64,000 nt of DNA from the NCBI RefSeq assembly GCF_013410565.1, contig NZ_JACCFO010000001.1:3100001-3164000 (forward strand), given 5' to 3'. This DNA comes from Streptomonospora nanhaiensis. GTDB lineage: Bacteria > Actinomycetota > Actinomycetes > Streptosporangiales > Streptosporangiaceae. The position numbers and the translations under genes are program-made. Below the pieces are notes generated by a model. That model was not told the origin of the DNA and did not search any database. It worked only from the letters and a program-made list of their open reading frames with translations. This document shows, piece after piece, positions 1 to 64,000 of this stretch; the stretch's first letter is position 1, and each line of letters starts with the position of its first letter.

Positions 1-1003
1 CGGTCCCGCCGGCGGTGTGCGCGTCATCGGCGCCGTGCGTGCCGCCGGCGGTGCCGGCGTTGTGGGCGTACAGCTCGCGCAGGCGGCGCAGCAGGGCCTC
101 GCGCACGCTGTCGGGCGACAGCACGCGCACCGGGGTGCCCAGGCGCAGCAGGAAGCAGGCCAGCCCGTCGGCGTCGGGGCCGCCGACCTCCACGACGGTG
201 GCGCCGGGGCCGTCCGCCCGGTGGGTGCCGACCGACGGCGGGACCAGGCGCACGGCCCGCTCCATCGGCACGGGCAGGCGCGCCACCGCGTACACCGGGT
301 AGGTGGCGGCGGCCCGGGCGCGCGCGACCAGCGCGGCGGGGTCGGGCGCGCCGGCCGCCTCGACGGGCCGCCCGCTCGGCTCCAGCCCTTGGACCCGGTC
401 GCCCCGGAAGGTCCGCCACTCGCCCCGGGCCACGTCCCGGGCGACCAGGTACCAGCGCCGCCCGGCCCGCACCACGCGGTAGGGGTCGACCTCGCGGACG
501 GTGGCGCGCCCCGCGCGGTCGCGGTAGGACAGGCGCGCCCGCTCGCCCCGGCGGCACGCGGCGGCCAGGTCCAGCAGCGTGCCGGGGGCGATCTGCGGCT
601 CGGCGGGCCCGGGCAGGTGCACCAGCGCCGCGTCCATCGCGCCCAGCCGCTCGGCCACCACCCCCGGCAGCACCTGCCGCAGCTTCAGCAGGGCCGACAG
701 CGCCGCCTGGTCGCCGCCCAGGACCCCGCTGACGGCGGCCTCGCGCAGGGCGACGGCGACCGCCAGCGCCTCCTCCTCGTCCAGGACCAGGGGCGGCATG
801 CGCCGCCCGACTCCGAGGCGGTAGCCGCCCCACGGGCCGGGGTCGGACTCCACCCCGTAGCCCAGCTCCCGCAGCCGCGCGATGTCGCGGCGCACCGTGC
901 GGTCGGTGACCGACAGCCGCTCGGCGAGTTCGCCGCACGTCCACGACGGGCGCGCGGCCAGCAGGGCGACCAGGTGGAGCAGGCGGGCGGACGTGGTGAT
1001 CAC
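1..1003 (-). CDS. WYL-domain HTH transcriptional regulator (partial, 3' end outside window)
   Basis: At least 334 residues are visible and the frame is still open at the left edge. It starts at a GTG (residues MITTSARLL). An N-terminal winged helix (about 10-60, with 'ELAERLSVTDRTVRRDI') is followed by a WYL domain with the hallmark 'RRWYLVARD' at about 155-165. Members of this family are DNA-binding regulators thought to sense nucleic acid or nucleotide ligands. It is divergent from a VOC gene, and the 63-bp intergenic region holds an 11-bp-arm palindrome that could be its operator. The tail visible at the edge is Gly/Ala/His/Thr-rich, so the natural C-terminus is unknown. The family call is firm and the target is inferred. 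Confidence 0.88.
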   Translation of the reverse strand, partial: MITTSARLLHLVALLAARPSWTCGELAERLSVTDRTVRRDIARLRELGYGVESDPGPWGGYRLGVGRRMPPLVLDEEEALAVAVALREAAVSGVLGGDQAALSALLKLRQVLPGVVAERLGAMDAALVHLPGPAEPQIAPGTLLDLAAACRRGERARLSYRDRAGRATVREVDPYRVVRAGRRWYLVARDVARGEWRTFRGDRVQGLEPSGRPVEAAGAPDPAALVARARAAATYPVYAVARLPVPMERAVRLVPPSVGTHRADGPGATVVEVGGPDADGLACFLLRLGTPVRVLSPDSVREALLRRLRELYAHNAGTAGGTHGADDAHTAGGT

Positions 1004-1021
1004 CGTCTGAGTGTGCGGCAG

Positions 1022-1050
1022 CCGACCCGGACCCAACTCGTCCGGGTCGG
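1022..1050. promoter_or_regulatory. Palindrome between WYL regulator and VOC gene (candidate operator)
   Basis: Perfect inverted repeat: arms CCGACCCGGAC and GTCCGGGTCGG with a 7-nt spacer. It lies between two divergent genes, just upstream of the VOC -10 hexamer. A binding site for the adjacent regulator is an inference from position. Confidence 0.4.
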
Positions 1051-1054
1051 GTTC

Positions 1055-1060
1055 TAGGGT
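1055..1060 (+). promoter_or_regulatory. -10 hexamer TAGGGT of VOC gene (leaderless)
   Basis: TAGGGT ends 6 nt before the ATG at 1067 and no Shine-Dalgarno is present. This is the geometry of leaderless actinobacterial transcripts. Confidence 0.4.
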
Positions 1061-1066
1061 CCCTGC

Positions 1067-1459
1067 ATGAACTCCGAAGCCGCACCCGCGGGCGCGCCCG
1101 CCTTCCGCTACGCCGCCGTCACGTTCGACTGCGCCGACCCCGCCGAGATGGCCCGCTTCTACGGCGGCCTGCTCGGCCTGCCGGTGGTCTACTCAAGCGA
1201 CCACTTCGTCCTGCTCGGCCGCGAGGGGGCGCCCGGGCTGGGGTTCAACCGCCTGGCGGACTACCGGCGCCCGACCTGGCCGGACCCCGCGCAGGAGAAG
1301 CAGGCCCACATCGAACTGGGCGTGGACGACCTCGACGACGCCCAGGCCCACCTGGTCGCCAACGGCGCGGTCGCGCCGGAGTTCCAGCCCAGCCCCGACC
1401 GGTGGCGGGTCCTGCTCGACCCCGCCGGGCACCCGTTCTGCATCTCCACCATGGTCTGA
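1067..1459 (+). CDS. VOC-superfamily (glyoxalase-like) protein
   Basis: A 130-residue protein with the paired beta-alpha-beta-beta-beta pattern of the vicinal oxygen chelate fold: 'AAVTFDCADPAEMARFYGGLLG' type start (about 15-37) and a C-terminal half ending 'LLDPAGHPFCI'. The length is normal for a single-chain glyoxalase-like (PF18029 type) member. Such proteins bind a divalent metal and act on varied small substrates, or serve as resistance proteins; nothing in the sequence identifies the substrate. The ATG is preceded by a -10 box at leaderless spacing. It is divergently transcribed from the WYL regulator and may be its target, which is inference. Confidence 0.85.
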   Translation: MNSEAAPAGAPAFRYAAVTFDCADPAEMARFYGGLLGLPVVYSSDHFVLLGREGAPGLGFNRLADYRRPTWPDPAQEKQAHIELGVDDLDDAQAHLVANGAVAPEFQPSPDRWRVLLDPAGHPFCISTMV

Positions 1460-1535
1460 CCCGAGGGCGGGGACGGCCCGCCCCGGGCCGCCGCGCGGCC
1501 GGCCGCCGAGGCGGTGCGGCCGCGCGGCGGCGCCG

Positions 1536-4500
1536 TCAGTCGTCGGCCGCGGGGGTGTCGCTGCGCGTGGCCCAGCGCTCGGGGCCGGGGGTCCTCCGGC
1601 GGGCGTCGTGGCCGTAGGCCGCCATGCCCTCCACCACGCGGCGGGCCTCGGTGATCTCGCGCCCGGTGGCGCGCGCCCGGATCGGGCCGGGCGGGGTGTC
1701 GACGTCGACCTCCGCCACCCCGCGCCTCCGGGCGAGCGGGCCGGCGCTCATCCGGATGGTCTGGGTCCGCGCGTGCGGGACGATCTCGGTGACCTCGCAC
1801 AGCCGGCCGCGCCGGGCCACGTACAGGTGCTCGTCGACGCCGAGGGCGCCGTCGCGCGGGCGGCCGGTCAGCGCCGGGTGCAGCGCCACCCCGCGGGCGT
1901 CGGTGCCGGGGAACAGCTCGTCGACCAGGGCGTAGGCCAGTTCGCGCGGGGCCACCGGCAGCAGCGTGGAGGAGTCCATCTGCCGCTCGCCGACGTAGCC
2001 GGCGACGTTGGCCTCGACGCGCACCACGCCCAGCGAGCGCCACAGCAGCGGCTCCACGATCCGCACCGCCTGCACGCGGTCGGGCGGGACCGTCTGCATG
2101 CGGGCCTGGAACACGCCGTAGCGCAGCCGCAGGCCGTCCGGCGACAGGGACGCGTAGAAGTCGGTGTAGCGGGTGAGCGGGCCCAGGAAGCCGCGCATGA
2201 GGCCCAGCATCAGCGGGATGGCGCCGCCGAGGACCCCGGGCTCGCCCATGGCGAACCCGGCCACCACCAGCAGCAGGAAGAGCATGGTGGCGCCCAGGAC
2301 CGGCAGCCGGAACGTCATGGCGGCCAGCAGCAGCCCGAACGGGAGCTTGTAGAAGGGCGCCTCGGGCGCCTCGGGCGTGCTGCCCGAGAGCCCGGCGGCG
2401 TGGGCGAGCAGCGCGGCGCGGAACCGCTCGGCGGTCTCCCAGCGCAGGTAGCGCAGCCGGATCTCGCTGGCGTCGCCGCCGGCCAGCTCGACCCGCAGTT
2501 CGGCCAGGCCGAGGACCTGCATCAGCAGCGGCCGCACGACGTCGACCGCCTGGAGGCGGCTGAGCGGGATCTCGCGCGAGGAGCGGCGCACCAGGCCGGA
2601 GTGGACCACGAGGTGGTCCTCGCGCAGCCCGAACGAGGACTGCCACCAGGAGAGCAGCGCGAACGCGGTGGTGCCGCAGGCCAGGGCGACGGTCGCCAGG
2701 AAGAGCCAGCCCAGGCCGAGCTCGCTCAGCAGCGGGCCGGGCAGGGCGATGAACACCACCGTGACCAGGACGACCTGGAACGGGACGGTGGCCCAGTGGG
2801 TGCGGTGGGCGCCGCGCGTGATGTCGGGCTCGGGGCGGCGCGGCCGGTCGGGCTCTCCCAGGTACCCCGGGGAGCCGGGGTGGCCGTGGTGCGGCCCCTG
2901 CGGCCCGGTGGAGGGCGGCAGGAACCGCACGGAGGCGCCGCCGGGCGGCCCGCCCGGTGCCCCGTGGTGGGCCGCGGCGAACCCGGCGGGGCTCGCGGGG
3001 TGGGCGACGGACCCGGGGTGACCCATGGGGCCGGCGGCGGTGCCGAGCGGGTGGGGCGCCGGGGCCGGACCGGCGGGGTGCCCCGGCGGCGCCGCCGGGG
3101 CGGGGCCGGGCGCACCGGGGTCTGCCGGACGCCCGGGCCCCGAGGGTTCGGGGCCTCCCGCCCCCGGGCGCGGTCCCGCGCCCGGCGGGCCGGCGGTATC
3201 CCCCGGGCCCCCGGGGCCTCCGGTCCCGCCGGGACCGCCGGGCCGTCCCGGGGCGGAGGAGTGCCCGTGGGCCCACGGCCCGCCGGGAACCGACGGATAG
3301 CCGTGCGGCGAGGGGAATCCGTACGCGCTCGGACCGTCCGGGGCCCCGGAGGACCCGGCGGCCGGGCGGTCCGGGCCCGGAGCAGCCTGCGGACGCGAGC
3401 CCGAGGCGTCGTGCGGGTACGGGCCCTGAGCGGGGTGGGGGTGCCGGCCCTGCGCGGCGTGCGGGTACCCGGTGTGCTGAGCGGCGGACGGGTACGGACC
3501 CGCGTAGGCGGCGGGCACCGGGTAGGCACCGGCGACGGGCCCGGTCGCGGCGGGCACCAGCCGGGGCCGCCGGCGCCCTCCCCCCGGCGGCCCGGCCCGG
3601 TCGGCGCCACCGGGGGCACCCGGCCCTTCGGCGTCCTCGGTCGGCCGCCCTTCGCCGGCGCCCCGGTACCAGGTCACCGCACTGTCCCCGGCATCGTCGC
3701 CACGGCCGCCGCCGGCCACGGCCCCTCGGCCCGGCCGGGACCCCCCGTCGGGCTCGGAGCCGCCATCGGCACCGGACGCGGACTCGGGCGGCTCCTCAGC
3801 GGATCCGCCGCCGCGCGGCACACCCTCCGCCGGGGCACCCCCGCCCTCCGGCGCGGGAGCCCGGCCCTCGCGCGGCGCTCCGGCGGCTGCGCCGCCTGCG
3901 CCGCCACCCGGCGCGGAGGGGTCCTCCCCGCGCCGCGCGAACGGCCCCACGCCCGCACCGGAGGGGTCGGGCCCGCTCTGCACGAACGCCGCGGCCGCCG
4001 GCGAGTAGTACGGCCGGTCGACCACCGGCGGCGGCACCGCCAGGTCGTCGTCGCCCGCGCCGCGCTCCTCGGCGCCGCCCGGTCCCCGCGCGCCGCCGGA
4101 CGGCTCGCCCGGCCCCAGGTCCCCGCCGGCACCGGTCTCCGGCACGGACGCCCCTCCGCCGGGACCGCCCCGCGCGGTTCCCGCACCGGGGCGCGCGGCG
4201 GGGGCGTCGTGGCCCTCGCCGCTCACGGGGTCGCGCTCAGGGCCGGTGGGGTCGCCCGCCGCCGGGGACCGCCGACCGCCCGGCGGCACGGCACGGCCCT
4301 CGTCACCCGGACCGGTCGGATCCCCGCCGCCGGACGCTCGCCGCCCGCGTCCCCCGGGCGCGCCCTCGGCGCCGAACGCCGACCGGCCGCCATCGGCGCC
4401 GACGGTGTCGGGTCCGCTCTGCACGAACGCCGCGGCCGCCGACGAGTAGTACGGCCGGTCGACGACCGGCGGCCGGGGGATGTGCTCGGGGCGGTGGGTG

Positions 4501-5216
4501 TCGGTGGGCGCGGTGGCCGGCCGCAGGCCCGAGGGGCCGGGCGTGCCGGGACGGTCGGTGAACCAGGCCAGGGTCTGGCCGCCGCGCCGCCCTTCGGCGT
4601 CGCCCCAGGCGCGTGCCTCGGCGTCCCGTCCACCGCGCCCGGCGCGGCCGCCGCCCGCTCCGGTGTCGGTCGGGGCCCCGGTCCCGCGCTCGGGGCGCGC
4701 GGACTCGGCGCCCTCGGGGAGGGGGCCGGCCGCGTGGTCGGCGCGCGCCGACGCGGCGCCTTCATCGCCGGGGGAGGCCGCGGCCCGGGCTTCGGCGGGG
4801 TCCCGGCCGGCGCCTCGTGCGGGCGGCGGAGGGCCGGGCACCGGGTCCGCGTGGGCGGTGCGGCCGTCCGCGGGGCCGTGCTCGGGTGCACCCGGCGGCC
4901 GCTCCTCGGGGCGGGCGGGGGCGGCGGTGTCCACCGGGCCGCCGCGCTCGTTCGGCGGGACCTCGGGCTCCGCCGCGGGGGCGGCTTCGGCGCCCGAGGC
5001 GGCGGGCTGCGCCGCCTCCCGGTGCTCCCGGTTTCGGTCACCGGGACCGCTCGGTTCCGGCGCACCGGATCGGGGGGCGCCCCTGGCGGCCGCCGGTTCG
5101 TCCGCCCCCGAGGGATCGCCGAACCAGCGCGCGTCCGGCGGAAGACCCGCCCCCCGCCCGCGCCCGTCGTCGGGTTCGCGCGGTTCGGACGCGGCGTTGT
5201 CCTTGGCGTCGCTCAC
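1536..5216 (-). CDS. PH-domain (bPH_2/YdbT-like) membrane protein with giant low-complexity N-terminus
   Basis: 1226 residues from a GTG preceded by GGAGGAAG. Residues 1-795 are Pro/Gly/Ala/Glu-rich and apparently disordered, with the phrase 'PPVVDRPYYS' plus 'AAAAFVQSGPD' repeated twice and isolated aromatic islands ('ARWFGDPSG', 'LAWFTDRPG', 'VTWYRGAG'). From about 800 the protein matches the YdbT architecture: TM hairpin (about 812-855), PH domain (about 865-940), TM hairpin (about 960-1015), then two more PH-like segments ('RLQAVDVVRPLL', 'RVQAVRIVEPLL'). YdbT-type proteins are usually around 490 residues, so the N-terminal extension is the oddity. It lies downstream of its usual YdbS-like partner. 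The role at the membrane is unknown, and the disordered part may face the cytoplasm. Confidence 0.85.
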   Translation of the reverse strand: MSDAKDNAASEPREPDDGRGRGAGLPPDARWFGDPSGADEPAAARGAPRSGAPEPSGPGDRNREHREAAQPAASGAEAAPAAEPEVPPNERGGPVDTAAPARPEERPPGAPEHGPADGRTAHADPVPGPPPPARGAGRDPAEARAAASPGDEGAASARADHAAGPLPEGAESARPERGTGAPTDTGAGGGRAGRGGRDAEARAWGDAEGRRGGQTLAWFTDRPGTPGPSGLRPATAPTDTHRPEHIPRPPVVDRPYYSSAAAAFVQSGPDTVGADGGRSAFGAEGAPGGRGRRASGGGDPTGPGDEGRAVPPGGRRSPAAGDPTGPERDPVSGEGHDAPAARPGAGTARGGPGGGASVPETGAGGDLGPGEPSGGARGPGGAEERGAGDDDLAVPPPVVDRPYYSPAAAAFVQSGPDPSGAGVGPFARRGEDPSAPGGGAGGAAAGAPREGRAPAPEGGGAPAEGVPRGGGSAEEPPESASGADGGSEPDGGSRPGRGAVAGGGRGDDAGDSAVTWYRGAGEGRPTEDAEGPGAPGGADRAGPPGGGRRRPRLVPAATGPVAGAYPVPAAYAGPYPSAAQHTGYPHAAQGRHPHPAQGPYPHDASGSRPQAAPGPDRPAAGSSGAPDGPSAYGFPSPHGYPSVPGGPWAHGHSSAPGRPGGPGGTGGPGGPGDTAGPPGAGPRPGAGGPEPSGPGRPADPGAPGPAPAAPPGHPAGPAPAPHPLGTAAGPMGHPGSVAHPASPAGFAAAHHGAPGGPPGGASVRFLPPSTGPQGPHHGHPGSPGYLGEPDRPRRPEPDITRGAHRTHWATVPFQVVLVTVVFIALPGPLLSELGLGWLFLATVALACGTTAFALLSWWQSSFGLREDHLVVHSGLVRRSSREIPLSRLQAVDVVRPLLMQVLGLAELRVELAGGDASEIRLRYLRWETAERFRAALLAHAAGLSGSTPEAPEAPFYKLPFGLLLAAMTFRLPVLGATMLFLLLVVAGFAMGEPGVLGGAIPLMLGLMRGFLGPLTRYTDFYASLSPDGLRLRYGVFQARMQTVPPDRVQAVRIVEPLLWRSLGVVRVEANVAGYVGERQMDSSTLLPVAPRELAYALVDELFPGTDARGVALHPALTGRPRDGALGVDEHLYVARRGRLCEVTEIVPHARTQTIRMSAGPLARRRGVAEVDVDTPPGPIRARATGREITEARRVVEGMAAYGHDARRRTPGPERWATRSDTPAADD
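3965..4034. repeat. 70-bp direct repeat copy 1 (PYYS/FVQSGPD motif)
   Basis: Near-identical to 4405-4474; both encode the same motif inside the disordered region of the PH-domain protein. The high nucleotide identity suggests a recent internal duplication or gene conversion. Confidence 0.75.
4405..4474. repeat. 70-bp direct repeat copy 2 (PYYS/FVQSGPD motif)
   Basis: Second copy of the repeat at 3965-4034, about 440 bp away and in the same reading frame, with only a few mismatches. Confidence 0.75.
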
Positions 5217-5549
5217 CGTTGGCTTCCTCCCCGTGCTGGCGGGCCTGTTCTGCGGCCGCTGGTCCTACCGGTCGACGGCATCGGCGCGGCCGCCCCGCTC
5301 GCGCGGCGTGCCGGGTCGGCGCACGCGGCTGCCGCACGCGCGCTCCGCCCGCGCGGCGGACTTCGCGGTGCGCCGCCCGCTCCCGGGCAGAACGCGCGGC
5401 ACTCCGCATACGGTGCCCGAAGACGCGCCGCGATCCCGTGCGGCGCGCCGCTCGGCCCTCTGCCCTCCGCCGCGAGCGGCGGTCCGGACCGGGTGCGCGG
5501 GACGCCCTGCGCGGGCGCGGCGCCGCGGCCGAGCGGCCGACCGCATCGG
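5217..5549. other. Gap between the two PH-domain genes
   Basis: 333 bp of GC-rich DNA. Only the Shine-Dalgarno of the downstream PH gene, next to 5216, is recognisable. No credible coding region, hairpin terminator or RNA is seen. Confidence 0.5.
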
Positions 5550-6170
5550 CTACAGCCCCGTCGAGAAGGTCTCGCTCCGCGCCGCGAGGCGGTCGCGCAG
5601 GCGCACGGCGTCGTCCAGCGGGAGTCCGGGAATGCGGGTGTCGGCGGTCGTGGCGGCCGTGCGCACCCGCACCGTGGCCATGCCCAGCGCCTGTTCGAGC
5701 AGGTTGGAGGTGACGTCCACCACCTGCATCCGGCCGTAGGGGATGACGACGAGCTGGCGCGTGACCACCCCGTAGGTCAGGTAGAAGTCGGTCTCGCCCT
5801 CGGCGTGGCCCCACGAGGCGCACACGCGCTCGGCGAGCACCCAGCCCCCCGCGGAGGCGGCCACCAGCAGGACGACCCACACCACGGCCCACGGCCACCC
5901 CCACGTCCACAGCGCGGCGCCGCCGAGCAGGAGCGCGGGCACGGCCACGGCCAGGAGGGTCAGGCGCCGGTAGAGGGTCAGGGAGGCCGACACGCGGCTC
6001 CACGAGGTGCCCTCGGGCGCAGCGAAGGCGGTCTCCAGCGCGGAGCGCGCGGTGGAGCGGCCGCCGGGGTCGTCGGCGGACACGGCCGACGGGGCGTCGT
6101 CGGAGCGCGGACCGGATTCGGTCCGCTGCGGTGCTGACTCAGACGCGGCAAAGTCCACGATTCCAGTCAA
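5550..6170 (-). CDS. PH-domain (bPH_2/YdbS-like) membrane protein
   Basis: About 206 residues: an acidic, Ser/Pro-rich cytoplasmic N-terminus (1-55), two adjacent transmembrane helices (about 70-108, 'LTLLAVAVPALLLGGAALW' and 'WAVVWVVLLVAASAGG'), then one PH domain with 'YGVVTRQLVVIPYGRMQVVDV'. This is the small partner of the YdbS/YdbT pair, and its larger partner lies just downstream on the same strand. The function of the pair is not established. The start is uncertain: TTG at 6170 is used here, GTG at 6158 is equally possible, and neither has a strong Shine-Dalgarno. Confidence 0.85.
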   Translation of the reverse strand: MTGIVDFAASESAPQRTESGPRSDDAPSAVSADDPGGRSTARSALETAFAAPEGTSWSRVSASLTLYRRLTLLAVAVPALLLGGAALWTWGWPWAVVWVVLLVAASAGGWVLAERVCASWGHAEGETDFYLTYGVVTRQLVVIPYGRMQVVDVTSNLLEQALGMATVRVRTAATTADTRIPGLPLDDAVRLRDRLAARSETFSTGL

Positions 6171-6392
6171 TCATCCCGATGCCACTCCGCGGCGGCACGG
6201 CGCACATACGCCCCCGGATGGGCGCGTTCCGCCCGGGGCGGCGCCACTTCGCGCGCACCGTGCCCGCCCCGGCCCACGAACCCGCCGTTCACCGGCTCGG
6301 GCACCCGGCACCGGCCACCCACCGCACGGACGCCGCCGGCCGCCCCGGCCCACGCCCGCGCGCCTCGGCCGCCGCGGCCCGCGGCCAGGGGC

Positions 6393-6881
6393 TCAGCGTC
6401 GCGGCCGCTCGGGCTCCGCTTCGCGCCAGGCCGTGACCGTTGCCCGCGCCCAGTCGGTGAGCCGGTCCGCGAACCCCTCGGCCGGGAACGTGCCGTCCTG
6501 GGCGACGTCGGCGATGGTGACGGCGAAGGCCGCCGGCGGCGCGGCCACCGCGGGAGCGTCCGCGCCCGGGAACAGTCCCGGCAGCGCCGCGCCGCGGTTG
6601 CGGTGGGAGTTGGCGCGCCGGGAGCGCTCGGAGATCCGCACGGCGGCCTCGGCGCCCCTGTCCAGGTAGGCCGTCAGCAGCGCCCAGGCCCGGTCCCGGT
6701 CGGCGGCGGGCCGCCGGCCCGCGTGCTGGAGCAGGTAGCAGGAGACCGTGACACCGTGCAGCGGGCCCCAGGGCGGCCGCCGCGCGTGGTCCAGCGCGAG
6801 CACGGCGTGAAACAGCTCCTCGCACGACGGCGGGCCCGCCGGGGCACCGCACTCGGGACACCGTGCCATGGGCCGTTCCAT
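6393..6881 (-). CDS. DUF5946 family protein
   Basis: 162 residues. The ATG at 6881 is chosen because GGAGG sits 8 nt upstream. The N-terminus has 'MARCPECGAP' (a CxxC pair) followed by a third Cys ('PSCEELF'), then 'LHGVTVSCYLLQH', the signature of DUF5946 proteins; this pattern could bind a metal but that is not shown. The C-terminal half ends in a Trp-rich helix ('DWARATVTAWRE'). Function is unknown. About 120 bp upstream is a promoter with the 19-bp spacer and dyad typical of MerR-family activation, so expression may be inducible. No MerR gene is in the window. Confidence 0.75.
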   Translation of the reverse strand: MERPMARCPECGAPAGPPSCEELFHAVLALDHARRPPWGPLHGVTVSCYLLQHAGRRPAADRDRAWALLTAYLDRGAEAAVRISERSRRANSHRNRGAALPGLFPGADAPAVAAPPAAFAVTIADVAQDGTFPAEGFADRLTDWARATVTAWREAEPERPRR

Positions 6882-7008
6882 GGCGCCCACCTCCGATCAC
6901 GCGGCGGCGCGGGCACCGCGCGCGCCTTCCCCTGCTCGCACGGCCGCCCCTCGGCCGCCGCCAACGGCGCCGACCGCTCCTACGCGGACTCCGCGGCGCC
7001 GGGGCGTC

Positions 7009-7039
7009 AGCGTAGGGCCTCCCCTCACGGGAGGGTCAA
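7009..7039 (-). promoter_or_regulatory. MerR-type promoter/operator upstream of DUF5946 gene
   Basis: On the minus strand: -35 TTGACC, exactly 19 bp spacer, -10 TACGCT. The spacer holds the dyad CTCCC-gtga-GGGGAG. An over-long 19-bp spacer with a centred dyad is the hallmark of MerR-family controlled promoters. It points at the DUF5946 gene, whose start is about 120 bp downstream. Confidence 0.6.
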
Positions 7040-7115
7040 CGGCGGGACCGGCGCCGCCCGCACCTCCGGGCCCGCGCCCCGCGGACCGCGATCCGCGGGC
7101 CCGCCGGCCGCGCCC

Positions 7116-7715
7116 TCATGTCCGGGGGCCGCCGGGCTGCCCCTCGCCCGGCACCCGGCAGGCGTGCTCCAGGAACAGGGCGGCCGCCAGCAGCAGCACG
7201 CCGGAGGCCAGCGTGCCCGCCGCGGTGAACGCGTCGGCGCGGACGTCCGCGGCCGTCAGCCGGTCGGCCAGGACCACCAGCATGCCGCCGAAGGCGCCGA
7301 TCACCACCGAGGCGAACACCGCGCTGGCCTTGGCCAGCGCCACCAGCCGGGCCGCGCTCAGCGGCTCCATCGGCTCGGTTCCGGGCACCCGGCGGATGCG
7401 GCGTCGGGTGTGCACGGCGGTGATCCCCTCGCCCACGGCCAGCAGACCGAGGGTCGGGATGGCCGTCCAGGGCAGCAGCGGGATGTCGCCGTAGAACCGG
7501 TCCACCAGCAGGTAGCCCGCCAGCGCGCTGAGCACGATGACCACCACCGGCATGCGCCACCCCGTGGGACGCACCCGGCCCCCGCCGTCGCCGGGCTCGC
7601 GGGCCGCGCCGCCGCGGCCGGGGTCCTCGGGCCCCGGCTCGCCCGGCTCCCACGCGCCGCCGTGCATCGCGTGCCAGTGGCCGCCCGCGGCGCGCCGGTC
7701 GTCATCGTGGTACAT
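7116..7715 (-). CDS. DUF3180 membrane protein
   Basis: 199 residues. A Gly/Asp/His-rich cytoplasmic N-terminus (1-50) is followed by four predicted membrane helices, at about 53-75 ('PVVVIVLSALAGYLLVDRF'), 82-100, 125-150 and 160-185. This matches the actinobacterial DUF3180 family, which almost always follows folK. Here folK ends only 5 bp upstream, so the two are probably cotranscribed. Function is unknown; synteny with folate synthesis is the only clue. The start ATG is supported by the short gap to folK. Confidence 0.85.
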   Translation of the reverse strand: MYHDDDRRAAGGHWHAMHGGAWEPGEPGPEDPGRGGAAREPGDGGGRVRPTGWRMPVVVIVLSALAGYLLVDRFYGDIPLLPWTAIPTLGLLAVGEGITAVHTRRRIRRVPGTEPMEPLSAARLVALAKASAVFASVVIGAFGGMLVVLADRLTAADVRADAFTAAGTLASGVLLLAAALFLEHACRVPGEGQPGGPRT

Positions 7716-7720
7716 ACGCC

Positions 7721-8242
7721 TCAGTCCGGAAACCGCAGTTCAAGGTCGTCCCGCCGCCGCAGCTCCTGGTCGGCGACGGCGGCCAGCAGCTCGCGCACGG
7801 CGCCGCGCCCGGGGATCTCGGCGCCGGGGTCGATGTCGGCCCACGGCCGCAGCACGAACGCCCGCTCGTGCGCCCGCGGGTGCGGCAGCGTGAGCCGGGG
7901 GTCGTCGCTGCGCTCCCCCGCCACCGCGATGATGTCGACGTCGAGCGTGCGCGGCCCCCAGCGCACCTCGCGCACCCGCTGGAACGCCTCCTCCACCGCC
8001 AGCGCGCGCTCCAGCACCGCCTCGGCGGGCAGCGCGGTGTCGGCGGCCACGACCGCGTTGAGGAACGGCCCCTGCTCGGGCCCGCCCACCGGCGCGGTCT
8101 CGTAGACGGGCGACACCGCCCGGGGCACCAGCAGCCGCGCCTCGAACAGCGCGTCGACCGCGCCCTGGAGGGCCGCCATGCGGTCGCCCAGGTTGCTGCC
8201 CAGCGCCAGCACCACCCGCCGGGCCGCCGACCGCGCGCTCAC
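7721..8242 (-). CDS. folK: 2-amino-4-hydroxy-6-hydroxymethyldihydropteridine diphosphokinase
   Basis: 173 residues. It transfers pyrophosphate from ATP to 6-hydroxymethyl-dihydropterin, the step before dihydropteroate synthase. The sequence shows 'VVLALGSNLGDR' at the N-terminus, 'VYETAPVG' and 'FLNAVV', and the signature 'GPRTLDVDII' followed by 'LTLPHPRAHERAFVL'. The GTG start overlaps the folB stop by 4 bp (GTGA), giving translational coupling and excluding the longer upstream reading. It is part of the folP-NTF2-folB-folK chain. Confidence 0.95.
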   Translation of the reverse strand: MSARSAARRVVLALGSNLGDRMAALQGAVDALFEARLLVPRAVSPVYETAPVGGPEQGPFLNAVVAADTALPAEAVLERALAVEEAFQRVREVRWGPRTLDVDIIAVAGERSDDPRLTLPHPRAHERAFVLRPWADIDPGAEIPGRGAVRELLAAVADQELRRRDDLELRFPD

Positions 8243-8610
8243 CCCGCGCTCCGCACGATCGTGACCGCGACGTCGTCGAAGGGGTGGGCGATGGGCGCGT
8301 GCGGCTTGTGCACGCTGACCTCGGCCTCGCGCACCCGCGGGTCGGCCAGGCACACCTCGGCCAGCCGCTCGGCCAGCGTCTCGATGAGGTCCACGGGCTC
8401 GCCGCCGACCACCGCGACCAGCCGGTCGGCCAGCTCGCCGTAGTGCACCGTGCGGGCGAGGTCGTCGGTGCGCCCCGCCTCGCGCAGGTCCAGGGCGAGC
8501 ACGACGTCCACCGTGAACTCCTGGCCCTCGGCCCGCTCGCGGGGCAGCACCCCGTGCCGGCCGTAGGCGCGCAGCCCGGTGAGCCGGATGCGGTCGCCGT
8601 CCGCGCTCAC
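8239..8610 (-). CDS. folB: Dihydroneopterin aldolase
   Basis: 123 residues, typical for FolB. It cleaves dihydroneopterin to 6-hydroxymethyl-dihydropterin and glycolaldehyde. Visible motifs are 'LTGLRAYGRHGVLPRER' with the pterin-site region, 'TVHYGELADRLV', 'LIETLAERLAE' and the C-terminal 'VHKPHAPI'. The GTG start overlaps the preceding NTF2-like gene's stop by 4 bp, and its own stop overlaps folK in the same way, so the three are translated as a coupled series. Confidence 0.95.
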   Translation of the reverse strand: MSADGDRIRLTGLRAYGRHGVLPRERAEGQEFTVDVVLALDLREAGRTDDLARTVHYGELADRLVAVVGGEPVDLIETLAERLAEVCLADPRVREAEVSVHKPHAPIAHPFDDVAVTIVRSAG

Positions 8611-9053
8611 GCGGGCTCCTCGTCGGCGTCCTCGTCGTCCAGCAGCACCGGCGAGGCGTGGTGGGACCACATGCGCCAACCCGCCGGGGTGCGCACGAAC
8701 ATGTTCGTGGTGACCACCTGGCCGCCCGCGACGAACCCGGGGGTGTCGTCCTCGGCGGTGAGCACGTTCTCCTCGCAGGTGACCATGGCGACCTCGCCGC
8801 TGACCCCGATGTGGGTCTCGGTCAGCACGTACTGGATGTAGGGCACGTTGGCCATGATCAGCGCCCAGGCGCGCATGATCTCGGCGCGCCCGCGCAGCAG
8901 CGGCCAGCCGGGGTTGACGCACACCAGGTCGGGGGCCTCGTCCTCCTCGGCCCACACCCGGCGCATCAGGTCGATGTCGCCGTTCTCGATGGCCTCGTAA
9001 AAGTGCGCGTTGGCCTCGGCGACGCGCTCCATGACCTCCTGCCGCGACCTCAC
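8607..9053 (-). CDS. NTF2-like (SnoaL/DUF4440-type) protein of the folate cluster
   Basis: 148 residues with a single NTF2-like cone fold: 'VAEANAHFYEAIENGDIDLMRR' at the start, 'CVNPGWPLLRGRAEIM' in the middle, and a closing strand 'RTPAGWRMWSHHASPV'. It is inserted between folP and folB with 4-bp GTGA overlaps on both sides. Such a gene is found at this position in many actinobacterial folate operons, but its role is not known to me. It could bind a pterin or act as a small enzyme; this is inferred only from the operon. Confidence 0.85.
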   Translation of the reverse strand: MRSRQEVMERVAEANAHFYEAIENGDIDLMRRVWAEEDEAPDLVCVNPGWPLLRGRAEIMRAWALIMANVPYIQYVLTETHIGVSGEVAMVTCEENVLTAEDDTPGFVAGGQVVTTNMFVRTPAGWRMWSHHASPVLLDDEDADEEPA

Positions 9054-10018
9054 AGGCCGCCCCGGCCCACGAGTTCGCCGCGCCCGGCGTCGAGGTCGGC
9101 CCCGCCACTGCGCCAGGCCGCCGCGACCCGCACCGCGTCGGCGTTGGGCCGCACGTCGTGCACGCGCACGCACCAGGCGCCGCGGTCGGCCGCCAGCGTG
9201 GTCAGCGCCACGGTGGCGTCGTCGCAGGCGGTGAAGTCGCGCGGCCGGTCCTCGGCGTCGCTGAGCAGCCGGCCCAGGAAGCGCTTGCGCGACCCGGCGA
9301 CCAGCACCGGCCGGCCCAGGTCGGCGAACCGGTCGAGGTGGGCGAGCAGCGCCCAGTTGTGCGCCTGCTCGGGCCGCTTGGAGAACCCCAGGCCGGGGTC
9401 GAGGACGATCTGCGCGGGGTCGACGCCGGCGTCGACCAGGGCCGCCATGCGGTCGCGCAGCTCGTCGTGGACCTCCTGGACCACGTCGGCGTAGACCGCG
9501 CGGTCCTCCATGCGGTGGCTGTGCCCGCGCCAGTGCATCAGCACGTAGGCGACTCCGGTGGAGGCCGCCAGCCGCGCCATGGCGGGGTCGGCCAGGCCGC
9601 CGCTGACGTCGTTGACCAGGCGCGCCCCGGCCGCCACGGCGCGGTCGGCGACCTCGGCGCGCATGGTGTCGACGCTGACGGCCACCCCCTGCCGGGCGAG
9701 TTCGCGGACCACCGGCTCGATCCGGCGCAGCTCCTCCTCCAGGGAGACGCGCTGCGCGCCGGGGCGGGTGGACTCCCCGCCCACGTCCACGATGTCGGCG
9801 CCCTGGTCGGCCAGGTGGAGGCCGTGCTCGACCGCCTTGCCGGTGTCGAACCAGGAGCCGCCGTCGGAGAAGGAGTCGGGGGTGACGTTGACGACCCCCA
9901 TGACCAGGCACCGCCGCCGCTCGGGCAGCCCGGGCAGGCCGCGGCCCGGTGGAAGCGGGGCGGCCGGGCCCCGCTCGGCGTGGTCGCGGTCCGGTGTGCG
10001 CGGTCCGTGCGCTTCCAT
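9050..10018 (-). CDS. folP: Dihydropteroate synthase
   Basis: 322 residues. It condenses p-aminobenzoate with dihydropterin pyrophosphate and is the sulfonamide target. Both DHPS signatures are present: 'MGVVNVTPDSFSDGG' (about 40-54) and 'GADIVDVGGESTRPG' (about 73-87), followed by 'VSVDTMRA', 'NDVSGG', 'LDPGLGFSK' and 'AGSRKRFLG'. The ATG at 10018 gives a 40-residue Pro/Arg-rich N-terminal tail before the barrel. The end overlaps the next gene by 4 bp. A 170-bp gap with two copies of an 8-bp motif separates it from folE. Confidence 0.95.
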   Translation of the reverse strand: MEAHGPRTPDRDHAERGPAAPLPPGRGLPGLPERRRCLVMGVVNVTPDSFSDGGSWFDTGKAVEHGLHLADQGADIVDVGGESTRPGAQRVSLEEELRRIEPVVRELARQGVAVSVDTMRAEVADRAVAAGARLVNDVSGGLADPAMARLAASTGVAYVLMHWRGHSHRMEDRAVYADVVQEVHDELRDRMAALVDAGVDPAQIVLDPGLGFSKRPEQAHNWALLAHLDRFADLGRPVLVAGSRKRFLGRLLSDAEDRPRDFTACDDATVALTTLAADRGAWCVRVHDVRPNADAVRVAAAWRSGGADLDAGRGELVGRGGL

Positions 10019-10084
10019 AGCCGTGATGGTCTCATCCCCTCCGCTCGTGCCGCGCCGCGTGACCGGCCGACCCCCTCGCAAGGG

Positions 10085-10149
10085 GATCTTGCCGATCAGC
10101 CTACGAGACGCCCCCGCGCCGCTGCGACCCGCCCGGACGGTGATCTTGC
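10085..10149. repeat. Two copies of GATCTTGC 57 bp apart upstream of folP
   Basis: Exact 8-mers at 10085-10092 and 10142-10149 in the folE-folP intergenic region. On the folP strand they read GCAAGATC, either side of a possible -10 (TAGGCT). They may be regulatory or chance. Confidence 0.25.
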
Positions 10150-10188
10150 GGAAAAACCGGCGGCCCCCGGCCGCGGCGCGGGCGGGGG

Positions 10189-10815
10189 TCAGCCGCGCCC
10201 CAGGATGAGGCTCATGGCCTCGGCCCGGGTGCGGTCGCGGTTGCGGAAGTCGCCGCGCACCGCCGAGGTCACGGTCTTGGCGCCGGGCTTGCGCACTCCG
10301 CGCATGGTCATGCACAGGTGCTCGGCCTCGATGACGACGATCACCCCGCGCGGGTCCAGGTGCGACATGATCGCGTCGGCCACCTGGGTGGTCAGCCGCT
10401 CCTGCACCTGGGGCCGCCGGGCGAAGACGTCCACCAGCCGCGCGATCTTGGACAGCCCGGTGATCTGGCCCGTGCTGTTGGGGATGTAGCCCACGTGCGC
10501 GCTGCCGTAGAACGGCACCAGGTGGTGCTCGCAGGTGGAGTACAGCTCGATGTCGCGGACCAGCACCATCTCCTCGTGGCCGGCCTCGAACACGGTGGTG
10601 AGGACGTCCTCGGGGTTCTGGTGCAGGCCGGCGAACTGCTCCTCGTAGGCCCGCGCGACCCGCGCGGGGGTGTCGCGCAGGCCGTCGCGGTCCGGGTCCT
10701 CGCCGATGGCGAGCAGGATCTCCCGGACCGCCTTCTCGATCCGCGGCTGGTCCACCGCCTTGTGGGCGGGGACCACCAGCGGGATCTCGTCGGGGCCGGG
10801 AGCCTCAGCGCTCAC
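10189..10815 (-). CDS. folE: GTP cyclohydrolase I
   Basis: 208 residues. It converts GTP to 7,8-dihydroneopterin triphosphate, the entry step to folate. The sequence contains '[15 protein letters not shown]', the zinc-site segment '[12 protein letters not shown]' (Cys and His ligands), 'AHVGYIP', '[20 protein letters not shown]' and the second Cys in '[10 protein letters not shown]'. The GTG start lies inside the last 11 bp of ftsH, so the two are coupled, an arrangement conserved in actinobacteria. The length is typical for the family. Confidence 0.97.
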
Positions 10816-12913
10816 GCTGGTCTCCGGGGTCGTCCTCGGGCTCGCCGACCTGGCGGCCGTTGACGCCGCCGGCGGACCCGAGGTTGCCGGGGCGGTCGGC
10901 CGGCTCCGCGGGGCGCTCGCCCGCGCCGGTCCAGGAGTCGCCGGTCCAGCCGCTCTGGCCGTTGCCCGCCGACAGCTCCTCGACGTCGCGCGGACCCAGC
11001 AGGGCCAGCTCCTTGGGGGTCTTGACCGGGGGCTGGGTGGAGGGCTGCCGCTTGCCGTAGCCGGTGTAGGAGCCGCGCGCGGGGCGCTTGACCACCGGCG
11101 CGAACACCTCCAGCACCTCCTCCTTGGACAGGGTCTCCTTGTCCAGCAGGCGCAGCACGAGGTCGTCGAGGACCTCGCGGTACTCCAGCAGGATCTCCCA
11201 CGCCTCGTCGTGGGCGGACTCGATGAGGCGGCGGACCTCCTCGTCGATGACCGAGGCGATCTCCTCGGAGTACTCGCGGCTGTGCGACATCTCGCGGCCC
11301 AGGAACGGCTCGGTGTTGCCGCTGCCGAACTTGCGGGCGCCCAGCCGCTCGCTCATGCCGTACTCGGTGACCATGTTGCGGGCCAGGCTGGTGGCCTTGT
11401 CGATGTCGTTGGCCGCGCCCGTGGTGGGCTCGTGGAAGACCATCTCCTCGGCGGCGCGCCCGCCCAGCATCATGGCGAGCTGGTCCATCATCTGCGACCG
11501 CGAGGTGAGGAACTTGTCCTCCAGCGGCACCGACATGGTGTAGCCCAGGGCGCGCCCGCGCGGCAGGATCGTGATCTTGTGCACGGGGTCGGCGTTGGGC
11601 AGCGCGTGGCCCACCAGGGCGTGCCCGCCCTCGTGGTAGGCGATGACCTTCTTCTCGGCGTCGGACATGACCCGGGTCTTGCGCTCCGGGCCGGCCATGA
11701 CGCGGTCGATGGCCTCTTCGAGGGTGGCCATGTCGATCTGGGAGCGCCCGGCGCGCGCCGACAGCAGCGCGCCCTCGTTGACGACGTTGGCGAGGTCGGC
11801 GCCGGTCATGCCGGAGGTGCGGCGGGCGATGACGTCGAGGTCGACGTCGTCGGCCACCGGCTTGCCCTTGACGTGCACCTGGAGGATGCCCTTGCGGCCC
11901 TCCATGTCGGGGCGGTCCACGACGATCTGGCGGTCGAAGCGGCCCGGACGCAGCAGCGCGGGGTCGAGGATGTCGGGCCGGTTGGTGGCCGCGATGAGGA
12001 TGACCCCGCCCTTGATGTCGAAGCCGTCCATCTCGACCAGCATCTGGTTGAGGGTCTGCTCGCGCTCGTCGTGGCCGCCGCCCATGCCGGCGCCGCGGTG
12101 GCGGCCCACCGCGTCGATCTCGTCGATGAAGATGATGGCGGGGGCGTTGGCCTTGGCCTGCTCGAACAGGTCGCGGACGCGGGAGGCGCCCACGCCGACG
12201 AACATCTCGACGAAATCGGAGCCGGAGATGGAGTAGAAGGGGACACCGGCCTCGCCCGCCACGGCGCGGGCCAGCAGGGTCTTGCCGGTGCCGGGCGGGC
12301 CGAACAGCAGCACGCCCTTGGGGATCTTGGCGCCCATGGCCTGGAACTTGGCCGGGTTCTGCAGGAACTCCTTGATCTCCTGCAGCTCCTCGATGGCCTC
12401 GTCGGCCCCGGCTACGTCGGCGAAGGTGCTCTTGGGCGTGTCCTTGGTGATCAGCTTGGCCTTGGACTTGCCGAAGTTCATCACCCGGCCGCCGCCACCC
12501 TGCATCTGGTTCATGATGAACAGGAAGATGACGATGATGATGATCAGCGGCAGGAAGCTGAACAGCAGCGACACGAACATGCTGTCCTGCGGGACCTCGA
12601 CGTCGTAGGACTGGAGGTTGCCGTCCTGCTCCAGGTCCTCCAGCTGCTGGGCGAGCTGCTGCCCCTGGCCGGCGACCCAGTACGCTTCGTACACCTGGCC
12701 GTCGGTGGTGGTCAGCTCGATCCGCTGTTCCTTGTCGATCAGCCTGGCGTTGTCGATCTCGTCCTGGGCGATCAGGTCATAGACCCTGGAGGTGTCGACC
12801 TTCTCCGGCTCGGAGCCCGAGCCCAGCTCGGTGAACTGGAAGACGGCGAAGAGCAAGAGGCCGATGGCCAGGATCCACAGCCACGGCCCGCGGTACAAGC
12901 GCTTGAGATTCAT
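10805..12913 (-). CDS. ftsH: ATP-dependent zinc metalloprotease FtsH
   Basis: 702 residues. A membrane-anchored AAA+ protease that degrades misassembled membrane and regulatory proteins. TM1 is at about 11-27 ('[16 protein letters not shown]'), the extracytoplasmic domain at 28-110, and TM2 at about 111-137. Walker A 'GPPGTGKT' is at 205-212, Walker B 'IIFIDEID' at 260-267, and the second region of homology '[20 protein letters not shown]' follows. The zinc site HEGGH is at 427-431. The Gly/Pro-rich tail after about 620 is usual in actinobacteria. The gene follows hpt and overlaps folE by 11 bp. Confidence 0.98.
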
Positions 12914-13293
12914 CTATCCGGAACCCCGCTGGGTCCGTCCCTCCTGACCAGGCGGCCCGCACCCCGTGGACCGCACGGGTGCGGCGGGGCCGCGGCGCCC
13001 GGCCCGGCGCGCGCGCCTTGCCGGACTCCACCGCCCCGCCGGCGGGCCCCATGTGGCCACCGGAAAGCGGAACCTATCGGACACTTCCTGTGCGGTCGGG
13101 CCGCGGTGGACCCGCGCTCCGTCCGCAGTCTCCCTACTGCAACGCCGGGATATTCGACGGTACACCCCGTTCGTGACCGGGTGCACTCACGCACCCCGCG
13201 TTCGCTGCCGGTGTACAGCCGTCCCCAGACCAACGCGCGGGAAGGGGCGGGTTGTTCCCCGGGCGCCGCGGTGCGCACCGCGCCGGGTCCGCC
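12914..13293. other. ftsH promoter region / hpt 3' region
   Basis: 380 bp with somewhat lower GC around 13130-13200. A 16-bp perfect palindrome at 13267-13282, 12 bp past the hpt stop, may end hpt transcription. The rest must carry the ftsH promoter, but no convincing -35/-10 pair was found. No coding region is credible. Confidence 0.4.
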
Positions 13294-13848
13294 TCAGCGC
13301 TGGTAGACGTGCTCGGCCAGGGTGCCGATGAAGGGCAGGTTGCGGTACTTCTCGGCGTAGTCCAGGCCGTAGCCGACGATGAACTCGTTGGGCAGGTCGA
13401 ACCCCACGTAGCGCACGTTGAGGTCGACGTCCAGGGCGAGCGGCTTGCGCACCATGGTGCAGATCTCGACCGAGGCCGGACCGCGCGAGCGGAGGTTGCC
13501 CACCAGCCACGACAGGGTCAGGCCGGAGTCGATGACGTCCTCGACGATGAGGACGTTGCAGTCCTTGATGTCGGTTTCGAGGTCCTTGAGGATGCGCACC
13601 ACGCCCGAGGAGGTGGTGCCGGCGCCGTAGGAGGACACCGCCATCCAGTCCATGGAGCAGGGGTGGTGCAGGGCGCGCGCGAGGTCGGCCATCACCATGA
13701 CGGCGCCCTTCAGCACGCCGACCAGCAGCAGGTCGCGCCCGGCGTAGTCGGCGTCGATCTCGGCGGCCACCTCCGCCAGCCTGGCGCTGATCTGGTCCTC
13801 GGTGACCAGGATCTTCTCCAGGTCCGCGCCCATGTCTTTCGCGTCCAC
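13294..13848 (-). CDS. hpt: Hypoxanthine phosphoribosyltransferase
   Basis: 184 residues. It salvages hypoxanthine and guanine with PRPP to IMP and GMP. It has '[19 protein letters not shown]', the flexible-loop Ser-Tyr segment '[14 protein letters not shown]', the PRPP loop '[15 protein letters not shown]' and the C-terminal '[15 protein letters not shown]'. The GTG at 13848 has GAGG 9 nt upstream and is preferred over the ATG at 13833. It sits between tilS and ftsH, as in many Gram-positive genomes. Confidence 0.96.
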
Positions 13849-14039
13849 GCTGACTGACCTCGCTGATCGCACTCCGGGTTGGCAGGACGCCCCCAGAATA
13901 GACGCGCGCGGCGCCCCCGCCGCGCGCGGCCGCCCGCCCGGCGGGGCGCCCCCGGACGCGGGCCCGGCCGGGTCCGGCCGCGCCGCCGGGCCGCGAGCGC
14001 CCGGCGGGCCCGCGGCGGCCGCCGCGGATGTGACCGCGA

Positions 14040-15038
14040 TCATGCCCGCGCGAACCCGGGGTCCCCGGGCGCGTCGACGAGGATCCGCCCGCCGGCGCGC
14101 CGGCCGCGCCGCCCGCCGGGCAGGTCGACGTGGGACTGGCCGCGCCACGCGGTGACCAGCCGGTCGAGTCCGGCCACGTGCACCGCCCCCAGCGCGCCCG
14201 CCGGGCAGCCCGCGGCCAGGGCGGCCCGGCGCAGCAGCCGGGTGCGCACCGCGCGCGGCAGCGCGGCCAGGGCGGCGGCGTCCAGACCGGGGCCGCCGGC
14301 GCGCGCGCCGGCCTCGGCGCTGTCGGCCCACTCCTCCAGGGCGTCGGCGTCGTCGCGCAGCAGGTCGGCGGTGCGGGCCAGCGCCTCGGCGACACCGGGG
14401 CCCAGCGCCTCCTCCAGGGCGGGCAGGGCCGCGTGGCGGACCCGCGCGCGGGCGTAGGCGAAGTCGGCGTTGTGCGGGTCCGCCCACGCGGTCAGGCCCA
14501 TGTCGGCGCAGGCGGTGCGGACCTGGGCGCGGGGCAGGCCCAGCAGGGGGCGCAGGTAGCGCCCGGTGTCGGCGGGCATGCCCGCCAGCGAGCGCGCGCC
14601 CGAGCCGCGGGCCAGCCGCAGCAGCACGGTCTCGGCCTGGTCGTCGCGGGTGTGGCCGAGCAGGACGGCGGCGGCCCCGTGGCGGCGCGCGGCGGTGTCG
14701 AGGGCGGTGTAGCGGGCGGTGCGCGCGGCGCCCTCGGGGCCGCCCTCGGCGCCTACCCGCACGGCGACGCTGTCGACGGGGTCCAGGCCCAGGCCGCGCA
14801 GGGTGGCGGCGACGGCGGCGGCCCGCTCGGCGGAGCCGGGCTGCAGCCCGTGGTCGACGGTGACGCCGCCGGCGCGCAGCCCCAGGCGGGGCGCGGCGAA
14901 CGCGGCGGCCCCGGCCAGCGCGAGGGAGTCGGCGCCGCCGCTGCACGCCACCAGCACGAGGTCGCCGGGGCCGAGCCGGCCGAGGGCGCGCCGCACCGCG
15001 CGGCGCACGGCCGCCACCGCTGGCGGGGGGCCGGTCAC
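14040..15038 (-). CDS. tilS: tRNA(Ile)-lysidine synthetase
   Basis: 332 residues. It converts C34 of tRNA-Ile(CAU) to lysidine so that AUA codons are read as Ile. The PP-loop '[15 protein letters not shown]' is at about 30-44, followed by '[12 protein letters not shown]', '[22 protein letters not shown]' split around the Asp-Asp pair, '[11 protein letters not shown]' and '[17 protein letters not shown]'. The length suits the short actinobacterial form lacking the long C-terminal domain. The start is GTG; the gap to the upstream metalloprotease gene is 28 bp. Confidence 0.95.
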
Positions 15039-15066
15039 GGCCGGGCCCCCGCCGCAGCGGCGGGGC

Positions 15067-16182
15067 TCACTCCCCGGCGGATCCGCCGGCGGGCCCGGCG
15101 TCGGGCAGCGCGGCGGGCCGCGCCACCCGGGCGATCCAGGCGTCGGGGTCGCGGATCTCCTTGAGGGTGGGCAGGTTCTCGGGCGACTCCCACACGCGGT
15201 TGAAGTCGGCCATGCCGACGTGGGCGACCACGTGGCGGACGAACGCCGAGCCCTCCTCGTACTGCTTCATCTTCAGCTCGATGCCCAGGAGCTGGCGGAT
15301 GACCTTCTCGATCGGGTTGGCGCCCTCGCGGCGGCGCTGGAAGCGGCGCCGGATCTCGGTGACCGTGGGCACGACCTCGGGTCCGACGGCGTCCATGACG
15401 TAGTCGCCGTGGCCCTCGGCCAGGCTCATGACCGCGGTGATGCGGTCCATGATCTCGGTCTGCTCCGGGCTCTGGAACGCCTGGATGAGGTTGGAGTCGC
15501 CGCCGCGCACGGCGTCGGCGACCGCCTCGCCGGCCGCCCGCAGCCGGGTGAGCAGCTCGCCGGCGTCGACGTTGGCGGTGAGCAGCATCTCCTGCATCTG
15601 GGTCTGCACGTACTCGCGCAGCCAGGGGTTGGCGGTGAACTGGACGCGGTGGGTCTCCTCGTGGAGGCAGACCCACAGCCGGAAGTCGTGCGGGTCGACG
15701 TCGAGTTCGCGCTCGGCGTGCACGATGTTGGGCGCGACCAGGGTGAGCCGGCCGGTGGGCGCGGCGCCGCTTGGGTCGGGCGGAAGGAACAGCTCGTACT
15801 GGCCGAGCACGCGCCCGGCGAGGTAGGACAGCACGGCGCCGAGCTGGACCCCGGTGACGCGGGAGCCCACGGCGGTGGTGAGGTTGGCGGCGGTGCCGTT
15901 GCCGGCCCGCTCGCGGCTGAGTCGGTCGAGGATGGGTTCCAGCACGACCCGGAACCCGTCGACGTTGGCCTTGATCCAGCCCGGACGGTCGACGATGACC
16001 GCTGGTCCGGCCGGTTCAAGGGGTTGCAGACGGGTGAAATCGCGCACGTGCCCCTGGGCCACGGCGGACAGCTCACGGAGCTGGGCGACGGCCTGGCGCG
16101 CGTCGGCGAGGTCCACCTGCGGCCCGGGCCGCACGAGGCGGACACCGGTGTTGACGGCTACGTCCCAGTCGATCAGATTCAC
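15067..16182 (-). CDS. Zinc-dependent metalloprotease (DUF2342, F420-associated type)
   Basis: 371 residues. The family is annotated as zincin-like and was linked to coenzyme F420 biosynthesis by phylogenetic profile only. The HExxH site is '[11 protein letters not shown]' (HEETH, about 203-207), and the downstream '[14 protein letters not shown]' supplies the third-ligand region. The GTG at 16182 is chosen because GAAGG precedes it and '[13 protein letters not shown]' is where family homology begins. It lies between dacB and tilS, a conserved actinobacterial order. The substrate is unknown. Confidence 0.88.
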
Positions 16183-16292
16183 GCCTTCACCGTACCCACT
16201 GATCCCGCCGGGGCGCGGGTGCGCGCGGCGAATTCCGGGTTTCGTCAGGGATCGGCCGGAGGCGCGGGAGAGGGGCCCTGCGAGCTGGGCGC

Positions 16293-17678
16293 CTAGGAGC
16301 AGCCGCACTCGGCGAGGACGCTGGTGAAGGTGTCGAGGGTGCTGGCCACGGCGGCGGGGTCGTTGGCCATGAAGGCGAACGCCAGGAGCCGGCCGTCGGC
16401 GGTCTGGGCGGTGCCGGCCAGCGTGCTGACGCCGTTGAGCGTGCCGGTCTTGGCGTGCACCACCCCGGCTCCGGCGTAGCTGCCGCTCTCGGGGGAGTAG
16501 CGGTCGTCGAGGGTGCCGGTGAAGTGGGCGGTGGGCAGGCCGGTGAGGGCGGCGTGCAGGCCGGGGTGCTCGGGGTCGGCGGCCAGCAGGACGAGGTCGA
16601 CCAGGGCCTTGGGGGTGATCCGGTTGTTGACCGACAGGCCGCTGCCGTCCTCGATGTGGACGTCGTCGATGCCCAGTTCGGTCATGATCTCGTCAACGGC
16701 CTCGGTGCCGCCCGCGGAGGACGCGTCGTGGCCCTGGGCGAGGGCGACCTGGCGGAACAGCGCCTCGGCGATGTTGTTGTCGCTCTCCAGCATCATCCAC
16801 TCCACCAGCTCCGACAGCGGAGGGGACTGCACCGACGCGATGGGGTCGGCGCCGTCGGGGGCCTCGCCGGGCGCGGGGGCGCCCGCGACCTCGATCCCGG
16901 CCTCCTCCAGCTGCTCGGCGAAGGCGTCGGCGGCCACCGACGGCGGGTCCTCGACGCGCTCGCTGTAGTGCTGCTCGGGGTAGACCCGGCCGCCGTCGAG
17001 CATGAGGGCGTGCACGGTGGCGGCGCTGCCCTCGGTGACGTAGGTGGACTTCCAGCCGGGGGGCATGTCGGAGCCGCTGTAGAGGGACTCGTCGTAGCTG
17101 AGGCTGACGGAGTCGACGCCGTCGTCGCGCAGCGCCGCGGCGGTCTTGATGGCGAGGTCCTCCATGGTGGCGGGCCGCGGGTAGTGCTCGAAGGTACCGT
17201 CGGCGGAGATGGTGGGATCGCCGCCGCCGACCAGGACGATCCCGCCGTTGTCGTCGCGGACGACGTCGGTGGACAGCCGGGCGGAGGGACCCATGGCGTG
17301 CAGGGCCGACACGGCGGTCACGATCTTGGTGGTCGAGGCGGGGACGGCGGTCTGGTCGCCGTCGCGGGCGAAGAGGCGGTCGCCGGTCTCGGCGTCGGCG
17401 ACAAAGGCCGTGAGCCCGTCGGCGAAGCCCGAATCCGACATGGGATCATCGAGCTTGTCTGCGAGCCGCTCGGGGTCCACCCGGGGGGCGTCCTGCGGTG
17501 CCGCGTCGGGCGCGTCCTCGGCGAAGGCGACAGGGTAGGGCATGGTCGCCGGTGGCCGCGATCGCACCACATCAAGGGCGACAAACCCCGCGACCAGCAC
17601 GAATATGTTGAGGACGGCCAAACAGAGCAGCGCTCGGGCCCGTACCTGCCGCACCCTGGACCTGCCTTCCATTGGCAT
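16293..17678 (-). CDS. dacB: D-alanyl-D-alanine carboxypeptidase/endopeptidase (PBP4, peptidase S13)
   Basis: 461 residues. It trims peptidoglycan peptides outside the membrane. A single N-terminal membrane anchor is seen at about 13-33 ('[20 protein letters not shown]'). The catalytic triad motifs are SxxK in '[13 protein letters not shown]', SxN in '[13 protein letters not shown]' and KTG in '[12 protein letters not shown]'. 'LVGGGDPTI' is also typical of S13. The ATG at 17678 is 55 bp from the divergent ppa start, so they share a control region. It ends 'LAECGCS'. Confidence 0.93.
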
Positions 17679-17733
17679 GCGACGACCTTTGACTGATGTA
17701 GCGACACTAGCCGTAGAGGAAGCCGAGATCAGC

Positions 17734-18255
17734 ATGGAATTCGACGTCACCATCGAGATCCCCAAGGGCGAGCGTAATAAATATGAGATGGATCACGAAA
17801 CCGGGCGGATCCGTCTTGACCGGATGCTGTTCACGTCCACCAGCTACCCGGCCGACTACGGGTTCATCGAGGGCACGCTGGGCGACGACGGCGACCCGCT
17901 CGACGCGCTCGTGCTGCTGAAGCACCCGACGTTCCCGGGCTGCCTCATCCGCTGCCGCGCCATCGGCATGTTTCGCATGCGCGACGAGGCGGGCGGCGAC
18001 GACAAGCTGCTGTGCGTGCCGGCGACCGACCCGCGCATGGAGCACCTGCGTGACATTCACCACGTCAACGAGTTCGAGCGGCTGGAGATCGAGCACTTCT
18101 TCACCGTCTACAAGGACCTGGAGCCCGGGAAGTCCGTGGAGGGTGCCACCTGGGTGGGCCGCCACGACGCCGAGCAGGAGGTCATCGCCTCGGTGAAGCG
18201 CGCCGAGGCCGCCGGTGTCCACGGCGACACCTCGCACATCAAGGTGGGCGAGTAG
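17734..18255 (+). CDS. ppa: Inorganic pyrophosphatase (family I)
   Basis: 173 residues. It hydrolyses pyrophosphate to drive biosynthetic reactions. It shows '[16 protein letters not shown]', '[25 protein letters not shown]' (the metal-binding Asp cluster DGDPLD) and '[15 protein letters not shown]'. The ATG follows a GAGGAAG at 11 nt spacing. TTGACT at 17690 may be its -35 in the short region shared with divergent dacB. The length is standard for the soluble actinobacterial enzyme. Confidence 0.97.
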
Positions 18256-18440
18256 CCGGACCCGGACGACGCGGCGGGCGGCGGGGGCGGACGGCGCGAC
18301 GGCCGGGCGTCCGGCACGCGGAGCGCGCGTGCCGCGCCGCCGCGTACGGGAGGGGCCCGCCGGCCCGGCGGAACCGCCCGCGCGGGGCGCCAGGCCGGCG
18401 GCGTTGAGGGGCCGCACCGCCGCCCTCGGCCCGCCCCGGC

Positions 18441-19109
18441 TCAGTACGCCGGCGGCCGGCCGGCGCCGCGGGACAGGTCGGCCCCGGCCAGGCAGGCGAG
18501 GCCGATCAGCAGCAGCGCCGCCAGGGTCACGGCCAGGCCGGGCGCGAGCTGCGCCAGCGCTCCGCGGCCCCGCGAGCGCGAGCGGGCGGGCCGCCGGGGG
18601 AAGCCGCGGCGGTCGAGGTCGGCGCCGCGCGCCGCCACGTGCCGGCGGTAGCCGTCGGTGCCGGGGCCGGTGACGGCGCTGAGGATGCGCACCCGCAGGC
18701 AGGCGGGGTGCACGAAGGACGCAGCAGGACCAGGAGGCGCGGCAGGCGTGTCGGGCGTGCGGGCCGCCGCTGATCCGGCGGAGGCGGCCGGCGCGGGGGG
18801 TGTGCGGGGCGCGGGGACCGCCGGGCGCGCCGCCCGGGCGGGGCCGCGGCCGTCGGCGCCGGGCAGCCGGCGGCACTCGGCGCGGGCGAGCGCCAGCAGC
18901 CACTCGCGCAGCCGGCCGGGACCGGCGAGGCGGTCGGCGTGGGCGGTGGCGACCACCAGCGTGTCGCGCAGCGCCGCCTGCGCGGCCTCGGGGTCGCCGA
19001 GAAGCCGCAGGCACTCGGCGTAGAGCTCGTACCCGTAGGCGTCGAACAGCCGCGCGCAGGCGCCGTCGGCGCGCGTGCGGAGGGCGGCCACCAGCTCCCG
19101 ATCGGTCAT
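18441..19109 (-). CDS. Sigma-70 region 2-like membrane protein lacking region 4
   Basis: 222 residues. The first 75 resemble sigma-70 region 2 of ECF factors ('ARLFDAYGYELYAECLRLL', then 'LREWLLALARAECRRL'). There is no region 4: what follows is a Pro/Ala-rich linker (about 80-115), a short segment 'FVHPACLRVRILSAVTGPG' reminiscent of anti-sigma or sigma-tail proteins, an Arg-rich stretch, and one C-terminal transmembrane helix ('LAVTLAALLLIGLACLAG'). It therefore cannot be a normal promoter-recognising sigma factor. A role as decoy or membrane-held regulator is speculative. The start ATG has only a weak ribosome site. Confidence 0.6.
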   Translation of the reverse strand: MTDRELVAALRTRADGACARLFDAYGYELYAECLRLLGDPEAAQAALRDTLVVATAHADRLAGPGRLREWLLALARAECRRLPGADGRGPARAARPAVPAPRTPPAPAASAGSAAARTPDTPAAPPGPAASFVHPACLRVRILSAVTGPGTDGYRRHVAARGADLDRRGFPRRPARSRSRGRGALAQLAPGLAVTLAALLLIGLACLAGADLSRGAGRPPAY

Positions 19110-19301
19110 GCGCCCATGGTCGCGCGGCCGCGCGGCGGACGGCGGGATTGTGCCGAAACACGCGTCCGGGCCCTGCGGCGGGAACGCGTCCGGCGGCCGG
19201 ACGCGGGGCGGGCGCCCGATAGCGGGATGGTCGGACGTCCTCGGTCCGGGGCGGCGGCGGGCATCGGCCGCGGGGCGAGGGCGGCGCCGGGGCGGGCGGT
19301 G

Positions 19302-19895
19302 TCACGGGCGGTGGCGCTCGGCGAGTCTTCGGACGTCGCCGTCGTCGAGGGCCTGGGGTCTGCTCAGGATGTGCCGCACGGCGTCGCGCGGGCGCGCCAC
19401 CACCACGTGGTCCAGCCGCATCACCGGCTCCGGCAGGCGGCCGGTGACCAGCACCACCGGCACCACCTCGGCCCCCAGGGCGCGCTCCTGGCGCGCGGCG
19501 TGGGCCGCGGCGCGTTCGGCGACCCGCTCGGCGGGGACGCCCCCGATGCGGCGGCCGGGCGAGACGGGGTCGAGCCGCGCGAAGACCAGGTAGGCGCCGC
19601 CGGGGCCGATGGCGAGGTAGCGGTGGGGGCCGTCGCGCAGCAGCCGGTAGCCCGATCCGCGCAGCGACCGCAGGGAGCGGGCGCCGTCGGCCCGGGGGAC
19701 GGTGTCCAGCAGCACGTAGGTCACCGCGGTCAGGACCGCCACCAGCGCGCCGGCCCGCCAGTCCAGGAAGCCCGCCGCCATCACCCCGAAGGCGACGGCG
19801 ACGGCGCCCCGTGCGACAAACCGCGCCAATCGGGCGCCGGGCGCGGCGGAGGATGCCCCGGTTGACCCGGGCCGGCTGTGGCCCCCGCCCCCCAA
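19302..19895 (-). CDS. Membrane protein with NERD-like domain
   Basis: 197 residues from a TTG with a strong GGAGG 6 nt upstream. Two membrane helices (about 25-65) precede a region 'SLRGSGYRLLRDGPHRYLAIGPGGAYLVFARL' (read in parts) that resembles the core of nuclease-related (NERD) domains: a beta-strand with 'GPGGAYLV', then 'VPVVLVTGRL' and a basic helix. Catalytic residues of active NERD nucleases are not clearly conserved. The assignment is tentative and no function is proposed. It is divergent from the SDR gene to the right, with a lower-GC stretch (19930-20100) between them. Confidence 0.5.
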   Translation of the reverse strand: MGGGGHSRPGSTGASSAAPGARLARFVARGAVAVAFGVMAAGFLDWRAGALVAVLTAVTYVLLDTVPRADGARSLRSLRGSGYRLLRDGPHRYLAIGPGGAYLVFARLDPVSPGRRIGGVPAERVAERAAAHAARQERALGAEVVPVVLVTGRLPEPVMRLDHVVVARPRDAVRHILSRPQALDDGDVRRLAERHRP

Positions 19896-20161
19896 CGATC
19901 ACCTCCGGCGCGACGATCCTCATCGGCAGACGCCCGCTCAGACCTGCGTTCAGCGCGCGGTTTTGGTCCTCGGCGGTCTCTTATGCCATCACCGAAACCC
20001 TCGGCATCGCAACGCGTTTGCCGAAATTTGGTCCGGACAGATCCCTCTATTCCGGGCATCGGGCGACGAGGCTTGACCTTCACACCGATGTCATCTTCTA
20101 GCGTCGGGCGCGCCCGCGGCGGCGGCCGGGGGCGACACCTGCGGCAAGGGGAGGCCGGGAC

Positions 20162-20821
20162 ATGTCCGGAGCGGTGGTCATCGGAGCGGGGCCGGGGATC
20201 GGGCAGGCGGTGGCCCGCCGGTTCGCCCGGGAGGGCATGGCGGTGGCCGTGCTGGCCCGCACAGCGCAGACCGTGCGCGCGGCCGAGGCGGCCCTGGCGC
20301 CCTTCGGGGTGCCGACCGCGGGCCTGCGCGCCGACAGCGCCGACGAGGACGGGCTGCGCGCCGCCCTGGACGCGGCGGCCGAGCGGCTCGGGCCGCCCGA
20401 CGCCGTGGTGTACAACGCGGCGGTGGTCCGCGCCGACGCGGTCGGCGACCTGTCCGCGCGCGAGCACCTGGACACCTACGCGGTCAACGTGCTGGGCGCC
20501 CTCACGGCGGCGGCCCACACCGCCCCCGGCATGGCCGCGCGCGGCGGCGGGACGTTCATCGTCACCGGCGGGATGCCCCGGGCCAAGGCCGCCTACGCCA
20601 GCCTGTCCCTGGGCAAGGCGGCGGTCCGCACCCTGGTGGACCTGCTCCACCTGCAGTACGGCCCCGCCAACGTGCACGCCGCCTCGGTCACGGTGGACGG
20701 CCCGGTCGCGGCGGGCACCGCCTTCGACCCCGACCTGATCGCCGAGCACTACTGGCACCTGCACACCGAACCCCGGGAGCGCTGGCGCCACGAGGTCCTG
20801 CACACCGACCAGGCGGTCTGA
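20162..20821 (+). CDS. SDR-family protein lacking the catalytic tyrosine
   Basis: 219 residues with a Rossmann fold. The glycine motif is 'VVIGAGPGIGQAVARRF' (about 5-21), followed by 'LRADSADEDGL' and 'DAVVYNAAV' in place of NNAG. In the active-site region 'AYASLSLGKAAVRTL' the lysine is kept, but the position four residues before it, normally Tyr, is Leu. It may therefore bind NAD(P) without usual dehydrogenase activity, or use another tyrosine. AGGGGAGG lies just upstream of the ATG. No neighbour suggests a pathway. Confidence 0.8.
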   Translation: MSGAVVIGAGPGIGQAVARRFAREGMAVAVLARTAQTVRAAEAALAPFGVPTAGLRADSADEDGLRAALDAAAERLGPPDAVVYNAAVVRADAVGDLSAREHLDTYAVNVLGALTAAAHTAPGMAARGGGTFIVTGGMPRAKAAYASLSLGKAAVRTLVDLLHLQYGPANVHAASVTVDGPVAAGTAFDPDLIAEHYWHLHTEPRERWRHEVLHTDQAV

Positions 20822-20972
20822 GCCCGGCGACACCGCGCGGGGCCGGGGCCGTGCCGCTGCCGGATGCCGTGACCGGCGCCGTCCCGCCGCCCTCCGCCGG
20901 AGCCGCGCGGCCGCCGTGCGCCGGGCCGTCGCACGGCTCCCGCTGGGGGCGGAGGGGGCCGGACGGGTCGGC

Positions 20973-21001
20973 TTGACATGGGGCGGCGGGGCTGATCTGC
21001 T
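20973..21001 (+). promoter_or_regulatory. Possible promoter ahead of the poly-Cys leader
   Basis: A consensus TTGACA (20973-20978), rare in this GC-rich DNA, with a poor -10 (TCTGCT) 17 bp downstream. Transcription would begin about 35 nt before the leader ORF. Confidence 0.35.
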
Positions 21002-21041
21002 GTGACGCATGCACCCGCGCACCCTTTCGGTTCGATCCACC

Positions 21042-21125
21042 ATGGCTCGCAGCGCCGTCGGCGCTCGCCGTGTGGTCGGTGCGCCGTGTCTGTGTTGCTG
21101 TCCGCGCCGCCGCGACCGCCGCTGA
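21042..21125 (+). CDS. Poly-cysteine leader peptide (27 aa, upstream ORF)
   Basis: A 27-codon ORF starting at ATG, with a Cys cluster 'PCLCCC' at residues 15-20 followed by the basic run 'PRRRDRR' and TGA. All four Cys codons are within five codons. Cys-rich upstream ORFs are known to attenuate sulfur-related operons in actinobacteria (polycysteine uORFs in mycobacteria, the short 'putative leader peptides' of Streptomyces). The next gene, 248 bp on, resembles cysteine dioxygenase, which fits a cysteine-sensing leader. No Shine-Dalgarno is obvious. Confidence 0.6.
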   Translation: MARSAVGARRVVGAPCLCCCPRRRDRR

Positions 21126-21373
21126 TCCCAGCCGTGCCCTAGCCGCCGCGCCCCTCGGGTGCCGGCGCGCGCACGCCTCCGCTGCTCTCCGGGTTCCCGG
21201 CTGCCGCGCCGCCGCGTCGATCCGCTCCGGCCGCCCGTGCTCCATGCGCTCCGCCCAACGGCGTCCGGTGCCCGACGCGCCGTGGCGCGGTCCACGAGCC
21301 GGGCCCTTCTCCGACTCCGCGCCGCCGGTTCCGCGTGTCCGGCGCCGCCCAGCCCTGAAGGACCTTTCGCCTC
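21126..21373. other. Leader-to-gene interval (possible attenuator region)
   Basis: 248 bp between the poly-Cys leader and the dioxygenase-like gene. Any attenuation structure must lie here, but I could not settle on one hairpin by eye. Confidence 0.3.
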
Positions 21374-22027
21374 ATGTCCCACGTGTCCCACGAGGCCGCC
21401 GCCACGGCCGCCCCGACCAGCACGCTCGAACGCCCGGTGCGCGCCGTCGACCGCACGCCGCTTCCGGTCGTCGTGCCGGTGGTGCCCAGCCTGCCGCCCG
21501 TCATCGGCCCCGCCGATCCCGCCCCGGCGCCCGGGGCCCCGGCCGGGTCCGCCCGTCCGGCGGCGCTGTCGCCGGACGGGATCGGGGACATCGTCCTCGC
21601 CGGGGAGCCCTCGCCCTACCCGCACCTGCGCACGCGCCCCGCGCCCACGGTCGGGCGCCTGGTCTCCGCCGCGCGCGAGGCGGCGGCGGCGCTGGAGCGG
21701 CACGCGCTGTGGCCGCGTCGGCACGGGCGCTGGCAGCCGGCCCCGCGCGCCGCCCGGCGCGGCGCGTCCGGGCGGGCACGGGTGAACTCCCTGCTCCTGG
21801 CCCCCGGCGCCGCCGTCGTCCTGCCCGCCGCGCAGGGGCGGCACCAGACGGCCCTGCGGCTCGCGCGGGGCCGGGTGCGCGTGGAGGCGCTGGGCGGGGA
21901 CCGCTCGGCGGCGGCCGCCCGCGGACTCGAACCCGGCCGCACCCGTGTCCTGGGGGCGGACGGCGGGCACCGCGTGGTCAACACCGGGGACGAGCCCGCC
22001 CTGCTCGTACGCGTGAGCGGCCGCTGA
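21374..22027 (+). CDS. Cysteine-dioxygenase-like cupin protein with missing metal ligands
   Basis: 217 residues. A Pro/Ala-rich N-terminus (1-60) is followed by a helical segment and a C-terminal cupin-like domain (about 136-217). The tail 'VLGADGGHRVVNTGDEPALL' matches the end of actinobacterial cysteine dioxygenases (consensus like FG-DHVHRVVN-PAVS), including one conserved His (199). The HDHGGS-type motif that should supply the other two iron ligands is replaced by 'PAAQGRHQTALRLARG', which lacks the HxH pair. So it is probably inactive as a dioxygenase, and may be a sensor or a decaying paralogue. The poly-Cys leader upstream supports a link to cysteine. Confidence 0.55.
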   Translation: MSHVSHEAAATAAPTSTLERPVRAVDRTPLPVVVPVVPSLPPVIGPADPAPAPGAPAGSARPAALSPDGIGDIVLAGEPSPYPHLRTRPAPTVGRLVSAAREAAAALERHALWPRRHGRWQPAPRAARRGASGRARVNSLLLAPGAAVVLPAAQGRHQTALRLARGRVRVEALGGDRSAAAARGLEPGRTRVLGADGGHRVVNTGDEPALLVRVSGR

Positions 22028-22156
22028 CACCGCCGCCCGCGCCGGTCCCGGCCGCCGCGCCCCGGACCACGGGTGCGGGGCGGGCGTGCGGGCCCGACCG
22101 GACGGGGCCCCCGCCGAGGCCGCGGCCCCCGGCCCGCGCAGGCGGTGTGCCCGCGG

Positions 22157-22534
22157 TCACGCCGAGGCCGCCGCGCCTCCCGCCGCCGCGCGCAGGGCGT
22201 CGTCGACGGCCTCGATCGCCCGCAGGACGGCCGCCATCCGCTTGCCCTCGGCCTGGTAGGCGTTCATGACCTGGTCGAGGGCGTGGGGCGGCAGGTGGTC
22301 GCGCAGGTCCACGCGGGCCGTGCGGTAGCCCTGGCGGGCGCCCTCAAGCGTGGCCGCCACATGCTGACGCGCCAGCCGCGAGAGCGCGACCGGGTGCCGG
22401 CGCAGGACGCCGTGCAGCCGGTAGTCGGCGGGCACCTGGTCGAACAGCCACACGGTGGCGGTCTGCTCGAACGACTCCGAGCCCGGAGGATGCACGCTCT
22501 CCGGCCAATCCGGAGATAACTGCTGGTCAGGCAT
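22157..22534 (-). CDS. Conserved hypothetical protein ('VPADYRLHGVLRRHP' family)
   Basis: 125 residues, all helical in appearance and without membrane segments. The central phrase 'FDQVPADYRLHGVLRRHPV' recurs, as I remember it, in hypothetical proteins of Streptomyces and relatives. After it come long amphipathic helices ('ALSRLARQHVAATLEGARQG', 'LDQVMNAYQAEGKRMAAVLR'). The ATG at 22534 has a TATGCT 7 nt upstream and no Shine-Dalgarno, so the message may be leaderless; ATG 22545 is an alternative. Function is unknown. Confidence 0.6.
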   Translation of the reverse strand: MPDQQLSPDWPESVHPPGSESFEQTATVWLFDQVPADYRLHGVLRRHPVALSRLARQHVAATLEGARQGYRTARVDLRDHLPPHALDQVMNAYQAEGKRMAAVLRAIEAVDDALRAAAGGAAASA

Positions 22535-22541
22535 GCAATAC

Positions 22542-22547
22542 AGCATA
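22542..22547 (-). promoter_or_regulatory. -10 hexamer TATGCT, leaderless spacing
   Basis: Minus-strand TATGCT ends 7 nt before the ATG at 22534, the same geometry seen at holB. Confidence 0.35.
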
Positions 22548-23015
22548 CCCGACAGTAGTACAGACGTTCGATGGGACGAAGGTCCGAAGCGCCCCGCTCG
22601 GCCGATCCGCCACCGCGCCCGCCGGCGGCGCGGCCGCCGGGGAAGGCCGGACACGCGCCCGCTCCAGGGGTCCGTTCCACCACGCGTGGAGGGGTCGCCG
22701 AAGGGCGGCGAGGCGCACGCCCGGGCACATCCGAGGACCCGCCGGAGCGGAGTCGCCCCCGAGGCCGGCGGCAACACGGACCCGCGGGCGCGCCGCACCC
22801 GCGCGCACGCAGCGGAGTGCGCCCGGCGCCCCCTGCCGGGGCGGCGGGCGCGCTCCGCCTACGACTGCGGCGCGGACCGGCACACCCAGCCCCCGGGTCC
22901 CGGTGCGCCGCGCGGCGGGTGCGGACGCCCCCGCCGCTCCACTCCCCCGTACTCCGCCCGCCCGCATCGTGCGGACCGCTCCGCCCGACCGGCCTGGTCA
23001 GCCCGGCGTCCGCCG
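22548..23015. other. Gap with no recognisable gene
   Basis: About 470 bp of GC-rich sequence. No reading frame has credible composition, a ribosome site or homology. The right-hand gene of this pair ends at 23016, so part of it is 3' region for that gene. A short AT-richer patch at 22525-22570 holds the promoter of the gene to the left. Confidence 0.45.
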
Positions 23016-23273
23016 CTACTCCACCTGGCCCTCCGGGGACGGCGCCTCCACCGGCGAGGGGCCGATGTCGTCCGTCGCCACCGGGCTCTCCCCCTCGTGC
23101 TTGCGCCGCTCGACCTCCACGCGGATCGCGTACTCCGCCGCGTCCACGGCCGCGCGGGCGGTGATGGCGTTGGTGTGCGCCCGTTCCAGCTCGCCCAGGG
23201 CGATGCAGTCGAACGACACGCGGGCGTCGTGGATGGCGGCCTCCAGCTGGCGTCCCGCTTCATCCAGGCTCAT
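23016..23273 (-). CDS. Small hypothetical helical protein
   Basis: 85 residues: two helices ('MSLDEAGRQLEAAIHDARVS' and 'LERAHTNAITARAAVDAAEY') and an acidic Pro/Ser-rich tail ending 'SPEGQVE'. The ATG is preceded by GAGAAGGGGAGACC, which holds a good Shine-Dalgarno. No known domain is recognised. Codon bias is normal for this genome (strong G/C at third positions), which supports a real gene. Confidence 0.6.
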   Translation of the reverse strand: MSLDEAGRQLEAAIHDARVSFDCIALGELERAHTNAITARAAVDAAEYAIRVEVERRKHEGESPVATDDIGPSPVEAPSPEGQVE

Positions 23274-23651
23274 GGTCTCCCCTTCTCTGCGTTCGCGCGG
23301 TCGGATCGGCCGCGACGGTCGGGTTCCGGGTGCTCCATGCGCGAATCATCCACCGGGAGGAACCGCGCGTTACGGGTGTCTACCCGCGTGACGGGGGCTC
23401 ATGTCGCCGCCACCGCCCCGGCCGGGCCGGCAACGCGGTGACCTGCGGATTCACCGCCGACACCGCGCGCGCTACCCCGCGCTCCGCCCCGCTATGCCCT
23501 CACCCGCGCCCGCCCGCCGCGCCCGCCCGCCGCCGGACCGCCGCCCGGGCCGGCCGCGGGGCCCCCGGCGTGCGCGGAACCCCTGAGCTGCGCGGGATCG
23601 TCGGTGCCCGCCGCTAGCATGACCGGGACTCGAAGAAAGCAGGGGGACACC
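23274..23651. other. Gap upstream of the exonuclease gene
   Basis: 378 bp. It holds the Shine-Dalgarno of the left gene next to 23273, and on the right a TAGCAT -10 box. The middle shows nothing recognisable. Confidence 0.4.
23615..23620 (+). promoter_or_regulatory. -10 hexamer TAGCAT of exonuclease gene
   Basis: TAGCAT about 32 nt before the ATG at 23652, with AGGGGGA as ribosome site in between. Confidence 0.35.
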
Positions 23652-24503
23652 ATGCGCAACCGCTACCCGGGCACCTGTACCAGCTGCGGCACCTCGGTCG
23701 AGGCCGAGGCGGGGGTCGTCCTCAAGCAGGACGGCCGGTGGCGCACCTACTGCGCCGAACACGAGCCGCGCCCCACTCCCCCTCCGCGCGCCGACCACCT
23801 CGGCTGGCACACCGGCGTCCTCGCCGGCTTCGACTGCGAGACCTCCTCGCGCGACCCCCGCGAGGCGTTCCTGGTCTCGGCCGCCATGGTCGACTCCTCG
23901 GGCACCGCCCGCACGTGGCTGGTCGACCCCGGCGACCGCCGCATCCCCGACGACGCCATCGCCGTCCACGGCATCACCAACGAACGCGCCCGCGCCGAGG
24001 GCATGCCCGCCGTCAAGGCGCTGGAGGAGATCGCCGACGCCGTCTGCACCCACCTCCTCGCCCAGCGCGGCCTCGTCATCTTCAACGCCCCCTTCGACCT
24101 CCGGGTCCTCGCGGGCGAGCTGAAGCGGCACGACCTCACGCCGCTGACCGACCGGCTCGGCGGCGCCGCGCCCGCACCGATCATCGACCCCCTGGTCATC
24201 GACCGCGGCGCCGACCCCTACCGCCGGGGCCCGCGCAACCTCTCGGCCATGTGCGAGTTCTACGGGGTCGACCTCCACGACGCCCACACCGCCAGCGGCG
24301 ACGCGTCGGCGTGCCTGGCCCTGGCCCGCGAGATCGGCGCCCGCCGCCCCGAGATCGCCGCCCTCGACCTGCCCGTGCTGCACCAGCGCCAGGTCGAGTG
24401 GGCCGCCGCCTTCGCGCGCGACCGCCAGGAGTGGCTCGACAAGCGCCGCCCCGGCCACGGCACGGTCGTCGACGGCACCTGGCCCTACACGCACACCGAC
24501 TGA
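23652..24503 (+). CDS. DEDDh (DnaQ/RNase T-like) 3'-5' exonuclease with N-terminal Cys motif
   Basis: 283 residues. An N-terminal zinc-ribbon-like segment has Cys at 9, 12 and 34 ('CTSCG', 'YCAEH'). The exonuclease core has ExoI 'FDCET' (D61, E63), ExoII 'FNAPFD' (D149) and ExoIII 'HTASGDA' (H212, D217), so all five DEDDh residues are present. It probably trims DNA or RNA 3' ends; repair or RNA turnover cannot be told apart. The ATG has AGGGGGA upstream. A short tail rich in Arg/Asp ends 'TYTHTD'-like at the C-terminus. Confidence 0.85.
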   Translation: MRNRYPGTCTSCGTSVEAEAGVVLKQDGRWRTYCAEHEPRPTPPPRADHLGWHTGVLAGFDCETSSRDPREAFLVSAAMVDSSGTARTWLVDPGDRRIPDDAIAVHGITNERARAEGMPAVKALEEIADAVCTHLLAQRGLVIFNAPFDLRVLAGELKRHDLTPLTDRLGGAAPAPIIDPLVIDRGADPYRRGPRNLSAMCEFYGVDLHDAHTASGDASACLALAREIGARRPEIAALDLPVLHQRQVEWAAAFARDRQEWLDKRRPGHGTVVDGTWPYTHTD

Positions 24504-24535
24504 CCGCCGGCTGACCCGCCGCGCACCCCGCCCGG

Positions 24536-24881
24536 ATGGCGGCGGCCTACAGCGCCGTGGTCGCCGCCACCGTGCTGCTGGGGCCGGCCGTGGTCGCCGT
24601 GGCCGCCCGCATCGGCCGGCACCACCCCGGACTCGCCGCCTGGGGAGGCACGCTGACGCTGCTGGGCCTGTTCGCCCGGGCGTTCCACGCCGGCGCGGGC
24701 CACCTGGCCTTCCAACTCGTGCGGTCCAGCGGTCCAGCGGTGCCACCGAGGGCTACGGCGCCTACCACGTCGTCAGCGCGCTGAACGCGGCCGTCCTCGC
24801 CGGGTGGGTGGTGCCGGCCTTCGGCGCGTGGCGGTCGCGCGTGCTCGGGCCGGTGGGTGCGGCGGCGCTGGCTCCGGCGCG
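24536..24881 (+). pseudogene. Remnant of a membrane protein, frameshifted by an 8-bp tandem duplication
   Basis: From ATG 24536 the frame encodes two membrane helices ('AVVAATVLLGPAVVAVAAR', '[20 protein letters not shown]'). The unit CGGTCCAG is then duplicated at 24722-24737. Removing one copy restores one frame through '[20 protein letters not shown]' and 'WVVPAFGAW' to about 24870. After that the reading runs into a LuxR remnant in a third frame. So the gene carries a frameshift and has also lost its 3' end. The original function is not recognised. Confidence 0.65.
24722..24737. repeat. 8-bp tandem duplication (CGGTCCAG x2)
   Basis: Exact tandem duplication that shifts the frame by two; deleting one unit gives a continuous membrane-protein reading. 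Typical replication-slippage scar. Confidence 0.75.
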
Positions 24882-25103
24882 GGTGCCCTGCCGGAGGCGG
24901 TCACCGCGCGGGAGCGCGATGTGCTGGTGCCGGCGGCGCGCGGGCTGTCCAATGCCGAGATCGCCGCCGAGCCGCACGTGGGCGCGGCAACGGTCAAGAC
25001 CCACATCGGTCGGCTGCTGGCCAAGCTCGGCGCCCGGGACCGCGCGCAACTGGTGATCGCGGCGTACGAGTCCGGCGTGGTGCGGGCCGACGGCGCCGAC
25101 TGA
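24882..25103 (+). pseudogene. Remnant of a NarL/FixJ-type response regulator (HTH only)
   Basis: Encodes a C-terminal LuxR HTH: '[20 protein letters not shown]' followed by '[18 protein letters not shown]' and '[11 protein letters not shown]'. This is a full helix-turn-helix with dimerisation helix. The receiver domain is absent, and the sequence directly joins the membrane-protein remnant in a different frame. Changes such as Pro for Leu in 'AEPHVG' suggest drift. It was probably the regulator half of a deleted two-component cassette. Confidence 0.65.
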
Positions 25104-25231
25104 CCCGCTGCGCCCCGGCGCGGCGATGCGGGGAGCCGCCAGCCCCGGGCGGCGGGCGCCTTCCGCATGCGCGCCGCGGTGCGGGGTAGCGGCCGCGGGG
25201 TCCGTACCCCGAGTGGAGAAGGAGGTCCGCC

Positions 25232-25393
25232 GTGCTCCGCCTGGTCCTCATCCTGCTGGCGATCTGGCTCGTCCTGGCGATCCTCGGCGCGGTCGTCCGG
25301 GGCCTCATCTGGCTGACCGTCCTGGCGGCGGTGCTCTTCGTCGTCACCGCCGCGTGGGGCTGGTGGCAGCGCCAGCGCGGCTCGACCCGCTGA
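25232..25393 (+). CDS. Small hydrophobic membrane protein (53 aa)
   Basis: GTG start with a perfect AAGGAGGT at 25219-25226. The product has two near-continuous membrane helices ('VLILLAIWLVLAILGAVV' and 'LTVLAAVLFVVTAAWGWW') and a basic tail 'QRQRGSTR'. Tiny hydrophobic proteins of this type are common and uncharacterised in actinobacteria. The ribosome site and codon bias make it credible despite its size. Confidence 0.7.
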   Translation: MLRLVLILLAIWLVLAILGAVVRGLIWLTVLAAVLFVVTAAWGWWQRQRGSTR

Positions 25394-25476
25394 CGGCCGG
25401 GCCGCGCGCCGCGGTCCGGCGCTCCGCCGTGCGGCGCCCGCGCCCCCTGGGCGCCGACGCTGGCGGCCCCGGTCGG

Positions 25477-26706
25477 CTAGTGGCGCAGGCCGATGGTGGC
25501 GCTGGCGCGGCGCCGGTCGGTGGGCAGCCACGGCAGCGGTACCAGGTCGGCCAGGAAGCCGTAGTCGCGCGCCAGCCGCCGGTCGGCCTCGGAGCGGCCC
25601 GCGTGCACCTGCCCCCACCAGGCCGCGATGTCGGCCCAGCCGGGCGCCGACAGCGAGCCGCCGGTGTGCTGCAGCGACAGCGCCGCCGCCAGGTTGGCGA
25701 AGCGCAGCCGCTGTTCCAGCGGCCAGTGCGCCAGCGTCCCGACGATGAACGCCGCGCCGAACACGTCGCCCGCGCCGGTGGTGTCGATGGCCTCCAGCAC
25801 CAGCCCCTCGACCTCGGCCGACTCCCCCGTGCACTGGTCCACGGCGAGCGCGCCGCGCGGGCCGTCGGTGACCACCGCCACCGGCACGTACTCCGCCAGC
25901 GCCGACAGCGCCGAGGCGGGACTTCCGGTGCGGGTGTAGGACATCGCCTCGATGGCGTTGGGCATGAACGCGTGGCAGTACCGCAACTGCTCCAGCACCG
26001 ACCCGCTCCAGGCCCCGCTGTCGTCCCACCCCACGTCGGCGAAGATCCGGGCCCCGTACTCCGCCTGATCGCGCGCCCACTTCGGCACGCCGTGGTCCTC
26101 GTCGAGGCTGACGAACGCCGCGCGGGCCCGCGGCAGGGCGCAGGCCATCTCCTCCTGGGGCACCGGCGAGGGGTGCTCGTGGGTCACCATGCTGCGGTCG
26201 CCCCGGTAGGCCAGGGAGACGGTGAACGGCGAGTGCCAGTTGGGGATGCGGCGCGACGCCGACAGGTCCACCCGTTCCTGGGTCTCCAGGGTCTCCCAGA
26301 CGAAGTCGCCGTAGACGTCCTCGCCGAAGGCGGCGGCGACCGCCGTGCGCAGGCCCAGCCGCGAGGCCGCCACCGCGAGGTTGGCCACCCCGCCCGGGCA
26401 GGAGCCCATGCCCTCGGCGCCGACCTCGGTGCCCGAGGCGGGCGGCGCGGCCAGGCCGGTGAGCACGATGTCGAAGAAGACCGTGCCGCTCAGCGCGAGG
26501 TCGATCGCGGGGCCGTCGGCCGCGCGGTTGCCGGCGAGCACGTCGTGCGGCTTGCCCACCAGGGGCGCCGACTCCAGCTTGCCCCTGGCCTTGCCCGAGA
26601 GGTGGGGCTTGGCGGGCCGGTGCGCCTTGCCCGCCCGGCGCGCCCTGCCCGCCTCGCCGCCCGTCTGCCCGTCCACGGGCGTGTGCGCGTCCACCGCCAT
26701 GGTCAT
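25477..26706 (-). CDS. PfkB-family carbohydrate kinase
   Basis: 409 residues. It phosphorylates a sugar or nucleoside using ATP; the substrate is not readable. The first PfkB motif region is 'GMGSCPGGVANLAVAASRLG' (about 100-119). The second signature, 'DTTGAGDVFGAAF', carries the catalytic Asp and the anion hole. The first 60 residues are an unusual basic, Ala/Pro/Lys-rich extension ('GRARRAGKAHRPAKPHLSGK') before the kinase. It is divergent from a GH4 glycosidase, so the two may form a small sugar-use unit with a shared 142-bp control region. Confidence 0.85.
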   Translation of the reverse strand: MTMAVDAHTPVDGQTGGEAGRARRAGKAHRPAKPHLSGKARGKLESAPLVGKPHDVLAGNRAADGPAIDLALSGTVFFDIVLTGLAAPPASGTEVGAEGMGSCPGGVANLAVAASRLGLRTAVAAAFGEDVYGDFVWETLETQERVDLSASRRIPNWHSPFTVSLAYRGDRSMVTHEHPSPVPQEEMACALPRARAAFVSLDEDHGVPKWARDQAEYGARIFADVGWDDSGAWSGSVLEQLRYCHAFMPNAIEAMSYTRTGSPASALSALAEYVPVAVVTDGPRGALAVDQCTGESAEVEGLVLEAIDTTGAGDVFGAAFIVGTLAHWPLEQRLRFANLAAALSLQHTGGSLSAPGWADIAAWWGQVHAGRSEADRRLARDYGFLADLVPLPWLPTDRRRASATIGLRH

Positions 26707-26848
26707 CCCCGCAATCGCCGGCCCCGTTACCTGTGTCCAGGTGTGCAGGGTACGCAAGCCGGACCCTCCCGGCACACCCGCGCCACCCGCATCCCCGGGC
26801 ACACTACGGTGATCATGACGGCGCCACCGGCGGAAAGGAGACACGAAG

Positions 26849-28228
26849 GTGCGGCTGGCGATCCTGGGCGGCGGCGGGTTCCGGGTGCCCCTGGTGCACC
26901 GCGCGCTGCTGGCCGACACCCTGCGGGGCGGCGCCGTGGTGACCGAGGTGGTGCTGCACGACACCGACGAGCACCGGCTGCGCGGCATCGGCGCGGTGCT
27001 GGAGCGCCAGCGCGACGCGCACCGCGCGGCACACGGCGAGCCGCCGCTGACGGTACGGGTCGAGACCGACCTCGGGCGGGCGGTCGAGGGCAGCGGGGTG
27101 GTGTTCTCGGCCGTCCGCGTGGGGGCCATGGCGGGCCGCGTCAGCGACGAGCGCGTGGCGCTGGGGGCGGGGGTGCTCGGGCAGGAGACGGTCGGGGCGG
27201 GCGGAATCAGCTACGGGCTGCGCACCGTGCCCGTAGCCGAGCGCATCGCCCGCACCGTCGCCGAGCGGGCGCCCGGCGCCTGGGTCGTCAACTTCACCAA
27301 CCCGGCCGGGCTGGTCACCGAGGCGATGTCGGCGGTGCTGGGCGACCGCGTCATCGGCATCTGCGACTCCCCCGTGGGCCTGGGCCGGCGCGCCGCCCGC
27401 GCGCTGGGCCTGGACCCCGCGCGGGTCGAACTCGACTACGCGGGCCTCAACCACCTGGGCTGGCTGCGCGGGCTGCGCAGCGGCGGGCGCGATCGGCTGC
27501 CCGACCTGCTGGCCGACACCGCCGCGCTGGAGTCCTTCGAGGAGGGGCGGCTGTTCGGCGCGGAGTGGCTGCGCGCGCTGGGGGCGCTGCCCAACGAGTA
27601 CCTGCACTACTACTACTGGTCGCGCGAGGCGGAGGCCGCGGCGGCGGAGGCCGCGCGGGCGGGCCGCACGCGCGGCGAGGAGCTGGCGGCCCAGCAGCGC
27701 GGGTTCTACCGGGAGGCGGCCGAGCGCCCCGAGGCCGCGCTGGAGCTGTGGGAGCGGGCGCGGCTGGAGCGCGAGCGCGGCTACATGGCCGACAACCGCC
27801 GCGCGGCGGGCGGCGTGGACCGCGCCGAGGAGGACCTGGCCGGCGGCGGCTACGAGGAGGTGGCGCTGGCGGTGATGCGGGCGGTGGCGCTGGACGAGCC
27901 GGCGCGGCTGGTGCTCGACGTGCGCAACCGGGGCGCGCTCGCCGGCCTGGACGACGACGCGGTGGTCGAGGTGCCCTGTGTGGTCGACGCCAACGGCGCG
28001 CGGCCGCTGGCGGTGGCGCCGCTGAGCGGGCACCAGCTCGGCCTGGTCCAGACGGTGAAGGGGGTGGAGCGCGACGTGCTGGCGGCCGTTCGCACGGGGT
28101 CGCGGGCGCGGGCGCTGCGGGCGTTCGCCACGCACCCGCTGGTGGGGTCGGTGGGCAGGGCGCGCGCGCTGCTGGAGGGCTACCTTGAGGCGTTCCCCGG
28201 ACTGCGGGACGTGCTGCCCCGCGCCTAG
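26849..28228 (+). CDS. Glycoside hydrolase family 4 (6-phospho-beta-glucosidase type)
   Basis: 459 residues. GH4 enzymes cleave phosphorylated or free glycosides using NAD+, a divalent metal and a redox mechanism. The NAD-binding start is 'MRLAILGGGGFRVPLVHRAL'. 'NFTNPAGLVTEAM' and 'GICDSPVGL' carry the metal-site Cys, and 'GLNHLGWLRGL' the conserved His. 'CVVDANGARPLAV' near the C-terminus fits the 6-phospho-beta-glucosidase group. The GTG start follows GAAAGGAGACACGAAG. It is divergent from the PfkB kinase. No PTS gene is nearby, so the substrate may not be phosphorylated. Confidence 0.88.
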   Translation: MRLAILGGGGFRVPLVHRALLADTLRGGAVVTEVVLHDTDEHRLRGIGAVLERQRDAHRAAHGEPPLTVRVETDLGRAVEGSGVVFSAVRVGAMAGRVSDERVALGAGVLGQETVGAGGISYGLRTVPVAERIARTVAERAPGAWVVNFTNPAGLVTEAMSAVLGDRVIGICDSPVGLGRRAARALGLDPARVELDYAGLNHLGWLRGLRSGGRDRLPDLLADTAALESFEEGRLFGAEWLRALGALPNEYLHYYYWSREAEAAAAEAARAGRTRGEELAAQQRGFYREAAERPEAALELWERARLERERGYMADNRRAAGGVDRAEEDLAGGGYEEVALAVMRAVALDEPARLVLDVRNRGALAGLDDDAVVEVPCVVDANGARPLAVAPLSGHQLGLVQTVKGVERDVLAAVRTGSRARALRAFATHPLVGSVGRARALLEGYLEAFPGLRDVLPRA

Positions 28229-28305
28229 GGCGGCGCGCGGGCGGCGGAGGAGGGACGGCGGCCGCCCGGAGGGGGACCGGACGGCCGCCGGACTTGGGGG
28301 CGGGG

Positions 28306-28476
28306 TCAGCGCCCGCGGTCGCGCAGGCTCTCGACGGCCGCGCGCAGCGCGCTCAGCTCGTCCGGGCGGCGGCGCTCGACCGCCACGGCGGAGTCGACGC
28401 GCGTGCGGTGCAGGATGGGCAGGTAGGCCGCCGCGCGCGCGGCGGCCGGCAGGGCTCGGTCGCGGGGGCCACCGCC
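28306..28476 (-). pseudogene. Short in-frame coding remnant after the HTH gene
   Basis: Immediately after the TAA of the excisionase-like gene the same frame stays open to a TGA at 28306, with strong coding bias: 'AAAYLPILHRTRVDSAVAVE' then 'LSALRAAVESLRDRGR'. It has no start codon. It looks like the 3' end of another gene left by a deletion or insertion. Family unknown; low certainty. Confidence 0.3.
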
Positions 28477-28878
28477 TTACGCCCGGTCGTCGGCCGGCCG
28501 CGGGTTTTCGGCGACCCGCGCCTGGCGCTCGATGTAGGACCGGAGGGCGCGCCATTCGATCCGGCGGTTGCGGCGGATCTTGACCGAGGCGAGGTCGCCG
28601 CAGGCGATCAGCTCGCGTACCGTGCGCACCGAGACGTTCAGCGCGCAGGCGGTGTCGGCGACGGTCAGCAGCCACTGCGGGTGCTCGCCGTCGCGGCAGA
28701 CGTAGGCGGGGGCGTTGGGCCCGGAGCCGAAGAAATGGTAGGAGCGGTCGCAGCCGGAATCGGCACCGTCGGGGCCGTGACCAGGGCTGTCGGCACGGCC
28801 GGGGGCACTCCGGTGCTCGGCGCGGGTTTCCTCGGACTGAGTGGGAATGTTATCCTGCCAATCGAACTTGTTTGACAT
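28477..28878 (-). CDS. Excisionase/AlpA-like helix-turn-helix protein
   Basis: 133 residues. A polar, low-complexity N-terminus (1-60) is followed by a MerR/excisionase-type HTH: 'LTVADTACALNVSVRTVREL', then 'GDLASVKIRRNRRIEWRALR' with 'YIERQA'. Such small HTH proteins act in site-specific recombination directionality, or as simple regulators. The ATG at 28878 has AAAGGAGA at good spacing. Codon use in the N-terminal half is clearly less GC-rich than the neighbours, and the gene sits beside a lower-GC patch about 1 kb from tRNA-Thr. This suggests a relic of an integrated element. Confidence 0.7.
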   Translation of the reverse strand: MSNKFDWQDNIPTQSEETRAEHRSAPGRADSPGHGPDGADSGCDRSYHFFGSGPNAPAYVCRDGEHPQWLLTVADTACALNVSVRTVRELIACGDLASVKIRRNRRIEWRALRSYIERQARVAENPRPADDRA

Positions 28879-29235
28879 CAGTCTCCTTTGAGATGTGCTG
28901 AAGGTGTGCTGTCCGTGCATCTGGGTCGAACAGTTCGCACCCCGGCTTCTGGTGTGCCAGCACCAAGGCCGGGGTCTTTTCGTTCTCGGGTAGACGAGCG
29001 ACGAAGGAACGTAGCTCATTCGTACTTGAGAAGGCGAAAACCCTGCGGGAGGATCCCGCGTCTCCTATAAGTGGATCCGGGCGAGCGGGCGGGCGCCAGA
29101 GCGCTCCGCGCGGCCGAGGAGGTGCGATGTACCTCCTTCTCCAGCCCGACACAGCCGAGATTACAGGATGATCACCGGTGGAGCAATCCACCAGCGGCCG
29201 CACCCAGCGCACATCTTGATCAACTCCGCTCATAC

Positions 29236-29263
29236 GCACTTTCGTGCACGTCAGTGCACTTTC
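29236..29263. repeat. Phased short repeats (GCACTTTC x2, GTGCAC x2)
   Basis: GCACTTTC at 29236-29243 and 29256-29263 (20-bp period). The palindrome GTGCAC at 29244-29249 and 29254-29259 (10-bp period). Helical phasing suggests protein-binding sites. Confidence 0.45.
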
Positions 29264-29292
29264 CCGCCGTTTCTCCAGCAGGGGAACGCGCC

Positions 29293-29369
29293 GAAATTCC
29301 GTTTTGTGGCGAAGCCGGTCGCCCACACCGCCACATCGCCATAAAACAGGACAGGAATGCCGGAATTTC
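29293..29369. repeat. Imperfect inverted repeat, possible hairpin
   Basis: Left arm GAAATTCC then GTTTTGTGGCGA (29293-29312). Right arm TCGCCATAAAAC (29336-29347, one mismatch) and GGAATTTC (29362-29369), with 14 extra bases between the right-arm parts. Confidence 0.45.
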
Positions 29370-29416
29370 CAGAGTGAAATGAATTCAATTCCCGCCGGGA
29401 TGGCCTGTCGTGGCCA

Positions 29417-29770
29417 TCACGGGCGGCCGGTGGCGCGGATCCGCCGCACGATGTGCGCAGCACGCTCCTCGTCGGCGCCGGTGGCGTCGCGCACCGCGCC
29501 GACGGCCTCGTTGCCGCGCCCCTGGGCGAGCAGCGCCCGCACCCGCTCCACGTCCTCCGCCGACAGCGGAACCGCGGGCGCGCCCGGCTCCTCCAGCAGG
29601 GTGTAGCCGCCCGCGGGCGGCACGGCCCCCGCCGCCTCCACGGCCGGCGCGGGCGCCCCGCCGTCGTCGACCGCCCCGCCCGAGCGCCGCAGCCGACCGG
29701 TCACCCAACTCCCCAGCCCCAGCACGGCCACCGCGCCCAGCAGGGCCAGCAGCATCATCAGCAGGCTCAT
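29417..29770 (-). CDS. Membrane-anchored protein with ribosomal L7/L12-C-terminal-like domain
   Basis: 117 residues. One N-terminal membrane helix ('LMMLLALLGAVAVLGLGSWV'), a Gly/Ala/Pro linker, then a short domain 'VERVRALLAQGRGNEAVGAV' followed by 'RDATGADEERAAHIV'. This recalls the bL12 C-terminal helix pair (EAIKAVREATG-EAK-V). Such membrane L12-CTD proteins recur in actinobacteria without known function. The stop codon overlaps a small hairpin (29399-29418). The ATG at 29770 has only a weak ribosome site. Confidence 0.65.
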   Translation of the reverse strand: MSLLMMLLALLGAVAVLGLGSWVTGRLRRSGGAVDDGGAPAPAVEAAGAVPPAGGYTLLEEPGAPAVPLSAEDVERVRALLAQGRGNEAVGAVRDATGADEERAAHIVRRIRATGRP

Positions 29771-29897
29771 ACCGGGCCTGTACCCACGCCAGCGCCCCTC
29801 AGCCGCACGCGCGCCCCGCCGTCCCGCACGGGAAGGGGGCGGGCGCGCGGGAGCGCCCCACGGGACCGGGCCGCGGACCCGCGCCGCTGACACGGCG

Positions 29898-29928
29898 AAG
29901 GCCCCCTCCGGGGACCGGAGGGGGCCTT
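29898..29928 (-). terminator. Strong hairpin downstream of tRNA-Thr
   Basis: 14-bp perfect stem (AAGGCCCCCTCCGG and its complement) with a 3-nt loop, 7 bp past the tRNA 3' end. A-T pairs at the base supply a short U tract in either direction. Confidence 0.75.
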
Positions 29929-29934
29929 GGGCGG

Positions 29935-30007
29935 AGCCGCCTGTCGGAATCGAACCGACGACCTATTCATTACGAGTGAATCGCTCTACCGACTGAGCTA
30001 AGGCGGC
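29935..30007 (-). tRNA. tRNA-Thr (anticodon CGU)
   Basis: 73 nt on the minus strand. Acceptor GCCGCCT pairs with AGGCGGC, discriminator U. The anticodon loop CTCGTAA is closed by ATTCA/TGAAT, giving CGU, which reads ACG. The T loop is TTCGATT. No 3' CCA is encoded. tRNA 3' ends are common integration sites, and an atypical patch lies about 0.5-1 kb downstream. Confidence 0.95.
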
Positions 30008-30093
30008 ACGGCCCCGACCAGCGGGGCGGTGCCCAGTCTAACGTGTTCCGGCGGCGGGCCGGTACACGGATTCGGGGGCGGTCGGGGCGGGGG

Positions 30094-31671
30094 CTACTCG
30101 GGGCAGACGGTGCCGTCGGCGGGCGGGTCGGCGCGCAGGAGGTAGGTGTCGACGGCGGTGTCCACGCAGGGGTCGCCTCGCAGGTAGGCGGTGTGGCCGT
30201 CGCCCTCGCGGGTGAGCAGGACGCCGGAGTCAAGGTCGCCGGCCAGGGCCTCGGCCCACGCGTAGGGGGTGGCGTTGTCGCGCGTGGTGCCCACCACCAG
30301 GATGGGCGCGGCGCCGGGGGCGTCCAGCGGCTCGGGGTCGGCGACCGCGTCCTGGGGCCAGTAGGCGCAGGTGAGCGCACCCCAGGTGAGGCCGGCGCCG
30401 AAGACCGGCGAGGCGTCCTCGGCGTCGGCGACGGCATCGGTGTAGGCGTCGACGGCGCGCGGCGCGGGGCGGTCGGAGCAGTTCACCGCCACCAGCGCCG
30501 AGGTGTAGTTGGCGTAGTGCCGGGGGTCGTCGCGGTTGTAGAGGTCGCCCGCCAGCCGCAGGAGTCCGGTGCCGTCGCCGTCGAAGGCGTCGGCCAGTGC
30601 GGTGCTCAGCCGGGGCCAGTAGGACTCGCTGTAGAGGGCCGAGAGCACGCCCAGCTCCAGCCACGAGCGGCGGGCCTCAAGGCCGTTGTCGAGGCCGTTG
30701 CGCAGCGGGCGCCGCCCGGCGGTGTCGAGCATGTCCTCGATGCGGTCGATGCCGGACTCCACGGAGTCGCCGGAGCCGCCCAGCGGGCAGTCGGGGAGGT
30801 CCAGGCAGTGGGCGGTGAACGCGCGCAGCGCGGTCTCGGAGCCCTGGGCCTGCTGCACGCCGAGGTCGACCACGTCCAGGGAGGGGTCCATGGCGCCGTC
30901 GAGGACCAGCGCACGCACGCGGTCGGGGAACAGGTCGGCGTAGTGGGCGCCGAGGTAGGTGCCGTAGGACTTGCCGAGGTAGGTCAGGCGGTGGTCGCCC
31001 AGGGCGGCGCGCAGGACGTCCATGTCGCGGGCGACGTTGGCGGTGCCCAGGTGGCGCATCAGCTCGCCGGCGCGCTCGCGGCAGCCGGCGACGAAGGCGC
31101 GGTTGGTGTCGACGAGTTCGGCCACGCCCGCGGCGGTGAGTTCGGCGGGGTCGGAGTCGCCGTCGCGGCTGAGGTAGTCGACGCCGAGGAAGTCGTCCAT
31201 GGCGGCGGGCTCCAGGCAGGTGATCGGCGAACTGCGCCCCACGCCGCGGGGGTCGAAGCCGACCACGTCGAAGCGGTCGCGCACGTCGGCGCTGACGGCG
31301 GAGGGCGCCATGGCGGCGTAGTCGAAGCCCGAGCCGCCCGGCCCGCCGGGGTTCACGACCAGGGAGCCCAGCGGGTCGCCGGAGGCCGCGGGCAGGCGGC
31401 GCACCGCGATGTCAAGGCGCTCGCCCCCGGGGTCGGCGTAGTCGAGCGGGACCTCGAACGCGCCGCACTCGAAGCCGTCGCCGCAGTCGGACCAGGCGAT
31501 CTCCTGGTCGTAGAACGCGGCCAGGCCGCCGGGGGCGTCCTCGGAGCCGCCGGGGCGGTTGGGCCCGCCGCAGCCCGCGAGCACCACCGCCAGAGCAAGT
31601 GCCGCGCAGGCCGCGCGCCGCGCGCGCGGGCCGCGGCGCACCGCGGGTTCGGCCACCGTCCCCATGTCCAC
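30094..31671 (-). CDS. Secreted alpha/beta-hydrolase lipoprotein (tripeptidyl aminopeptidase/TAP-like)
   Basis: 525 residues. A twin-Arg-containing signal with lipobox 'LAVVLAGC' puts the lipidated Cys at 34. The hydrolase core has 'VVNPGGPGGSG' (oxyanion region), 'VGFDPRGVGRSSP', nucleophile 'GKSYGTYLGA' and, in the TAP-like C-terminal domain, 'VVGTTRDNATPYAWA' and 'GDGHTAYLRG' carrying the Asp and His. Such enzymes release peptides or deacylate compounds outside the cell. The GTG at 31671 is 6 nt after a TAGGGT box, so the message is probably leaderless. It lies between tRNA-Thr and holB. Confidence 0.88.
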   Translation of the reverse strand: MDMGTVAEPAVRRGPRARRAACAALALAVVLAGCGGPNRPGGSEDAPGGLAAFYDQEIAWSDCGDGFECGAFEVPLDYADPGGERLDIAVRRLPAASGDPLGSLVVNPGGPGGSGFDYAAMAPSAVSADVRDRFDVVGFDPRGVGRSSPITCLEPAAMDDFLGVDYLSRDGDSDPAELTAAGVAELVDTNRAFVAGCRERAGELMRHLGTANVARDMDVLRAALGDHRLTYLGKSYGTYLGAHYADLFPDRVRALVLDGAMDPSLDVVDLGVQQAQGSETALRAFTAHCLDLPDCPLGGSGDSVESGIDRIEDMLDTAGRRPLRNGLDNGLEARRSWLELGVLSALYSESYWPRLSTALADAFDGDGTGLLRLAGDLYNRDDPRHYANYTSALVAVNCSDRPAPRAVDAYTDAVADAEDASPVFGAGLTWGALTCAYWPQDAVADPEPLDAPGAAPILVVGTTRDNATPYAWAEALAGDLDSGVLLTREGDGHTAYLRGDPCVDTAVDTYLLRADPPADGTVCPE

Positions 31672-31677
31672 GCCGCA

Positions 31678-31683
31678 ACCCTA
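31678..31683 (-). promoter_or_regulatory. -10 hexamer TAGGGT, leaderless spacing
   Basis: Minus-strand TAGGGT ends 6 nt before the GTG at 31671; same hexamer and spacing as at 1055. Confidence 0.4.
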
Positions 31684-31751
31684 GCCGCGCCGCGCCCGCC
31701 CGCGCGCCGGTTGTCCACAGGCTGTGCGCCCGGCCCGCCCGGTGGGAGGGG

Positions 31752-32933
31752 TCAGCCCTGGTACAGGGCGGCGGTCATGGCCTCCATGGCGATCTGCGGG
31801 TGCACGTTGGCGGCGATCCGGGCGCGGCAGGTCATGACGGCGTCGATGCGGCGCAGGGTGGACTCGGGCGTGGAGGAGCGGGCGACCCGCTGGAGGTCGA
31901 CCTGGTGCGCGGCCGTGGACAGCTCCACCCGCGCGCCCAGCTGCACGGCCAGCACGTCGCGGTAGAACGCCACCAGGTCCATCAGCGCGAGGTCGTAGGT
32001 GTCGCGCTTGATGCGCGTGGCCCGCCGCTTCTGCTGCTCCTCAAGGTCCTTCAGCGCCCCGGCCGCGCCGCGCACGGCCTTGGCCACGCCCTTGCCGGTG
32101 GAGCCCTCGCCGAAGGCGGCCTTGAGGTCGGAGCGCTCCTGGTCGTCAAGGCCGGCGGTGGTGGCCTTGGCCTCGGCCTCGGCCAGCTCGTAGAGGCGGG
32201 CGGCGGCGGCCACGCACGCACCCGTGCCGTCCAAGCGCGCCGGGATGGCCAGGACCTCCGAGCGGCGCTCGCGCGCGGCGGGGTCGGTGGCCAGCTGCCG
32301 GGCGCGCTCCACGTGCCCGGCGGCCGCCCGCGCGGCCTCGGCCGCCTGGTCGGGGGCCACCCCGTGGCGGTTGACGAGCAGGTCGACGACCGCCTGGGTG
32401 GGCGGGGTGCGCAGGGTCACCAGGCGGCAGCGCGAGCGGATGGTGACGAGCAGGTCCTCGGCGGTGGGCGTGCACAGCAGCCACACGGTGCGCGGCGAGG
32501 GCTCCTCGACCGCCTTGAGCAGGGCGTTGGACGCGGCCTCGGTGGCGCGGTCGGCGTCCTCGAACAGCACGATCCGGAACCGGCCGCCGGTGGGCCGCGA
32601 CGCGGCGCGCAGCACGAGTTCGCGGGTCTTGTCGACGCCGAAGCTGAGCCCGCTGGGCCGCACGTAGAGCACGTCGGGGTGGGTGCCGGCCATCACCTGG
32701 TGGCAGGAGTCGCAGCGGCCGCAGCCGGTGTCGGGTGCCTCTGGGCACTGGAGGGCGGCGGCGAAGGCGCGCGCGGCCTCGGCGCGGCCCGACCCCGGCG
32801 GGCCGGTGAAGAGCCAGGCGTGGGTCATGCCCTCGCCGGCGCCGCCGGCCAGCAGGCCGCCGGCCCCGCGCACGGCACCGCGCAGCTGGTCGACCACGGA
32901 GTCCTGGCCGACCAGGTCATCGAAGACGCTCAC
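31752..32933 (-). CDS. holB: DNA polymerase III delta' subunit
   Basis: 393 residues. Part of the clamp loader. It begins 'VSVFDDLVGQDSVVDQLRGA'. The P-loop is degraded as usual for delta' ('FTGPPGSGRAEAARAFA'). A Zn-binding cluster with four Cys is seen in 'CPEAPDTGCGRCDSCHQVM', followed by 'VLFEDADRATEAASNALLKA' and 'RSRCRLVTL'. The C-terminal third is helical. GTG 32933 is chosen because TATGCT lies 7 nt upstream. It follows the tmk fusion after a strong hairpin, in conserved order. Confidence 0.93.
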   Translation of the reverse strand: MSVFDDLVGQDSVVDQLRGAVRGAGGLLAGGAGEGMTHAWLFTGPPGSGRAEAARAFAAALQCPEAPDTGCGRCDSCHQVMAGTHPDVLYVRPSGLSFGVDKTRELVLRAASRPTGGRFRIVLFEDADRATEAASNALLKAVEEPSPRTVWLLCTPTAEDLLVTIRSRCRLVTLRTPPTQAVVDLLVNRHGVAPDQAAEAARAAAGHVERARQLATDPAARERRSEVLAIPARLDGTGACVAAAARLYELAEAEAKATTAGLDDQERSDLKAAFGEGSTGKGVAKAVRGAAGALKDLEEQQKRRATRIKRDTYDLALMDLVAFYRDVLAVQLGARVELSTAAHQVDLQRVARSSTPESTLRRIDAVMTCRARIAANVHPQIAMEAMTAALYQG

Positions 32934-32940
32934 CCGACCC

Positions 32941-32946
32941 AGCATA
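32941..32946 (-). promoter_or_regulatory. -10 hexamer TATGCT of holB, leaderless spacing
   Basis: Minus-strand TATGCT ends 7 nt before the GTG at 32933, suggesting a separate leaderless holB transcript after the tmk terminator. Confidence 0.4.
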
Positions 32947-33007
32947 GGCAGTCCCGCCGACACCCCCGCCCGGCGGCACCGCGCCGACCCGGCCCCGTGG
33001 AAGCACG

Positions 33008-33041
33008 CCGGCCGCCGAGGGGCGGACCCCTCGGCGGCCGG
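33008..33041 (-). terminator. Hairpin downstream of MFS-tmk fusion
   Basis: 15-bp perfect stem (CCGGCCGCCGAGGGG and complement), loop CGGA, 20 bp beyond the stop. No U tract, as is common in high-GC actinobacteria. Confidence 0.7.
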
Positions 33042-33061
33042 TACGCGGCGGCGCCGCGGCG

Positions 33062-35464
33062 CTAGTCCTTGATCGTGGGCAGCATGCCGGTGATCGCCTC
33101 GGCGTCCTTGGGCACCGGGTCGGGCAGGATCGGCCGCAGCCGCCGCTGGATCGCGCGGGTGATCTCCTCGGCGGGCTCGCGGGCGTCCAGCACCAGGTAG
33201 CGGGCGGGGTCGCGGTCGGCCAGGTCGCGGAAGCCCTTGCGGACCCGCGCGTGGAACTCCGCGGACTCCGCCTCCATGCGGTCGGTGCTGCCGCCCAGCC
33301 GGGCCAGGCCCTCGTCCGGCGGGATGTCCAGCAGGACGGTCAGGTCGGGCGCCAACTCGCCGGTGGCCCACTCGTTGATCCGCTCGACCTCCTCGCGCAC
33401 CAGTTCGCGGCCGGCGCCCTGGTAGGCGAGTGTGGAGTCGATGTAGCGGTCGCTGATGACGATCGCACCGCGCCGCAGCGCCGGGAGGATGACCTTGGAG
33501 ACGTGCTCGGCCCGGTCGGCCGCGTACAGCAGCGCCTCGGCCCGCGCCGACATGCCGGTGTGCTCGCGGTCCAGCAGCAGCGCGCGCAGCCGCATGCCCA
33601 GCTTGGTGGAGCCGGGCTCGCGGGTCGAGACGACCTCGAAGCCCTCCTCGCGCAGCCACACCGACAGCTGTCCCACCTGCGTGGACTTCCCGGCGCCCTC
33701 GCCGCCCTCCAGGACGATGAAGGTGCCCGGCGGCCGCTCCTCCTCGGCGGTGTCGGCCGGCAGCGGCACGCCGCGCAGCGCGGCGAACAGCTCCCGGCGC
33801 AGCGGGACGTCGGCGCCGGTGTCGACCCGGCGCGCGGCCAGGAACCCGGCCGCCAGGACCGCCACGGCGGCGATGAGCAGCACCGCGCCGGTGCCCAGGA
33901 ACTCATACGTCAGCTCGCCCAGCCGCAGCGTGTGGTCGCCGACGGCGGCGGCCAGCAGCGGCGCGGCGACCATGACGAGCAGCAGCTGGGCGCGCGCCAC
34001 GGCGCTGAGGTAGCCCAGCGTGCGGGTGCGGACGTCGTCCTCCAGCTCCTGGGCCATGAGGGTCAGCCCGGTGACCCAGGAGACGCCGGCCGCCACACCC
34101 GCCGCGGTCACCAGCACCGCGGCCAGCGCCATGTTCGGGATGAGCCCGGTGACCAGCAGCGCGAGGCCGGAGGCGGCGATCCCGACGCCGAAGAGGCGGG
34201 CCCGGCTCAGGTGGCGCAGGATGCGCGGCCCGGCCATCATGCCCAGCGCCATGCCCGCGAACGCCGCGCCGAACAGCACGGCGAACCCGGCGTTGCCCGC
34301 GCCCAGGCCGGCCGCGTGCACGCGGCCCACGCCCGCCACCGCCGCGACGGCCGGGAAGACGCCGGCCATACCGGTCAGCAGCCCGCGCACCAGCGGCGTG
34401 GTGGCGGCGAACCGGCCGCCCTGCCACAGGGTGCGCAGCAGGTTCTCGGGGCGGAAGCGCTCCTTGGCCGGGCGCTGGGCACCCGGACCGGGCGGCAGCT
34501 CCGGGCCCGGCGGGATCTCGGCCCCGGCGGGCACCAGCGGCGCGGTGCGGTCGTCGCCGGCCGCGGCCTGCTCGCCGGTGGTGGCCAGCGGCGCGGTGCG
34601 CTCGTTGCTCTCGGCGGCGTGCCCGCCCGTGGTGGCCAGCGGCGCGGTGCGCTCGTTGGCCAGCGGGTCGGTGGTGCGCAGCGGCGTGGTGCGCTCGTTG
34701 TCGGGCGGGGGCGCCACCGGGACCTCGCGGGTGGCCGCCGACGCGCTCGGCTTGGGCGCGGCGGTCGGCGGGGTCTCCAGGCTCTCGCGGCGCGAGGCCG
34801 GCAGCAGCCAGGCCGTGACGGCGGCGGCGACGAACACCACCCCGGCGGCGTAGAGCGCGGCGTCGGCCTGCGGGTTGAGGAAAGCGTCGCCCGCGGGCGC
34901 CCGGCCGCCCGGCAGCGCGGCGCCGATGAGCCAGCTCAGCGACGCCAGCAGCGCGAACAGCGCGGCGGCCACCGGGGCGGCGCCGTAGGCGGTCAGCAGG
35001 CCCAGGCGGGCGGCCTGCGGCACCTTCTTCTTGGGGACCAGGTCGGTGAGCGCGGCGTCCTTGGCCGGGGTCCACGCCAGGGCGGCGAGCTCGGCGAGGA
35101 AGCCGGCGATCAGCAGCCAGTCCAGCCGCCCTGCGATGGGGATGGAGAGGTAGAGGAGGCCGCGCAGGGCGTCGGCGGCGACCATGGTCAGGCGCCGGTC
35201 GAACCGGTCGGCGAGCAGCCCGCTGAGCGGGCTCAGCAGCACCGGCGGGCCGAGCTTCACGGCGGCGGCGCCCGCGATCGCGTAGGACCGCGTCAGCGGG
35301 TCGAGGTCGCGGGTGAGGACCGCGGCCAGCGCGACAAGAGCGAGCAGGCCGAGCCAGTCGCCGAGACTGGAGAGCGACAGCGAGATCCACAGGCGGCGGA
35401 ACGGCTTGATCGCGAGGACACCGCGCGCTTCGCCCGGCGCTCCAAAGGGGGCAGATCTGCTCAT
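33062..35464 (-). CDS. tmk: Fused MFS transporter-like protein and thymidylate kinase
   Basis: 800 residues. Residues 1-550 form an MFS-like membrane domain (12-helix pattern, 'GLLADRFDRRLTMVAADALR' after TM2). A cytoplasmic loop at 225-345 carries four repeats of (N/D)-(E/D)-R-T-(A/T)-P-L at 256, 270, 287 and 304. Residues 580-800 are a complete dTMP kinase: P-loop 'LEGGEGAGKSTQ' (587-595), 'TREPGSTKLG', 'DRYIDSTLAYQGAGRE'. It makes dTDP for DNA synthesis. The fusion is known in several actinobacteria, so it is not an assembly artefact; what the transporter half does is unknown. It lies between topA and holB. Confidence 0.93.
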   Translation of the reverse strand: MSRSAPFGAPGEARGVLAIKPFRRLWISLSLSSLGDWLGLLALVALAAVLTRDLDPLTRSYAIAGAAAVKLGPPVLLSPLSGLLADRFDRRLTMVAADALRGLLYLSIPIAGRLDWLLIAGFLAELAALAWTPAKDAALTDLVPKKKVPQAARLGLLTAYGAAPVAAALFALLASLSWLIGAALPGGRAPAGDAFLNPQADAALYAAGVVFVAAAVTAWLLPASRRESLETPPTAAPKPSASAATREVPVAPPPDNERTTPLRTTDPLANERTAPLATTGGHAAESNERTAPLATTGEQAAAGDDRTAPLVPAGAEIPPGPELPPGPGAQRPAKERFRPENLLRTLWQGGRFAATTPLVRGLLTGMAGVFPAVAAVAGVGRVHAAGLGAGNAGFAVLFGAAFAGMALGMMAGPRILRHLSRARLFGVGIAASGLALLVTGLIPNMALAAVLVTAAGVAAGVSWVTGLTLMAQELEDDVRTRTLGYLSAVARAQLLLVMVAAPLLAAAVGDHTLRLGELTYEFLGTGAVLLIAAVAVLAAGFLAARRVDTGADVPLRRELFAALRGVPLPADTAEEERPPGTFIVLEGGEGAGKSTQVGQLSVWLREEGFEVVSTREPGSTKLGMRLRALLLDREHTGMSARAEALLYAADRAEHVSKVILPALRRGAIVISDRYIDSTLAYQGAGRELVREEVERINEWATGELAPDLTVLLDIPPDEGLARLGGSTDRMEAESAEFHARVRKGFRDLADRDPARYLVLDAREPAEEITRAIQRRLRPILPDPVPKDAEAITGMLPTIKD

Positions 35465-35871
35465 AGCGGTGAGGGTATCGACTGTTCTGATACGGGGACG
35501 TGGGCTGTGCGACGGCCGAGGCCGGATGGTGCGGCGGCCCGACGGGGCCGGACGGTGCGGCGGCGCCGGGACTCCAGCGCCAGCCTAGTGCGAAACGTGA
35601 AGAAGGCGGCCGCGCGCTCGGCGCGGGCGTGCGGCGCTCGCGGGCGCCGCCGCCCCGCGGGGCGATACAGCGTTCGCGGAACTGTACTGCCGGGGCGGTG
35701 CGGGCGCCACCCCGGCACGCGGCCGGGCGGGGACCGGCGCGGCGCCCTGCCGGCCTCCGTGCGGCGGACCGGCTCCGCCGACCACGCCCGCCGGGGCTCC
35801 GGTGGCACGGCGGAGGCGGGACCCCGCCGGGGGCGCCGCGCGCGGCAGGGCGCGTATCCGTACGGCCCGCG
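35465..35871. other. Gap between topA and the tmk fusion
   Basis: 407 bp. It holds a hairpin (35688-35717) likely ending topA transcription, and must hold the tmk promoter; a minus-strand TAGGCT at about 35580 is the best -10 candidate. No coding region is credible. Confidence 0.4.
35688..35717 (-). terminator. Hairpin in topA 3' region
   Basis: 8-bp stem TGCCGGGG/CCCCGGCA with a 14-nt loop, about 155 bp past the topA stop. Distance makes the role uncertain. Confidence 0.35.
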
Positions 35872-38676
35872 CTAGGCGCCCGCGCCGCCCTTGGGCGTGC
35901 CGTCCTTGGCGCCGGCGCCCGACCTCGCCTTGGCCGCCGGCTTCTTGGCCGTGGTGGTGGCGGACTTCTTCGCGGTGCTCCGCTTGGCGGGCGCCTTCTT
36001 CGCCGGGGCCTTGGCCCGCCGCTCGGCCAGCAGCTCGGCCGCGCGGGCGTCGGTGATGGACTCCACCTCGTCGCCCTTGCGCAGCGAGGCGTTGGTCTCG
36101 CCGTCGGTGACGTAGGGGCCGAACCGGCCGTCCTTGATCACCATCGGCTTGCCGGTCTCGGGGTCGTTGCCCAGCTCGCGCAGCGGCGCCGCGGCCGCCG
36201 CGCGCCGCCCGCGCTGCTTGGGCTTGGAGAACAGCTCGCGGGCCTGCTCGATGGTGACCGTGAACATCTGCTCCTCGGTCTCCAGGGAGCGGCTGTCGGT
36301 GCCCTTGCGCAGGTAGGGGCCGAACCGGCCGTTCTGCGCGGTGACCTCCTCGCCGTCGATCTCGCCGACCACGCGCGGCAGGGACAGCAGCCGCAGCGCG
36401 TCCTCCAGCGTGACCGTGTCCAGCGACATCGACTTCAGCAGCGAGGCGGTGCGCGGCTTGGCCTGCGCCTTCGCCTTGGACCTGGCCTTGGCCCCGCCCG
36501 CCTCGGCGGAGTCGTCGGGCTCCTCCAGCACCTCGGTGACGTAGGGGCCGAAGCGGCCGTTGCGCGCCACGATCCGCCGCCCGGTCTCAGGGTCGGTGCC
36601 CAGTTCGCGGTCGCCGCTGGGCTGGGCGAACAGCTCCTCGGCCTTCTCGGGGGTCAGCTCGTCGGGGGCGATGTCCTCGGGGATGTTCACCCGCTGGCCG
36701 TCGCTCAGGCGCTCCATGTAGGGGCCGTAGCGGCCGACCCGGATGACGATGTCGGTGCCGGCCAGCGGGAAGGAGCTGACCTCCTTGGGGTCGATCTCGC
36801 TGAGCTGGTCGTCGACCAGCGTCTTGAGGCCGGTCTCCTCCTCGGCGCCGAAGTAGAACCGGCGCAGCCACGGCACGCTCTCGGTCTCGCCGCGGGCGAT
36901 GTCGTCGAGCATGTCCTCCATGCGCGCGGTGAAGTCGTAGTCGACCAGGTTGCCGAAGTGCCGCTCCATCAGCTGCACCACCGCGAACGCCAGGAACGAC
37001 GGCACCAGGGCCGAGCCCTTCTTGAACACGTAGCCGCGGTCGAGGATGGTGCCGATGATCGAGGCGTAGGTGGAGGGCCGGCCGATCTCGCGGTCCTCCA
37101 GCTCCTTGACCAGGCTCGCCTCGGTGTAGCGCGCCGGCGGGCGGGTGCTGTGGCCCTCGGCCTCCAGGGCCTCGGCCTTGAGGGGGTCGCCCTCCTCCAT
37201 CGGGGGCAGGCGGCGCTCGCGGTCGTCCAGCTCGGCGTTGGGGTCGTCGGAGCCCTCGACGTAGGCCTTGAGGAACCCGTGGAAGCTGATGATCTTGCCG
37301 GTGGCGGTGAACTCCGCGACCTCGCCTGTGCTGGAGGTGCCCTCGACCTTCACCGTGACCGACTCGCCCACGGCGTCCTTCATCTGGGAGGCGACGGTGC
37401 GCTTCCAGATCAGCTCGTAGAGGCGGAACTCCGCGCCCGACAGGCCGGTCTCGGCGGGCGTGCGGAAGGTGTCGCCGGCGGGGCGGATGGCCTCGTGGGC
37501 CTCCTGGGCGTTCTTGACCTTGCTGGCGTAGACGCGCGGCTTGGCGGGGACGTAGTCGGCGCCGTAGAGGCGGGTGGCCTGGTCGCGCGCCGCGGCCACG
37601 GCGCTCTCCGACAGCGTGGTGCTGTCGGTGCGCATGTAGGTGATGAAGCCGTTCTCGTAGAGCCGCTGGGCCACCTGCATGGTCTGCTTGGACGACAGGT
37701 TCAGCTTGCGCGACGCCTCCTGCTGGAGGGTGGTGGTGCGGAACGGCGCGTAGGGCGAGCGCTTGTAGGGCTTGCTCTCGACCGTGCGGACCGCGAAGTC
37801 GCTGCCGTCGAGCCGGCGCACCAGGCCGCGCGCCGCGTCCTCGTCCAGGTGCAGCACGCCCGCGGCCGAACGGAGCTCGCCGGCGCTGGTGAAGTCGCGG
37901 CCCACGGCCACGCGGGCGCCGTCGACCGACACCAGGTGGGCGGTGAAGGCGGCGGGGTCGTCGCCGGTGCCCCGGCCCGACACGGAGTCGAAGACCGCCT
38001 TGACGCCCCAGTAGTCGGCGGGCACGAACGCGATCCGCTCGCGCTCGCGCTCGACCACCAGGCGGGTGGCCACCGACTGCACCCGGCCCGCCGACAGCTT
38101 GGGCATGACCTTCTTCCACAGGACCGGCGAGACCTCGTAGCCGTAGAGGCGGTCGAGGATGCGCCGGGTCTCCTGGGCGTTGACCAGCCGGAGGTTGAGG
38201 TCGCGGGTGTTCTCGGCGGCGCGGCGGATGGCGTCCTTGGTGATCTCGTTGAAGACCATGCGCCGGACGGGGACCTTGGGCTTGAGCTCCTCGCGCAGGT
38301 GCCAGGCGATGGCCTCGCCCTCGCGGTCCTCATCGGTGGCGAGGAAGAGTTCGTCGGCCTCGCTCAGCAGCTCCTTGAGCCGCTTGACCTGAGACTTCTT
38401 GTCGGTGTTGACGACGTAGAGGGGCTCGAAGTCGTGGTCGACGTCGACACCGAGCCGCGCCCACGGCTCACCCTTGTAGCGCGCCGGGATCTCGGCGGCC
38501 TTGGTGGGCAGGTCGCGGATGTGGCCGATGCTGGACTCCACGACGTATCCCCGGCCGAGGTAGCCGGCGATGGTCTTCGCCTTGGCGGGCGACTCGACGA
38601 TGACGAGGCGGTTGCCGCCCCGCCGCTCACTGTCGTTCGAGCCGTTGTCGCCGGCGCTGCCCTTCTTGGGTGGCAC
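35872..38676 (-). CDS. topA: DNA topoisomerase I (type IA)
   Basis: 934 residues. It relaxes negative supercoils. The Toprim domain starts 'NRLVIVESPAKAKTIAGYLG', with the metal motif 'ATDEDREGEAIAWHL' at about 113-127. The catalytic Tyr is 347 in 'ENGFITYMRTDSTTLS'. The C-terminus lacks Cys zinc fingers and has instead four 'GR(F/Y)GPY' repeats, followed by a Lys/Ala/Pro tail ('KAPAKKAPAKRSTAKKS') typical of actinobacterial TopA, which binds DNA and RNA polymerase. The GTG start has AGGGGAAG upstream. Confidence 0.98.
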   Translation of the reverse strand: MPPKKGSAGDNGSNDSERRGGNRLVIVESPAKAKTIAGYLGRGYVVESSIGHIRDLPTKAAEIPARYKGEPWARLGVDVDHDFEPLYVVNTDKKSQVKRLKELLSEADELFLATDEDREGEAIAWHLREELKPKVPVRRMVFNEITKDAIRRAAENTRDLNLRLVNAQETRRILDRLYGYEVSPVLWKKVMPKLSAGRVQSVATRLVVERERERIAFVPADYWGVKAVFDSVSGRGTGDDPAAFTAHLVSVDGARVAVGRDFTSAGELRSAAGVLHLDEDAARGLVRRLDGSDFAVRTVESKPYKRSPYAPFRTTTLQQEASRKLNLSSKQTMQVAQRLYENGFITYMRTDSTTLSESAVAAARDQATRLYGADYVPAKPRVYASKVKNAQEAHEAIRPAGDTFRTPAETGLSGAEFRLYELIWKRTVASQMKDAVGESVTVKVEGTSSTGEVAEFTATGKIISFHGFLKAYVEGSDDPNAELDDRERRLPPMEEGDPLKAEALEAEGHSTRPPARYTEASLVKELEDREIGRPSTYASIIGTILDRGYVFKKGSALVPSFLAFAVVQLMERHFGNLVDYDFTARMEDMLDDIARGETESVPWLRRFYFGAEEETGLKTLVDDQLSEIDPKEVSSFPLAGTDIVIRVGRYGPYMERLSDGQRVNIPEDIAPDELTPEKAEELFAQPSGDRELGTDPETGRRIVARNGRFGPYVTEVLEEPDDSAEAGGAKARSKAKAQAKPRTASLLKSMSLDTVTLEDALRLLSLPRVVGEIDGEEVTAQNGRFGPYLRKGTDSRSLETEEQMFTVTIEQARELFSKPKQRGRRAAAAAPLRELGNDPETGKPMVIKDGRFGPYVTDGETNASLRKGDEVESITDARAAELLAERRAKAPAKKAPAKRSTAKKSATTTAKKPAAKARSGAGAKDGTPKGGAGA

Positions 38677-38906
38677 GCTCTTCCCCTACATCTCGCCTTG
38701 CGCTGTCTGTGTGCGACCGGTCAACGCGGATCGCCGGCCGATGGATTCCCAGCCACTGACGGTAACCGACGACACCGCGCCGCGCCGCCCGCGTCGGCGT
38801 GATCGGTCGCTCCCGCGCCGCGGCGGGCGGCGGCCGGCCGCGGCGTCGCGGCGCTCACGTGTACGAACGGTATGGCACGAACGCGCATGGCGGTCGCAGA
38901 ATAAGA

Positions 38907-39095
38907 ATGATGCTTGAGTACGAATACCGGGAGATCCGCTTCCCGCGCGGCACGTCGCGTAACGCCACCCGACAGGCGCTGACCGACCAGGCCGAGTACG
39001 GGAAATGGGAACTTGCCCGGGTACGCCTGTTCCCCGACGGAAGCCGCAAGGTGACACTGCGCCGGAAGATCATCCGGCAACTCCGCTTGTTGTGA
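38907..39095 (+). CDS. DUF5703 family small protein
   Basis: 62 residues, ATG at 38907 with a second ATG directly after. It is basic and compact: 'EYEYREIRFPRGTSRNATRQ' then 'ALTDQAEYGKWELARVRL' and 'PDGSRKVTLRRKIIRQLRLL'. This is the full DUF5703 motif, conserved in actinobacteria and of unknown function. It is divergent from topA and convergent with the chaplin cluster, from which a long hairpin separates it. The region upstream is A/T-richer, consistent with a promoter. Confidence 0.8.
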   Translation: MMLEYEYREIRFPRGTSRNATRQALTDQAEYGKWELARVRLFPDGSRKVTLRRKIIRQLRLL

Positions 39096-39162
39096 TTTAC
39101 GACACAGTTCTCTCGGTGTGCGGCGGCGGTGGCCGGATCCGGTCCGCCCGCCCCAGCACAGC

Positions 39163-39197
39163 GGCGAGCCCCCTCGGAGCGTCCGAGAGGGCTCGCC
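39163..39197. terminator. Bidirectional hairpin terminator
   Basis: 16-bp stem (GGCGAGCCCCCTCGGA with TCCGAGAGGGCTCGCC, one mismatch), loop GCG, between convergent DUF5703 and chaplin genes. Confidence 0.75.
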
Positions 39198-39232
39198 GTC
39201 GCCGCGTCGCGGTCCGCCGCCGCACCCGCCCA

Positions 39233-39339
39233 CCGGTCCACCACGACCGTGCGGCAGGAGAGCGCGGCGCCGACCGGGACGCCTCCGCACCGGTTGACGC
39301 GGCCGATGGCCGCCCGCCGCCCGCCGGTCCACCACGACC
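39233..39339. repeat. 16-bp direct repeat CCGGTCCACCACGACC
   Basis: Exact copies at 39233-39248 and 39324-39339, 91 bp apart, in non-coding DNA downstream of the chaplin gene. Confidence 0.5.
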
Positions 39340-39432
39340 TTTGCGGCGGGACGGCCGCGGCACCGGCCGCTCAGCCGGTTCCTTCATCTGGCGCGGCCGA
39401 CCCGCCCGCGTGGCGGGGCGCCGCGCGCCGGG

Positions 39433-40947
39433 CTACAGGCCCAGCGACTCGGTGGCCTGGCCGACCGCGTCGAGGCTCGCCGCCTCGCCCGTGGCGGCCT
39501 GGGGCAGGCCCGACAGCTCGCCCGGCTGCGGCAGGTCGACGGGCACCTGCGACTCCACGGCCTCGCTGCCGGGGATCTCGGCGGGCACCTCGGCCTGCAG
39601 CGGCAGCACCTGGGTGGGGTCGGGCAGCTCGCTGCGCAGCGGCAGCTCGCTGGTGACCTGGCCGACGACCTCGCCCGGCGCGGGCAGGCCCGGCTGCTCG
39701 GGCGCGGTCCGCTCGGCCGCGGGGGCCGCCTGCTCGTGGGAGGTGTGGCGCACCCCGCCGCCGGAGCCCTCGACCACCGCGGCACCGGTGTCCTCGGACG
39801 CCGCGCCGGCCACGCCCAGCACGGCCGAGACGGCGTTGCCGGAGATGTTGACGGGGATGTCGCCGTCGACGACCGCCTGGTTGCCGCCCAGGATCGACCC
39901 GTTGCCGCTGGTGGAGACCTCGTCGCCGCCCTTGTCCAGGATCACGGCGCCGGTGTCGTCGGAGGCCGCGCCCGCGACCCCGCCGACCGCGCCCACCGCG
40001 TTGCCCGAGATGTTCACCGGGATGTCCAGGGGCACCACGAGCTGGTTGCCGCCCAGGATCGAGCCGTTGCCCGAGGTGCTGACCTCGTCGCCGCCGTGGC
40101 CGGCGCGCTGGTGCACGACCTCGCTCTCCTGGCCCGCTCGCTGGTGCAGGATGGGGCCGGCGTCGATGCTGCGCGAGCTGATGTGGATGGGGCGGCCCAG
40201 GCCGCTCAGGGTGTCGACCAGGAGGCCGGCACCGGGCTCCGGGGCGGCCTGCGCCGTGCGGTGGTAGCCGTCGGCCTTGGCGCTGCCGGCCGCCTGGCCC
40301 AGGTCCAGGCCGGCGCCGCGGTGCGCGCCGTGGCCGTGGTGGTGGCCGTGGTGGCCCCCCTCCAGCACCAGCGCGCCGGTGTCCTCGGAGGCCGCGCCGG
40401 CCACGCCCAGCACCGCGGAGACGGCGTTGCCGGAGATGTTGACGGGGATGTCGCCGTCGATGACGGCCTGGTTGCCGCCCAGGATCGACCCGTTGCCGCT
40501 GGTGGAGACGTCGTCGCTCTGGTGGTGGCGGTGGCCGTGCTCCAGGACCGCCGCGCCGGTGTCGTCGGAGGCGGCGCCGGCCACGCCCAGCACCGCCGCC
40601 ACGGCGTTGCCGGAGATGTTGACCGGCACCTCGCCGTCGATGACGGCCTGGTTGCCGCCCAGGATCGACCCGTTGCCCGTGGTGCTGGGGCCCTCGGCGG
40701 CGTGGTCGTGGATGACCGCGCCGGTGTCGTCGGAGCGGGCGCCGGAGACGCCGCCGATCAGGCTCACCGCGTTGCCCGACACGTTCACCGGCACGTCGAG
40801 GTTGCCGACGAGCTGGTTGCCGCCGCCGATGGAGCCGTTGCCCGAGGTGGTGGCGGTGCTGTCGGCGAAGGAGACGCCGGTGCCGAAGGCGACGAACCCG
40901 GCCGCCACCGCAGCGGCCGTGGCGGAGGTGCGAACCCACTTACCCAT
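39433..40947 (-). CDS. Secreted five-domain, cysteine-free chaplin with His-rich linker
   Basis: 504 residues. Signal peptide 1-29 ('AAVAAGFVAFGTGVSFADS'). Five chaplin domains at about 30-71, 88-128, 146-188, 288-330 and 343-386, each 'SGNGS(I)LGGNQ' plus 'D(I/V)PVN(I/V)SGNAV' and 'GVAGA'. The Cys pair of classical Streptomyces chaplins is absent: the first Cys position is Ser. A His-rich linker follows domain 3 ('HHGHHHGHGAHRG'). The C-terminal 110 residues are Pro/Glu-rich with no LPXTG or membrane helix. Chaplins form amyloid films that make aerial hyphae hydrophobic. ATG 40947 is preceded by AAAGGAA. Operon-like with the next two genes. Confidence 0.9.
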   Translation of the reverse strand: MGKWVRTSATAAAVAAGFVAFGTGVSFADSTATTSGNGSIGGGNQLVGNLDVPVNVSGNAVSLIGGVSGARSDDTGAVIHDHAAEGPSTTGNGSILGGNQAVIDGEVPVNISGNAVAAVLGVAGAASDDTGAAVLEHGHRHHQSDDVSTSGNGSILGGNQAVIDGDIPVNISGNAVSAVLGVAGAASEDTGALVLEGGHHGHHHGHGAHRGAGLDLGQAAGSAKADGYHRTAQAAPEPGAGLLVDTLSGLGRPIHISSRSIDAGPILHQRAGQESEVVHQRAGHGGDEVSTSGNGSILGGNQLVVPLDIPVNISGNAVGAVGGVAGAASDDTGAVILDKGGDEVSTSGNGSILGGNQAVVDGDIPVNISGNAVSAVLGVAGAASEDTGAAVVEGSGGGVRHTSHEQAAPAAERTAPEQPGLPAPGEVVGQVTSELPLRSELPDPTQVLPLQAEVPAEIPGSEAVESQVPVDLPQPGELSGLPQAATGEAASLDAVGQATESLGL

Positions 40948-41265
40948 GTGGGAGGTTCCTTTCGAAACGTAGATGCAGCTGAGAGTGAGATGGATCGTGT
41001 ACGGCCGCGGCCGGGCGCGCTCCTGGCGGGAGCGGCGCGTGCCGTGCCGAAGACGTCGTCCCGTGGCCGCGCACCTGGGGGGTACGTGCCGTGTGGAACG
41101 GAAGGCGGGCCGGGCCGCCGCGCTGGTCCGCGCGGAGGCCGTGCCGCACACTCGGGCAGCTCCCCTCCGGCTGAGGAGAGGCTGACGTGAGCCCCGCGGC
41201 CTGGCCGCGTCGCGGGACTCGCGTCAGCCCCCGGTCCACGCGGACCGGGAAGCCGATGCGCCGGG
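40948..41265. other. Gap between the two chaplin genes
   Basis: 318 bp. A hairpin at 41230-41249 follows the upstream chaplin. The part near 40948 carries the AAAGGAA ribosome site and a possible -10 (TACGTT at 40966-40971, minus strand). Nothing else is recognised. Confidence 0.4.
41230..41249 (-). terminator. Hairpin after LPLTG chaplin gene
   Basis: 8-bp stem CCCGGTCC/GGACCGGG with loop ACGC, 16 bp past the stop codon. Confidence 0.5.
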
Positions 41266-42063
41266 TCAGGCCGAGCGCCGGCCCCGGCGGCGGACCGCCA
41301 GGAGGATCCCGGCGCCGGCCACCAGGGCGGCGAGGGCGCCGGCCACCAGCGGCAGCACGCCCATGCCGGTGAGCGGGAGTTGGTCGCCGGCGGCGGCCGG
41401 GTCGTCCGCCGCGGGCGCGGCGCCGTCGTCGTCGGCGGCGGCGTCGACCCGGGCGGCCGCGGGCGGGGCGGAGTCGGGGGCGCCGGCCTCGCCCTTGGTC
41501 TCCGTCGGCGCGCTTGCGGGGGTGGACGGACTGGGTTCGGGCGAGGCGGGCGAGTCCTGCGGGATGGTCGGGTCCTCGGGCTTGGTCTGGTCCTGGGTGC
41601 CGGGGGCCGGCGCCGCGCCGTCCGAGCAGGAGGCGCCGGCGGTGCCGAGCACGGCCACCGCGTTGCCGCAGACGTTGACGGGGATGTCGCCGTCGACGAC
41701 CGCCTGGTTGCCGCCCAGGATCGACCCGTTGCCGCTGGTGGTGGTGCCGCCGTCGTTGCCGCGGACGTGCGCGCCGGAGCCGGGGCCGCTGCCGCCGCCG
41801 TGGCCCCCGTAGCCGTCGGGGTGGTCGGAGTGGCCGGAGCCGGTGGAGGCCCCGCCGCCCTGGCACTGGGCTCCGGCGGTGCCGAGCACGGCCACCGCGT
41901 TGCCGCAGACGTTCACCGGCACGTCGGCGTCGGCACCGAGCTGGTTTCCCCCTCCGATGGAGCCGTTGCCGCTCGTGGTGGTGTCGGCGTGGCTGACGGG
42001 TGCGACGGAGAAGAGGCCGGCCGCGATGAGGGCGGCGAACACTGTCGTGGTTTTCCTGGACAT
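41266..42063 (-). CDS. Cell-wall-anchored chaplin (two domains, LPLTG sortase signal)
   Basis: 265 residues. Signal peptide 1-26. Two chaplin domains (about 28-68 and 108-147), each with the conserved Cys pair (Cys53/67 and Cys132/146) in 'NVCGNAVAVLGTAGA'. A Gly/His/Asp linker separates them. A Pro/Ser/Glu wall-spanning region leads to LPLTG at 229-233, a membrane helix and 'RRRGRR', a complete sortase signal. It is therefore the long, covalently wall-linked type that anchors the amyloid layer. ATG 42063 has AAGGA upstream. The sortase gene is not in the window. Confidence 0.92.
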   Translation of the reverse strand: MSRKTTTVFAALIAAGLFSVAPVSHADTTTSGNGSIGGGNQLGADADVPVNVCGNAVAVLGTAGAQCQGGGASTGSGHSDHPDGYGGHGGGSGPGSGAHVRGNDGGTTTSGNGSILGGNQAVVDGDIPVNVCGNAVAVLGTAGASCSDGAAPAPGTQDQTKPEDPTIPQDSPASPEPSPSTPASAPTETKGEAGAPDSAPPAAARVDAAADDDGAAPAADDPAAAGDQLPLTGMGVLPLVAGALAALVAGAGILLAVRRRGRRSA

Positions 42064-42228
42064 GTGACGAATCCTTGAAGTCGGTCCGATACGAGGAAGA
42101 CAGCAGCGAATGCGCAGAGCGTCGGGCGGCGGGAGCCCGCGGCGGTGAGTGTGCGCGGCCCGACGGCGGGCACGCTGAAGCGCGCCGCGAGTCAGGCGTG
42201 CGCGGTCAGCACGCCGGTGCGGCGCTGA

Positions 42229-43392
42229 CTAGTCAGGAGAGAACGACGGGTCGTCCGCCGTGTAGCGGACGACCACGGACGGGTCGTCCGGCAGCGCGAC
42301 GCGCTGCGCGATGAGCCCGAGCGTGTGGCCGCGGGTCATCAGGAAGCCCGCGGGAGCCGCGGGGAAGGGCGAGGACGACACCGCGCCGGTGGAGTCGGAG
42401 GTGTCGTGCCAGGCCGGGGCGGCGGCGGGAGCCGAACCGCCCGCGGAGTCGGCCGAGCGGGCGGCCGCGGCCCCCGCGGTGTCGACGGCGTAGCCGAACG
42501 GGCCCTCGGCGGGGCCGGCGGGTGCCGTGCGCTCCGAGGCGGGCCTGGCGTTGGGCTCGGCCGCGGACGCGCGGGCCTCGGGCACCGGCAGCGGCTCGGC
42601 GCCGATGGCGGCGGGCGGACCGGCCGACGGGAACAGGGTGGTGCCGACCACGCCGAGGTCGACCGGGGATCCGGCGCCTACCGCCTGCCCCAGCCGGTCG
42701 TTGAGCCGGGCGGTCTCACCGGTCAGGCCCTGGTGGACGGGGCCGGTGAGCCGGGACTCGCGCAGCGAGCGGTCGGCGAACCCGCCGACGCGGCTGCCCG
42801 CCTCGACGGTGCCGGTGACGACCTCGCCGGTGCCGCGGGCGGCCCGCTCGACGACGTCGCGGGCTCCGGCGCCGGCGGCTTCGCCGGTGCGGGCCACGGT
42901 GCCGAGGAGCCGGCCGCCGCGCCGGGAGTCGCCCGGGGCGGCGGCGCCGGAGTCGGCGCGGTGCTCGGCGAGCGCGGCGCCGATGGCGGAGGGCAGCGGG
43001 CCGCCGAGCGGTCCGCTGCCGCGCACGGCGCCGCCGGAGGCACCGGAGGCGCCCTCGGGTGCGCCGCCGGCGACCGGGCCGCCGTCGGCCGGGGCCGGGG
43101 CGGCGGACGCGGATTCGGCGGTCTGGGCCGCGGCCTCCGCCTGTGCGGACTCCGCGTGGCCGCGTGCGACGGCCGCGCCGACCTGCTGGACGGGGGCGGC
43201 GTCGGTGATCTCCGAGACGGACGCGAGGCCGGCGCCGGGGAGCTCGTCGGCCGCGACGGCGACGACTCCGCCCAGCAGCCAGCCCACGGCGGCGATCCCG
43301 CTCAGCACGCCCAGGCGCAGGAGGGTGTCGCCCACGGGACGGCAGCCCGCGAGGGCGGGACCGACCCGCCGCTTGCGCACTCCGAGCACCAT
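42229..43392 (-). CDS. Secreted or membrane-anchored protein of unknown function, chaplin-linked
   Basis: 387 residues. One hydrophobic segment near the N-terminus ('LSGIAAVGWLLGGVVAVAA') serves as signal or anchor. The rest is Ala/Gly/Pro/Glu-rich and probably disordered, with helix-prone stretches such as 'VERAARGTGEVVTGTVEAGS' and 'LTGETARLNDRLGQAVG'. The C-terminus is the only compact-looking part ('GHTLGLIAQRVALPDD', 'VVVRYTADDPSFSPD'). No known domain is recognised. It is immediately upstream of two chaplin genes on the same strand, so a surface role at the hypha is likely. ATG 43392 has AGAGGG upstream. Confidence 0.6.
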   Translation of the reverse strand: MVLGVRKRRVGPALAGCRPVGDTLLRLGVLSGIAAVGWLLGGVVAVAADELPGAGLASVSEITDAAPVQQVGAAVARGHAESAQAEAAAQTAESASAAPAPADGGPVAGGAPEGASGASGGAVRGSGPLGGPLPSAIGAALAEHRADSGAAAPGDSRRGGRLLGTVARTGEAAGAGARDVVERAARGTGEVVTGTVEAGSRVGGFADRSLRESRLTGPVHQGLTGETARLNDRLGQAVGAGSPVDLGVVGTTLFPSAGPPAAIGAEPLPVPEARASAAEPNARPASERTAPAGPAEGPFGYAVDTAGAAAARSADSAGGSAPAAAPAWHDTSDSTGAVSSSPFPAAPAGFLMTRGHTLGLIAQRVALPDDPSVVVRYTADDPSFSPD

Positions 43393-43786
43393 GGACCCTC
43401 TTCCGCTGAACACGCTGACGACCGGGACGACGCGCCGCGCGAAGGCGACGGGAGATCCGGCCGGTAAGCCGACCGGAGGCGGCGTGGGACACCGCGGGAC
43501 CGGCCGAGGAGCACCGCTCCTGCCAACCGAAAGTCACCATAGCATCACCGAACGCAATGCCGGGTGAGAAACGAAGGAACCCCGCGGAATTTCCCGCGGG
43601 GTTCCCCAAGGACCGCCGCAAAAGGGATGATCGGCAGGTCAGGCGGCACATCGCCGTTCATCGGCCATCGGGTTCCACACCGCCCGAACCGCCGAGCACC
43701 GGCACGCGGCCGGGGCCGCGCGGCCGCGCCTGCGGGGCACGCGGAGCGCGGCGCGGCGGGCGCGGACGGGGCCGAGCGGAGCCGGC
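43393..43786. other. Gap between chaplin cluster and M20 gene
   Basis: 394 bp. A 12-bp-stem hairpin (43576-43605) probably ends the M20 transcript. The AT-richer stretch at 43530-43575 is the likely promoter region of the chaplin-linked gene. No coding region is seen. Confidence 0.45.
43576..43605 (-). terminator. Hairpin downstream of M20 peptidase gene
   Basis: Perfect 12-bp stem GGAACCCCGCGG/CCGCGGGGTTCC with 6-nt A/T-rich loop, about 180 bp beyond the stop. Confidence 0.5.
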
Positions 43787-45109
43787 TCAGCTCAGGTCGA
43801 TGAAGCGGTCCAGGACCCGGACGCCGAACCGCAGCCCGTCCACCGGCACCCGCTCGTCCACGCCGTGGAACATCCCGGAGAAGTTCAGCTCCGGAGGCAG
43901 CCGCAGCGGCGCGAAACCGTAGTTCTTGATGCCCAGGGTCTGGAGGCTCTTGGCGTCGGTGCCGCCCGAAAGGCAGTAGGGCACCGCCTTGGCGCCGTCG
44001 TCCTCGGCCATCAGCGCCTGCGACATCGCGCTGACGATCCCGCCCTCGAACTCGGTCTCGACGGCGGGCAGGTGGTGGATGAACTCGCGGGTGACCTTGG
44101 GCCCCAGAAGGCGGTCGACCTCGGCGAAGAACTCGTCCTCAAGCCCGGGCAGGAACCGGCCGTCGACCTCGGCGGTGGCCGTGCCGGGGATGACGTTGGC
44201 CTTGTAGCCGCCGTTGAGCACGGTGGGGTTGACGGTGTGGCGCAGGGTGGCGCCGATCATACCGGCGACCGTGCCCAGCCGGGCGACGGTGGCCTCGACG
44301 TCGTCCTCGTCGAACGGGATCGCGAACTCGGCGCAGACCTCTTCGAGGAACGTCCGCACGGTGGTGGTGAGCTGGACGGGGAACCGGTGCCGGCCGAGCC
44401 GGGCGACCGCGTCGGCCAGTTCGGTCACGGCGTTGTCGTCGTTGACCATGGACCCGTGCCCGGCGGTGCCGCGCGCCTTGAGGCGCATCCAGGCGATGCC
44501 CTTCTCGGCGGTCTCGATCAGGTAGAGGCGCCGGTTCTCGGCGACGGTGACGCTGAAGCCGCCGACCTCGCTGATGGCCTCGCTGCAGTCGGCGAACAGC
44601 TCGGGGTGCTGGTCCACGAGCCATTTGGCGCCCCAGGTGCCGCCGGCCTCCTCGTCGGCCAGGAAGGCGAGCACGATGTCGCGGGGCGGCGTGCGCCCCT
44701 CGCGCAGCCGCTGCCGCAGGACGGCCAGGACCATGGCGTCCATGTCCTTCATGTCCACGGCGCCGCGGCCCCAGACGCACCCGTCGACCAGTTCGCCCGC
44801 GAAGGGGTGGTGCGTCCAGTCGGCGGCGTCGGCCGGCACCACGTCGAGGTGCCCGTGGATGAGCAGCGGCGCCCGCCCGGGGTCGGCCCCGGGTATGCGC
44901 GCGACCACGCTGCTGCGGCCCGGGTGGGACTCGTAGACGGCCGGCTCCACGCCGACCTCGTCCAGCTTCTCGGCCACGTACTCGGCCGCCGCCCGCTCCC
45001 CGGGACCGGAGTGGTCCCCGTAGTTGGACGTATCGATGGCGATGAGTTCCCGGCAGAGGTCCACGACCTCGTCCTCGGCCTTCACCCCCGCGTCACGCGC
45101 GTCCGCCAT
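43787..45109 (-). CDS. M20/M25/M40-family metallohydrolase (dipeptidase-like)
   Basis: 440 residues. A co-catalytic zinc enzyme that cleaves dipeptides or acyl-amino acids. The motifs are 'LLIHGHLDVVPADAADW' (first His and Asp), 'GRGAVDMKDMDA' (bridging Asp), 'FLADEEAGGTWGAKW' (Glu-Glu pair) and a C-terminal 'FHGVDERVP' (last His). The dimerisation lid starts around 'RLKARGTAGHGSM'. This set fits the actinobacterial M20 group annotated as dipeptidase or carboxypeptidase. ATG 45109 and GTG 45115 share one GGAGG; ATG is chosen for its longer, more usual spacing. Confidence 0.92.
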   Translation of the reverse strand: MADARDAGVKAEDEVVDLCRELIAIDTSNYGDHSGPGERAAAEYVAEKLDEVGVEPAVYESHPGRSSVVARIPGADPGRAPLLIHGHLDVVPADAADWTHHPFAGELVDGCVWGRGAVDMKDMDAMVLAVLRQRLREGRTPPRDIVLAFLADEEAGGTWGAKWLVDQHPELFADCSEAISEVGGFSVTVAENRRLYLIETAEKGIAWMRLKARGTAGHGSMVNDDNAVTELADAVARLGRHRFPVQLTTTVRTFLEEVCAEFAIPFDEDDVEATVARLGTVAGMIGATLRHTVNPTVLNGGYKANVIPGTATAEVDGRFLPGLEDEFFAEVDRLLGPKVTREFIHHLPAVETEFEGGIVSAMSQALMAEDDGAKAVPYCLSGGTDAKSLQTLGIKNYGFAPLRLPPELNFSGMFHGVDERVPVDGLRFGVRVLDRFIDLS

Positions 45110-45206
45110 GCGCACCCCGCCTCCACTCGAACGGCACTGTCGACACCGACCCTGCCATGGTCGCGCACCGGGAGAAAACGATGTCCGACCGCCCCCAGAC
45201 CTTTGC

Positions 45207-45212
45207 TATGGT
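45207..45212 (+). promoter_or_regulatory. -10 hexamer of tRNA-Leu promoter
   Basis: TATGGT 35 bp before the tRNA 5' end, in an AT-richer stretch. The -35 is not clear. Confidence 0.4.
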
Positions 45213-45247
45213 TAACCCAGCCCACGCACCACGCGCGGGGCTGCCAC

Positions 45248-45332
45248 GTCCGGGTGGCGGAATAGGTAGACGCGCTAGCTTGAGGTGCTAGTGCCCGTTA
45301 AGGGCATGGGGGTTCAAGTCCCCCCTCGGACA
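45248..45332 (+). tRNA. tRNA-Leu (anticodon GAG)
   Basis: 85 nt with a long variable arm, as expected for tRNA-Leu. Acceptor GTCCGGG pairs with CTCGGAC, discriminator A. The anticodon loop TTGAGGT is closed by CTAGC/GCTAG, giving GAG. T loop TTCAAGT. No encoded CCA. Confidence 0.95.
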
Positions 45333-45367
45333 CAACCCGTCCCTCCGGGGATGGTTGACCACACGCT

Positions 45368-45403
45368 GCGGGTCGGGGTTCACCCCGGCCCGCACTGCTT
45401 TTT
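45368..45403 (+). terminator. Intrinsic terminator after tRNA-Leu
   Basis: 11-bp stem GCGGGTCGGGG/CCCCGGCCCGC (one G-U pair), loop TTCA, followed within 6 nt by TTTTT, 36 bp past the tRNA. The only hairpin in the window with a clear T tract. Confidence 0.8.
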
Positions 45404-45564
45404 CCACGGGCTGACAGCGCAGCATGAGCCCGGTCTGCTGGTGGAGATCGGATTTGTCCGGCGGGTCCGCGTCGCGCAGAACGGGTCGCCCCCGGCGGTC
45501 GAGTCCGACCTCAGCGACCGCCCGCCCCGCCACCGGTCCGGCGGCGGGGCGGGCGGCGGCGGAG

Positions 45565-46095
45565 TCAGAGGGCGAGCGCCGTGACGGCGAGGGCCGCGAG
45601 GGCGAGGGCCGAGGCGCCGAACACGGCCGTGTGGCGGGCCTTCTCCAGCGTCCAGGTCCAGGCGGGGAAGCCGCGCTCGGCCGCGGCGAGGAGTGCGGGG
45701 ACGTCGATGCGGGCCAACTCCGGATCGCCCGTGCGCGCGAAGGCGGCCCGCACCGACGCGGCGGCGGTCCGGTTGCTGTAGATGATCAGGCAGTTGCCGA
45801 TGACCACCAGCACCAGGGCGCCCCAGGTCAGCGGTACCGCCCAGGCGGCGCCGGCCAGGTGCAGGCCGGCGAGCACCGCCATGGCGGCGGCCACCGACGC
45901 GGGCACGGCGGTCTCGTGGCCGCCCGCGTCGAAGCGCATCCCGTTCTCGGTCAGGACGGTGGTCCGCACGCCTTGCCGGTCCAGTTCGGCGTGGGCGGTC
46001 GCCGTCGCGGCGGGGCCGTAGCGGTGGCGCACCAGCGGGATGCTCACGAACGCGGCGGCGACGACCAGGTGCATGACGGCGATGAACACGTCCAT
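45565..46095 (-). CDS. Four-helix membrane protein under TetR control
   Basis: 176 residues. Predicted membrane helices at about 3-20, 65-85, 88-108 and 155-175 ('VFGASALALAALAVTALAL'). A soluble loop at 25-60 has 'RYGPAATATAHAELDRQG', and 'IYSNRTAAASVRAAFARTG' sits between TM3 and TM4. No transporter signature is recognised. It is divergent from a TetR regulator with three near-identical operators between them, so it is the likely repressed target. ATG 46095 has GGGAG at good spacing. Confidence 0.7.
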   Translation of the reverse strand: MDVFIAVMHLVVAAAFVSIPLVRHRYGPAATATAHAELDRQGVRTTVLTENGMRFDAGGHETAVPASVAAAMAVLAGLHLAGAAWAVPLTWGALVLVVIGNCLIIYSNRTAAASVRAAFARTGDPELARIDVPALLAAAERGFPAWTWTLEKARHTAVFGASALALAALAVTALAL

Positions 46096-46139
46096 GTGGA
46101 TCTCCCAAGGGGCGAGGGCGCCGACGGCGACCCGGTTTA

Positions 46140-46154
46140 TTGAACTAAGTTCAA
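46140..46154. promoter_or_regulatory. TetR operator O1
   Basis: Perfect 15-bp palindrome TTGAACT-A-AGTTCAA, 45 bp upstream of the membrane-protein start. Confidence 0.7.
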
Positions 46155-46184
46155 CTGGCTGATGGGAACACCGCAACCGGAGAC

Positions 46185-46199
46185 TTGAACTAAGTGCAA
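46185..46199. promoter_or_regulatory. TetR operator O2
   Basis: TTGAACTAAGTGCAA, one mismatch from the O1 palindrome. Confidence 0.65.
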
Positions 46200-46207
46200 T
46201 ACCGTTC

Positions 46208-46222
46208 TCGAACTTTGTTCAA
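46208..46222. promoter_or_regulatory. TetR operator O3
   Basis: TCGAACTTTGTTCAA, a degenerate copy that would cover the -35 region of the TetR gene's own promoter; suggests autorepression. Confidence 0.6.
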
Positions 46223-46240
46223 TCCGGGCCGCCGGTCCCC

Positions 46241-46246
46241 TATCGT
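46241..46246 (+). promoter_or_regulatory. -10 hexamer TATCGT of TetR gene, leaderless
   Basis: TATCGT ends 6 nt before the ATG at 46253; no ribosome site. Confidence 0.45.
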
Positions 46247-46252
46247 GGGGGC

Positions 46253-46942
46253 ATGCCGCGCTCCACCCTCACCCGCGACCAGATCGTCCGCACCGCCGTC
46301 GACCTCCTCGACGACGAGGGCCTGGACGGCCTCAACATGCGGGCCCTCGGTCGGCGCCTGGGCGTCGCGCCCACCGCGGTGTACTGGCACGTCAAGGACA
46401 AGGACGCGCTCATGCTGCTGGCGGGCGACGAGGTGTGGGACGAGATCGACCTGCCCGACCCCGACCGCGAGGGTTGGCGCCCCGCGGCCACCCGCCTGGC
46501 GACCGGACTGCACGCGATGTGCGGCCGCCACCCCTGGCTGGTGCAGGCCCTCGGCTCCTACGTCCTCCACGGCCCCCGCAAGGCCCGTTACGACGACCGC
46601 TGCCTCGCGGTCTTCGAGGCGGCCGGGTTCGCCGACGACGACGCGGACCGGGCGGCGGCCGCCGTGTTCACCTACGTGCTGGGCAACGCGGTCGGCGCCT
46701 CCGCCACCGCGTCGCTGACCCGGCGCCTGGCCCGCGGCGGCGCCGACCCGCGCCGGGCCCTGGAGGACGCCACCGCCGAGGCGGCCGCCGTCGCGCGGAC
46801 GTTCCCCCGGCTGCGCCGGCGCGTCGACTCCCCGGCCGCCCGCTACAACGCCGGGCCGGACCAGGCGTTCGCCTACGGCCTCGACGCCCTCCTCGACGGG
46901 ATCGAGGCCGGTCTCTCCGGGGCGCCCGCCGCGGCCTCCTGA
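46253..46942 (+). CDS. TetR/AcrR-family regulator (TetR_C type)
   Basis: 229 residues. N-terminal HTH 'RDQIVRTAVDLLDDEGLDGL' then 'MRALGRRLGVAPTAVYWHVK' and 'DKDALMLLAGDEV', typical of the TetR-TetR_C group, whose ligands are often drugs. The C-terminal ligand domain ('HPWLVQALGSYVLHGPRKAR', 'FTYVLGNAVGASATASLTR') is intact. It is divergent from a membrane protein, and three palindromes between them are the likely binding sites. The message appears leaderless. Confidence 0.92.
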   Translation: MPRSTLTRDQIVRTAVDLLDDEGLDGLNMRALGRRLGVAPTAVYWHVKDKDALMLLAGDEVWDEIDLPDPDREGWRPAATRLATGLHAMCGRHPWLVQALGSYVLHGPRKARYDDRCLAVFEAAGFADDDADRAAAAVFTYVLGNAVGASATASLTRRLARGGADPRRALEDATAEAAAVARTFPRLRRRVDSPAARYNAGPDQAFAYGLDALLDGIEAGLSGAPAAAS

Positions 46943-47089
46943 TGAGGGGCAGGCCGCGTACGCCGGAAACACGCCGAGAAGGTGCGATGGCTCGCCGCGA
47001 ACGGCAAGGAAAACCTGGTCGCGCCCGCTCCAGGGCCGAACGCGCCGGACCCCAACCCCTACGCCCCCGGCCGCGCGGTCGGGGCCGCC

Positions 47090-47653
47090 CTAGCGCGCCA
47101 CGCGGTAGCGGAGGTAGAGGACGTGGGAGCCCAAGGCGCGGTTCTCGACCAGGTCCAGATCCACCCGGCGTTTGCGCTGGGGGAAGAACGGGATGCCGCC
47201 GCCGAGCAGTACCGGGTAGACCCGGGCGCGGTACTCGTCGATCAGGTCCAGCTCGGCCGCCTCGGCGGCCAGAGTCGCGCCGCCGATCGCGATGTCGCCC
47301 TCCCCCGGCTCGGCTCGCAGGCGCTCGATCTCCTCCGCCAGGCCGCCGGAGGCCAGGCGGGCGTTGCCCCGCACCGCTGACAGCGTGGTGGAGAACACCA
47401 CCTTGGGGAGCGCCTTCCAGATCGCGGCGAACTCGCGCGTCGAGAAGTCGAGCGACGGGTGCTGGTCGGCGGTCTCCCAGTACAGCATGGTCTCGTACAG
47501 CCGCCGTCCCAGCAGGTGGACGCCGGCCCCGCGCACCTCGTCGGTGGCGAGGTCGAAGACCTCCTTGTCGGGCGCCGTCCAGTCGAACGAGCCGTCCGGA
47601 CCGACGATGTAGCCGTCCAGCGACACGACCATGGAATAGGTCACGCTGCGCAT
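47090..47653 (-). CDS. Dihydrofolate reductase-like (RibD C-terminal) protein
   Basis: 187 residues. It begins 'RSVTYSMVVSLDGYIVGPDG', followed by 'VHLLGRRLYETMLYWET', 'LPKVVFSTTL' and 'GDIAIGGATLAAEAAELDLI', the pattern of the YyaP/RibD-C group of NADPH-dependent reductases. The substrate is unknown. It is not the essential DHFR. AAGGA precedes the ATG at 47653. It is a stand-alone gene with a hairpin upstream. Confidence 0.88.
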   Translation of the reverse strand: MRSVTYSMVVSLDGYIVGPDGSFDWTAPDKEVFDLATDEVRGAGVHLLGRRLYETMLYWETADQHPSLDFSTREFAAIWKALPKVVFSTTLSAVRGNARLASGGLAEEIERLRAEPGEGDIAIGGATLAAEAAELDLIDEYRARVYPVLLGGGIPFFPQRKRRVDLDLVENRALGSHVLYLRYRVAR

Positions 47654-47723
47654 CAGAAGTCCTTCTCTGCCATGGGTTCGACAGTACGACCGCCCGGCGC
47701 CGCCGGACTCATCGCGACGCGCA

Positions 47724-47762
47724 CGACCGCCGGCGCGCACTGCGTGGCCGCGCCGGCGGTCG
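47724..47762 (-). terminator. Hairpin downstream of CMD gene
   Basis: Perfect 14-bp stem CGACCGCCGGCGCG and complement, 11-nt loop, about 50 bp past the CMD stop. Confidence 0.6.
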
Positions 47763-47810
47763 CGTTCCGGTTCGCTCAGGCGCGGTGCCCCCGCGCCTGA
47801 CGGGCCGGGG

Positions 47811-48314
47811 TCAGTCCCGCCACTGCTGGGCGGGTCCCACGCCCGGGGTCGGCTTGCCGATCAGGGCGAGCGGGGTGAAGAAGCCGATCTGGCCGATCGC
47901 CATGGTCAGCGTGGCCAGGGCCGTGTCGTCGTAGTGTGCCGCGGCCCGCGCGTACAGGTCGTCGGAGACCCGCTCGCCGTGCGGGTTGGGCAGCAGGACG
48001 GCCTCCACCAGCTCCAGCGCCACGCGTTCGGCGTCGGTGAAGCAGGTGGCGTCGCGCCAGGACGCCACGGCGGTGATGCGCTCCTCCGACTGCTCCGCCC
48101 TGCGGAGGTTGCCGGTGTGCAGGACGGTCAGGTAGGTGCTGCCGACGATCTGGCCCGCGCGCAACTGGACCAGGCTGATGGTGGCCTGCGGGACCGAGCC
48201 GTTCCCGGTGGCCTTGACCAGCGCCCGGCTGATCTCCGCCAGTTCGGGGACGAGCACGGCGGGGTTGGGCAGCCGCGACTGGGACTTCTCCTGGCCGGTG
48301 GTGGTGGCGGTCAT
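47811..48314 (-). CDS. Carboxymuconolactone-decarboxylase-like protein without the CxxC
   Basis: 167 residues. The AhpD/CMD core is recognisable: 'SLVQLRAGQIVGSTYLTVLH' aligns with the family's 'R-S-QINGC-YC---H'. Both Cys of the redox CxxC are replaced (Ser59 and Leu62), while the following His66 is kept. So it cannot be an AhpD-like disulfide reductase and may be a non-redox member. Its minus-strand promoter matches the ECF41 consensus and the ECF41 sigma gene is divergent next to it, the classic arrangement of an ECF41 factor with its target. Confidence 0.82.
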   Translation of the reverse strand: MTATTTGQEKSQSRLPNPAVLVPELAEISRALVKATGNGSVPQATISLVQLRAGQIVGSTYLTVLHTGNLRRAEQSEERITAVASWRDATCFTDAERVALELVEAVLLPNPHGERVSDDLYARAAAHYDDTALATLTMAIGQIGFFTPLALIGKPTPGVGPAQQWRD

Positions 48315-48354
48315 GAGGGGTTCCTTCCGATGGTGACCGGTCTGCTGCCTGTCT

Positions 48355-48381
48355 GACGGACGCCGGCCGGCGGATGTGACC
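48355..48381 (-). promoter_or_regulatory. ECF41-type promoter of CMD gene
   Basis: Minus strand: GGTCACA, exactly 16 bp, CGTC. The published ECF41 consensus is TGTCACA-N16-CGTC. About 40 bp upstream of the CMD start. Confidence 0.75.
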
Positions 48382-48435
48382 GGTTCCGGCGGCGGATCGC
48401 GAAAGGCGGGCCGCCGCCGATGTGACCGGCGCACC

Positions 48436-48462
48436 GGTCACATCGGCGGCTTGGGGACCGTC
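48436..48462 (+). promoter_or_regulatory. ECF41-type promoter of the sigma gene (autoregulation)
   Basis: Plus strand: GGTCACA, 16 bp, CGTC, 45 bp before the sigma ATG. The -35 is part of a 14-bp-arm palindrome (GCCGATGTGACCGG, 4-nt spacer, complement). Confidence 0.75.
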
Positions 48463-48507
48463 AGTACGGTGAGGCCCGGCACCGGCGGGCGACGACGAGA
48501 GGCGATC

Positions 48508-49416
48508 ATGGACGAACGGGACTTCCTGACCGAGCGGTTCCTGGCTGAGCGGTTCGAGGAGCACCGCGCCCACCTGAAGGCGGTGGCCTACCGGATGCTC
48601 GGCTCGCTGACCGAGGCCGACGACGCCGTCCAGGAGGTCTGGCTGCGGCTGGCGCGCTCCGACTCCGGCGGGATCGGCAACCTCGGCGGCTGGCTGACCA
48701 CGGTCGTCGGCCGGATCTGCCTGGACATGCTGCGCTCGCGCACGCAGCGCGGCGAGACCTCGCTGGAGGCCCGGCTGCCCGACCCGGTCGTCAGCGGGCA
48801 GGCCGCCGATCCCGAGCACGAGGCGCTGGTCGCCGACTCGGTCGGGCTGGCGCTGCTGGTGGTCCTGGAGTCGCTGACCCCGCCCGAGCGGCTGGCCTTC
48901 GTCCTGCACGACATGTTCGGCATGCCGTTCGATGAGATCGGCCCCATCATCGACCGGACCCCGGTCGCGGCCCGCAAGCTCGCCAGCCGCGCCCGCCGTC
49001 GTGTCCAGGGCGCCGCCCCCGAACCCGACCGCGACCCGGTCGCCCAGCGCCGTGTCGTCGACGCGTTCCTCACCGCCGCGCGCGACGGCGACTTCGACGC
49101 CCTGGTGTCGGTCCTCCACCCCGATGTGGTGCTGCGCGCCGACGGCGGCAAGGCGCTGCCCGGCGGGATGAAGGTCCTGCGCGGCCGCGAGGCGGTGGCC
49201 GGTCAGGCCGCCACCTTCCGCCGCATGGCCACCCTCTCGGTCAGCCGCCCGGCACTGGTCAACGGAACGGCCGGACTGGTCAACACCGTCGACGGCGACG
49301 TCTTCTCGGTCATGAGCTTCACCGTCACCGGCGATCGGATCACCGCGATCGAGATCCTGTCCGACCCCGAGCGCCTGGCCGCCCTCGACCTCACCGGCCT
49401 GGCGGACACCCCCTGA
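48508..49416 (+). CDS. ECF41-family sigma factor with SnoaL-like C-terminal domain
   Basis: 302 residues. Region 2 is at about 18-80 ('HRAHLKAVAYRMLGSLTEAD', 'WLTTVVGRICLDMLRSR') and region 4 at about 115-165 ('LTPPERLAFVLHDMFGMPFDE'). A C-terminal SnoaL-like domain (about 175-300) replaces an anti-sigma factor and regulates activity in cis. The family's signature patches are present in modified form ('ADGGKALPGG', 'LSDPERLAAL'). ECF41 genes usually neighbour a CMD-type or oxidoreductase gene, as here, and both promoters carry the expected site. The inducing signal is unknown. Confidence 0.93.
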   Translation: MDERDFLTERFLAERFEEHRAHLKAVAYRMLGSLTEADDAVQEVWLRLARSDSGGIGNLGGWLTTVVGRICLDMLRSRTQRGETSLEARLPDPVVSGQAADPEHEALVADSVGLALLVVLESLTPPERLAFVLHDMFGMPFDEIGPIIDRTPVAARKLASRARRRVQGAAPEPDRDPVAQRRVVDAFLTAARDGDFDALVSVLHPDVVLRADGGKALPGGMKVLRGREAVAGQAATFRRMATLSVSRPALVNGTAGLVNTVDGDVFSVMSFTVTGDRITAIEILSDPERLAALDLTGLADTP

Positions 49417-49608
49417 CCGAGCGCCGCCGGCCCGGGGACCGGTAGGGCGCTCCGCCGGTCGGCGGACCGCCCAGGTCCCGCCACTCGGACGGGGTACCGC
49501 GCGGCGGGCCCGCCACGGCTGCGCCGGCGGCCGGGCACGCCCCGGGAAGAGTCCGCCTCCGCGCCTTTCCGGGGGCAGGGGATCGGCTGCGGAGGACGGC
49601 CCCCGCGC

Positions 49609-50640
49609 TCAGGCCGCGGCGCGGGAGTTCGGGGGGCGGCGGCGGGCCATGGGGGTGGTGATCGCGGGCGGGGTGTAGGAGACGTCCAGGGGGCCGAGGT
49701 CGGTGCCGGGGGGCACTATTTCGTCGATCCGGTCGAGGACCTCGTCGTCCAGGGTGCGGGTGGCGCCCGCGAGGAGGTCGGCCAGCTGCTCCTCGGTGCG
49801 CGGGCCGATGATCGCGGACGTGACGTCGGGGTGGGTGGTGGCGAAGGCCATGGCCAGGTGGGTCAGGGGCATTCCGGCGTCCTCGGCGACCGGCAGGAGG
49901 CGGTCCACCGCCTCCAGCTTGGCCTCGTCGGTGAGGTGCCGGGGCACCCACCGCATACGGGCGTTGTCCGGCGGCGCGGCGCCCCTGCGGTAGCGGCCGG
50001 TGAGCAGGCCCATCGACAGCGGGCCCCACACCAGCACGCCCATGCCGTAGCCGCGGCAGACCGGCAGGACGTCCCGCTCGATGCCCCGGTTGAGGATGGA
50101 GTAGGTGGGCTGCTCGGTGCGCAGCCGGTGCAGGGAGCGCCGCTCGGACACCCACTGGGCCTCCACGATCCGCTCGGCCGGCAGGTTGGAGGAGCCGATC
50201 GCGCGGACCTTCCCGGCGCGGACCAGGTCGGTGAGTGCCGAGAGCGTCTCCTCGATGTCGGTGTCCGGGTCGGGGTGGTGGATCTGGTACAGGTCGATGT
50301 AGTCGGTCCGCAGCCGCCGCAGCGAGTCCTCGACCGCCCGCATGATCCAGCGGCGGGAGCCGCCGCTGCGGTTGGGGCCCTCCCCCATCGGTCCGCTGAA
50401 CTTGGTGGCCAGCACCACCTCGTCGCGCCGTCCCTCAAGGGCCGCGCCGACGATCTCCTCGGCCTCGCTGTAGCCGTACACGTCGGCGGTGTCGACGAAG
50501 TTGACGCCCGCGTCGAGGGCGCGGTGGACCATGCGCGCGCACTCGTCGGGGTCGCGGTTGCCGTTCCTGCCGAACATCATGGTGCCCAGGCAGTAAGCGC
50601 TGACCTCGATACCGGTGGCTCCCAGCCGTCGCGTTCTCAC
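49609..50640 (-). CDS. Aldo/keto reductase
   Basis: 343 residues, a TIM-barrel NADPH oxidoreductase. The catalytic tetrad is visible: Asp and Tyr in 'FVDTADVYGYSEAEE', Lys in 'VVLATKFSG' and His in 'YQIHHPDPDT'. 'IGSSNLPAERI' and 'SAIIGPRTEEQL' are cofactor-side motifs. The length and insert fit the AKR11/12-like bacterial group. The GTG at 50640 has AAAAAGGAGA upstream. Substrate unknown. A large hairpin separates it from the upstream VOC gene. Confidence 0.93.
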   Translation of the reverse strand: MRTRRLGATGIEVSAYCLGTMMFGRNGNRDPDECARMVHRALDAGVNFVDTADVYGYSEAEEIVGAALEGRRDEVVLATKFSGPMGEGPNRSGGSRRWIMRAVEDSLRRLRTDYIDLYQIHHPDPDTDIEETLSALTDLVRAGKVRAIGSSNLPAERIVEAQWVSERRSLHRLRTEQPTYSILNRGIERDVLPVCRGYGMGVLVWGPLSMGLLTGRYRRGAAPPDNARMRWVPRHLTDEAKLEAVDRLLPVAEDAGMPLTHLAMAFATTHPDVTSAIIGPRTEEQLADLLAGATRTLDDEVLDRIDEIVPPGTDLGPLDVSYTPPAITTPMARRRPPNSRAAA

Positions 50641-50667
50641 GTCTGGCGCGTCTCCTTTTTCCGGGGC

Positions 50668-50710
50668 CGCCCGGGGGGCCGCCGCCGGGTGTGCGGCGGC
50701 CCCCCGGGCG
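50668..50710 (-). terminator. 18-bp hairpin after the PhnB-like gene
   Basis: Perfect 18-bp stem (CGCCCGGGGGGCCGCCGC and complement), 7-nt loop, 21 bp past the stop of the VOC gene. Confidence 0.75.
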
Positions 50711-50730
50711 GGTGGTTGTGCGGGTGCGGG

Positions 50731-51153
50731 TCAGCCGTTGTAGGGGGCGGCCACGTCCAGGACCCATGTCACGCCGAAGCGGTCGGTGAGCATGCCGTAC
50801 AGCGGCGCCCACTGCGACGGCCCCAGGGGCTGGGCCACGGTCGATCCCTTCTCCAGCTTCTGCCACAGGGCGGTGATCTCGTCGGCGTCGTCGCCGCGCA
50901 CGGAGACGAAGAACGGGTTGGCGCCCTGGTCCCACGGCAGCTCGGAGGGCACGTCGTAGGCCATGACGTGGAAGCCGTTCTCGCCCACGACCTCGCCCCA
51001 CACCACCCAGTCGGCCTCCTTGCCGTCGGCCGGCGCGCCGGTGTCCTTGTAGGTGACGGCGGTGAGGCGGCCGCCGAACACGGACCGGTAGTGCTCCAGC
51101 GCGGCGCGCGCCTCGCCCCGGAAGTTCAGGTGGGTGGTGGTCGTGACAGACAT
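50731..51153 (-). CDS. PhnB-like VOC protein
   Basis: 140 residues. It starts 'VTTTTHLNFRGEARAALEHY' followed by 'YRSVFGGRL', typical of PhnB/3-demethylubiquinone-methyltransferase-like VOC proteins, and ends with 'YGMLTDRFGVTWVLDV'. These form dimers with a metal or ligand cleft, and their substrates are mostly unknown. AAGGAGAAGG precedes the ATG at 51153. It is a single gene ending in a strong hairpin. Confidence 0.88.
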   Translation of the reverse strand: MSVTTTTHLNFRGEARAALEHYRSVFGGRLTAVTYKDTGAPADGKEADWVVWGEVVGENGFHVMAYDVPSELPWDQGANPFFVSVRGDDADEITALWQKLEKGSTVAQPLGPSQWAPLYGMLTDRFGVTWVLDVAAPYNG

Positions 51154-51362
51154 GGCCTTCTCCTTGCTCGGATGGCGGCGAGGGTCCGCCGCGCGGCGGG
51201 GAGGTCCGGCGGACGGCACCCTCGTGACCAGGGGCCTTGGGCCTCTCTGGCTGCTTGCGTGATCACCATTCCAGGCGTAGCGGCCAGGGTGTGTCCTGTA
51301 CTTGCCGACGGCCGTTCCCGCCGCCGGCCGGTGCGCCGAAACCGGCTGTCGGTGGGCGGTCC

Positions 51363-51368
51363 TAGCAT
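51363..51368 (+). promoter_or_regulatory. -10 hexamer TAGCAT, leaderless spacing
   Basis: TAGCAT ends 7 nt before the GTG at 51376 of the Gly-Gly protein; no ribosome site. Confidence 0.45.
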
Positions 51369-51375
51369 CGCGGGT

Positions 51376-51777
51376 GTGACGCGACTTATATGTGCGGATG
51401 AGACGACATCGGGCGGGCGGACGCCCGCGCTGGTGCTCGACCTGGCCGGCGAACGCGTGAGCGTGCGCGAGGTGATCCGCCGGCGGGTGTTCCAGGAGGC
51501 CGCGGAGTACAACGCGCGCGAGTCCGCGGGGCCGTTCCGCGGGCTGGTGCGGCCCACCGAGGCCGAGGCCGCGCTGAACGGTCCGCGCGAGCCGCGGCAC
51601 GCCCCGCGCCGGGTCGATCCCGAGGAGCAGTTCGCGGCCGCCGTGGCGGCCTTCTCCCGCAACGGCTTCCTGGTGCTGACCGGCGACCGGCAGCTCACCG
51701 ACCTTGACGAGGAGGTCGAGCTGACCCCCGGCCTGGAGGTCACCTTCCTCAAGCTCGTTCCCCTGGTGGGTGGCTGA
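51376..51777 (+). CDS. Putative ubiquitin-like (beta-grasp) protein ending in Gly-Gly
   Basis: 133 residues. It is a conserved partner of DUF4132 genes as I recall them in other actinobacteria. The N-terminal strand and helix ('ALVLDLAGERVSVREVIRRR') and the C-terminal strands ('FLVLTGDRQLTDLDEEVEL', 'LEVTFLKLVPLVGG') look like a MoaD/ThiS-type beta-grasp. The exposed C-terminal tail ends exactly in Gly-Gly, as in proteins that are adenylated or conjugated. Its TGA overlaps the next ATG (TGATG), so it is translationally coupled to the DUF4132 gene. The fold and any conjugation are inference. The GTG start is leaderless-type. Confidence 0.6.
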   Translation: MTRLICADETTSGGRTPALVLDLAGERVSVREVIRRRVFQEAAEYNARESAGPFRGLVRPTEAEAALNGPREPRHAPRRVDPEEQFAAAVAAFSRNGFLVLTGDRQLTDLDEEVELTPGLEVTFLKLVPLVGG

Positions 51778-54700
51778 TGCCCGACTTCGACGACCCCGCG
51801 TTCGACACCGCCGTGCTGGAGGCCGCCGAGTGCGGCGGCCCCGCCGCGGCCTGCGAGACCGTGCTCGCCGCCGACGACTTCCCGGGGGCGGTGCGGCGGC
51901 TGCGCATGCTCCCCGCCGACCTCCGCCGCCAGATGGCGGGGGCCTGCGTCGAGCTGTACCGGGCGGCCGGGCCCTCAGCGCGGCGCGACCGGCTCCGCAC
52001 CGCGCACGCCGGGCTGCTGGGACGCCGGATCGACCTCCTGGACTCCGACGGGTTCGAGGCCGCCGCGCTGGCCAGCATGCACCTGGGCTCCTCGGCGACC
52101 GACGACAAGCGGGCCGTGCTCGAGACCGCGCTGGCCTCGGGCGAGGTCCCCCGCATGGCCGACCGGCTGCGCACCTTCGACTCCGAGTACCGGCGCAGGC
52201 TCACCGAGTTCGTGCTGGGGCGGATGTGGGAGACCGCCGCGGAGCCGGAGCGCCGTGAGGGCGTCCTGTGGCTGCACACCGCGCTGGCGCCCCAGCCGCT
52301 GCTCCTGGGCGCCCCCGCTTCGGAGGCGGCGCTGCGCGAGGCCGCCGGCCCCGGCGCCCCCGCCGAGGCCGCCGAGGTCGTCGCCGAGGACACCCCCCTC
52401 CCGGTCAAGGTGCGGCGGCTGGCGGACCTGCCCCGCGACGTCCGCCACGCCCTTGACCGGCACTGCGCCGAACTCCTGGCGGCGGCGTCCACCCAGGAGC
52501 GGCGGGAGTCGCTGCTGTGGGTGCGCGCCCTGGTGTCGGCGCGCCCCCTGGAGCAGCTCGGCTACGACCACCTGGAGCCCCTGCTGCGGGCCGCCGCCGA
52601 GCACGGCGACGCCGAGACCGCGTGCGAGGCCCTGCTGGCCGACAGCGCGTTCTCCGGCACGGCCGAGAAGGCGGCCCAACTCCCCGCCGAGGTCCTGCTC
52701 CCCCTCGTCGAGTCCTGCGCCGACCTGTACCCGCGGGTCCCCGAGGCACGGCGCCCCGACCTCCTGCGGCTGCACGCGCAGCTGTCGCTTCCGCTGGATC
52801 GGCCCGACGACCGGCTGGCCGCTCCACGCCAGGAGGCCCTGGCCCGTGCCGACCCCGCGGACCTGCGCGACCTCCTGATCCACCGCAACCTCGCCTGGCT
52901 GGAACTGGCCTCCGGCCGCACCATCCCCCGAGGCTCGGCGCCCGGATCCGGCACGAGTGCCACGGCACCCACCCCTTCTACGCCGACACGCTGCGCCGGA
53001 TCACGCGCCTGCTCGCCGAGCGCCACCCGCCGCTCAACGCGGGCGAGCCGTGGACCGACCTCGCCGTCGCCGACCTCGCCGGTCTGCCGCCCGCCTGGAC
53101 GGAGCTGGTCCGGCACGCGGCCACGGCCACCAAGGCGCGGCCCGACCGCGCCTGGGAGAAGCGGGCGCGGTCCCTGCTGGCCGAGGTCGACGAACGGGAG
53201 TTCCGCGAGCGCGCCCTGGCCTGGCTGGCCCTGGTGGGCGGCAGCCGCATGCCCCGCGAGCCGGACAACCACAACCACGTCGCGGCCCGCGGCCTGGTGT
53301 GGCTGCTGTCGTTCACGCCCGCCCACCCCCGCACGGCGCGCGGGCTGGGCGCGCTGCTGGAGCGGGCGCTGCACCGGGTGCCGGGCGTGGGGCCGGGCAT
53401 GCCCAAGCTCGCCGGGGCCTGCGCCAACGCGCTCAGCGCGATGGAGGGCGAGGCCGCGCTCGCCGAGCTGGCCCGGCTCGCCACCCGGGTGACCTACAAG
53501 TCCACCCTCAAACTGGTCGAGGCCGGCCTGGAGGCGCGGGCGCTGGCGCTGGGGCTGGGCCGCGACGAGATCGAGGAGCTGGCGGTGCCCGCCTACGGCC
53601 TCACCGAGGTCGGCCGCCGGGTCGAGCACCTCGGCGGTGCGCGGGCCGAACTCCTGGTCGACGGCCGCCGGGCGGAGCTGCGCTGGTTCAGCGCCGCGGG
53701 CGCGCCGGTGAAGTCGGTACCGGCCGCCGTGCGGCGCGACCACGCCGACACACTGAAGGAGCTGAAGGCCGACGCCAAGGCCGCCGCCGCGATGCTGACG
53801 GCGGTGGCCAAGCGCCTGGACCGCTCCTTCCTCACCGACCGCGCGTGGCCCGCGGCGGCCTGGCGGGAGCGCTACCTCGACCACCCCCTCGTCGGCACGC
53901 TCGCCCGCCGCCTGATCTGGACGGTCGACGGCACGCCGTGCGCCTACGCCGACGGCGCCCTGCGCGGCCTCGCGGGCGAGGAGGTCGCGCCGCGGGGCGA
54001 GGTGCGCCTGTGGCATCCGGTGGGCCGCCCGGTCGAGGAGGTGATGGCCTGGCGGGAGCGGCTGGAGCGCGAGCGGGTCACCCAGCCGTTCAAGCAGGCC
54101 CACCGCGAGGTCTACCTGCTCACCGAGGCCGAGCGGCGCACCGGCACCTACTCCAACCGGTTCGCCGGGCACATCCTGCGCCAGTACCCGTTCCGCTCCC
54201 TGGCGGCCGAGCGCGGCTGGCGGGACCCCCAGCTGCGCATCTGCCACCACGACTGCGCCTACCCGCCCGCCATGCGCGACCTTCCCGAGTGGGGCATCCG
54301 CGCGGAGTACTGGGTGCGCGGCGACGGCTCCCTCAGCGACGCCCCCACCACCGGCTCCGGCGCCTACGAGTTCCTGGCCGCCGACCAGGTGCGGTTCTAC
54401 CCGATCGACGCGCCGCACACCGAGTTCAGCACCATGGACGACGGCGGGTTCGCCGGCCGGGGCGCCGACGCCGCGCTGCCGCTGGCGGAGGTCCCGCCCC
54501 AGGTGTTCAGCGAGGTCCTGCGCGACGTCGACCTGTTCGTCGGCGTCACGGGTGTCGGCAACGACCCCACGTGGCAGGACGGCGGCCCCGGCGGGCGCTA
54601 CCGGGAGTACTGGTCGTCCTACAGCTTCGGCGACCTGAGCGAGACCGCCAGAACCCGCCACGACCTGCTGGCCCGGCTGCTGCCCCGGTTGGCGGTCGGC

Positions 54701-54973
54701 GACCGCTGCCGGGTCGAGGGGCGCTTCCTGCACGTCCGGGGCGACCTGCACACCTACCGGATCCACCTGGGCTCGGGCAACATCCTGATGGACCCGGGCG
54801 ACCGGTACCTGTGCATCGTCCCCGACAGCACGCCCGCCGCACCCGACACCTACCTGCCGTTCGACGGCGACCGGGTGCTCTCGCTCATCCTCAGCAAGGC
54901 GCTGCTGCTCGCCGAGGACACCCGCATCACCGACCCGACGATCCTCAGCCAGATACGGCCCCAGGGGGCCTAG
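51777..54973 (+). pseudogene. DUF4132 protein, frameshifted in a C-run
   Basis: From ATG 51777 the first frame runs to about 52930, and homology continues in another frame to 54973. Adding one C to the CCCCC at 52926-52930 joins them into 1065 residues ('SGRTIPPRLGARIRHECHG'). The first 380 residues are helical repeats. The DUF4132 core lies at about 700-860 ('WTVDGTPCAYADG', 'VRLWHPVGR', 'QPFKQAHREVYLLT'). A conserved C-terminal domain follows ('VDLFVGVTGVGNDPTW'). E. coli YehI/MolR share DUF4132. Function is unknown. It could be a true pseudogene or a single-base sequence error; both halves are otherwise well conserved. Confidence 0.85.
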
Positions 54974-54982
54974 GCGGGCCGG

Positions 54983-55026
54983 CGGTGCTCCCCTTCGGCC
55001 CGGTGCCGGGCCGAAGGGGAGCACCG
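54983..55026. terminator. 21-bp bidirectional hairpin
   Basis: Perfect 21-bp stem with a 2-nt loop (left arm starts CGGTGCTCCCC), exactly between the convergent DUF4132 and response-regulator genes. Confidence 0.8.
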
Positions 55027-55027
55027 G

Positions 55028-55687
55028 TCAGGCCCCGGGGTTCATCAGCCGGTTCTCCCACGCCCACACGGCGATCTCGGTGCGGTTGCGCAGCCCCAGC
55101 TTGGCCTGCACCGCCGACAGGTGGCTCTTGACGGTGCTCAGCGAGATGAACAGCTCGGCGGCGATCTCCTGGTTGGTGCGGCCCCGGGCGATGGACCGGA
55201 CCACCTCGGTCTCCCGGTCCGGCAGCGGCCGGGCCGGACCGCGCGCGGGCGGCGCCCCCGCCGCCGCGAAGCGGCGCAGCAGCCGCGTGGTGACCGACGG
55301 CGAGATCAGCGCGTCGCCGGCGTGGGCGGCCCGCACCGACTCCACGAGCAGCCCGGGGCCGGCGTCCTTCAGCAGGAACCCGACCGCGCCGCTGCGCAGC
55401 GCGCCGTAGACGTACTCGTCCAGGTCGAAGGAGGTGAGCACCACCACCCGGGGCGGGTCGGCCGCGCCCGGTCCGGCGAGCGCCCGGGTGACCTCGATGC
55501 CGTCGAGGCGGGGCATGCGGATGTCCACCAGGCACACGTCGGGCCGCAGGCGCCGGGCCGCCTCGACCGCCTCGGCGCCGTCCGCCGCCTCGGCCACCAC
55601 GGTGATGTCGGGCTGGTCCTCCAGGATGATCCGCAGGCTGGCGCGGATCATCGCCTGGTCGTCGGCGAGCAGCACGCGGATGGTCAC
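55028..55687 (-). CDS. NarL/FixJ-family response regulator
   Basis: 219 residues. Receiver domain: 'RVLLADDQAMIRASLRIIL' with the acidic pocket, phospho-acceptor Asp in 'CLVDIRMPRLDGIEV', Ser/Thr in 'VVVLTSFDLDEYVYGAL' and Lys in 'GFLLKDAGPG'. C-terminal LuxR HTH: 'LPDRETEVVRSIARGRTNQE' followed by 'FISLSTVKSHLSAVQAKLG'. The GTG start overlaps the kinase stop by 4 bp. It pairs with the histidine kinase upstream. The target may be the DUF418 gene divergent from the pair, by position only. Confidence 0.95.
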   Translation of the reverse strand: MTIRVLLADDQAMIRASLRIILEDQPDITVVAEAADGAEAVEAARRLRPDVCLVDIRMPRLDGIEVTRALAGPGAADPPRVVVLTSFDLDEYVYGALRSGAVGFLLKDAGPGLLVESVRAAHAGDALISPSVTTRLLRRFAAAGAPPARGPARPLPDRETEVVRSIARGRTNQEIAAELFISLSTVKSHLSAVQAKLGLRNRTEIAVWAWENRLMNPGA

Positions 55688-56823
55688 CGGCCGCTCCGCG
55701 CGGGAAGGGGCAGCGTGGCGCGCACCGACCAGCCGCCGCCGGGGCGCGGCCCCGCCTGCACCCGGCCGCCGAGGGCCTCGACCCGTTCGCGCATCCCCAC
55801 CAGGCCGTACCCGCCGCGCCGGGAGTGGCCGCCCGCCCGGGTCGGCGGGGCGTCGTCGGCCACCTCGACCGCGACCGAGGCGCCGTCCTGTTCGACGCTG
55901 ACCAGGACGGACGCGGCGTGGGGGGCGTGGCGGGCGACGTTGGTGAGCGACTCCTGCACGACGCGGTAGACCGTGCTGGCCACCTCGGGGGCCCACTCCG
56001 CCTCGCCGCCGGGCAGCCGCAGGCGCACGGCGGGGCCGCGCCCGCTGAAGCGCTCGACCAGGTCCCGGAGGCTTTCGAGGCCGGAGGTGAAGGGCTGGGT
56101 GTCGTCGGTGTCGCGCAGCAGCCCCACGACGCGGCGCGTGGCGTCCAGCGCCTCGGTGCCCACGGCCTCGATCTCGGCGAAGGAGGCGTCGGCCGCCGCG
56201 GGGTCGCGGCGCGCGGCGATCGGGGCGGCCTGGGCCAGCAGCACGATCCCGGCGATGTGGTGGGCGACGACGTCGTGCAGCTCCCGGGCCAGCTCCATGC
56301 GCACGTCGCGGCGCGCCTTCTCGGTGAGGGCCCGGTTCCGGGCGTCGAGCAGCCGCAGGCCCAGGCCGGCCGCGAGGGCGGCGAGCCACCCCGCGCAGTT
56401 CAGCTGCGCCACGGCCTCGGCGGAGGCCGAGGTGAGCGCGGCCGCCAGCCCGCCGGCCGCCACGGCGGCCCCGGCCGCGCCGACGGCGGCGGCCGAGCGG
56501 AGCGGCAGGGTCCGCACCGCCGAGGCCACGAGGACGGACAGGCCCAGCGCCATGGCCGGGTTGGGCTCGGCGGGCAGCCCGGCCCACCACGCGATCCACA
56601 CGGCGGCCATCGCCACGGCGAGCCCGGCGAACGCCGCCCGCGCCCGGTCGCGCCGGCGCATCAGCGTGATCACGCCCACCGCGGTCCCGGCCGCCAGGCC
56701 GAGCCGCCAGTAGCCGCCGCCCCAGATCGCCGCGATCTGCGACGCCTGGAACGCGAGCGCCCCGGCGGAGACCGCGCCGAACCCGATGTCGCCCGCGAGC
56801 CGCCGAGCCCTCCCTGCGTCCAT
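55684..56823 (-). CDS. Sensor histidine kinase (HisKA_3/DesK-NarX class)
   Basis: 379 residues. Five or six membrane helices in the first 160 residues with almost no extracellular domain, so it probably senses within the membrane. The dimerisation/phospho-acceptor helix is 'MELARELHDVVAHHIAGIVL', with His in ELHD. The HATPase_c has 'VYRVVQESLTNVARHAPHA' (N box) and 'GGYGLVGMRERVEALGG' (G box). It is coupled to its response regulator by a 4-bp overlap. ATG 56823 is chosen; no long leader is evident. Confidence 0.94.
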   Translation of the reverse strand: MDAGRARRLAGDIGFGAVSAGALAFQASQIAAIWGGGYWRLGLAAGTAVGVITLMRRRDRARAAFAGLAVAMAAVWIAWWAGLPAEPNPAMALGLSVLVASAVRTLPLRSAAAVGAAGAAVAAGGLAAALTSASAEAVAQLNCAGWLAALAAGLGLRLLDARNRALTEKARRDVRMELARELHDVVAHHIAGIVLLAQAAPIAARRDPAAADASFAEIEAVGTEALDATRRVVGLLRDTDDTQPFTSGLESLRDLVERFSGRGPAVRLRLPGGEAEWAPEVASTVYRVVQESLTNVARHAPHAASVLVSVEQDGASVAVEVADDAPPTRAGGHSRRGGYGLVGMRERVEALGGRVQAGPRPGGGWSVRATLPLPARSGR

Positions 56824-57134
56824 GCCGCTCAGGCTAGCGAGCACCGCACAGGTGCCGAATCAGCCGAAAATACGGTCGCCGCGCGGGCGAACCGGCTTTT
56901 CGGCCGATGCCCCCGCCCGGCGCGGCGCCCAGGATGGACCCCCATGCGATACGACGTGGACGACGCTTCCGCGCCGCCTCCTCACCGGACGGCCGGCGGC
57001 ACACCCCCTTCCCCGCTCCCCCGGCCCTCCCTGCGGGGACCGGCCGGGCGGCCCGCCTCGGCCCGCTCGGTCCGCCCGGCCCTCGGCGCGGTCGGTGGCG
57101 GCCGCGCGCCGGCGGCGCCCGCCGAGGGGCCGCG

Positions 57135-58362
57135 GTGAGCGCGCCCGCCCGCCCCCGGATCGCGGCGCTGGACATCCTGCGCGGGTTCGCGCTGTGCGGG
57201 ATCCTGCCGGCCAACATCCAGCTGATCGCCGGCGGGAACACCGCCGTGGCGCGCCCGCTCCTGGGCGACGCGCACGTCTGGCTGGGGCTGCCGGTCTTCT
57301 CCCTGCTGTTCGGGATCGGGTTCGCGCTGCTGGACTCCGCCGCCGAGCGGGCGCGGCGCCCCCGGCTGGTGCTGCTGCGCCGGATGCTGGCGCTGCTCGC
57401 GTTCGGCCTCCTGCACCGGCTGCTGTGGCCCGGCGACATCCTGACCGTCTACGCGGTCGTGGGCCTGGTCGTGCTGCTGCCCGCGTCCTGGCTGCCGCGG
57501 TGGGCCCTGGCCGCCCTCGCCGCCGTGCTCGTCCCGGGCGCGCTGGTCGTCGGCGGGGGCGGCCCCCTGCTGATCGCCGGGCTGTTCCTGCTGGGGGCGA
57601 CCCTGGTCCGCTACGGGGTGGTCGCCCGCCTCGACCGGTCCGCGTGGTGGCCGGTGCTGCTGGGGGCGGCCTTCGCGGCGGCCGCGGCCGGCGCCGTGTG
57701 GGCGGCCGGGCAGGCGGGGGGTCGCCGCCGAGGGGCCGTCGCCGGTGGCCGGCCTGGCCGACCTGCTGCGCACGGCGGCCTACGTGTGCGTGCTGCTGGT
57801 CCTGCTGCGGACCCCGCTGCGGCCGGTGATGGCGGGCGTCTTCGCGCCGCTGGGCCGGATGGCGCTGACCGTCTACCTGACCGCCACGCTGCTGGTGCTG
57901 TGCGCCGCCCGGGTCCTGGGCCTGCCCCTCGCCGAGGACGCGCGGACGGCGCTCCTGGCGGTGGGGGCGATCCTGGCGGTGCAGTGGCTGTTCGCCGTCC
58001 TGTGGCTGCGGCGCTTCCGCCAGGGCCCGCTGGAGTGGGTCTGGCGGTGGGCGAGCTGGGCCCGGCGCCCGCCCCTGCGGGTGCGCGAGCCCGCCGCGCC
58101 TGATGCCGCCGGGCCGGTGCGCCCGCGCGGGGGCCAGTGGTCCCGGCGGCGGACCGGGAAGACGGGGAACCGGTCGGCGATCCGCTCGAACTCCGCCGGA
58201 GGCGCCCGGCGGCACCCGGGCGCGGCCGCCCGCGTACACGCGGCGCTTGAGCGCGGCGAGGCCGCGGCTCACCGGGGACCGCTGCTCAGCCATGTCCGCG
58301 GACGCCTTCCTCGCGGTCCGCTCCGGCCGCAGGCGGTGCGCCGGTACGGGGAAGGACGGTGA
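57135..58362 (+). pseudogene. DUF418 membrane protein, frameshifted in a G-run
   Basis: It starts at GTG 57135 (GAGGGG upstream): '[20 protein letters not shown]', the DUF418 opening, then '[13 protein letters not shown]'. The frame breaks at the six Gs 57716-57721. Dropping one G restores '[20 protein letters not shown]' and the second half, with '[14 protein letters not shown]', '[16 protein letters not shown]'. Restored, it is about 408 residues, but the last 70 after '[10 protein letters not shown]' look non-coding and run into the opposing MFS remnant, so the true end may be lost. DUF418 proteins are multi-helix membrane proteins, possibly acyl- or resistance-related. Either a pseudogene or a homopolymer error. 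Confidence 0.75.
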
Positions 58363-59095
58363 GCGCGACGAGGACGGCGGCGCCCAGGAGCACGGCGCCC
58401 AGGCCCAGGCCCAGCGCGTAGCCGGCGTTGAGGGCCTCGGCTGACGCCGCACCGCCCGTGCGCGCCTGGGCAGCCGTGCCGAGCACGGCCAGACCCAGTG
58501 AGGCGCCGATCTGGCGGGAGCTGTTGAGCAGGCCGGAGGCGGTTCCGCTCTCGTGGGGCGCGACCCCGGCGGTGGCGGTCGAGACCATCGGCCCCAGGCA
58601 CAGCCCGAACCCGGTCCCGACGGCCAGCGAGGGGCCCAGGACGTCGGTGGCGTAGGCGCCGTCAGGGCTGATCAGGCCGAACCAGGCGAACCCGGCGGCG
58701 GTCAGCGCCGCGCCGGCGGCCATCAGCGTCCGCGGCGCGCACCGGTAGCCGAGCCGGACGGCCAGGACGGACCCGGCGACCACGGCCAGCGCGAGCGGCA
58801 GGAACTGGACTCCGGTCAGGGCCGGGCCGGTGCCCAGCACCCGCTGAAGGTACAGGGACGCGAAGTAGAAGGGCGCGGCCATGGCCGCGCCGACCAGCAG
58901 GTTGAAGGCGTTGGCCCCGGCCACCGAGCGGTTGGCCGGCAGCCCCCACCGCAGCAGGGGTTCGCGGGTGGTGGTCCGCTCGACGTGGACGAACGCGGCC
59001 AGCAGGACCGCGGCGGCCGCCAGGGTGGCGGCGGTCACCGGCGAGGACCACGGGTGGCGGTCGGTGTTGACGACACCGAACACCAGCAGGGTCAT
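58286..59095 (-). pseudogene. C-terminal half of an MFS (DHA2-type) transporter
   Basis: About 270 residues: only helices corresponding to the second half of a 14-helix DHA2 drug transporter ('LLVGAAMAAPFYFASLYLQ', 'SGTASGLLNSSRQIGASLG' motif). The N-terminal half with motif A is missing. The coding frame continues open for a few codons past the ATG at 59095 ('TTGAG') and then meets the TetR remnant on the other strand. It is therefore truncated by a deletion, not a natural start. Confidence 0.8.
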
Positions 59096-59120
59096 GCCTG
59101 CACCCGTAGTCCTCCGCCCC

Positions 59121-59399
59121 CGCCACCACGGCCTCGACCATGCGCAGGGACGACTCCGCGGCCTTTGGTACTACACCGTCGGCGAGATCCTCGTCCGCGC
59201 CCGCACCCAACGCCGCCGGGCCGAAGGCGCGCCCGCCGCCCCCAGCGGGCCCTTCTTCGGCGGCGCCGATCCCGCGCGCGTCCCGCGCCTGGCCGCCGTG
59301 GGCAACCGCTGGCCGGAGCTGGCCGAGCGCGACATCTACCGCCAGGGCCTCCGGGCGTTCGTCGACGGGCTTCTCGCACAGGCCGGCCGGGCCTCCTAG
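59121..59399 (+). pseudogene. C-terminal remnant of a TetR-family regulator
   Basis: About 90 codons with the end of a TetR_C ligand domain: 'GLWYYTVGEILVRARTQRR', 'GPFFGGADPARVPRLAAVG' and 'YRQGLRAFVDGLLAQAG'. The DNA-binding half is absent. Its 5' end abuts the truncated MFS gene on the opposite strand, so both were probably a divergent regulator-transporter pair fused by a single deletion. Confidence 0.75.
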
Positions 59400-59417
59400 C
59401 GCACGGCCGCGCCCGGC

Positions 59418-60209
59418 TCAGGCGAGGGTGTGGCCGCCGTTGACGGTGATGCGCTCGCCGGTGACGAACCCCGCGGCGTCGGAGGCGAGGTAGGAGACCG
59501 CCGCGGCGACGTCGCCGGGGGTGCCCGCGCGGCCCATCGGCGTGGCCGCGCGGTAGGCGGCGTGCTCGGCGGCCGGGACCCCGGCGTGCCGCTCGACGGG
59601 GATCCACCCGGGCGCCACCAGGTTCACCGTGATGCCGTGGCGGCCGAGTTCGCGGGACCACACGCGGGTGAGGCCGAACTGGGCCGCCTTGGCCGCGGCG
59701 TAGGCGGAGGTGGCGGGCAGGGCGCGGTCGGCGATGTCGGACCCGATCTGGACGACGCGGCCCCGCCCCCGCGCCTTCATGCCGGGCAGGACGGCCCGCA
59801 CCAGCAGCGTGGGGCTCTTGACGAAGAACACCAGCTGGTCGAGGTGGTCCTGCCAGGTGAGGTCCTCGACGGCGACGAAGGGCTGGGGGCCGGTGGCGTT
59901 GGCCACCAGCACCTCGACCGGGGCGAGCCGGGCGGCGGCCCGGGCCACCAGGTCGCCGACCTCGGCCTCGTCGGTGGCGTCGGCGGCGAAGGCCTCGGCC
60001 GTGCCGCCCGCGCGGCGGATCCCGGCGACCACCCGGCGCGCGTCCTCGGCGGCGTCGGCGGGGTGGTTGACCGCCACGGGCCAGCCGTCGGCGGCCAGTC
60101 GGCGGGCGATGGCGGCGCCCAGGCCGCGCGAGGCCCCGGTGACCAGGGCGGACCCGCGGGGCACGGATTCGGTGGGGGCGGGGTCGGTGGGGGCGGGGGT
60201 CGGCTCCAC
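59418..60209 (-). CDS. Short-chain dehydrogenase/reductase (FabG-like)
   Basis: 263 residues. GTG start with GGAGG 10 nt upstream. 'ALVTGASRGLGAAIARRLAA' is the cofactor loop, 'VLVANATGPQPF' replaces the NNAG motif, and the active site is 'SAYAAAKAAQFGLTRVW' (Tyr and Lys present). It ends with 'FVTGERITVNGGHTL', typical of FabG-like SDRs. It follows an FAD monooxygenase gene by 44 bp, so the two may work on one substrate. The first 20 residues are Pro/Thr-rich and dispensable. Confidence 0.9.
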   Translation of the reverse strand: MEPTPAPTDPAPTESVPRGSALVTGASRGLGAAIARRLAADGWPVAVNHPADAAEDARRVVAGIRRAGGTAEAFAADATDEAEVGDLVARAAARLAPVEVLVANATGPQPFVAVEDLTWQDHLDQLVFFVKSPTLLVRAVLPGMKARGRGRVVQIGSDIADRALPATSAYAAAKAAQFGLTRVWSRELGRHGITVNLVAPGWIPVERHAGVPAAEHAAYRAATPMGRAGTPGDVAAAVSYLASDAAGFVTGERITVNGGHTLA

Positions 60210-60253
60210 GGGCGGGGTCCCTCCAGGAGGCGGGCGCGGCGGCGCGCTTCGGG

Positions 60254-61519
60254 TCAGGCGGCGGGCGCGTAGTCGGCCAGGCTCAGCTCGCCGCCGAGCC
60301 AGGCGGCGGGAACGGGGAGGTTGAGCCCCCGCGCACGCTCGATCACGGCGAACAGGGCGCGGATCTGCTGCTCGCGCGCCCAGGTACCCCACCGGCCCGC
60401 CCGGGGCGCGGCGAACGCGGTGCTGTAGTCGCCCACGCCCTGGCTGAAGGCGACGAACCGGCGCATGGCGGCGTCGTAGGCGGGCAGGGCCCGGGTGTGG
60501 TCGCCGCCGGCGGCGCGCAGTTCGGCGGCGAGGATGTAGGCGCCCACCAGGGCGAGCGTGGAGCCCTGGCCGGACATGGGGTCGGGGCAGTACCCGGAGT
60601 CGCCGACCAGCGCCACCCGGCCCCGGGTCCATGAGTCCATGCGGATCTGCGTGGAGGGGGTGAAGACGAAGTCGCGGGAGGCCCGCATCTGCCGCAGGAG
60701 TCCGGGGACCTCCCACCCCGCGTCGGCGTAGATCCGCTCGACCAGCCGCATGCGCTGCTCCACGGTGAGGTCGCGGACCTCCATCGGCCGGGTGCTGCGG
60801 AAGAGGAACAGCCCTTCGAGTTCGGCGTTGCCGGGGAAGGTGGTGATGGCGCAGCCCCGGTAGGGCCACATGTGCCAGGACATGGAGTCGCGGTGGCCCA
60901 GGTAGTTGTCGACGGTGAAGATCACCAGGTTGGTGCCGAGGAACCGGGTGAAGCGCTCGGCCGGGCCGAACACCAGGGAGCGCACGTTGGAGAACAGGCC
61001 GTCGGCCCCGACCACGAGGTCGACGCGGCGCGGCGCGCTGTTCTCGAAGGAGACCCGCACGCCGTCGTCGGACTGCTCGACGGCGGTGATGGAGTCGTCG
61101 AAGACGTACTCCACCCCCTCGCGGGCGTTCTCGTAGAGCACCGTGCCCAGCACCCCGCGCTTGACGGCGAACGGGGCGCGCTCGGGCCGGTCGTCGGCCG
61201 GGGAGTCCCACGACGGCATGGCCGCGGGGCGGTCGGCCCTCCCCAGGTAGAAGACCCCGGCGGGCGGCGGCCCGGATTCGGCCCGGATCCGCTCCAGCAG
61301 CCCCATGCGGTGCAGGGCCTCGGCGCCGACCCCCGACATCTCGATGCGCTGGCCGCCGGTGCGGATCCGCGGGGCGCGCTCCACCACGACGGGGGTGAAC
61401 CCGTACTCGCGCAGCCAGTAGGCCAGGGCGGGCCCCGCGATTCCGCCTCCGGAGATGAGAATGGTCTTGGTCCGCTGCACGCCTGTCTCCCGTCGTGCGA
61501 TATCCGTCGCCGTCGCCAC
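60254..61519 (-). CDS. FAD-dependent monooxygenase (aromatic hydroxylase type)
   Basis: 421 residues. FAD-binding motif 'ILISGGGIAGPALAYWLRE' at about 20-38, 'DLVVGADGLFSNVRSLVF' (DG motif) and 'GRVALVGDSGYCPDPMSGQG' (GD motif) show a PheA/TetX/UbiH-type flavin hydroxylase. Such enzymes oxidise aromatic or antibiotic substrates with NAD(P)H and O2. The start is GTG 61519. It is upstream of an SDR in the same direction; together they could form a small oxidative pathway. Substrate unknown. Confidence 0.9.
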   Translation of the reverse strand: MATATDIARRETGVQRTKTILISGGGIAGPALAYWLREYGFTPVVVERAPRIRTGGQRIEMSGVGAEALHRMGLLERIRAESGPPPAGVFYLGRADRPAAMPSWDSPADDRPERAPFAVKRGVLGTVLYENAREGVEYVFDDSITAVEQSDDGVRVSFENSAPRRVDLVVGADGLFSNVRSLVFGPAERFTRFLGTNLVIFTVDNYLGHRDSMSWHMWPYRGCAITTFPGNAELEGLFLFRSTRPMEVRDLTVEQRMRLVERIYADAGWEVPGLLRQMRASRDFVFTPSTQIRMDSWTRGRVALVGDSGYCPDPMSGQGSTLALVGAYILAAELRAAGGDHTRALPAYDAAMRRFVAFSQGVGDYSTAFAAPRAGRWGTWAREQQIRALFAVIERARGLNLPVPAAWLGGELSLADYAPAA

Positions 61520-61611
61520 AATCTAGCCACGGCGGCACGCCCCGCCCGAGGGGTTTTCCAACGGTTCAGGGGCGAACCAGGGCCGGGGGTCAGGGGCGGC
61601 CAGGGGCGGCA

Positions 61612-61631
61612 CCGGCCGCCGGGGCGGCCGG
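61612..61631 (-). terminator. Possible hairpin after the C39-like gene
   Basis: 9-bp stem CCGGCCGCC/GGCGGCCGG with 2-nt loop, 50 bp past the stop, in repetitive GC-rich sequence. Confidence 0.3.
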
Positions 61632-61680
61632 CGGCCGGGCGAACCCGGTCGGCAGCGGTCGGCGGCGGGCCGGGGCGCGG

Positions 61681-62697
61681 TCACGGGCTTTCGAGAGCGG
61701 CGCGGAGGCAGTCGTAGGTCGGGGCGAGGGCGCGCAGGGCGGTGGCGGCGGCGCGGGTGTCGCCGGTGGCCAGGGGGTGCTGGAGGGCGCCGACCAGGCG
61801 GGCCTGGTGGGCCGTGACGGCCGCCGCCGCGGCCCGGCCGATGCCGTGCAGGCAGGCGGACGCGTCCGCGAGGCGGCGGGCGCCGACCCGGACGGCGAAG
61901 TGGACGAGGTGGTCGCGGAGGCCGTCGTCGCCGCCGGCCTCCAGCAGGTCGGCGAGCGCCAGGGCGGCGGCGCCGTTGCCGAGGGTGCCCGGCGGCACGG
62001 GGCCGCCGGCGAGGGCGGCGCCGGCGGAGGCGGCCGGGGAGGCGGGCCGCCGGTCGCGGTCGGGGGCGGCGTCCGGAGCGGGGGCGGTGGCGGCGCGCAG
62101 CCGCTCGATCGCGCGCGGGATGGCGGCGGCCACGGCCTCCTCGGCGCTGACGTGCGCGACACGGCGGAAGCCCGACCGCATGGTGAACGGCGCCCCGTAG
62201 GCGACGGTGTCGGCGCGCCACGCCTTCGTGAAGTCGTCGACCGGAAGGCGCGCGTAGGGATAGCCCTGGGGATCGTGCAGGGTGACGTGCGTGTCGTCCA
62301 TTTCCACAACCACGGCGTAGTGGTCGGCGCCGATCGGTCCGGCCATTCCCGGCTGGTGGCTGAAATAGCCCATCTCCACGGGGCCGACCATGACCGGACC
62401 GCGCTGCAGACGGTCGGCGAGCCGGTCGAGCGCGGTGCCCGCGTCTCCCCCGGAGCACGTGTCGGCGGCCCAGCCCAGGCCGGCCAGCGCGGTCTCCACG
62501 CCGGCCTCGGGGGTCCAGCCGAAGGCGTCGAAGAACGGCAGCGTGCCGCCGACCAGCTGCATCCCGAACGCGCTTCCGGTCGCGGTCTCGATGACCGCGG
62601 CCGGCGGCGCGTCGGCGCCCATCATCATTGCCAAAGAATTGGCGTAGCAGTAGGGCCCGGATCCCTGGTAAGGGAGCCCGTGGGGAGATTCGGTCAC
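61681..62697 (-). CDS. BtrH/C39-like cysteine-peptidase-fold protein
   Basis: 338 residues. The N-terminal half has a papain-like arrangement: Cys in 'GSGPYCYANSLAMMMG' (about 17), His in 'GADHYAVVVEMDD' (about 125) and Asp in 'VTLHDPQGYPYARLPV' (about 140). This is the pattern of BtrH_N/C39-like peptidase folds, which in characterised cases hydrolyse or transfer amide-linked groups. The C-terminal half is Ala-rich and helical. The GTG 62697 start has a weak ribosome site. It is followed upstream by an XRE-cupin regulator; a functional link is not proven. Confidence 0.65.
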   Translation of the reverse strand: MTESPHGLPYQGSGPYCYANSLAMMMGADAPPAAVIETATGSAFGMQLVGGTLPFFDAFGWTPEAGVETALAGLGWAADTCSGGDAGTALDRLADRLQRGPVMVGPVEMGYFSHQPGMAGPIGADHYAVVVEMDDTHVTLHDPQGYPYARLPVDDFTKAWRADTVAYGAPFTMRSGFRRVAHVSAEEAVAAAIPRAIERLRAATAPAPDAAPDRDRRPASPAASAGAALAGGPVPPGTLGNGAAALALADLLEAGGDDGLRDHLVHFAVRVGARRLADASACLHGIGRAAAAAVTAHQARLVGALQHPLATGDTRAAATALRALAPTYDCLRAALESP

Positions 62698-62746
62698 CGC
62701 GCCAGGGTGCCGTTTTTCCCGGGAATTGTCACGCTGTCCGGAGCCG

Positions 62747-63391
62747 TCACGGCTCGGGCGGGGCAGCGGCCCCCGCCTCGCCCTCGGCGCCGCCGGCGTC
62801 GCGGATGTGGATCTGCTCGCCCTGGGGGCTGAAGAGGATGAGGATCTCGGCGGGGCGGTCGGACCCGCTGGCGATCCCGTGCGGCCGCCGGGTGTCGAAC
62901 TCCGCCGCCTCGCCGCCGTCGAGGACGGTGGTGTCGGCCCCGAGCTTGAGGTGGAGCGGGCCGGTGAGCACGTACAGCCACTCGTAGCCGCCGTGGACGC
63001 TCTGCCGGATCGGGGCGCCGGGGTCGCGGCCGGGCAGGATCAGCTTGAACGCCTGGACCGGCGCGCCGTGGCCGGCCAGGGGGATGTAGATCATCCCGTC
63101 CCGGCGCACGGGCCGGGGGTGGATCCGCGGGTCGCCGGTTGCGGGCGCGCCCACGAGTTCGTCCAGCGGCACCCGGTAGAGCCGGGCGAGCGGGATGAGC
63201 ACGTCGAGGGAGGGGCGGCGCAGGCCCGACTCCAGGCGGGACAGCGTGCTCACGGACAGCCCGGTGCGCTCGGACACGTCGGCCAGCTTGAGCCGCCGCC
63301 GGGTGCGCACCTCGCGCAGCCGGGGCCCCACCGTGCCCAGGAGCGCGTCGACGCCTTCGCCCGGTACTCCGCCGGACTCGTTCGTTTGCAT
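62747..63391 (-). CDS. XRE-family regulator with C-terminal cupin
   Basis: 214 residues. HTH at about 20-75: 'LREVRTRRRLKLADVSERTG' and 'SVSTLSRLESGLRRPSLDVL'. Cupin at about 115-195: 'GGYEWLYVLTGPLHLKLG', 'GEAAEFDTRRPHGIASG'. This one-component design binds small molecules in the cupin. A TACACT box lies 8 nt before ATG 63391, suggesting a leaderless message. It is divergent from a methyltransferase gene 92 bp away, a common pairing that implies it controls that gene. Confidence 0.9.
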   Translation of the reverse strand: MQTNESGGVPGEGVDALLGTVGPRLREVRTRRRLKLADVSERTGLSVSTLSRLESGLRRPSLDVLIPLARLYRVPLDELVGAPATGDPRIHPRPVRRDGMIYIPLAGHGAPVQAFKLILPGRDPGAPIRQSVHGGYEWLYVLTGPLHLKLGADTTVLDGGEAAEFDTRRPHGIASGSDRPAEILILFSPQGEQIHIRDAGGAEGEAGAAAPPEP

Positions 63392-63483
63392 GTTCCGCAA
63401 GTGTATTTGCCGGTGTGGCACCACGCGGGGAGAGTGAGGGGAGTTCCCGATGTCCGCCCTCCCCACAGCAGAGGAGCAGCCCG

Positions 63484-64000
63484 ATGGCAACGCCCAGCGA
63501 GGAGTTCTGGGAGCGGCACTACCGCCGCGCCGACCCCGGGTGGGGCACCCGGCCCAACGCCGTCCTCGCCGACACCGTCCCCGCCCTGTGCCCGGTGCCG
63601 GGGACCGCGCTCGACCTCGGCTGCGGGCACGGCGGCGACGCGCGCTGGCTGGCCTCCCTGGGCTGGCGGGTGACGGCGGTCGACGTGTCCGCCACCGCGC
63701 TGGCCCGGCTGGCCGAGGCCGCCGCCGCGGACGGCCTGGCCGACCGGGTCACGCCCGAACGCCACGACCTGGCGCACACCTTCCCCGAGGGCGTCTTCGA
63801 CCTCGTGGCCGCGAGCTACTTCCACACACCGCTGGACCTCCCCCGCGAGCGCGTGCTGCGCCGCGCCGCCGCCGCGGTCGCCCCCGGCGGGCTGCTCCTG
63901 ATCACCGACCACGCGTCGGTGGCGCCGTGGAGCTGGAACGCCGACGAGAACCCCGCCTTCCCCACCCCCCAGGAGACCGCCGCCGCCCTGGCCCTGCCCC
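63484..64000 (+). CDS. Class I SAM-dependent methyltransferase (partial, cut by window end)
   Basis: 172 residues are visible. 'FWERHYRRADPGWGTRPNAV' opening, SAM motif I 'ALDLGCGHGGDARWLASLG', motif II 'VTAVDVSATALARL', motif III region 'FDLVAASYFHTPLDLPRE' and 'VAPGGLLLITDHASV'. This fits the tellurite-resistance/UbiE-like small-molecule methyltransferases. The ATG has GAGGAG upstream. Divergent from an XRE-cupin regulator that probably controls it. The end lies outside the window. Confidence 0.9.
   Translation, partial: MATPSEEFWERHYRRADPGWGTRPNAVLADTVPALCPVPGTALDLGCGHGGDARWLASLGWRVTAVDVSATALARLAEAAAADGLADRVTPERHDLAHTFPEGVFDLVAASYFHTPLDLPRERVLRRAAAAVAPGGLLLITDHASVAPWSWNADENPAFPTPQETAAALALP

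Follow-up and report, generated by a model that had tools for sequence, protein, structure and literature searches.

A small Gly-Gly protein and its DUF4132-DUF7737 partner: a possible undescribed system of the ubiquitin-like or sulfur-carrier kind

A small protein that ends in Gly-Gly and a larger protein containing the domains DUF4132 and DUF7737 appear to form one functional unit; the small-protein family, its terminal Gly-Gly, and its co-occurrence and adjacency with DUF7737 are shown below. The pair is encoded on a 64,000-nucleotide stretch of Streptomonospora nanhaiensis DNA (the window), crosses phyla, and adds to the Gly-Gly beta-grasp theme a version that is tied to one particular partner. 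The reading favored here, with a probability of roughly 0.45 for the whole of it, is that of a carrier and its client, wherein the Gly-Gly tail of a protein with a predicted ubiquitin-like fold would be used by the DUF4132-DUF7737 partner following its probable activation by a shared ThiF-rhodanese enzyme. There are hints that the pair is an undescribed ubiquitin-like or sulfur-carrier-like system, as relatives found without the partner lack the tail.

A preliminary description of this DNA, made from its letters, proposed a 133-residue protein with a Gly-Gly end whose stop codon overlaps the start of a large DUF4132 protein. The small open reading frame is present as described and terminates EVTFLKLVPLVGG (Table 1). 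The overlap also stands, with the TGA of the small gene sharing a base with an ATG, but the open reading frame that begins at this ATG stops at 53492, while the DUF4132 and DUF7737 domains sit in another frame. In the sister species Streptomonospora mangrovi (locus L005) the partner gene is an intact single open reading frame of 1063 amino acids, and alignment of the window copy with this gene reveals the one-base difference listed in Table 1 as well as in-frame differences. Judged from this alignment, the window copy is frameshifted, through either an assembly error or recent decay.

Table 1. Features of the small gene and its partner in the window, with the predicted secondary structure of the small protein.
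Feature	Position	Strand	Basis or remark
Small ubiquitin-like (beta-grasp) protein, 133 aa	51376..51777	+	GTG start; fold from model
Predicted strands of the small protein	residues 2-10, 15-23, 98-102, 105-107, 113-115, 121-126		model
Predicted helices of the small protein	residues 30-47; inserted helices 60-68 and 82-94		model
Codons of C-terminal Gly132-Gly133, GGTGGC	51769..51774	+	GG in 40/40 intact relatives
TGA stop of the small gene, overlapping the partner ATG at 51777	51775..51777	+	ORF reading
Partner gene, N-terminal frame	51777..53492	+	goes out of frame after about 52928
One-base length difference from the intact sister gene (frameshift)	~52928	.	alignment; two-frame match
Partner gene, second frame with DUF4132 and DUF7737	52517..54973	+	ORF list, Pfam
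DUF4132 domain (PF13569)	53699..54220	+	Pfam E 1.9e-48
DUF7737 domain (PF24879), co-occurring with the Gly-Gly protein	54647..54955	+	Pfam E 1.6e-40
His of the HLGS motif in DUF7737	54764..54766	+	53/53 aligned partners
Near-invariant Cys in DUF7737, YLCIVP	54812..54814	+	51/53 partners

The family to which the small protein belongs is real and goes beyond chance. Relatives were detected at an E-value of 0.001 in 57 of the 150 sampled genomes of the taxonomic family, representing 31 of 68 genera. The distribution is patchy, as just two of the six sampled genomes of the window's own genus have a member. The loci studied comprised 40 of the 63 matching places together with two others (L006 and L007), and two of these 42 loci were dropped as broken (L062, which is shifted and runs into the partner frame, and L066, which is cut short). 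In all 40 intact relatives Gly-Gly directly precedes the stop codon, which answers a check that the preliminary description had proposed, and the nine different codon pairs that encode it rule out a chance origin of the tail. Conservation extends beyond the two glycines to the entire last strand. Furthermore, the small genes of the window and the sister species differ with a dN of 0.05 and a dS of 0.28. One of the 40 relatives (L065) has a degenerate look elsewhere in its sequence. Carriage by phages was rejected, as viral contigs and phage records gave no match at the search sensitivity used, and so were known anti-phage defence models, with 0 PADLOC matches for 5/5 proteins.

The co-occurrence of the small protein with its partner was evaluated in two surveys, in which 10 candidates per genome (phylum survey) and up to 28 (family survey) were scored, such that absences are not proof. 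The phylum survey found relatives of the small protein in 18 of 396 genomes. Ten of these make up the Gly-Gly group (nine loci plus the window; L091 is shortened and L097 has an in-frame stop), while the other eight, all from family f17, have non-GG ends such as VLERPVVARDA. DUF4132 is present in 10/10 genomes of the Gly-Gly group versus 0/8 genomes with the non-GG relatives, and eight more genomes have DUF4132 where the small protein was not found. DUF7737 was detected in precisely the 10 Gly-Gly genomes among all 396; neither domain was found in the hosts of the eight non-GG relatives. Within the 150-genome family sample, the small protein is found in 57 genomes, DUF7737 in 60, and both in 55, with G012 and G056 containing the small protein without DUF7737. 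The five genomes of 60 with DUF7737 and no small protein at an E-value of 0.001 include two partial domain matches (G003, G141), one short frame (G045), and two cases with full-length domain matches (G025, G125), whose surrounding loci (L147, L148, L149) are without a small-protein relative. Fisher values for co-occurrence ignore kinship and are descriptive only.

Adjacency points in the same direction. The small gene lies less than 6 kb from DUF7737 in 52 of 62 places and is not adjacent in the other 10; within the close places, DUF7737 is found downstream on the same strand (42), upstream on the same strand (7), or on the opposite strand (3). In seven genomes (G142, G100, G058, G122, G099, G068, G089) the two parts are present yet do not share a contig at a distance of 6 kb or less. 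That the genes stay linked despite rearrangement speaks for a functional connection between the small gene and the DUF7737 partner. DUF4132 is the sole widely conserved neighbour, occurring in 45 of 59 loci, followed by a cluster that is present in 13 loci at scattered positions; this count is based on blastp clustering with a home-made gene caller, and the clusters are unannotated.

The coupling of the small protein to a DUF4132 protein is therefore borne out, specifically for those DUF4132 proteins that contain DUF7737. A link to DUF4132 in general was dropped: among 20 loci centred on DUF4132 genes from elsewhere, whether another genome or another contig, 19 have no match to the small-family profile; the remaining locus, L159, has a remnant beside a DUF7737 partner. 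DUF7737 is carried by four of these 20 loci, and three of the four (L147, L148, L149) count against strict pairing, since they have no small-protein relative. A Pfam scan of L145 revealed a WGR-DUF4132 gene that adjoins a MoxR-type ATPase, DUF5682 and a CoxE-type vWA protein, an arrangement of the MolR/YehI type. This type shares the DUF4132 domain with the window partner; unlike the window pair, L145 contains WGR, lacks a DUF7737 match, and has no Gly-Gly relative in its locus. Gene sizes in L143, L144 and L146 match those of L145, while L152-L157 contain short DUF4132 genes adjoining a gene of about 1600 aa; apart from L145 and the four DUF7737 loci, the loci resemble the WGR-DUF4132 or short DUF4132 type in size and neighbours. 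As for MoxR and vWA genes beside the small protein, no second conserved neighbour is apparent among the unannotated clusters of the 59 loci. Pfam finds no WGR domain in the partners of the window, L006 and D. radiodurans, in which DUF4132 and DUF7737 are present.

Phyla beyond that of the window were sampled via plasmid records only. The pair is present in Deinococcus radiodurans and D. ficus, where the small proteins end LTALAGG, and in Novosphingobium humi, where the end is LTPLKGG. Bacteroides finegoldii has kept the pair with a small protein whose tail is SGRLW, indicating that a free Gly-Gly is not required everywhere; given the sampling, this exception is a single record. Invariance of the Gly-Gly thus holds for the main family and fails for the Bacteroides pair and the eight orphan relatives. 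In Acetobacter oryzifermentans, the partner is present and no small-protein relative was found within the 12.7 kb examined. The gene upstream of that partner was rejected as a relative.

Structure prediction of the small protein alone gives a ubiquitin-like beta-grasp, the fold proposed in the preliminary description, with a C-terminal tail that is predicted to be disordered, and structure comparison places the predicted fold near the human molybdopterin synthase small subunit and SAMP1. That description also likened the C-terminal strand and tail to those of MoaD/ThiS; kinship by sequence is not supported. The window protein has no Pfam match (E 1) and no NCBIfam match, 0 of 13 diverse family members match ThiS/MoaD (PF02597), and hhalign comparison of the small family (26 members, from 26 of 30 loci) with ThiS/MoaD gives a probability below 1%. 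The window genome contains five PF02597 matches, and the small-protein gene is not among them. Membership in ThiS/MoaD by sequence is ruled out by these results and, with no profile similarity to PF02597, the small protein is not filed under that family; it shares with ThiS/MoaD the predicted beta-grasp fold and the terminal Gly-Gly, and not the family profile. MoaD works with MoaE, and ThiS with ThiG, as sulfur-carrier/client pairs. The pair described here is similar in that a small Gly-Gly protein of predicted beta-grasp fold is found beside its client, and in that its ThiF-type enzyme may serve other systems too and have its gene at another place. In contrast to MoaD and ThiS, the small family is without detectable sequence similarity and has a different client, and the model contains a long insert running from helix 1 to the third main strand.

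No E1-like enzyme had been noticed in the window, and a search across its whole length likewise gave no ThiF match. A survey of homologues for ThiF neighbours, as initially suggested, also came back empty: no ThiF relatives were found in 65 loci (1.19 Mb, including the whole window) when the ThiF domain of the window genome served as a single-sequence phmmer query at an E-value of 0.01, with no positive control. A linked E1 gene was rejected on the basis of this search. The window genome contains one detected ThiF protein, located at 4.69 Mb and containing a rhodanese domain. ThiF is found in 145 of the 150 genomes of the taxonomic family and is so nearly universal that its presence implies no specific link to the pair; genome G136 has the pair, and ThiF was not found in its 84%-complete assembly. 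As for E2 or JAB neighbours, no neighbour family other than DUF4132 is present in more than 13 of the 59 loci, as judged from unannotated blastp clusters. In PMC1779556, bacterial ubiquitin-like operons are described that encode E1, E2 and JAB proteins and, in some cases, a largely helical protein. The small protein shares the ubiquitin fold (predicted here) with these operons, some of which resemble the pair further in having a largely helical protein; the pair differs from the operons described there in having no ThiF match in 65 loci and DUF4132 as its sole conserved neighbour.

The partner offers a candidate reactive site. Many polar residues are invariant across 53 aligned partner C-termini, from which 16 partial sequences were left out, and the DUF4132-DUF7737 module has, by this alignment, an apparently enzyme-like set of invariant residues, among them the DUF7737 His, along with the Cys that is nearly so. 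This Cys occurs in 48/48 copies from the 46 loci with a Gly-Gly gene versus 3/5 copies from loci without one. The two copies that lack it are those of Bacteroides (SGRLW) and Acetobacter (small protein not found), while the Cys is kept in the absence of an intact Gly-Gly gene in two G125 copies and in the broken locus L062. The association (Fisher 0.007, uncorrected for kinship) is suggestive of the covarying Cys as a possible reactive site in a small sample. Searching the partner sequence against solved structures gave 0 matches. A model of the L006 partner is poor (pLDDT 58.9), with generic helical repeats matched in its first half at low confidence, and consequently no enzyme fold was identified.

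Taken as a carrier and its client, the small protein would present a flexible Gly-Gly tail on a ubiquitin fold, and the DUF4132-DUF7737 protein would be its dedicated client. Since the search for an E1 gene beside the pair came back empty, the tail most likely owes its activation, by adenylation and perhaps thiocarboxylation, to the housekeeping ThiF-rhodanese enzyme, whose gene lies at a distance. Once activated, it would be delivered into the DUF4132-DUF7737 module, with the near-invariant Cys perhaps marking the site where the partner uses it, such that the two proteins would work much like MoaD with MoaE or ThiS with ThiG. The SGRLW tail in Bacteroides, the missing ThiS/MoaD similarity, the genomes with DUF7737 only, the seven genomes in which the two parts lie apart, the poor partner model, the unspecific presence of ThiF and the missing ThiF match in G136 all count against this reading. 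The same Bacteroides pair and the 0/65 loci with a ThiF match, along with the conservation of an entire strand of which the glycines are just a part, would suit a small protein that acts as a regulatory or structural, non-covalent subunit, whose last residues would fit into the partner as a strand or plug; Gly-Gly would then serve a steric purpose without activation or transfer. Such a subunit is the less likely arrangement, as the Gly-Gly is precisely terminal in 40/40 intact relatives, the tail is predicted to be disordered, the eight phylum-survey relatives that lack Gly-Gly also lack the partner, and Cys and Gly-Gly covary (uncorrected for kinship).

If the DUF4132-DUF7737 protein were a combined E2/E3-like transferase, a Gly-Gly modifier would be activated by the cell's borrowed ThiF-rhodanese enzyme, be bound to the Cys of DUF7737 as a thioester, and become attached to targets in stress. 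The terminal Gly-Gly, predicted ubiquitin fold and near-invariant Cys beside an invariant His fit this two-part, stress-linked ubiquitin-like system; the helical repeats of the low-confidence partner model could bind targets; and four tagged pull-downs of the D. radiodurans protein DRA0165 have 157 proteins in common according to PMC9650054. It is nonetheless improbable, since those identical 157 proteins were also obtained with C-terminal tags, which should block conjugation (PMC9650054), no ThiF gene or second conserved neighbour accompanies the pair, the partner was modelled at low confidence, and the Cys is also kept in G125, where both copies stand without a small protein. Were the chemistry covalent, the authors would know of no leaner ubiquitin-like system in bacteria; if it is not, the pair still defines a cross-phylum two-protein unit. 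In either case, the domain combination of DUF4132 and DUF7737, so far without an assigned function, gains a concrete partner.

Among known systems, the D. radiodurans pair is one of the closest. It consists of DRA0165 (SEP068184), a protein of 134 aa located two bases 5' of its partner, and DRA0166, a DUF5724-DUF4132-DUF7737 protein of 1626 aa. This is a two-gene unit as in the window, and it differs by the length of the partner and the extra DUF5724 region. DdrO is the DNA-damage repressor of Deinococcus. According to PMC8533742, DRA0165, in a putative operon with DRA0166, belongs to the targets of DdrO: it has a motif at -83 and is strongly upregulated on DdrO depletion, and tagged DRA0166 is increased by mitomycin C in an IrrE-dependent manner. 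The reported induction of the pair by DNA damage makes a role in stress likely in Deinococcus, and this gene pair gains the testable hypothesis that a Gly-Gly protein of predicted ubiquitin fold undergoes activation and is then employed by its neighbour. PMC9650054 reports that deletion of DRA0165 results in higher antioxidant capacity, catalase activity and katA mRNA, and that DRA0165 binds the thioredoxin DRA0164 in pull-downs; by word search, 'ubiquitin', 'gly-gly' and 'glycine' are absent from its main text. An open-access literature search returned no work joining DUF4132 to ubiquitin-like proteins, and DUF5724, DUF7737 and SEP068184 were matched through SEP068184 only; among the papers listed for DRA0165 and DRA0166, the two on Deinococcus cited here are the relevant ones.

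That the small protein is a MoaD/ThiS-kind sulfur carrier for molybdenum cofactor or thiamine, as MolR-like annotations and the Deinococcus papers suggest, is highly improbable: its predicted fold, likewise described for DRA0165 as like MOCS2 and SAMP1 and MoaD/SAMP1-like (PMC9650054), and the location of modA, thiD and thiS within about 10 kb of the D. radiodurans pair are outweighed by the five other PF02597 matches of the window genome, by DUF4132 as sole conserved neighbour, and by the unchanged moeA and moeB upon DdrO depletion (PMC8533742). In PMC9650054, DRA0165 is stated to be Deinococcus-only and without a DdrO motif. The surveys described above, which find the family in other phyla, contradict the first of these statements. 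The published DdrO motif was located at 1052 of locus L134, 82 bases 5' of the annotated start, in agreement with the position given in PMC8533742.

Degenerate copies suggest that the pair formed by the Gly-Gly-terminated, ubiquitin-like small protein and its adjoining DUF4132-DUF7737 partner has been lost repeatedly, as one or other of the two genes is broken or degenerate at loci L062, L065, L066, L159, and L029. The partner gene in the window is itself interrupted relative to the intact sister gene at locus L005 (table below), which reflects either an assembly error or decay.

Orphan relatives of the small protein lacking the Gly-Gly are present in family f17 of the 396-genome phylum survey (L085, L086, L088, L089, L092, L093, L094, and L095), and neither DUF4132 nor DUF7737 was found in the genomes of these eight. 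These orphans offer a natural control, presumably with a function of their own.

Features located by coordinate
Sequence	Position	Feature
Window	~52928 (approximate)	1-base frameshift in the DUF4132-DUF7737 gene
L134 (Deinococcus radiodurans locus with DRA0165-DRA0166)	1052-1071	Published RDRM (DdrO-regulon motif) site, upstream of DRA0165

The RDRM site at the Deinococcus locus contrasts with PMC9650054, which states that there is no such motif for DRA0165. Locus L064 gives weak rhodanese-domain matches in two frames (E = 6e-6 and 9e-4).

DUF4132 genes also occur in other arrangements. At L143–L146, DUF4132-bearing genes of ~1100–1190 aa are followed by genes of 359, 748, and ~374 aa; in L145 the series comprises WGR-DUF4132, an ATPase of the MoxR type, DUF5682, and a vWA protein of the CoxE type. 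At L152–L157, ~1600-aa genes immediately follow short DUF4132 genes (~244–303 aa). High DUF4132 match counts per genome include 11 (G090), 8 (G131), and 7 (G120).
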